A stretch of 22,424 nucleotides of DNA, taken from IMG/VR virus record IMGVR_UViG_3300020469_003426, positions 1 through 22,424 of that record; one strand, written 5' to 3'. Source of the DNA: a virus. Positions 1 to 22,424 of the stretch are shown piece after piece (position 1 is the stretch's first letter; every line of letters starts with the position of its first letter). The notes under the pieces are model-generated. The model saw only the letters and a list, made by a program, of their open reading frames with translations. It was not told the origin of the DNA and searched no databases. The translations under genes and the position numbers were made by a program.

Positions 1-398
1 GAAAGTTCCCACTCACGTCCCATATAGGCATAGATGCCGATGAGGAAGTGGAAGATTACGAGTTGGAAAGGACCACCGTTATACAGCCACTCGTCAAGCG
101 ATGCGGCTTCCCAGATGGGATAGAAGTGAAGACCAATTGCGTTGGAAGATGGGACAACAGCACCAGAGATGATGTTGTTACCATACATCAGAGAACCAGC
201 AACTGGTTCACGGATGCCGTCGATGTCCACAGGGGGAGCAGCGACGAATGCTACGACGAAACAGATGGTTGCTGCCAACAGAGTTGGAATCATCAGTACG
301 CCGAACCAACCGACATAGAGGCGGTTATTGGTGGAAGTTACCCACTCGCAGAAATTATCCCACGAAGAGGTAGATTGTTGCCTTGAAAGTGTTGCCAT
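1..398 (-). CDS. psbA: Photosystem II D1 protein, N-terminal part
   Basis: The reverse strand encodes the first 132 residues of D1, the photosystem II reaction-centre subunit that turns over fastest under light. The start is the ATG at 398-396, and the frame stays open to the window edge, so the 3' two thirds are missing. Recognisable D1 stretches are [54 protein letters not shown] and [13 protein letters not shown]; the first two transmembrane helices are present. No Shine-Dalgarno sequence is evident just upstream of the ATG. Cyanophages carry psbA to sustain photosynthesis in infected cells (known for the group). The gene is clearly richer in G+C than the neighbouring phage genes, as expected for a host-derived gene. 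An opposite-strand open frame at 48-386 is a shadow of this gene. Confidence 0.98.
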
Positions 399-562
399 TG
401 TTTTGAAAAAGGGTTATGTAAAAGTGCAGGGACACTCGGTAAAATATTCCCATCCCACCCTCAGGGATAGGTATTAGAGACGTTTTTATACACCCTAGAG
501 GTCTCGGTTTAAGAGGTGTTACGAACAGTTAAGAAATGTTTTGATTCCTTAACCTGCTGACT
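399..562 (-). other. psbA 5' leader, possibly structured
   Basis: About 150-165 nt separate the promoter elements from the psbA ATG, with no plausible open frame in between. On the reverse strand I see two short inverted repeats: GAGAC with GTCTC (about 21 nt loop) and ATCCC with GGGAT (7 nt loop). There is also a TATAAAAA box at 483-490, one base off the late consensus. Conserved RNA motifs named PhotoRC are known in psbA leaders of cyanobacteria and cyanophages; whether this leader matches one was not tested. Confidence 0.4.
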
Positions 563-570
563 TATTTATA
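563..570 (-). promoter_or_regulatory. T4-type late promoter box of psbA
   Basis: The minus strand reads TATAAATA exactly, the consensus of T4 and T4-like cyanophage late promoters (recognised by the gp55/gp33-modified polymerase in T4). It overlaps the -10 region of the early promoter by 3 nt, so psbA may be transcribed both early and late from almost the same start point near 552-557. Confidence 0.7.
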
Positions 571-596
571 ATACTACGGTTTCCCCTCCCTGTCAA
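568..596 (-). promoter_or_regulatory. Sigma-70-type (early) promoter of psbA
   Basis: Read on the minus strand, TTGACA (596-591) and TATTAT (573-568) are separated by exactly 17 nt. The -35 box is a perfect consensus and the -10 box matches five of six. The -35 box contains the TGA stop of the upstream 835-residue gene, so the promoter is packed against that gene's end. Three other promoters of the same design occur in the window. Confidence 0.75.
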
Positions 597-3100
597 GCCT
601 TTTTCCCAAGAAGCGTTTTGAGTTTTCTTGCCTTCGCCTTGAGATCCATTGCTTTCTTTGCCTTTGCATCAATTTCTGGGTTGCCTGTGGGTGGCATTGA
701 TTCTGCGCTATGGGGGTCTAATCCATTATAGTATTTTGAAGCTCTCTGTCCATTAACCAGATCTGGATGATATCCATTTATAGTTTTAGGTGGTGGATCA
801 TTTGGATATCCATTCTTGGCTGGTTTATCTGGATAGTCAATTTCTTTCTTCAGAGATTTTGAAACCTTTTTAAATAAAGGATCTTTATCAGCAGATAAGG
901 TTTCCTGTTCATCTATTTTATTTCGATTAAATGGTGTTTCATAATTTGGATTTTGTTTCCATAATGCCTTTTCATGAGCAATAATATTTAATTGTTCTTG
1001 GAGTTCTCTATCCTTTTTCTTTTTAAGATTATCACTAACAATCATATTCCAGTATTGATCACCATGACCAACCCTGTCATACACAATATTCATTCTTTCA
1101 CTTGTCTCATAACCAACCCAATCTTTATCTTTTTGTCTCCACCTTTGTCCTCTTGCATTTCCAGAAGCAACTAGTTCGTCACTAACTTGAGACGCTGTTT
1201 TATCTGGAGTATTCTGAGCAGAATACTTACCTGCAAAATTCATTTTATATTTCTTGGGAAGTTCTGGAACTTCATATGGTTTCTTTATATTTTTCAGAAT
1301 TTTTTTTCTAGATTCTGTGAGAGTAAAAGAAGTAGTATATGACTTGGATTCAGATTTATTACCAGATTTTTGGTTCAAAATACTTTTTAACTCTGGGGGG
1401 ATGTCACTACCACTATATGATGTTTGTGAGTAAACTTGTCCATATCCACCACCAGTTTTCTCAACTTCACTTTCAGGAAATCCCAATTGTGTAAGTGCTT
1501 TTCTGATAGCAACAACATTTGATGCTGTACCTTGAACGGCACCAGAAGATAAATCTTTTGATGTTTTTGCAAGTCCATCAGAAAAAGACTTCATTGCCTC
1601 TGGGTTATCGCTTAGATAATCATATGCATTATCATAAGTCTTACCAGGTTCTGATTTACCAGTTTTATCATTAAAGGTACTGCCTGTTGTAAAGGTTTGA
1701 CCAGTGGTAACTGCGTTTATAATGTCAGCAGCAATTGGAATATCAGTTAATACATCTAGAGTAATTTCTTGAACTCTTTCGTCTGATGGTTCAGGAATAT
1801 CTCCAAATGCAGTTTGCTTATCTCCGTCAAATTTATCACCTTTTTGTCCTGTTCTTAACATCTTTTCAGATGTGATAGTGAGAGTATCAGTTTCAGGATC
1901 ATAATGAATCGTAGAACCACCCTGAGCACCCCAATCACCAGTAAGAACCTTTTCTTTATTTTCTGGATTTACTGTTGAATTAGAACTCGGTTTTGCTACA
2001 GGTCCTCCAACAGTAAGCGCATCAGCAAATTTATCAAGATCAATATTTTTAATTTGATCTGCCGCAGCTGCATCTGATAATTTAATTTCCTGTGATTCAC
2101 CAGAAAGGATTGATGATACAAGTTTTCCTGCCAACTGTTTATTATAATCACTAACACTATCAGCATCTCTGACAAAAGTGTCAACTGCTTGGTCGCCTAC
2201 TGTTGTACCTGATACCATTAATCCAAGTTTTGTAAGAGCACCAAGTCCAAGAGCAAAAGCACCTTTAACAAGTCCAAAAGTTAAACCAAGAAGACCTAAA
2301 TCTCCGAGAGGTGATGCTGTTTCACCACCTTTTACAAAATCATCAAGACCAGCATCAATCAATTCTTGCTTCTCTGCAGCAGTAAGAGATTTTGGATCTT
2401 TAGTTGCCTTGTCGAGTAACTCCTTCAATCTTTTAATTTTGGGATCTGTGGGAGTAGGTTGATCATTATTACCCGCAAGTTCTGGATGGTCTAATTCATA
2501 TGGATCAGAAGTATTAATTCTACCAGTCATAATGTATTCACCTATTCTGCTAAGGAGAGCACTTCTTTCTGCAGAGGTCGCGTCAACGATCGCACTTAAT
2601 CTATCATATTCAGTATTTGGACTTGGACCATTAAACCAGGTATTCAGCAAACTAAGAGCTTGTAATAAAGATCCGTTATCACCTTGTGCCGACAAAGCAT
2701 CTACTTGTGCCGACAATGCATTTGATGCTGGTATATATACGTTATTAAAATAATCAAGTGCAGCATTCTGTTCCTCTTGTTGCCTTGTTCCAAGATCATC
2801 ATATTGAGTACCAGAATCCTTTATAAATGATGCTGATAAATCAGTACCTAATAATTCCAAGGTAAGATTTTCTAACGTATGTCCTCTAAGATATCCAAAT
2901 GAAAATGGTCCTCCTTGCGTTCTTAACCACCTAATATTAGCTGCACTAACTGGATAGTTTTGTACCCTACCACCGCCAGTTACTTCACCATCTTGATTAT
3001 TGGCATAGGGACCAGTATCATCACCATCAGCATTTCTAAAAAATGCAGGTCCATCTGGTTCCTGTTCTTGTAGGTTTATAATATCTCTAACTCTTTTCAT
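593..3100 (-). CDS. Large protein of unknown function, possibly virion structural
   Basis: This 835-residue protein has no domain I can name with confidence. It is mostly polar, with low-complexity Gly/Asn/Ser/Lys stretches, and its only long hydrophobic part is a glycine-rich segment at about residues 263-302. Residues 128-141 contain a short repeat (ALSAQ twice), mirrored in the DNA at 2683-2720. The C-terminal 230 residues are rich in Lys, Pro and Asn and end in a basic coil (AKARKLKTLLGKKA). No signal peptide is seen. The ATG overlaps the stop of the preceding 286-residue gene (ATGA), so the two are probably translated together. Size, composition and pairing suggest a cyanomyovirus virion or injected protein, but that is inference. 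Confidence 0.85.
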   Translation of the reverse strand: MKRVRDIINLQEQEPDGPAFFRNADGDDTGPYANNQDGEVTGGGRVQNYPVSAANIRWLRTQGGPFSFGYLRGHTLENLTLELLGTDLSASFIKDSGTQYDDLGTRQQEEQNAALDYFNNVYIPASNALSAQVDALSAQGDNGSLLQALSLLNTWFNGPSPNTEYDRLSAIVDATSAERSALLSRIGEYIMTGRINTSDPYELDHPELAGNNDQPTPTDPKIKRLKELLDKATKDPKSLTAAEKQELIDAGLDDFVKGGETASPLGDLGLLGLTFGLVKGAFALGLGALTKLGLMVSGTTVGDQAVDTFVRDADSVSDYNKQLAGKLVSSILSGESQEIKLSDAAAADQIKNIDLDKFADALTVGGPVAKPSSNSTVNPENKEKVLTGDWGAQGGSTIHYDPETDTLTITSEKMLRTGQKGDKFDGDKQTAFGDIPEPSDERVQEITLDVLTDIPIAADIINAVTTGQTFTTGSTFNDKTGKSEPGKTYDNAYDYLSDNPEAMKSFSDGLAKTSKDLSSGAVQGTASNVVAIRKALTQLGFPESEVEKTGGGYGQVYSQTSYSGSDIPPELKSILNQKSGNKSESKSYTTSFTLTESRKKILKNIKKPYEVPELPKKYKMNFAGKYSAQNTPDKTASQVSDELVASGNARGQRWRQKDKDWVGYETSERMNIVYDRVGHGDQYWNMIVSDNLKKKKDRELQEQLNIIAHEKALWKQNPNYETPFNRNKIDEQETLSADKDPLFKKVSKSLKKEIDYPDKPAKNGYPNDPPPKTINGYHPDLVNGQRASKYYNGLDPHSAESMPPTGNPEIDAKAKKAMDLKAKARKLKTLLGKKA

Positions 3101-3957
3101 TTTTTTCCGGGGGTATAATTTTTTACTTTAGAATTAAATGTTTTTAAAACATGATGCATTTGTTTTATTGACATTTGCTTTTCAGATGCCATGCTTCCAA
3201 GTTTAAAACCCATATCTTCAATGGAATCTCCAGATTTTATATATCCGTTAATTGTAGTTTGAATTTCACTTTTTTCTTTGTTTGTAAAAAATACTTCCAC
3301 TTTATCAGGATTCTCATTTGGACCTATACCATTACCACTTCTCATATTATCAGGAACATTTGGTAAATTCAAATTTTCAGAAAGACCTCCACCATAAAAA
3401 TAAGGAACATCTTTAATATAATCTCCAAGAGAAATTCTTTCTTTCACCCACTGTGCCATTTCAAGAGTAAAGTTTTGATTGTAAATTGTCAATCCATCTT
3501 GAGTTCCATTCCAAACTGGATGAGAACCATTCATATTACGTTCCCATTGTCCATCAATTTTTGCAAGTAAAACAAATTGTCTAGTATCTTTCTGAAGATA
3601 TCCAATACTAGTATATGATCCTGATTTTGTGGAGACAAACTCATCTACAATTGGTCCCAAAATAAATCCTTCTGATTCGGGAGGTAACTTAGAAAAAACT
3701 GTTCCATCTTCACCAATCAATCCTGAAGTATCTTGACCTGTTGGGTCATATACAAGATAATCCTGACTAAAATCAGAATGTTGTGGTTTATCAAATTCAC
3801 CACCACTCCAATATTTTTCTGTAGGTTCTATTTCAACTGATTTTTTACCATAAACACCAGTCGTATTGTTTGTTGGAAGTGCTTCAAGCAATCGCAATTT
3901 CTCATCAATACTCTTATTGTTTAATTGTTTTAATGCTTTGCTATACCGATTTGCCAT
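3097..3957 (-). CDS. Conserved-type phage protein of unknown function
   Basis: This gene encodes 286 residues from ATG 3957. The frame can extend to a GTG at 3966, but the ATG product (MANRYSKALKQL) looks more natural. No signal peptide or membrane segment is seen. The middle (about residues 60-190) is rich in Gly, Tyr and Trp, as in many beta-rich structural proteins, and the C-terminus is basic and helical. It is the first gene of a two-gene unit with the 835-residue gene, joined by an ATGA overlap. It diverges from the plus-strand genes at 4076, with about 120 bp between. The function is not recognised; a virion component is a reasonable guess. Confidence 0.8.
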   Translation of the reverse strand: MANRYSKALKQLNNKSIDEKLRLLEALPTNNTTGVYGKKSVEIEPTEKYWSGGEFDKPQHSDFSQDYLVYDPTGQDTSGLIGEDGTVFSKLPPESEGFILGPIVDEFVSTKSGSYTSIGYLQKDTRQFVLLAKIDGQWERNMNGSHPVWNGTQDGLTIYNQNFTLEMAQWVKERISLGDYIKDVPYFYGGGLSENLNLPNVPDNMRSGNGIGPNENPDKVEVFFTNKEKSEIQTTINGYIKSGDSIEDMGFKLGSMASEKQMSIKQMHHVLKTFNSKVKNYTPGKK

Positions 3958-3978
3958 CCAACGCACTAATCTTTTATA

Positions 3979-3986
3979 TATTTATT
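3979..3986 (-). promoter_or_regulatory. Late-promoter-like box upstream of the 286-residue gene
   Basis: The minus strand reads AATAAATA, one base from TATAAATA, in a very A+T-rich gap. The transcript would start about 13 nt before the ATG at 3957. In such A+T-rich DNA a one-mismatch hit is weak evidence on its own; its place in a divergent intergenic gap helps. Confidence 0.35.
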
Positions 3987-4039
3987 ATTACTCCAATTCC
4001 ATCATTTTAAACTACATCTTTACATTAAAAAAATCTTAC

Positions 4040-4047
4040 TCTAAATA
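4040..4047 (+). promoter_or_regulatory. Late-promoter-like box upstream of the plus-strand trio
   Basis: TCTAAATA is one base from TATAAATA. It lies about 29 nt upstream of the ATG at 4076, with GGTAAAG as a possible ribosome binding site between them. A weak alternative is a sigma-70 arrangement with TTTACA at 4019-4024, 17 nt before TAAATA. It is the only evident promoter for the plus-strand genes. Confidence 0.45.
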
Positions 4048-4075
4048 GCAGTAGTGTCTATTTGGTAAAGTATCT

Positions 4076-4570
4076 ATGAAAAGATTGTTGCCATTAATAA
4101 TGCTTTTGATGACAGCAACTGCCGCTAATGCTGGCGGAATTGTTTCTAAACATGCTTCTAGTGTTCAACTTACAGTTGATGCTGCCAGAACTCAAGCAAC
4201 CAGAATTGGTTCATCATTCAGCATCAGTGGTTCAAATGTTGATACCACCGATGGTACGACTGCACATACCGTTTCTGCAGGAACCATTACATCTGGAATT
4301 TATGCTCCAGGAACAATTTCTGCTACTCAAGATACAGCGGGTTCAGCATTCTCATTTACTCAATCATATACTCAAGGCGATGCAGTGCCAACTGCTGCCC
4401 CTACTGTAGGTCAAGTGCCTAACTTTTCTAGCACCCTTAGTTACACTGCAGGTGCTGCTGGAGATCTTGCTGGAACTGTCACCTCTGCTGGAGTCATCTC
4501 CATCACCGCAGGTGGAGCTGGAACCAGTGGAACCGGACAATTCGTTTCTGAGATCACCATAATTGACTGA
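4076..4570 (+). CDS. Small exported protein, function unknown
   Basis: This 164-residue protein has a classic signal peptide at residues 1-19 (MKRLLPLIMLLMTATAANA; basic start, hydrophobic core, AxA cleavage site). The mature part is almost entirely small and polar residues (Gly, Ala, Ser, Thr), with alternating patterns typical of beta-rich surface or fibre proteins and no cysteine. It is the first of three plus-strand genes inside a minus-strand genome and starts 29 nt after a late-type promoter box. No enzyme motif is visible. It may be a surface or adhesion protein of the virion or infected cell, but this is not shown by the sequence. Confidence 0.85.
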   Translation: MKRLLPLIMLLMTATAANAGGIVSKHASSVQLTVDAARTQATRIGSSFSISGSNVDTTDGTTAHTVSAGTITSGIYAPGTISATQDTAGSAFSFTQSYTQGDAVPTAAPTVGQVPNFSSTLSYTAGAAGDLAGTVTSAGVISITAGGAGTSGTGQFVSEITIID

Positions 4571-4581
4571 GGAAATTCGCA

Positions 4582-5031
4582 ATGACCCGTTTTGGAAAGA
4601 CGATATTCTGGTCTGCAATGTCTGTGGTGGGTGCAAGTGTCATACTTGCTCCTGCCCAGGCGGTCCCCGTGGTGCCAAACTTCACACAGGGAAGTATGAC
4701 CAGTCACACAGAAACAACTCAGAAGATAACTGAGACTATAAATTCAATGGATTACAACACAGGGTATCAATACTCTGCGACTGGCAGTGGTGTTGAACCC
4801 GTAAACGGAACCTTAAGTCCTGAAAGAGGTTCTACTAACGTATCAATAAATGGAGTGACTTCATCATGGACAGGAGTAACAAATACGCCACAATTCGTCC
4901 AAACGAATCCGGGGAGTTCGTTTCAGTTTACAGAAACTTACAGCGGCCCTGGACTTTCAAATCACACGATCATTCAGAGAGAAACCGACGTAACAAGTAT
5001 AACAGATACTACAAGTATATTCCAACAATAA
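4582..5031 (+). CDS. Small exported protein, function unknown
   Basis: This gene encodes 149 residues with a signal peptide at about residues 1-27 ending in APAQA. A good Shine-Dalgarno sequence (GAGGAA) lies 7-8 nt before the ATG, and the gene starts 11 nt after the previous stop. The mature part is Thr/Ser-rich, cysteine-free and likely beta-structured, like the preceding protein. The two share the general pattern of a signal peptide followed by Ser/Thr-rich strands with an S-F-x-F-T motif, so they may be diverged relatives (inference). The start of the next frame lies within this gene's 3' end. Confidence 0.87.
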   Translation: MTRFGKTIFWSAMSVVGASVILAPAQAVPVVPNFTQGSMTSHTETTQKITETINSMDYNTGYQYSATGSGVEPVNGTLSPERGSTNVSINGVTSSWTGVTNTPQFVQTNPGSSFQFTETYSGPGLSNHTIIQRETDVTSITDTTSIFQQ

Positions 5032-5786
5032 TTTCACTACTCTTTACTCTTCCGGTAAATGCAGAAACTGTTGGCGGGGTCAGTGCTACCGCTTCTCCTG
5101 TTGCTAATTCTAGTGGTAGCGTCACAAACCAGGCGATCCAGGTTTTACAGGGACCATATATTACCAATACATATGGGGCGGGGATACAGTGTCAGGGTCC
5201 TACATTAAACCTTACCCCATATGTAACTGGTGCAGGTTCAATACAAAGACCTTGGGAACCACATTATATGGACCCAGTATATGATATCAGTGATAATTAT
5301 GGCGCGTTTGATGAAAATGGAAATCAAACAGGAGATGGTATCGTTGATAACCCAGGCGATATCCTATTTCGTAAAAGAACTAGAACTGGACAAAAAGATA
5401 CCTATAGTCTATCTGTAGGTTTCTCTGCTACGTGGTCGCGACCATTAGATAGAAAACTACAAGACCAATGCAAAGAAGCAGCTGCTGCAAACATCGCTTT
5501 GATGGAACAAGCAACTGCCAATAAAAGATTAGACTTTGAGATTGCAAGACTTAAAAATTGTGGAGAACTTATACAAAAGGGTATTAGTTTTCACCCCAAG
5601 AGTCCTTACTATTCGGTGTGTGCTGATGTAGTAGTAAAAAATACAACTTACATCAAACCACATAAACACACTATTCCAAAACCTATTTCTTCAATGCCTT
5701 CCTTAGGGCTTGAATCGCATTCACCCGGTCGCGCTGAGCATCTTGGCGCTCCCTTACAGACTCAACCTTTACTACCTTCCCCCTGA
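4866..5786 (+). CDS. Exported-type protein of unknown function; true start uncertain
   Basis: The coordinates are those of the longest frame (306 residues). The part that looks like a real protein begins near 5019: a hydrophobic stretch with a signal-peptide end (LLFTLPVNA, residues 58-66), then Gly/Ser/Pro-rich sequence. A helical region follows from about residue 195 and then two cysteines (KNCGEL, VCADVVV). The first 50 residues lie inside the preceding gene and look like an out-of-frame shadow. No ATG, GTG or TTG lies between 4869 and about 5040, so translation must begin at ATG 4866, at a rare codon (ATT 5019, ATA 5028 or ATT 5031), or by a -1 shift from the upstream gene. The 3' end overlaps the convergent gene by 104 bp, and the last 30 residues lack the character of the rest. 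Confidence 0.75.
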   Translation: MDRSNKYATIRPNESGEFVSVYRNLQRPWTFKSHDHSERNRRNKYNRYYKYIPTIISLLFTLPVNAETVGGVSATASPVANSSGSVTNQAIQVLQGPYITNTYGAGIQCQGPTLNLTPYVTGAGSIQRPWEPHYMDPVYDISDNYGAFDENGNQTGDGIVDNPGDILFRKRTRTGQKDTYSLSVGFSATWSRPLDRKLQDQCKEAAAANIALMEQATANKRLDFEIARLKNCGELIQKGISFHPKSPYYSVCADVVVKNTTYIKPHKHTIPKPISSMPSLGLESHSPGRAEHLGAPLQTQPLLPSP

Positions 5787-6489
5787 TAGAAGCAATCTTC
5801 TTGATGACTTTTTTGGTTACAGGTTTCACAACCCTCAAAAGAATATCAGCAAAAGGTTTTGCTAATAATGCAGAAGTTGTTGCTACAACAGCAATAGATG
5901 CAGTTGTAGTAATGATACCAGCAGGAGGAATAGCATTAACAACTTGATTTAGAATAGGAATATCTTCTACTTCGCGAATACACTGGTTGCCATTTATACG
6001 GTAACCAGTTATTTTTTTGCGTCCACTATCAAATATAAAACCAACAGGTTCTGTTTGCAGTTGTTCTTTTGTTGGACACTCTATTTGTGCTGTTGCTGCT
6101 GAAGTATTTGGAACTTCAGGAGTCTCTGGTATATCTTGTGGAGGTTTTACTTCCTCTCCTTTATAGGTAGGAACTGGTGCCTCTTCTTTAAAATCTAATT
6201 CATCTTTATTATAATCAATCGGGTCAAAACTAGGAGTACTGGAATCACAATAAGTTTTTACACCCTTAGGGTCATCTTCCGAAATTATTCCACTCTTCTC
6301 ACTGCCAGAATTTTGTTCGTGTGCTTCTACACATCCAGGCATATCAACAACAGGAACTCCAATAGTTACAGTTACAGGTGGAGCATTTGGAATACTATAC
6401 CTGGGTTCTGGTATAACTGTTGTTGATATATCTGGAATGTTTAATTCTCTAATGTTAATTTCATCAGTTCTGATATCAGGTATTTCCAT
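5683..6489 (-). CDS. Membrane-anchored protein of unknown function
   Basis: This 268-residue protein has an acidic, proline-rich first half with several cysteines (about residues 53, 81, 138 and 170). One clear hydrophobic segment (about 187-209) is followed by a strongly basic helical tail (KPVTKKVIKKIASIRGK onward). There is no N-terminal signal peptide. The start ATG at 6489 lies 14 nt inside the end of the preceding small gene. The C-terminal coding region overlaps the convergent plus-strand gene (5683-5786), so the two transcripts would be antisense over 104 nt. The architecture suggests a membrane or virion protein; the function is not recognised. Confidence 0.85.
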   Translation of the reverse strand: MEIPDIRTDEINIRELNIPDISTTVIPEPRYSIPNAPPVTVTIGVPVVDMPGCVEAHEQNSGSEKSGIISEDDPKGVKTYCDSSTPSFDPIDYNKDELDFKEEAPVPTYKGEEVKPPQDIPETPEVPNTSAATAQIECPTKEQLQTEPVGFIFDSGRKKITGYRINGNQCIREVEDIPILNQVVNAIPPAGIITTTASIAVVATTSALLAKPFADILLRVVKPVTKKVIKKIASIRGKVVKVESVRERQDAQRDRVNAIQALRKALKK

Positions 6490-6691
6490 TGATTATATCT
6501 CCATACTCCTCAAAACTAAACTTACTTTGCACTGTTTGCTTGGCAAGTTTATCTCTGAGGGCATTAATTTTTTCATCAGTGTATTGCTGAAAGTTTCCTT
6601 TCTTCTCAACTTTTTTATAGTAATGAAGCGCATTAAGGATGATTGTATAATCCTCCATATCTAATTCAAAATTCATTTTATTAACAGTCAT
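6476..6691 (-). CDS. Small helical protein, function unknown
   Basis: This gene encodes 71 residues from ATG 6691 (MTVNKMNFELDMEDY); a second ATG at 6676 (MNFELDMEDY) is equally possible, and no strong ribosome binding site decides between them. The frame continues further upstream but there only shadows the preceding gene. The protein is charged and helical (DYTIILNALHYYKKVEKKG), without a signal peptide or membrane segment. It overlaps both neighbours by about 11-14 nt, so it is probably co-translated with them. Confidence 0.72.
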   Translation of the reverse strand: MTVNKMNFELDMEDYTIILNALHYYKKVEKKGNFQQYTDEKINALRDKLAKQTVQSKFSFEEYGDIINGNT

Positions 6692-7265
6692 TAAAGATTG
6701 ATGACACCTCAGCACCAACTGCAGACCCGGCATTCTGTCCCAGTAGGTTTGCCCAACCAACTGCTAACCATCCAATATAAGGTATACCAGTAAGCATTGG
6801 AGTAGCACTAGCGACGACGCTTGTTGCTACCATTGCACCTTGCGCTTGAGCTCCACCTTCCGCTTTGATACACTCCACGTCTTTTGCACTCAACTTTCCC
6901 TCATCATCGGCACCTCCACCGATGTTCCTAGTTCCATCCATAGTGAATTGATCTTTACGCCACTCACGGCGACTTTCAGTACCACCACCAAAGAGTCCTT
7001 TCTTATCAGTATCTGAAGATAATGATCTTTGAGATTCTAAAATAGCAGGGTCGTTTGCTTTATATTTAATAGTATATCCATCTTTACCTACGTTGACATC
7101 ATAAGATGAGTATTCACCTGTAGGAAGATTAATTGAAGGGTATTGTGGACGGTCTGCATACTTCTTATTCATATTCATAAGATGCCCTAGCACACCAATA
7201 TGTGCTACAGCAACCACACCACCAATACTTAATGCAACCCACTTAAACGGTGTCTTATTCATCAT
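6681..7265 (-). CDS. Membrane protein with two hydrophobic regions, function unknown
   Basis: This 194-residue protein has an N-terminal membrane segment at about residues 8-30. A polar middle with a Gly-rich linker follows, then a long Ala/Gly-rich hydrophobic region at about 143-186 that could form one or two membrane helices or a glycine-zipper hairpin, and finally a C-terminal Cys. The start overlaps the nuclease stop (ATGATG with TGA), with a second in-frame ATG immediately after the first. The paired hydrophobic ends would suit a membrane-acting phage protein (for example DNA entry or lysis), but nothing specific is recognised. Confidence 0.82.
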   Translation of the reverse strand: MMNKTPFKWVALSIGGVVAVAHIGVLGHLMNMNKKYADRPQYPSINLPTGEYSSYDVNVGKDGYTIKYKANDPAILESQRSLSSDTDKKGLFGGGTESRREWRKDQFTMDGTRNIGGGADDEGKLSAKDVECIKAEGGAQAQGAMVATSVVASATPMLTGIPYIGWLAVGWANLLGQNAGSAVGAEVSSIFNDC

Positions 7266-7723
7266 TCTACTAAGGTCCCATGCTGTCTACGTATTTCTCT
7301 CAATGCCTCAAGGTTCATATCCTTGGTGCCTCCATCATATGCGTGAGCATAACCTTCAGTAATCATTTGTTCGTTGAGTGACACTGACTCGTCCCCAATG
7401 TATAACCAGCCCAGAAGACGACCATACTTCCCCACGCCACCAACAAGTTCAGTCCTAACAGACAACTCATCATCACCAGCGATAGTCGATTCCAGTTTCT
7501 CTTTGAGCCAGTTGGTTGCATCGATTCCAAGTGCCTTCTCCTCTAGATTTCTCGTCCTCTTTTCTGGCGTATCAACGCCTGCAACTCTAACTCTTTCTTT
7601 CTTGTATAGATCAAACCCGAGGTCAATAGTGACATCGATAGTATCGCCATCAAGAACACGATTAATCTCTGTGACTCTGAAGTTGTAGCAGGACTTCCTG
7701 CTTGGTGGTGTCATCGCTCCCAT
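7262..7723 (-). CDS. Staphylococcal-nuclease-family (thermonuclease) protein
   Basis: This 153-residue SNase-domain protein belongs to Ca2+-dependent nucleases that cut DNA or RNA. Counting from ATG 7723, the metal-site motif DGDT is at 25-28, followed by R46 and VDTPE at 50-54 (D51, E54), and KYGR at 99-102 (R102). These match the catalytic Arg, Asp, Glu and Arg of the S. aureus enzyme, so it should be active. The start at 7723 is chosen because AAGGAGA sits 7 nt upstream; an ATG at 7741 lies in the same frame but without such a site. There is no signal peptide. It overlaps the preceding coiled-coil gene by 62 nt. SNase-like genes are common in cyanophages; a role in host DNA breakdown is plausible but not shown. 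Confidence 0.92.
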   Translation of the reverse strand: MGAMTPPSRKSCYNFRVTEINRVLDGDTIDVTIDLGFDLYKKERVRVAGVDTPEKRTRNLEEKALGIDATNWLKEKLESTIAGDDELSVRTELVGGVGKYGRLLGWLYIGDESVSLNEQMITEGYAHAYDGGTKDMNLEALREIRRQHGTLVE

Positions 7724-7934
7724 ATGTAATCTCCTTGGCATCTGCTGCCATTGCTAAACCGATAATTGTAATTGCGGCTGAAATAACTGCACCGGCACCC
7801 CAAACCCACCTTTCAAGTTTACGAACTCTATCACGGAGTTCTTCTGCCATCTTTTCAGCATCTTCAATCCTGTGTGTCAGGAGTGCTATCTGCTGGTCCT
7901 GGTTCGCATCTTTCTGGTTGATTTGGTCCACCAT
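7662..7934 (-). CDS. XhlA-like coiled-coil/membrane protein (possible lysis accessory)
   Basis: This 90-residue protein has an N-terminal amphipathic coiled coil (about residues 8-44, rich in Gln, Glu, Arg and Leu) and one membrane helix (about 45-64, starting WVWGAGAVISAAITIIG). A short tail follows. This order resembles XhlA-type proteins that cooperate with holins in some phages, a family guess from architecture only. The gene overlaps the preceding membrane peptide gene by 71 nt and the nuclease gene by 62 nt, unusually deep overlaps even here; the coding character in all three frames supports each protein. Confidence 0.75.
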   Translation of the reverse strand: MVDQINQKDANQDQQIALLTHRIEDAEKMAEELRDRVRKLERWVWGAGAVISAAITIIGLAMAADAKEITYGSDDTTKQEVLLQLQSHRD

Positions 7935-8070
7935 CGTCTAATTCAGCAAATGCTATACGCATTATATATACGACATAATAAGAAACTCCCGCCAAAAGGA
8001 TGATTATAGAAATAATCACACTCCAGACGGGGTCATTTGAATTTTGTAATGGACGAAGTAATAAATTCAT
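7864..8070 (-). CDS. Single-span small membrane protein
   Basis: This 68-residue protein has one strong membrane segment (about residues 15-39, VWSVIISIIILLAGVSYYVV) and a polar, acidic Pro-rich tail. The tail is encoded in the 71 nt overlap with the next gene. The ATG overlaps the PTOX stop (ATGA), indicating coupled translation. The size and single helix would fit a lysis-type or a photosynthetic-membrane peptide; no family is recognised. Confidence 0.75.
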   Translation of the reverse strand: MNLLLRPLQNSNDPVWSVIISIIILLAGVSYYVVYIMRIAFAELDDGGPNQPERCEPGPADSTPDTQD

Positions 8071-8603
8071 ATAGATTTTTCTCTCACAGTTAAACGATCT
8101 GGATCAATCAATCGAATTGCTTCAGCAAGTTCTTGAAAATGTTGTATCTCATCATTCATAATCCCACATATTTTTTTGTCACTAGGAAAACGAGTTAGAT
8201 ATTCTGCATATGTATGTGCTGCATGGACTTCTACTTCGTAGGAGAGGTGGTAAGCAGACCTAGGAGCCACCCAATAATAAACCACGTTGACCCAATAGTA
8301 GATAAGTACGAGGTGTCTGGCAAAAAAGCGATCAACCCAATAAGTATTACCACCCCTAGATTCCATATATTCCAGATGTTCGGTTTCGTTAAGAGTTTGA
8401 GCAAAATGTTCCTCCATCAGATAAATGTGTGTTGGACCACGTAGACCTAATGATTCTCTCAAATGCAGTACGCTTAAAAAAGCAAAATAGGGTGCCCGAG
8501 CAATTTCCTCAAGCACCCAAAAACGTGGATAATCTCTGCCTTGATATAAGAAGTCAATGATTGCTACAGTGATATTCAAAGTAACTTCATTGAATTTTTT
8601 CAT
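8067..8603 (-). CDS. ptox: Plastoquinol terminal oxidase (alternative oxidase family)
   Basis: This 178-residue di-iron oxidase oxidises plastoquinol and reduces O2 to water at the thylakoid membrane. The alternative-oxidase ligands are all present: Glu in VLEEIARAPYF, Glu and His in NETEHLEYME, Glu in YEVEVHAAHTY, and Glu and His in NDEIQHFQEL. Hydrophobic stretches (LIYYWVNVVYYWV) fit the interfacial membrane-binding mode of the family. The ATG at 8603 is 1 nt after the plastocyanin stop; a TTG at 8612 is less likely. Cyanophages are known to carry this gene. Beside plastocyanin it suggests a phage-encoded electron outlet from the plastoquinone pool that bypasses cytochrome b6f and photosystem I. 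Confidence 0.95.
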   Translation of the reverse strand: MKKFNEVTLNITVAIIDFLYQGRDYPRFWVLEEIARAPYFAFLSVLHLRESLGLRGPTHIYLMEEHFAQTLNETEHLEYMESRGGNTYWVDRFFARHLVLIYYWVNVVYYWVAPRSAYHLSYEVEVHAAHTYAEYLTRFPSDKKICGIMNDEIQHFQELAEAIRLIDPDRLTVREKSI

Positions 8604-8604
8604 A

Positions 8605-8937
8605 TTATTCAACGTGAATTGTACCAGTCATACCTGCACCTTTATGTGGTCCACACCAGAATTCATATTCACCAGCATCAGCAAATACAATATCTTGGGA
8701 CTCACCAGGGGCAAAAAGCAGCGACTCTCTTGAAAGATCGGGACGTGCTTCAACAATAATATTATGAGGAGGTAGTGCCTCATTTACAAAGTGTAGTGTA
8801 TCACCTGCAGAGATTGTAATCTCATTAGGTTCAAATGCTAAGTTACCCCCAGCACCCATAACAACATCAACCGCAAACACTGGTGCTGCCATAAACATGA
8901 CGCCCAGCAAACAAATTAAACTAAGAAATTTTCTCAT
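8605..8937 (-). CDS. petE: Plastocyanin
   Basis: This 110-residue blue copper protein carries electrons from cytochrome b6f to photosystem I in the thylakoid lumen. A signal peptide covers about residues 1-22 (ending MAAPVFA). All four copper ligands are visible: His in LPPHNI and Cys, His, Met in CGPHKGAGM near the C-terminus. The start ATG 8937 gives a normal signal peptide; an upstream in-frame ATG at 8970 would place it inside the preceding gene with an abnormal leader. It overlaps the preceding gene by 17 nt and is followed directly by PTOX. Phage petE genes are known in marine cyanophages. Confidence 0.96.
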   Translation of the reverse strand: MRKFLSLICLLGVMFMAAPVFAVDVVMGAGGNLAFEPNEITISAGDTLHFVNEALPPHNIIVEARPDLSRESLLFAPGESQDIVFADAGEYEFWCGPHKGAGMTGTIHVE

Positions 8938-9205
8938 CTTTTTTCGGTAATGTAGGAGTTTTATCTTCATCCTTTTTCTTGGAGGGCATTACTCCAAATG
9001 TTGCTAAGGTTCCAGTAAATACTGAAGCGATAAACGTTGGGTCGATATTTTTTTGAGGAATACCAGGAACAGTTACATAATTAAGAGTCAGAATTGCTGC
9101 TGACCAACCAAGTATGATAACTCGGACGAGAGTTGATACACCCTCATCCGCCCACTCAAATTTGTTGTCCTTTTTGGTTTCCTCTTTCTTTGGATTGGTA
9201 TCCAT
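8921..9205 (-). CDS. Small two-span membrane protein, holin-like
   Basis: This gene encodes 94 residues from ATG 9205 (MDTNPKKEETK). It has a charged N-terminus, two hydrophobic segments (about 24-45 and 56-74) and a Lys/Asp-rich C-terminal tail. Two helices with charged ends are typical of small phage holins, and a lysozyme-like gene lies about 1.6 kb upstream in the same direction, but this is only a shape argument. A late-promoter-like box lies 22 nt upstream of the ATG, which would put this gene at the head of a plastocyanin-PTOX transcript. Confidence 0.8.
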   Translation of the reverse strand: MDTNPKKEETKKDNKFEWADEGVSTLVRVIILGWSAAILTLNYVTVPGIPQKNIDPTFIASVFTGTLATFGVMPSKKKDEDKTPTLPKKDEKIS

Positions 9206-9226
9206 TTTAAAGAGGCATGGCAAGTT

Positions 9227-9234
9227 TATTTATT
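9227..9234 (-). promoter_or_regulatory. Late-promoter-like box ahead of the holin-like/petE/PTOX genes
   Basis: The minus strand reads AATAAATA, one base off TATAAATA. It overlaps the TAA stop of the HExxH gene, 22 nt before the ATG at 9205. The surrounding sequence is A+T-rich, so chance matches are possible. Confidence 0.4.
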
Positions 9235-9889
9235 TAATATAACCTTGCTCTACCAGATATTTTCTTGTCAGTGGAGTTGGTTCATATTCCATCCACATCT
9301 GACCAGCAGCACAAGCATTTAAGGCATCAGCAGTCATACCTTCAGTCTTACCTGCCCAGGTTGCTTCTGCTTCCCAAGGCACTGCAGACTTAGGATAGGT
9401 GCGTTCTACCATCTCTCGCCAAAGAGGAGGGACATTATCTTCAGGCATAATAATAGCAATCATACTATTATTAATAGTCCCTGCCATACAATCTTGTGCG
9501 GCGTGCCATCCTTCGTGTCTCATCACACTCATCAATACACCAGGGCGATGCATAAATGTTTTGTTAAGGAAGAAATTATTCCCTACAGTATGATAAACTC
9601 CACGATGGCCTACTGGAAAATACTTCTCATCTGCTAGAAACACTTTAACTCCGACCCTGTTAAGGGAAGTAAGCATGATGTTGAATTCAGTAGCAATAGG
9701 AGTAAAGTCAGAAGTATTAGGATACTGACGAGAAATATCCAAAAGGTTAGTGACTTCTTCGACTCCATCGGTACATTCCCTTAGTAACATACATCCCATC
9801 GAATCATTAGTATAGAAACCTTTAGTAGGTTCAGCAAGCACAGGAGCACTCAAACATGCTGCTGCAATTGCTGCTAATAGTTTTTTCAT
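9230..9889 (-). CDS. Exported HExxH-motif protein, putative zinc metallopeptidase
   Basis: This 219-residue protein has a clear signal peptide (residues 1-19, MKKLLAAIAAACLSAPVLA). A zincin motif, HEGWH, lies at about residues 125-129 within MRHEGWHAAQDC. About 40 residues later the acidic helix PWEAEATWAG offers a third ligand, as in gluzincin-type enzymes. The cysteines could form disulphides outside the cytoplasm. The catalytic assignment rests on the motif only; I do not recognise a named peptidase family. The ATG overlaps the preceding stop (TGATG). Together with the signal peptide this suggests a periplasmic or virion-associated hydrolase acting on the cell envelope. Confidence 0.83.
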   Translation of the reverse strand: MKKLLAAIAAACLSAPVLAEPTKGFYTNDSMGCMLLRECTDGVEEVTNLLDISRQYPNTSDFTPIATEFNIMLTSLNRVGVKVFLADEKYFPVGHRGVYHTVGNNFFLNKTFMHRPGVLMSVMRHEGWHAAQDCMAGTINNSMIAIIMPEDNVPPLWREMVERTYPKSAVPWEAEATWAGKTEGMTADALNACAAGQMWMEYEPTPLTRKYLVEQGYIK

Positions 9890-10125
9890 CAGAAAGGGAG
9901 ACCAGCAGCAGGAACAGCACCACCAGTTGCACTAGGCATTTCTGGCATATCTGGCATCAACCCTGCAACAATACCAGGAATTGCTTCAGCAATTTCTTCT
10001 ACTGCTTTCTCTCTTGCCTGTTCGATCATGACATCCGCATTCTTATAAAGATACCAAGCACCAGCAACACTAGCACCAGATACTAAAAAAGAAAACGCTG
10101 CCATCAAATTAAAAACTTTTTGCAT
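9889..10125 (-). CDS. Small membrane-anchored protein, function unknown
   Basis: This gene encodes 78 residues from ATG 10125, chosen because GAGG lies 6 nt upstream; ATGs at 10137 and 10155 lie inside the preceding gene. One N-terminal membrane helix (about residues 6-27) is followed by an acidic helical part and a Pro/Met/Gly-rich tail. It overlaps the next gene by one base (TGATG). Confidence 0.78.
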   Translation of the reverse strand: MQKVFNLMAAFSFLVSGASVAGAWYLYKNADVMIEQAREKAVEEIAEAIPGIVAGLMPDMPEMPSATGGAVPAAGLPF

Positions 10126-10339
10126 AATATGCCTCATAGTATTTTGTAATTCCACTGCAACTTACATTGCCTTGAGAGACCCAGTCATGGGCACACTCAT
10201 AAATGGATTGGTTAGTATATTTAGACTTCCGGGTGGTATCTAAATCCTTACCATATTTTTCATTTAAAATGAATAATGCTTGTTGTCGCACTTTCATTTT
10301 GTCTTCATTGTAGCGCCAATCACTTGCAGTTTCGTTCAT
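10109..10339 (-). CDS. Small soluble protein, function unknown
   Basis: This gene encodes 76 residues from ATG 10339 (MNETASDWRYNEDKM), which overlaps the preceding stop by 20 nt. The protein is mostly helical and charged, with two cysteines (YECAHDW, VSCSG), and has no signal peptide or membrane segment. The frame upstream of 10339 is a shadow of the neighbouring gene. No strong Shine-Dalgarno sequence is visible, so translation may depend on coupling. Confidence 0.75.
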   Translation of the reverse strand: MNETASDWRYNEDKMKVRQQALFILNEKYGKDLDTTRKSKYTNQSIYECAHDWVSQGNVSCSGITKYYEAYYAKSF

Positions 10340-10790
10340 GATAATTTTCAGAACCACCTTGGAAATTTTCTGATCCACCTATAGGATCAAGTTGAAGAGT
10401 TGTAGAACCACTACGGGTTGCCATCTCGTATGATATCTGATGAATATTAGGTTCAGAACTCACACTATTATACTGCATCTGCTCTTGAAAAAGTTGTTCA
10501 TTAACAATTGTTACTTGCTTTGAAGACATTGGTGGTGGTCCAAACCAAGAATCCTCTGAGAGAACTTTAGGAGCAGGAACAGTGCCAACATAACCAGTTG
10601 TTCCTCCGAACCACCCATATCCTTGAGTAAAATGTCCTGGACCACATTCAAAAGCAGGTGCTTCTAAAGCATCACACTTAACTTCTTCTTCATCAATAAA
10701 ACATTCAACATCTTCTTCTTTAAATATACCTGCTTTCTTTTTAAGAAGAGTTGTCTGAGTTTCAATAAGACGTTTAATCTTTTTGATCAT
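10320..10790 (-). CDS. Protein of unknown function
   Basis: This 156-residue protein has a basic helical N-terminus (residues 1-23), an acidic cysteine-containing stretch (CFIDEEEVKC) and a Gly/Tyr/Trp-rich middle (HFTQGYGWFGGTTGY). A Gln/Ser-rich C-terminal half follows. No membrane segment or known domain is seen. The ATG overlaps the lysozyme-like gene's stop (ATGA), so it is coupled to that gene and may be a partner in the same process. Confidence 0.78.
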   Translation of the reverse strand: MIKKIKRLIETQTTLLKKKAGIFKEEDVECFIDEEEVKCDALEAPAFECGPGHFTQGYGWFGGTTGYVGTVPAPKVLSEDSWFGPPPMSSKQVTIVNEQLFQEQMQYNSVSSEPNIHQISYEMATRSGSTTLQLDPIGGSENFQGGSENYHERNCK

Positions 10791-11386
10791 GATAAAACCA
10801 TTTGTTTAGTGTAATTATATGCATAGGTATCACGCGGACCACGAATTCCCCAACCCAACCAATAATAGGATGGAATCATATATTGTGCCACTGTTTGCCC
10901 GTTCCCCTCAAAGTCAGGAAGAACCCTGACAAAAATGTCTTCATTAATCATATAACGAGTTTGGCATTCAAGAGTGCTAGGGTCACACCCATACTTTCTT
11001 GCGAACTTACCTAACCCCAAATAACGGTTCTTAGAGGTCCACTGAATGATCCCGTAACCACCCCGATGACAATCAGTGTAAGGAACTCTAGCACCTCCCT
11101 CACATATATTGGCAGTGAACTTACTTTCCTGTTTAATGTTACCCAAGATCGTTGCCAGGGCATTTCTGTCTTTGATTTTTGTACCACGTTGCAATTCTTT
11201 TAAAACGTATTGTTCTTCTGGTGTACACTCAGGACAAATCCATGTCTTTGGAACTTCGACTACTACTTCTGCAGAAGATGGTGTTTGTTCTGTGTCATTA
11301 TTACTACTCAACCAATTAATTCCAGATACTACTGGAATAGCAGTAGCAACTAATCCAATACTAATAGCGTTAATCATGTTCTTCAT
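10787..11386 (-). CDS. Tail-lysozyme-like protein (membrane-anchored or exported)
   Basis: This 199-residue protein starts with a hydrophobic segment (about residues 4-23) that could be a signal anchor, followed by a linker containing CPEC. From about residue 75 it resembles the phage tail lysozyme domain, a lysozyme-fold peptidoglycan hydrolase: ALATILGNIKQESKF, with E87 as candidate catalytic Glu, then GGYGIIQWTS at 109-118. The signal-anchor design is typical of export-dependent endolysins, so it may serve lysis; a virion role is the alternative. It leads a run of overlapping genes to 9230. A weak promoter and a terminator lie just upstream. Confidence 0.85.
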   Translation of the reverse strand: MKNMINAISIGLVATAIPVVSGINWLSSNNDTEQTPSSAEVVVEVPKTWICPECTPEEQYVLKELQRGTKIKDRNALATILGNIKQESKFTANICEGGARVPYTDCHRGGYGIIQWTSKNRYLGLGKFARKYGCDPSTLECQTRYMINEDIFVRVLPDFEGNGQTVAQYMIPSYYWLGWGIRGPRDTYAYNYTKQMVLS

Positions 11387-11398
11387 AGGGCGACCAAG

Positions 11399-11427
11399 AT
11401 ATTATCATAGAAAAAGGAGACCGTCAA
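11399..11427 (-). promoter_or_regulatory. Possible sigma-70-type promoter before the lysozyme-like gene
   Basis: On the minus strand TTGACG (11427-11422) and TAATAT (11404-11399) are separated by 17 nt. The -35 box lies in the loop and arm of the terminator hairpin at 11413-11436. The -10 box matches the consensus only 4 of 6, and the leader would be about 6 nt, so this is weaker than the three near-perfect promoters elsewhere. Confidence 0.3.
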
Positions 11428-11436
11428 GTCTCCTTT
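11411..11436 (-). terminator. Intrinsic terminator of the petF-hli operon
   Basis: On the minus strand AAAGGAGA and TCTCCTTT form an 8-bp stem around the loop CTTGACGG, and the T-run continues to 11411. It lies 5 nt beyond the stop of the 45-residue gene, the last of the petF operon. Confidence 0.75.
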
Positions 11437-11441
11437 ATATA

Positions 11442-11579
11442 TCAAATCGGATTGTATGCTGGAGTCATCATTCCTCCATCTGGCGGTCCATCATCATCTT
11501 CATTGGTTTCTATGAATAATAGCATAAAGAATAGGGGTGCAAATAAAAAAATAATTGTCTGTGCCCATTCTATACTCAT
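11442..11579 (-). CDS. 45-residue single-span membrane protein
   Basis: This short gene has an AGGA ribosome binding site 7 nt before its ATG. The product has one hydrophobic helix (about residues 5-23, TIIFLFAPLFFMLLF), an acidic stretch (ETNEDDDGPPDGG) and the ending MMTPAYNPI. The ATG overlaps the stop of the 22-residue peptide gene (ATGA), and a terminator follows immediately, so it closes the petF operon. Its size and company (ferredoxin, Hli) suggest a thylakoid-membrane accessory peptide; no named photosystem subunit is matched. Confidence 0.72.
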   Translation of the reverse strand: MSIEWAQTIIFLFAPLFFMLLFIETNEDDDGPPDGGMMTPAYNPI

Positions 11580-11644
11580 GATGATTTCCTAGCTGCTGCT
11601 CCAATTGGAATCAGAAACAGCAGTGCTGCTACTATAAATCCCAT
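11576..11644 (-). CDS. 22-residue hydrophobic peptide
   Basis: A minimal open frame lies exactly between hli and the 45-residue gene. Its ATG overlaps the hli stop (TGATG) and its stop overlaps the next ATG (ATGA). The product is a single hydrophobic helix with a basic end (MGFIVAALLFLIPIGAAARK). The tiling of start and stop codons is the main argument that it is translated. Confidence 0.5.
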   Translation of the reverse strand: MGFIVAALLFLIPIGAAARKSS

Positions 11645-11751
11645 CACCAGATACCTGGGATGATTTGTCCTGTTGTTGCATAACTACCCATTGCGGCAAT
11701 GACACCAATCATTGCTGCCCAACCGTTGATGCGTTCTGCGTTTTCGTTCAT
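11644..11751 (-). CDS. hli: High-light-inducible protein (short type)
   Basis: This 35-residue one-helix member of the chlorophyll a/b-binding superfamily carries the Hli core ENAERINGWAAMIG and ends in TGQIIPGIW, a signature of the short multicopy Hli proteins of marine cyanobacteria and their phages. Trp replaces the Arg of the usual ExxNGR motif, as I recall is common in this short type. Hli proteins bind pigment and protect photosystems under light stress. The ATG overlaps the preceding stop (ATGA). It is the fourth gene of the petF operon. Confidence 0.93.
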   Translation of the reverse strand: MNENAERINGWAAMIGVIAAMGSYATTGQIIPGIW

Positions 11752-11897
11752 TGTTCTAGTTCCTGTGTGTTGTTGTAAATAATGACTCTGCCATTTTCAT
11801 GAGTGAACACTAGTTCATCATCATGTGCCCAACAGAGTTCTTCGTATAGGGCATTTAGTTTCTCCATGTCTTCATAGAGTTGATTTGGATTAGGCAT
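11748..11897 (-). CDS. Small acidic protein, function unknown
   Basis: This gene encodes 49 residues from ATG 11897 (MPNPNQLYEDM); the longer frame to 11954 shadows the preceding gene. It is acidic and helical at first (NQLYEDMEKLNALYEELCW), then probably beta-stranded (DELVFTHENGRVIIYNN). It overlaps the preceding gene by 8 nt and the hli gene by 4 nt. Confidence 0.75.
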   Translation of the reverse strand: MPNPNQLYEDMEKLNALYEELCWAHDDELVFTHENGRVIIYNNTQELEQ

Positions 11898-12107
11898 TAT
11901 TGAAGTGCTTTGCAATGACTTCAATTCTTTCCTCTTCGTGTGCAATAATATCAAGTTGGTCTTGAATTGCAGCTAGGATATCAGGATGTTCTCCTATGCC
12001 TACAGGGTTATGAAGATAGACTTCAATATTTAATTTTGCTTTCATAATATTACCTTCTGCATTACTACGAAGTGCAGAAAGGATTTCAGTTCTAAGGTCG
12101 CGAGACA

Positions 12108-12108
<1 letters not shown>
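11890..12108 (-). CDS. Small helical protein, function unknown
   Basis: This gene encodes 72 residues from ATG 12108, which overlaps the ferredoxin stop (TGATG). The product is charged and helical (MSRDLRTEILSALRSNAEG; DIIAHEEERIEVIAKHF), without a signal peptide or membrane helix. It is the second gene of the petF operon. Confidence 0.8.
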
Positions 12109-12413
<305 letters not shown>

Positions 12414-12421
12414 TTAGATTA

Positions 12422-12450
12422 AGTATATAGAAAGTTTGATACTTTGTCAA
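12422..12450 (-). promoter_or_regulatory. Sigma-70-type (early) promoter of the petF operon
   Basis: On the minus strand TTGACA (12450-12445) and TATACT (12427-12422) are separated by 17 nt. The transcript would start near 12415, about 17 nt before the ferredoxin ATG. The -35 box is the centre of a 7-bp inverted repeat (GATACTT/AAGTATC, 12438-12455) that starts within the preceding gene's stop codon. Confidence 0.8.
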
Positions 12451-12455
12451 GTATC
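12438..12455. repeat. Inverted repeat holding the -35 box
   Basis: GATACTT and AAGTATC form a perfect 7-bp stem with a 4-nt loop (TGTC). The minus-strand form, GATACTTGACAAAGTATC, contains TTGACA. As RNA from the upstream operon it would be a hairpin right after the last stop codon but lacks a long U-run, so it may be a weak terminator or processing site; as DNA it could be an operator. Confidence 0.6.
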
Positions 12456-12675
12456 ATCCACTAACTTCAAGATAAAATTTGGTTTGATCACTTTTAGAGT
12501 TTTCGTATGATGAAATATCACCATACTGTTTGTGATCGCCGTAACCAACCATCCTGCCTTTAGTATTCTGCAGAGCAGGCATAAAGACAATAAAAAAGAA
12601 TACTCCTGGAGCACCAATTATAAGGGCACCACCAATCACATAATAAGTCAGGATTTCAAGAAGAGAATTTTCCAT
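12454..12675 (-). CDS. Small single-span membrane protein
   Basis: This gene encodes 73 residues from ATG 12675, which overlaps the stop of the 28-residue peptide (TGATG). One strong membrane helix (about residues 9-33, YYVIGGALIIGAPGVFFFIV) is followed by a polar tail (NTKGRMVGYGDHKQYGD). It is the last gene of the hli operon. It resembles in form the low-molecular-weight subunits of photosynthetic complexes, but I cannot match a named one. Confidence 0.78.
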   Translation of the reverse strand: MENSLLEILTYYVIGGALIIGAPGVFFFIVFMPALQNTKGRMVGYGDHKQYGDISSYENSKSDQTKFYLEVSG

Positions 12676-12761
12676 CAATAAGTTTCAGATAGGTTTTCAA
12701 TAGAATAGCAAAGCAATACTAGGAATGCAATGCTTGTTAGCATAAAAGCAAATTCAGTCAT
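12675..12761 (-). CDS. 28-residue hydrophobic peptide
   Basis: The ATG at 12761 overlaps the hli stop and the stop at 12675-12677 overlaps the next ATG, both as TGATG. The product is one hydrophobic helix with acidic ends (begins MTEFAFMLTSIAFLVLLCY). The position between two real genes with interlocked codons supports translation; the peptide mirrors the 22-residue one in the petF operon. Confidence 0.55.
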   Translation of the reverse strand: MTEFAFMLTSIAFLVLLCYSIENLSETY

Positions 12762-12979
12762 CAGAATCCGAAGACACCAAAGAAGAATACACTACCGGAA
12801 GTAGCATAAGAGATAACAGCAGCAACAAATCCAAGCATAGCAGTGCGTCCATTTAATTTCTCTGCTTTTTCAGCGTAGGATTCATAACCATAACGCTCTG
12901 CGTCGGTCTGTGAGACATACATCGTTGGTTCTTTAGCGAACAGATTCTGTTGTCCACGATCATTGGTTGTTACAGTCAC
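12761..12979 (-). CDS. hli: High-light-inducible protein
   Basis: This 72-residue Hli protein has one chlorophyll-binding helix: EKLNGRTAMLG carries the ExxNxR motif and is followed by a hydrophobic segment up to FFFGVFGF. The first 35 residues are a polar extension. The start is a GTG at 12979, supported by GGAG 6-7 nt upstream; the next ATG, at residue 20, has no such site. It leads a three-gene operon behind a perfect consensus promoter, as expected for rapid early expression. Confidence 0.94.
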   Translation of the reverse strand: MTVTTNDRGQQNLFAKEPTMYVSQTDAERYGYESYAEKAEKLNGRTAMLGFVAAVISYATSGSVFFFGVFGF

Positions 12980-13006
12980 GATACGCTCCGTAATGTTTCT
13001 TTACAT

Positions 13007-13035
13007 ATTATATAGGAAACATAAAGTTTTGTCAA
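13007..13035 (-). promoter_or_regulatory. Consensus sigma-70 (early) promoter of the hli operon
   Basis: On the minus strand TTGACA (13035-13030), 17 nt, TATAAT (13012-13007): both boxes match the bacterial consensus perfectly with ideal spacing. The transcript would start near 13000. The -35 box lies inside an inverted repeat, GGAAAC/GTTTCC (13015-13020 and 13036-13041). Confidence 0.87.
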
Positions 13036-13048
13036 GTTTCCTAGAGCA

Positions 13049-13249
13049 TCAATAATCACTTATATACTCTTTACACACATTCTTATTTCTAGTACAAAAC
13101 TTTTTTACATGAGATTCTACATCTAATTCCAGGGTCCTATGTGCTTCATTATGCACATGGCCGATAAAGATTAATAGTCCACCAATCATAAGGACTATAT
13201 GCAGCACTGGACTGCCTAGAGAAGAAAGAATTCTTTGTTTATATGACAT
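13049..13249 (-). CDS. Small membrane protein, function unknown
   Basis: This 66-residue protein has a basic N-terminus (MSYKQRILSSLG), one membrane helix (about residues 13-31) and a polar His/Lys-rich tail with two cysteines (FCTRNKNVCKEY). The ATG directly follows the T-run of the terminator at 13250-13276, leaving no room for a normal ribosome binding site. It would be transcribed only by read-through from the porin-like gene or from an unseen promoter. The reading frame is convincing; its expression is the puzzle. Confidence 0.68.
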   Translation of the reverse strand: MSYKQRILSSLGSPVLHIVLMIGGLLIFIGHVHNEAHRTLELDVESHVKKFCTRNKNVCKEYISDY

Positions 13250-13276
13250 AAAAAAAGGGGACTGTAATAGTCCCCT
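13250..13276 (-). terminator. Intrinsic terminator after the porin-like gene
   Basis: On the minus strand AGGGGACT and AGTCCCCT form an 8-bp G+C-rich stem with loop ATTAC, followed by a run of T (through 13250). It lies about 28 nt beyond the stop at 13304. The next ATG (13249) follows immediately. Confidence 0.85.
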
Positions 13277-13303
13277 CCGGTATTATAGTGTAGTGTTAGT
13301 GAC

Positions 13304-13678
13304 TCAGAAGGAGTACTTAACGCCCAACTTACCACCAACGTTCAGTTCGTCATCACCAGCGATTTCGGTCGTGATGAAGGAAACCTCACCATATACGCCA
13401 ACTGCATCAGAAATAGCGACTCCAAGACCTGCCTTACCAGAGAACTCAGTCTCGGTGTCTGCACCGTCTACAGCGACCACTGCGGGACCGCCCTGGACAT
13501 AGTAGGAACCAGAGTCACCCAGACCACCTTCGTAGCCCACATGGATGTCTGTCGTTGCTCCGGTGTAGTCGTCTGCTGCCCATCCAGCATTGGTTTCTAC
13601 ATTGACATAGGGTCCAGCAACAGCAGCGCCAGCAGACAGGGAAAGAGCAGCAGTTACTGCGAATACAGATTTGATCAT
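13304..13678 (-). CDS. Exported porin-like (beta-rich) protein
   Basis: This gene encodes 124 residues from ATG 13678, chosen because GAGG lies 8 nt upstream and a clear signal peptide follows (residues 1-21, MIKSVFAVTAALSLSAGAAVA); the frame continues upstream to 13783 but that is leader. The mature part is Gly/Ala/Val-rich with alternating strands (VGVYGEVSFITTEI, GGKLGVKYSF) and ends in Phe, as outer-membrane beta-barrels do. At about 100 mature residues it is short for a barrel. It has its own sigma-70 promoter, a leader of about 140 nt and a terminator, so it is a stand-alone transcript. It is visibly richer in G+C than its neighbours. Changing the host outer surface is one possible role. 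Confidence 0.83.
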   Translation of the reverse strand: MIKSVFAVTAALSLSAGAAVAGPYVNVETNAGWAADDYTGATTDIHVGYEGGLGDSGSYYVQGGPAVVAVDGADTETEFSGKAGLGVAISDAVGVYGEVSFITTEIAGDDELNVGGKLGVKYSF

Positions 13679-13819
13679 TTTAAATACCTCGTAATTTTTA
13701 CTTGTGGAGTGATTACCCACAGATGATAAGTCTCTCGACAAGAGACTGTGTATGACAAAGACTAGCGCAAGTAATTGGGGCATTCGTCTTATCGAACTGG
13801 CACTGTGCCAGTTGCTTCA
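13679..13819 (-). other. Structured 5' leader of the porin-like gene
   Basis: This leader of about 140 nt has no plausible small gene and contains three hairpins: AACTGGCAC/GTGCCAGTT at 13795-13813, AGTCTCT/AGAGACT at 13729-13747 (5-nt loop) and TGTGG/CCACA at 13703-13721. The ribosome binding site (GAGG) follows the last one. This looks like a leader that controls stability or translation; no known riboswitch core was recognised. Confidence 0.5.
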
Positions 13820-13825
13820 TTATTT

Positions 13826-13854
13826 AGTATAGTAGAAACCCTCAAGTTTGTCAA
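13826..13854 (-). promoter_or_regulatory. Sigma-70-type (early) promoter of the porin-like gene
   Basis: On the minus strand TTGACA (13854-13849), 17 nt, TATACT (13831-13826). The -35 box overlaps the TGA stop of the upstream GT25 gene, as in the psbA promoter. A GAAACCC/GGGTTTC inverted repeat (13835-13841, 13862-13868) surrounds it. The -10 box runs into ACTAAATA, a poor late-type box (two mismatches). Confidence 0.8.
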
Positions 13855-14654
13855 GTGGGTTGGGTTTCCACTCTCTGGGACGGTTCTGAAATCCGTCCTA
13901 GATAAGGATCATAGTTCATTTGGTCTCGGATGTCAATGCTTGCTCCATTCTGAGACCAGTATCCAAACTGGGCTTGGTAGTTCTGCTTATGAAAAGCATC
14001 AACGTGGTCAGGGTGAATGCTAGACCCTAGTTCTGTACGATAAAGCAGCAGAGGGATAGCAAAAGTATTACCTGAGTTGTAAACAAGATCATCTGCAACA
14101 GGACGTGGTTTAACCTGCTGGTCCAGTTTATACTTATCTCCGCGACAATGAAGTCTTACTAACTTCTCTGCATGGTAACGAGTGATAACGTAACAAGCAG
14201 TAGAGAAATCATTCACAAACCTCTTGTGAAGTTTGACATGAATATCACCCGTAGAAATGATTGCAATTTGAACCACGTCCCAGTCATAAGGGAACTGACT
14301 GAAGAGTTCACTCCAAGTAAAGTTCCAGTACTTAACTAAGTCCAAAGAACAATCATCCTCCATAATCACTGCATAAGGACTATCAGATGTCTCTAGGTAG
14401 TGCTTCAGTGCCTTTAAATGTGATGTAGTACAACCAATCTCCCCTGAGAGCATATTACTAGGATACCTACCCTTGATAATATCACTTAGGTCATCCTCTC
14501 TACCATCATAAGCAGAGATACGTTCATAGTTCTCAACCTCCCAATACTTAAATTGGGATTCCATATACTCACGTCTCTCTGGTTGTCCGTCAAGGTTTAA
14601 GTAATAGATAGGACCTATTCCCTTTAATTTATATGTCGCCTTATTCCTATCCAT
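13851..14654 (-). CDS. Glycosyltransferase family 25 protein
   Basis: This 267-residue protein resembles GT25 enzymes, which transfer sugars (often galactose) in lipopolysaccharide synthesis. Seen are the N-terminal IYYLNLDGQPERRE (16-29), EIGCTTSHLKAL at about 72-83 and the metal-site VIMEDDC (97-102). There is no signal peptide, so it acts in the cytoplasm. The ATG overlaps the preceding gene's end by 8 nt. It is the last gene of the sugar cluster on this strand. Confidence 0.9.
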   Translation of the reverse strand: MDRNKATYKLKGIGPIYYLNLDGQPERREYMESQFKYWEVENYERISAYDGREDDLSDIIKGRYPSNMLSGEIGCTTSHLKALKHYLETSDSPYAVIMEDDCSLDLVKYWNFTWSELFSQFPYDWDVVQIAIISTGDIHVKLHKRFVNDFSTACYVITRYHAEKLVRLHCRGDKYKLDQQVKPRPVADDLVYNSGNTFAIPLLLYRTELGSSIHPDHVDAFHKQNYQAQFGYWSQNGASIDIRDQMNYDPYLGRISEPSQRVETQPT

Positions 14655-15450
14655 TACAAATCTCCCAGTGATTACAATACAAATCTTTGGTATCTAGGTG
14701 TGCATTATTTGGTCCAAACCAAGTTGATGGTGCAATGACTCTACCAGTATTTGCCAACCATGCTCCCCACCAGGAGAATGTAGAGTTAGCAATGATAAAA
14801 TCACTACACTGGGACATTAAATATAGATCGTGATGTGATCTACCTGTTTCAGATAGAAGGAATCTATCAGGTTTGAATAAGTCTTGAGCAGCAACCCAGA
14901 ATGGATCATCACTAAAAATAGCAACTTCTCTATCAGAATCAAACTTACTCAATGCCTCTTCATAATAATCTAGACCAAGATTGTGGTGATTGTCAGAGTT
15001 GATTAGAAAATCTCCTCTACGAATATGAAGTGCAATAGGTCCTTCATCTAAAACCTCATCAACAATTGGTTGACATTCATCTCTGATAGATTTCTTGAAG
15101 GTAAAGTCCTTCCTAATCTCATCAGCAATATGATCAAAGTATCTATCAGTCTGAAAATAACCGGCAAGACTTACACTGTCTGGACAGTTATTGAATAGGT
15201 TCTCATCATATTCAAACCCAGACTCCTGTACTACTTGAGGTTGTCTTGCGTTGAATGAAGTTACATCTAAGTCAAAACATTCAAACAGTTCAATATGAAG
15301 TTTGTTTCCAATACCATCATCAAAAATTTCTTTATGATTTGGAATGCCATAATCATATCCTTTACGGATAGCAATTCCTTTGAGGGTAGCATACTGGAAC
15401 ATCTGGTTACCCAGTTGTCCCATCTTGCCCAAGTAATCAAATGTAATCAT
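14647..15450 (-). CDS. Glycosyltransferase family 11 (alpha-1,2-fucosyltransferase-like)
   Basis: This gene encodes 267 residues from ATG 15450, which overlaps the preceding stop (ATGA). GT11 hallmarks are GQLGNQMFQYA (11-21), the donor-binding HIRRGD (142-147) and IIANSTFSWWGAWL (219-232). The family transfers L-fucose from GDP-fucose to galactose; a related GDP-L-sugar is possible, given the GDP-mannose 3,5-epimerase-like gene at the far end of this cluster (inference). Confidence 0.93.
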   Translation of the reverse strand: MITFDYLGKMGQLGNQMFQYATLKGIAIRKGYDYGIPNHKEIFDDGIGNKLHIELFECFDLDVTSFNARQPQVVQESGFEYDENLFNNCPDSVSLAGYFQTDRYFDHIADEIRKDFTFKKSIRDECQPIVDEVLDEGPIALHIRRGDFLINSDNHHNLGLDYYEEALSKFDSDREVAIFSDDPFWVAAQDLFKPDRFLLSETGRSHHDLYLMSQCSDFIIANSTFSWWGAWLANTGRVIAPSTWFGPNNAHLDTKDLYCNHWEICNG

Positions 15451-16142
15451 AGAAGTTTTTCCCAATCAAATCTAACAAAATCAGTTGACCAATTACCAGT
15501 TCGTTTCTTTTCCTCATGTAAAATATAATTGTGAGAGTTGTCCCTATCAATGTCTGCTTCACCTTCAGGGAAATAGTCTAGGTATAGATCAGTATATGTA
15601 ATTACATGCAGTTTCCCAACTGACCTAAACCAGAAACTAGGATCAGTCCATCCATAATGACCTACAAGGTCTTCCTCACACCCACCAACATTCCAATAGT
15701 CTTCTACTCTCAAAAGGCACACAGCAGGATGTGGTTGACCATTTTTAGGGTGTCTAGGGTCAGCAACTCTCCTATTAAATTTGAATGCTTCTCCTGTTCT
15801 TTCTAGTGATGATAACATCAACATACTTGAAGCAAGATCTTCCGATACAAAAGTATCCATATCAAGAATAACCATCCAGTCGGTTTTACATTCTTGAGCA
15901 GATAAATTTCTAACCCCAGCAATATTACAGTAGAGATCTTCAGTTACCCTATAGATTGATATATCCAAATCAGTCAGATCATCAGAGAGAACATCTATAG
16001 CAGATTTTTTACTGCAATCATCAACGATACAAAAAGAAAATTGATCTCTAACTTCTTTTGACCAAGACTTCCAAGATTCAACTTGTTTTTTAAGAACTTC
16101 GTTCTGATTGTAGAACGAAAGATTGATTGTAATTTTTTTCAT
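15447..16142 (-). CDS. Glycosyltransferase, GT-A fold with galactosyltransferase-type C-terminus
   Basis: This 231-residue protein has an N-terminal nucleotide-sugar fold (FSFCIVDDCS, 35-43) and a DxD metal motif in VILDMDTF (91-98). The segment NVGGCEEDLVGHYGWTDPSF (151-170) resembles the acceptor-site segment of GT7/GT27-type galactosyl- and GalNAc-transferases (WGxxxED form). The start ATG lies 2 nt after the epimerase stop. Confidence 0.87.
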   Translation of the reverse strand: MKKITINLSFYNQNEVLKKQVESWKSWSKEVRDQFSFCIVDDCSKKSAIDVLSDDLTDLDISIYRVTEDLYCNIAGVRNLSAQECKTDWMVILDMDTFVSEDLASSMLMLSSLERTGEAFKFNRRVADPRHPKNGQPHPAVCLLRVEDYWNVGGCEEDLVGHYGWTDPSFWFRSVGKLHVITYTDLYLDYFPEGEADIDRDNSHNYILHEEKKRTGNWSTDFVRFDWEKLL

Positions 16143-16144
16143 GA

Positions 16145-17032
16145 TTATCTAAGATTTTTCTTTATCCACTCAACAACTTTTACCTTATATCTCCAACCAA
16201 GTTTGTCTTTAATCTTATCGTTATTTGCTCTAGAGTGCATCAACTCTCCAGATCTTGCAGGAATGCTACTTTGATAATCAGAAATCAAATCAGCAATTGT
16301 TTGAATTTCTATACCCTCACCTGTTCCAACATTGAAGACTTCTCCAAACTCATCAAGATTTTTTTCAGATGCTAATATATTTGCAAGAACAACATCACTT
16401 ACATGAACAAAATCACGGGTTTGATATCCGGGTTCCACAACCGTAATTGGCTCATTATTATCTTTTTGCCTTTTAAAAATTGACATTACAGGAGCATACT
16501 GACCTGTCTTATGACAACCTTCTCCATAAACATTGAAGTATCTAAAAATCACAGTCTTCAAACCATAGAGATGGTAATACATTTTGCATAGTTGCTCTCC
16601 GCTGTACTTAGAGATTGAGTATGTATTAAGACAATCTACGCCGTTTGTTTCATAGTTAGGAATGAATCCGCTGTTTCCATATACCGCACAAGTAGACGAA
16701 AACATAAACTTACTTACATTATGAATTCTTGAGCATTCCAATACATTCATAGTAGACACAATATTATTGTGCATACTTTCATTAGGTTTTTCTACACAAA
16801 AAGGAATTGATACCTCTGATGCTAGATGAAAAACATTATCTACACTATCAAACAAATGCAAAAACTCATTATAATTTTCAGAAAGATCCTGAAGATAATA
16901 TTCAACTCCCCTAACAGGGTTAGTTGGTTTTACCCGATCCAGAACAACTACACTGTGTCCCAATTTTACTAGACGTGTGGCAAGATGAGTTCCAATGAAT
17001 CCACATCCACCTGTAACAATACTCTTAGTCAT
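16145..17032 (-). CDS. NAD-dependent nucleotide-sugar epimerase/dehydratase
   Basis: This 295-residue extended short-chain dehydrogenase has the NAD-binding TGGCGFIG (7-14), Ser/Thr of FSSTCAVYG (111-119) and catalytic YSISK (138-142). Closest in style are UDP-glucose or UDP-GlcNAc 4-epimerases (GalE/WbpP type); the exact substrate cannot be fixed from sequence alone. It starts 8 nt inside the end of the preceding gene and would feed an activated sugar to the adjacent transferases. Confidence 0.9.
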   Translation of the reverse strand: MTKSIVTGGCGFIGTHLATRLVKLGHSVVVLDRVKPTNPVRGVEYYLQDLSENYNEFLHLFDSVDNVFHLASEVSIPFCVEKPNESMHNNIVSTMNVLECSRIHNVSKFMFSSTCAVYGNSGFIPNYETNGVDCLNTYSISKYSGEQLCKMYYHLYGLKTVIFRYFNVYGEGCHKTGQYAPVMSIFKRQKDNNEPITVVEPGYQTRDFVHVSDVVLANILASEKNLDEFGEVFNVGTGEGIEIQTIADLISDYQSSIPARSGELMHSRANNDKIKDKLGWRYKVKVVEWIKKNLR

Positions 17033-17987
17033 ACCTATAATTTGTTGAAATACTTAAACATTGATCGGGAGAAACTTTTCTACCAAATTTTGCATTACAA
17101 GACCTCCACATTTCTTCTATAGAAACTCCGTGCCAACACGACTCCCAAACAATTGGAAGTTCAATACCAGCATTGAAATACCCACTATGTATTGCAATAA
17201 CATTTGATTTATCACAGTCATAAAGTGGTAATGGAAATGTTTTTATATTATTAATTTTATATAATAATGATAAAATAGATTGGTCGTTCTTATGAGTAAT
17301 AAAGTGTGGGTTCTCTGGACTTATAGATTCGGAATTATCCATCAAAGGAATTATACTACAAATCTCAAACCATTGCTTAAAAAAGTCAACGGTATAATCA
17401 CTCTTCTTTACAAGAAATATACCTCCATAAGATTGATTCGTATTTAAATATCGGTCGGTATTGACATTAAGATGGTTGAGCACATCACTTTTAGTGAACA
17501 ATCTTTCTAGCCAAAAGTCATTATGAAATCCAACAATACCCTTCTCAGAATTATTACACATATTAAAGACAGTTTCAATACTATCTTCTTCTAAATCAAC
17601 AATGTCACTGTCAATCCAAAAGATAATATCACCATCATCACATTCCTCAAGATGTTTATTAATTAGATATGCTTTTGATATCCAGGGAAATATTTTACTA
17701 TCAAATAATTCTTTGTGATTCTCAATATATTCTGAATCTACATGAGATAAATTAAATACCTTAACCTCATCAAGGATATCATATTGTTCTAATCTTTTTT
17801 TGAAAAGAAACATATTTTTAATTCTTCCAGGATGCCTATCAGCAAAGGTAAAGACCTTATACTTCTTTTCCTTTACAGAGGGTCTGGTTTCATTCCCACC
17901 CTCAATAAGTTTATCAAAGTTATCAGGATTACTATAGTAAAAGTTAGTAGTTACATCACAAAATTTTTTCAATAAGTCAATATCCAC
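17025..17987 (-). CDS. Putative glycosyltransferase (DxD protein), GTG start
   Basis: This gene encodes 320 residues. The start is taken as GTG 17987 because GGAGG lies 5 nt upstream, in the 3' end of the preceding gene; TTG codons at 17999-18011 are in frame but lack a site. IIFWIDSDIV (residues 121-130, D126 and D128) looks like the metal-binding DxD of GT-A enzymes, followed by a Gly-rich acceptor-like segment (NQSYGGIFLV). Many Asn and Ile codons reflect the A+T richness of this part. The exact family is not assigned. Confidence 0.83.
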   Translation of the reverse strand: MDIDLLKKFCDVTTNFYYSNPDNFDKLIEGGNETRPSVKEKKYKVFTFADRHPGRIKNMFLFKKRLEQYDILDEVKVFNLSHVDSEYIENHKELFDSKIFPWISKAYLINKHLEECDDGDIIFWIDSDIVDLEEDSIETVFNMCNNSEKGIVGFHNDFWLERLFTKSDVLNHLNVNTDRYLNTNQSYGGIFLVKKSDYTVDFFKQWFEICSIIPLMDNSESISPENPHFITHKNDQSILSLLYKINNIKTFPLPLYDCDKSNVIAIHSGYFNAGIELPIVWESCWHGVSIEEMWRSCNAKFGRKVSPDQCLSISTNYRYD

Positions 17988-18903
17988 AATACCCTCCAAC
18001 AATATTCTCAATTTCTTTTGCTCTGTATAACCATGTTAATCTATCTTTGAATATTTTATAGGCATTATTTACAATTCTCATTCTTTCATCTTCATTATCA
18101 AGATAGTATTGTGCTTTCTCATAAAACTCATCTACTGTAGAGAACATAACACAGTTGACTCCATCAATAATCATATCATCATAAATTTTCTCACTCATTC
18201 TATTACAGATCACAAGACTTCTATTACCAGCAAAAATCTCAAAGAATCTGGTTCCAACTAAGTCAGCAGGTCCAGTGGTTACAAGGCATAGTTTTGAATC
18301 AGATAGATGCCTAGCATATTCATCATCAGTAAACATGGTGCCAGCATAGTTGTTTCTGTGTGACCTTACATTGATAAAGTTTCCAAGTTCACCATTGAGT
18401 CTATGCAATTCTGATAAGACTTTTTCCCTAAGATTATCAGATTGATCTGGTCTGGTCACCCCAGAAAAAAATAAATCATGTTTATAGTCCCCACCGTAAT
18501 ATTTGAATAGTTCTTCATTAGCAGACCACATAGTCCTATAAAATGGAATAGCAGTCTCAGACATGAATTTATCAACATCATGGTGAACACTAAAGGCAGC
18601 AGTTGCCCTCATATTCTTGACCCATGCTAACTTTTGTTTAAGAGAAGCATACTCTTTGTTGATAATAGAAAAAACTGGTATATTAGTATCATTTACTATT
18701 TGTTTAGGAGCACCATGTCCACAGTCAGTATGCCCATATCCAAGAATTATGTAATCGCAATTACCGATATCACTAATTTTTGATGGCGACATTTGTTTAT
18801 ACTCAATATCTAAAACACTCTTCAACGAATAAAAAGTTTCTCCATAATAAGAGCAATATCCTTGACTACTAAGTGATTTATTATCACAATAAATTCCTTT
18901 CAT
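17977..18903 (-). CDS. Glycosyltransferase, GT-B fold (CgeB-like)
   Basis: This 308-residue protein has a C-terminal third (about residues 205-300) that resembles the group 1 or CgeB-like glycosyltransferase domain: LSDSKLCLVTTGP, GTRFFEIFAGNRSLV, then DEFYEKAQYYLDNEDERMRI. The N-terminal half would be the acceptor-binding Rossmann domain. The ATG overlaps the end of the methyltransferase gene (ATGA). Confidence 0.85.
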   Translation of the reverse strand: MKGIYCDNKSLSSQGYCSYYGETFYSLKSVLDIEYKQMSPSKISDIGNCDYIILGYGHTDCGHGAPKQIVNDTNIPVFSIINKEYASLKQKLAWVKNMRATAAFSVHHDVDKFMSETAIPFYRTMWSANEELFKYYGGDYKHDLFFSGVTRPDQSDNLREKVLSELHRLNGELGNFINVRSHRNNYAGTMFTDDEYARHLSDSKLCLVTTGPADLVGTRFFEIFAGNRSLVICNRMSEKIYDDMIIDGVNCVMFSTVDEFYEKAQYYLDNEDERMRIVNNAYKIFKDRLTWLYRAKEIENIVGGYCGY

Positions 18904-19508
18904 TGTTTCCTCATCAAGATTTCCCAGTCCATAGCATGAATGTTTTTTGGTATGAATTCATTTTTGATACACAAATATCCCCCAAAATATGGTTGAAGAA
19001 GTTCCTCCAAAGGTTCTTTAATTACAAAGACAGAATATTCATCATGCATATGAAGATCTCCAATCAATAAATTTAGGAGAAGATGTCCACCCTTTTTCAA
19101 AACACGATCAATTTCTTTACTCCAAATATCTGGATGTTTTACATGGTCAACACAATTTGTGTAAATGAAAGAAACTGAATTATCCTCAAAAGGAAGATTG
19201 TGAAAATCACCTTCAATTGTATATGGTTCAAAAGGAACAATGTCAATACCAATAGAATCATTAAATCCAAGATCTTTCAGAGCTACCACCTCTTGACCTG
19301 TTCTAGATGCTAAACATACACATTTACCATCTTTATCTAAAACATCAAGATACTCTTGAAAAATATTTTTAAATCCATCGATTTTAATTTGCCACTCCTC
19401 ATTCAACCATTTTTTTTGTTTGACAGGATCGGAGGTCTTTCTTTTTTGATTATTAATATATTTTTTATATTCATTGGTGCTTAATCTATTCATATTTGTC
19501 GTTTCCAT
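18900..19508 (-). CDS. SAM-dependent methyltransferase
   Basis: This 202-residue class I methyltransferase has a motif I region KCVCLASRTGQEV (62-74), an acidic second strand end (GIDIVPF, 87-93) and GDFHNLPFEDNSVSFIY (100-116), as in Methyltransf_11 proteins. Motif I has Ala-Ser-Arg in place of the usual Gly-rich loop, which is slightly unusual. Either ATG 19508 or ATG 19493 could be the start; both overlap the preceding gene. It probably methylates a sugar or lipid intermediate of this cluster. Confidence 0.83.
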   Translation of the reverse strand: METTNMNRLSTNEYKKYINNQKRKTSDPVKQKKWLNEEWQIKIDGFKNIFQEYLDVLDKDGKCVCLASRTGQEVVALKDLGFNDSIGIDIVPFEPYTIEGDFHNLPFEDNSVSFIYTNCVDHVKHPDIWSKEIDRVLKKGGHLLLNLLIGDLHMHDEYSVFVIKEPLEELLQPYFGGYLCIKNEFIPKNIHAMDWEILMRKQ

Positions 19509-20091
19509 TTCTATCTGCTTTTACTTTAATATTTTTTTCTTGTATTAAGGAAATTAATTTATCATCAACAGATGGTTCAAGTCCCACTTTTTTATTATGA
19601 AATTCAATATAGAATTGCTTTGTTTTTGAGTTATCAAGAACTTCAATCAAGGATGGTAGAATATCATATTCTGCACCCTCAATATCCATCTTAATAATTA
19701 TCTCGTCATATTTATTAAGGTTCTGCTTATAAGATTCAATGATGTTGAAAATATCTGGTTTTAAAACATTGTGAGGTAGATTTTCATACTCAGGTTTTTT
19801 CTTACTATTCAAGTCAAATTTAGTTTTAGAATATGTAGATCCAGCACTGTGAAATTCATCCATGTATTCAAAGAATTCAATCTCCTTTTCTTCATGATAT
19901 ACAAAGGCATTAAAGATAGTAATCTCATTAAAATAATTTGCTTCATATGAAGCATTTTCTGCAAGTTTATCTACATTAAGAGCAGAAGCTTCTACAGATA
20001 TTACATCCCATTCTTTTGGGTTTTCTAATTTCTTACGAAACATCTCAATAGACTCTCCCCAGTGAGCACCTAGGTCATACAATAACTTCAT
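19486..20091 (-). CDS. FkbM-family methyltransferase
   Basis: This gene encodes 201 residues from ATG 20091, which overlaps the preceding stop (ATGA) and has GGAG 6 nt upstream. The SAM-binding LLYDLGAHWGES (3-14) and the FkbM hallmark IIIKMDIEGAEYDIL (131-145) are clear. FkbM enzymes are O-methyltransferases often found in polysaccharide gene clusters. Confidence 0.92.
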   Translation of the reverse strand: MKLLYDLGAHWGESIEMFRKKLENPKEWDVISVEASALNVDKLAENASYEANYFNEITIFNAFVYHEEKEIEFFEYMDEFHSAGSTYSKTKFDLNSKKKPEYENLPHNVLKPDIFNIIESYKQNLNKYDEIIIKMDIEGAEYDILPSLIEVLDNSKTKQFYIEFHNKKVGLEPSVDDKLISLIQEKNIKVKADRNGNDKYE

Positions 20092-20672
20092 TTCTTTCTC
20101 CAAGTAAGATTTATCTTGTTATCAATATTTCCTTTATTTCTAAAGAATGTTAAACCATAACCATAGGGAAGAGTGCAGGTTTCAAGGTCTTTATCTTTAG
20201 CAAACTCCTCTACTGCTTTTCGCATACCCTCACCAAGCGTAGCATGTCTGGTATCATGAGTGATAAGAATACCATCATGCTTGAGATATGAGTAGATGTT
20301 ATTAAGATCTACAAGAACTTCCTCACTAATGTGCGATCCATCATGAAGGATTACATCATATTGTTCAAACTCAACATCCTCATCAGCAAACATTTCATTG
20401 CTGTTTCCATGATAAAAACTCCACCTGTCACTATTTTTTGAAAAATCAGTAATATTAGTATTTACTGTGTGATCGTTAACGTCTACGCTAGTCAATACCC
20501 CACCAGTTTTCTCAAGAGCATGAAGAATTACGTGAGTGGAAAATCCACTGCCAAATTCAAACACATTTTTAGATTCCATACCAACAATACATGAGTAAAG
20601 AAATCCATAATGGAGAGACATTCCCGTATCACCTCTTTCTGCCTTTGCCGCAATCTGTTCTAAAATGTTCAT
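20088..20672 (-). CDS. SAM-dependent methyltransferase (class I)
   Basis: This 194-residue protein has motif I NVFEFGSGFST (36-46), an acidic motif II (TSVDVND) and DVILHDGSHISEEV, as in the Methyltransf_24 group found in glycan clusters. The ATG overlaps the stop of the preceding gene (ATGA). With the FkbM and Methyltransf_11-type genes it makes three adjacent methyltransferases. Confidence 0.9.
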   Translation of the reverse strand: MNILEQIAAKAERGDTGMSLHYGFLYSCIVGMESKNVFEFGSGFSTHVILHALEKTGGVLTSVDVNDHTVNTNITDFSKNSDRWSFYHGNSNEMFADEDVEFEQYDVILHDGSHISEEVLVDLNNIYSYLKHDGILITHDTRHATLGEGMRKAVEEFAKDKDLETCTLPYGYGLTFFRNKGNIDNKINLTWRKK

Positions 20673-21343
20673 GCTTTACGATTATGATTTGAATAAACTA
20701 ACTGAGGCATAATATCATTACCTCTTATTGTATTGGCTCTACCTGGAAGTATGCTTGGTTTAATTCCCAATTGATTACAAACAAATGGGAAACTTATTTG
20801 ATCTCTAGAAGAGAACATACATATTTGCTCCCACCACATCCAACCCATTCTTTGAGTTAATTTTGTATTTCTTTGAACTCTTACTGGTAATTCATAAAGT
20901 CCATTATTCTCAGGATAGCACATATCTTGATAAAAAGCAAGTTGATCCTCAATTAAATTCGGATGATCAAACTTAATATCCATTACAATTTTTCCTTCAG
21001 GGTATATGCAACCCCTTTCGGGATGTTTAAAAACTGCAATATCAGTATCTTTCAGATACTTATCAATCACTTCATATGGGTTAGTTTCTAATCGATGAGT
21101 AGAGTCTACCCAGAAAAAGTAATCATAATCAGGGAGAAAAGCAAAAGGAAGAATCTTATATACCTTTGCATTTCTCCGATTTGTATAAGTAGGATCATTT
21201 GAAAACTCAATAATAGGATGAGTTATCCACTTATTATTTGTTGCATTATCATCAACAAATGCGTGATAATCAACTCCTTCAAAAGGAATCGGATCTAGGA
21301 GACGATTGGTTCCAATTGAAGATGTAACTACTGCTATTTTCAT
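20669..21343 (-). CDS. DUF616/TOD1-type glycosyltransferase-like protein
   Basis: This 224-residue protein resembles the DUF616 (TOD1/MUCI70) family: YKILPFAFLPDYDYFFWVDS (62-81, aromatic-rich acidic motif), then TDIAVFKHPERGCIYPEG. These are GT-A-like proteins of plants and bacteria tied to cell-surface glycans; the reaction here is not known. It overlaps both neighbours by 4 nt (ATGA). Confidence 0.87.
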   Translation of the reverse strand: MKIAVVTSSIGTNRLLDPIPFEGVDYHAFVDDNATNNKWITHPIIEFSNDPTYTNRRNAKVYKILPFAFLPDYDYFFWVDSTHRLETNPYEVIDKYLKDTDIAVFKHPERGCIYPEGKIVMDIKFDHPNLIEDQLAFYQDMCYPENNGLYELPVRVQRNTKLTQRMGWMWWEQICMFSSRDQISFPFVCNQLGIKPSILPGRANTIRGNDIMPQLVYSNHNRKA

Positions 21344-22041
21344 TTTTTATATTTCCCAATACAATATTCAGTTTCCCTAGAAATATATTCTTGTTTATTT
21401 TTTATTACGTGTGTCGATATCTGATGGTCACCAACTCTATTTGAAATCAATACATCATTTAAAAATATAGGAGGACCATACTTATTATTCATATTATAAT
21501 AAAATTCACAGTCCATAAAGTAAACAAGATTCTCATCAAACCTATTTACAACTTCCCTTTTAAAAGAAACTACAGAGGGAGAACTAATAGTGTTCACTCC
21601 TTCAAGTAATCGATCATTCCACTTTGGATACATCTCCCAATAAAAAGAATGTCCATCATTTTGAGTATGATTGCATCCATTTACTAACCAGGTTTTATCT
21701 GTAGTATTAAATTCATTATTAATTTTTTCTAGTGATTCATCATCATAGAAAAAATCATCCTGGAACATTACCTTAATAATATCTCCAGAACACATATCAA
21801 TTGCTTTGTTTGTGTTAGCAGGTCCATTACCTCGCTTTTCAGAATTGCGTGAGTAGATGATACTAAACTTATCTTCAAAAGTTTTTACTACATCAAGGAC
21901 ATCATTGTTTTCAGAATGATCAGAGATACAAACCTCAAAATCTTTAAGTGTTTGTATCTCAATTGTTCTCAATAGATCTTCAAGAAACTCTCCTCCCCTA
22001 CCATAAGATTCCCAGGTAGGTATAGCAATAGAAAACCTCAT
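21340..22041 (-). CDS. Glycosyltransferase family 2 protein
   Basis: This 233-residue protein begins with the GT2 strand-loop FSIAIPTWE (3-11), then FEVCISDHS (35-43) and a metal-site IIKVMFQDDFF (88-98, D95 D96). The rest fits a single GT-A domain without membrane helices. The ATG overlaps the epimerase stop (ATGA). Confidence 0.9.
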   Translation of the reverse strand: MRFSIAIPTWESYGRGGEFLEDLLRTIEIQTLKDFEVCISDHSENNDVLDVVKTFEDKFSIIYSRNSEKRGNGPANTNKAIDMCSGDIIKVMFQDDFFYDDESLEKINNEFNTTDKTWLVNGCNHTQNDGHSFYWEMYPKWNDRLLEGVNTISSPSVVSFKREVVNRFDENLVYFMDCEFYYNMNNKYGPPIFLNDVLISNRVGDHQISTHVIKNKQEYISRETEYCIGKYKK

Positions 22042-22424
22042 TGATTAATTTGACTCACAATCCAGTTATAAGTTTTACGGATACCTTCTTCAAGTGTTTG
22101 TGAATAGTCCCACCCAAGTTTTTCACGGATAAGATCATTATTGGAATTACGCCCACGAACTCCAAGAGGTCCATCAATATGAATTTTGGTGACTTCCTTA
22201 TTAGCAACCTTAGCAGCAGTATCTACAAGTTGATTGATAGTAACCATCTCTTCGGATCCAATATTAACTGGTCCCATAAAGTCAGATTGCATCAATCGGA
22301 AAGTTGCTTCAACGCATTCGTCAATGAACAGGAAGGAACGAGTCTGTAAGCCATCTCCCCACACTTCGATTGCTCCACCGGACTCCGGGAGGAAAGCAAC
22401 TTTACGGCAGATTGCAGCTGGTGC
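22038..22424 (-). CDS. Nucleotide-sugar epimerase, C-terminal part (GDP-mannose 3,5-epimerase-like)
   Basis: The last 128 residues of a protein whose start lies beyond the window. Sequence patterns APAAICRKVA, WGDGLQTRSFLFIDECVEAT, PVNIGSEEMVTINQLVD and GPLGVRGRNSNNDLI match the C-terminal half of GDP-mannose 3,5-epimerase, which makes GDP-L-galactose from GDP-mannose; other epimerases of this superfamily are less likely. The NAD-binding half is outside the window, so activity cannot be judged. A GTG at 22364 is internal, not the start. Confidence 0.9.
   Translation of the reverse strand, partial: APAAICRKVAFLPESGGAIEVWGDGLQTRSFLFIDECVEATFRLMQSDFMGPVNIGSEEMVTINQLVDTAAKVANKEVTKIHIDGPLGVRGRNSNNDLIREKLGWDYSQTLEEGIRKTYNWIVSQINQ

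Follow-up and report, generated by a model that had tools for sequence, protein, structure and literature searches.

An exported HExxH protein family of marine cyanophages with the predicted active site of a gluzincin-type zinc metallopeptidase

Results

The HExxH gene and its genomic setting

The DNA analysed here, referred to as the window, is the whole of a 22,424-base IMG/VR virus record whose gene content is of the T4-like marine cyanophage type. By profile match it encodes, among others, a plastoquinol terminal oxidase, plastocyanin, a staphylococcal-type nuclease and a Phage_OMP barrel; a ferredoxin and a high-light-inducible-like protein are also encoded, as judged by sequence, and the best DNA matches of the window are Synechococcus phages. 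On the minus strand, at positions 9230-9889, an open reading frame with an ATG start specifies a 219-amino-acid HExxH protein of the phrog_591 family, predicted to be exported and to be a zinc metallopeptidase of the gluzincin type. This frame is under purifying selection, with a dN/dS of 0.15-0.20 against near relatives. Elsewhere in the window, two minus-strand frames of 835 and 289 amino acids (593-3966) matched nothing in Pfam or PHROG at the thresholds applied. Three consecutive plus-strand frames (4076-5786; phrog_564, phrog_650, which is DUF6322, and phrog_848) run opposite to most window genes and have signal-like or hydrophobic N-termini, which makes them candidates for additional exported proteins of the phage.

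Close to the HExxH gene, and on the same strand, are a small phrog_568 protein with one hydrophobic helix (9889-10155) and a lysozyme-like protein (10787-11386; Phage_lysozyme2, phrog_512) with a hydrophobic N-terminus, which is possibly exported or membrane-anchored. The name 'plasmid stability' attached to phrog_568 looks doubtful for the window protein. Among the closest relatives, to which all of these synteny counts are confined, the lysozyme-like gene lies upstream within 1.5 kb and on the same strand in 32 of the 62 that have room upstream, phrog_4136 is found between the two genes in 40 of 73 and phrog_4639 in 36 of 70, and a DUF6450 protein with one hydrophobic helix is also nearby in about half. 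The neighbour set in Syn33, S-RSM4, P-RSM1 and S-TIM5 differs from that of the window, and only 12 of 71 relatives have petE downstream at a distance of 1.2 kb or less. Taken together, the exported or membrane-associated neighbours argue for an envelope-directed role without fixing what that role is, and they argue weakly for one in lysis.

A signal sequence and paired cysteines

Residues 1-19 (MKKLLAAIAAACLSAPVLA; 9833-9889, minus strand) are predicted from sequence and hydropathy to form a signal sequence that is cleaved before Glu20. The N-terminus, MKKLLAAIAAACLSAPVLA followed by EP, opens with positive charge and continues into a hydrophobic core, whose KD value reaches 2.4, and a cleavage site resembling AXA, in agreement with the signal peptide of the sequence-only reading, here a Sec-type segment of 19 residues. 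Relatives conserve this type of N-terminus but not its letters. A hydropathy scan of the 219-residue protein found no second stretch hydrophobic enough for a membrane helix, and a lipoprotein is unlikely because Cys12 is not conserved in the alignment of relatives.

The cysteines that are conserved appear to come in pairs. Cys134 (9488-9490, minus strand), which directly follows the HExxH motif, is present in all 158 family open reading frames, and its probable disulfide partner, Cys193 (9311-9313, minus strand), is invariant in an alignment of 47 sequences. A probable second disulfide, between Cys33 and Cys39 (9773-9793, minus strand), is a feature of the phrog_591 branch only, being found in 32 of 32 phrog_591-type alignment rows and absent from rows of the phrog_16003 type. 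The predicted signal sequence and the conserved paired cysteines together fit an oxidising compartment.

Conservation of the putative zinc site

The motif itself, HEGWH at residues 125-129 (9503-9517, minus strand), would supply two zinc-binding histidines and a catalytic glutamate, Glu126. Further along, PWEAEA at residues 171-176 (9362-9379, minus strand) contains the predicted third zinc ligand, Glu173, together with Glu175. It had been proposed from the letters that HEGWH lies within a helix and that a Glu-rich helix follows about 40 residues later, and both proposals hold in the structural model: HEGWH is inside a predicted helix spanning residues 116-135, and Glu173 and Glu175, 44-46 residues past His129, belong to an acidic helix (167-180) that holds PWEAEATWAG. 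An HExxH motif alone is weak evidence; it arises in only 0.65% of shuffled copies of the 219-residue protein, and conservation is the stronger argument.

Indeed, where the earlier reading would have been undone by variation of these residues among homologues, no such variation was found. HExxH is kept in 158 of 158 family open reading frames at the fetched loci, Glu173 in 157 of 157 and Glu175 in 156 of 157, counts that are inflated for the part of the family fetched, as many loci were, with motif-containing patterns, which were among the short peptide patterns used to search viral contigs. Members recovered independently of the motif, by whole-protein search, likewise keep HExxH and Glu173; these come from P-RSM1, S-SM2, S-TIM5, S-RSM4, Syn33 and S-CAM7, and further from S-CREM2, MA01, S-N03, S-CRES1 and PSS2. 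In the 47-sequence alignment, which reaches down to 18-20% identity, the invariant positions are G80, G97, R124, H125, E126, H129, Q132, C134, E173, A176 and C193. Because Glu175 is missing in one member and Glu173 in none, the third ligand is more likely to be Glu173 than Glu175. The homologue in S-SCSM1 (locus 6585-6783) carries an extremely His-rich C-terminal extension (HHGFHYHPTHSHWHYH and more); this extension, missing from the other members compared, could bind metal.

A common family with few annotations

The window protein matches phrog_591, a family with no function assigned there, over its full length (profile E 4.6e-118, positions 8-225 of 226). By tblastn, 366 cyanophage records match at least 80% of its length, and in IMG/VR the gene has at least 600 matches; for comparison, a T4-like cyanophage tail-protein marker was found in 302 records, and is therefore about as common. 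The phrog_591 and phrog_16003 profiles are homologous (hhalign probability 98.8%, E 5e-17). The latter describes a shorter exported cyanophage family, found in S-CAM7, S-N03, MA01, S-CREM2, S-CRES1 and PSS2, in which the Cys33-Cys39 pair and the PTP segment at the C-terminus of phrog_591 are missing and a different extra cysteine pair is present. We group phrog_3541 with these two as cyanophage families of unknown function. Several sites per genome match phrog_16003-type queries (three in MC09, two each in S-H34 and S-N03), and a search of predicted viral protein structures also lists, by structural match alone, the podovirus proteins Syn5 gp14 and S-CBP42.

Existing annotation is sparse. Single GenBank records carry the labels 'metallopeptidase' (S-CREM2), 'proteolytic enzyme' (S-SCSM1) and 'SprT-like' (S-SCSM2R), and nearly all other deposited copies are labelled hypothetical. 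As the sequence-only reading had anticipated in leaving the protein without a family, no Pfam (up to E 10) or NCBIfam family matches it, and searches of PDB sequences, run both with the protein alone and with profiles, returned no significant family. The two Pfam models matched below threshold by the largest numbers of members are both metallopeptidases, DUF6782 (6 of 47) and Tox-MPTase2 (5 of 47). Matches to a Mycobacterium minor tail protein (E 2-6) were discarded as chance, and matches to KaiC and a maquette were discarded since they do not touch the motif. Searches of plasmids found no family member, and a literature search found no paper naming a function for the phrog_591 family; the available portions of an exoproteome study with S-RSM4 infection (PMC4949707) do not mention the protein.

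A predicted fold resembling gluzincins

An AlphaFold model built from the 47 sequences is confident overall (pLDDT 90.1, pTM 0.85) and places the HExxH helix before the Glu173 helix, an order that is gluzincin-like. In an earlier model from 22 close relatives the Glu helix was weak (pLDDT 72), which was remedied by adding distant relatives. With VIA-align the best match is the Deinococcus deserti protease IrrE (3dte; Z 6.4, rmsd 2.7 over 84 residues), followed by a Mycobacterium tuberculosis regulator related to IrrE (6d2s, Z 6.0), the lethal factor catalytic domain (Z up to 5.5, over up to 136 residues), ArdC (Z 5.2), Pro-Pro endopeptidases (PPEP; Z about 4) and minigluzincins (Z about 3.9), all of these scores lying below 8, in a range where a common arrangement can suffice. 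Nearly all top structural rows are nonetheless zincin-type or gluzincin proteins, matched over the region that holds both helices. Foldseek against the PDB gave a best E of 0.1 and none lower, which is not significant alone. Model residues 64-184 align to IrrE residues 30-124 with an end offset of 60, so that Glu173 would fall on Glu113 provided that the last helix contains no gap; the zinc ligands of IrrE are His82, His86 and Glu113 (PMC5552922). As far as the helix order and the resemblance to gluzincins go, the structural check suggested with the earlier reading came out in its favour.

The question of a host homologue

Profiles of both phrog_591 and phrog_16003 match in the Synechococcus elongatus control genome, and therefore a host homologue is likely; because the phrog_591 profile also matches in Methanocaldococcus jannaschii, these control-genome matches may be remote. 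Searching 84,980 species genomes for phrog_591-specific patterns revealed only three loci, two of them in MAGs and one on a P-TIM40-like phage contig. This last locus, an apparent 'host' copy in Nonlabens, was rejected as host evidence, being 98.8% identical to cyanophage P-TIM40. The contig concerned, NZ_RMVE01000006.1 of the Nonlabens xiamenensis 1Q3 assembly, is 188,235 bases long and has this identity to P-TIM40 (188,632 bases) over the 10.7 kb tested; it is probably, to judge from this likeness, cyanophage DNA contaminating the genome of a bacterial species.

Discussion

Proposed function and alternatives

We read the gene product as an exported, disulfide-stabilised, single-domain zinc metallopeptidase of the gluzincin type, which is probably correct given the conservation of the motif and the predicted fold. 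The idea that the gene might encode a zinc peptidase, put forward from the letters alone, is thus supported, as a prediction, by the invariant HExxH and Glu173 and by the structural matches to gluzincins. That the protein carries an exported, gluzincin-like zinc site is a very secure prediction from sequence and model; that it has peptidase activity is likely by analogy; and whether it acts on an envelope target in the host stands at even chances. In the proposed mechanism, the protein would be exported by the Sec route and lose its signal peptide, and the 200-residue mature form would reach the periplasm or the thylakoid lumen, where Cys134-Cys193 and Cys33-Cys39 would form disulfides. Conservation and topology suggest that a single zinc ion would be held by two residues of one helix, His125 and His129, together with Glu173 of a following helix. 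As in gluzincins, Glu126 would then serve as the general base that activates water for cutting peptide bonds, and the substrates cleaved during infection would most likely be envelope or lumen proteins, whether of the host or of the phage.

Several other readings deserve consideration. The gene could be a phage copy of an exported host peptidase that maintains the envelope or the photosynthetic membrane, and would then count as an auxiliary gene of host-like type whose product does not serve for attack. The profile matches in S. elongatus and the nearby plastocyanin and plastoquinol oxidase genes of the window speak for this, but the same phrog_591 profile reaches M. jannaschii, the three loci in 84,980 species genomes include one phage contig, and petE follows closely in only 12 of 71 relatives, so that we regard a host-like role as rather unlikely. 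The position of the lysozyme-like gene raises a different prospect, namely that the HExxH protein works with its product to loosen the envelope at the end of infection, either replacing spanins or assisting them. Its retention upstream in 32 of 62 close relatives, the recurrent phrog_4136 (40 of 73) and phrog_4639 (36 of 70) in between, and a lysozyme-like product that matches Phage_lysozyme2 and starts with a hydrophobic stretch are all consistent with such a partnership. However, Syn33, S-RSM4, P-RSM1 and S-TIM5 have other neighbours, synteny was scored in the closest relatives only, and the gene sits among photosynthesis genes; a role in lysis is accordingly unlikely in our estimation.

The remaining alternatives question the chemistry rather than the setting. 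A zincin fold might bind metal for some purpose other than proteolysis, or persist as a catalytically dead scaffold, and the first model did indeed weakly match, among other structures, an HExxH oxygenase domain (8s5f). Yet Glu126, which a dead scaffold would not need, is invariant in 158 of 158 members and the best structural matches are peptidases, making this very unlikely. As for the motif having arisen by chance in a structural or otherwise unrelated exported protein, its frequency in shuffled copies means that such an occurrence is expected somewhere in a large genome; this explanation is contradicted by conservation, since HExxH, Glu173, Gln132 and Cys134 are invariant across divergent homologues, and by the gluzincin-like topology of the model, and we give it almost no credence.

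It is conceivable, if somewhat doubtful, that several types of marine cyanophage share an unrecognised family of secreted metallopeptidases, carried by most T4-like cyanophages and at times twice or more by one genome, which digest or process specific host proteins of the envelope or thylakoid lumen during infection. Such cleavage may serve to prevent superinfection, for example, or to reshape the photosynthetic membrane. The predicted active site of one of the commonest unexplained cyanophage genes is testable and offers a simple loss-of-function control, and it prompts one to ask what it is that marine cyanophages cleave in the periplasm or lumen of their Synechococcus and Prochlorococcus hosts. 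What is new here is a widespread family of a known kind, the gluzincin type; what was already known amounts to scattered peptidase-type labels on single records.

Comparison with known metallopeptidases

The closest structural counterpart is IrrE/ImmA (MEROPS M78), whose similarity spans both the HExxH and the Glu helices. IrrE has further domains and acts in the cytoplasm, where it cleaves a repressor, whereas the cyanophage protein is predicted to be exported and has conserved cysteines; no M78 profile of Pfam matched the window protein at any E up to 10, and none was among the matches listed for the 47 aligned members. The gluzincin domain of the lethal factor catalytic domain and the Pro-Pro endopeptidases (M34) covers most of the model. 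Among these, PPEP-1 is a small secreted peptidase. Sequence identity to M34 is only about 10-15%, with no profile match, and the cyanophage protein is without receptor-binding or other domains. The minigluzincins abylysin, jannalysin and selecase are also small single-domain gluzincins and are matched by both Foldseek and VIA-align (Z below 4); they are not known to have signal peptides or disulfides.

Two other affiliations were considered and rejected. HExxH is shared with SprT/Spartan-like proteins and one cyanophage member carries an SprT-like label, but the SprT profile matches 1 of 47 members, at an E of only 0.14, and the S-SCSM2R protein so labelled is actually a phrog_591 protein. The metzincin signature HExxHxxGxxH/D differs from HEGWHAAQDCM, in which Gln132 replaces the glycine and no third His or Asp is in register. 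From sequence and model, therefore, the best description looks like an unnamed, gluzincin-like cyanophage family that stands outside the named peptidase families and has the active-site anatomy of gluzincins.
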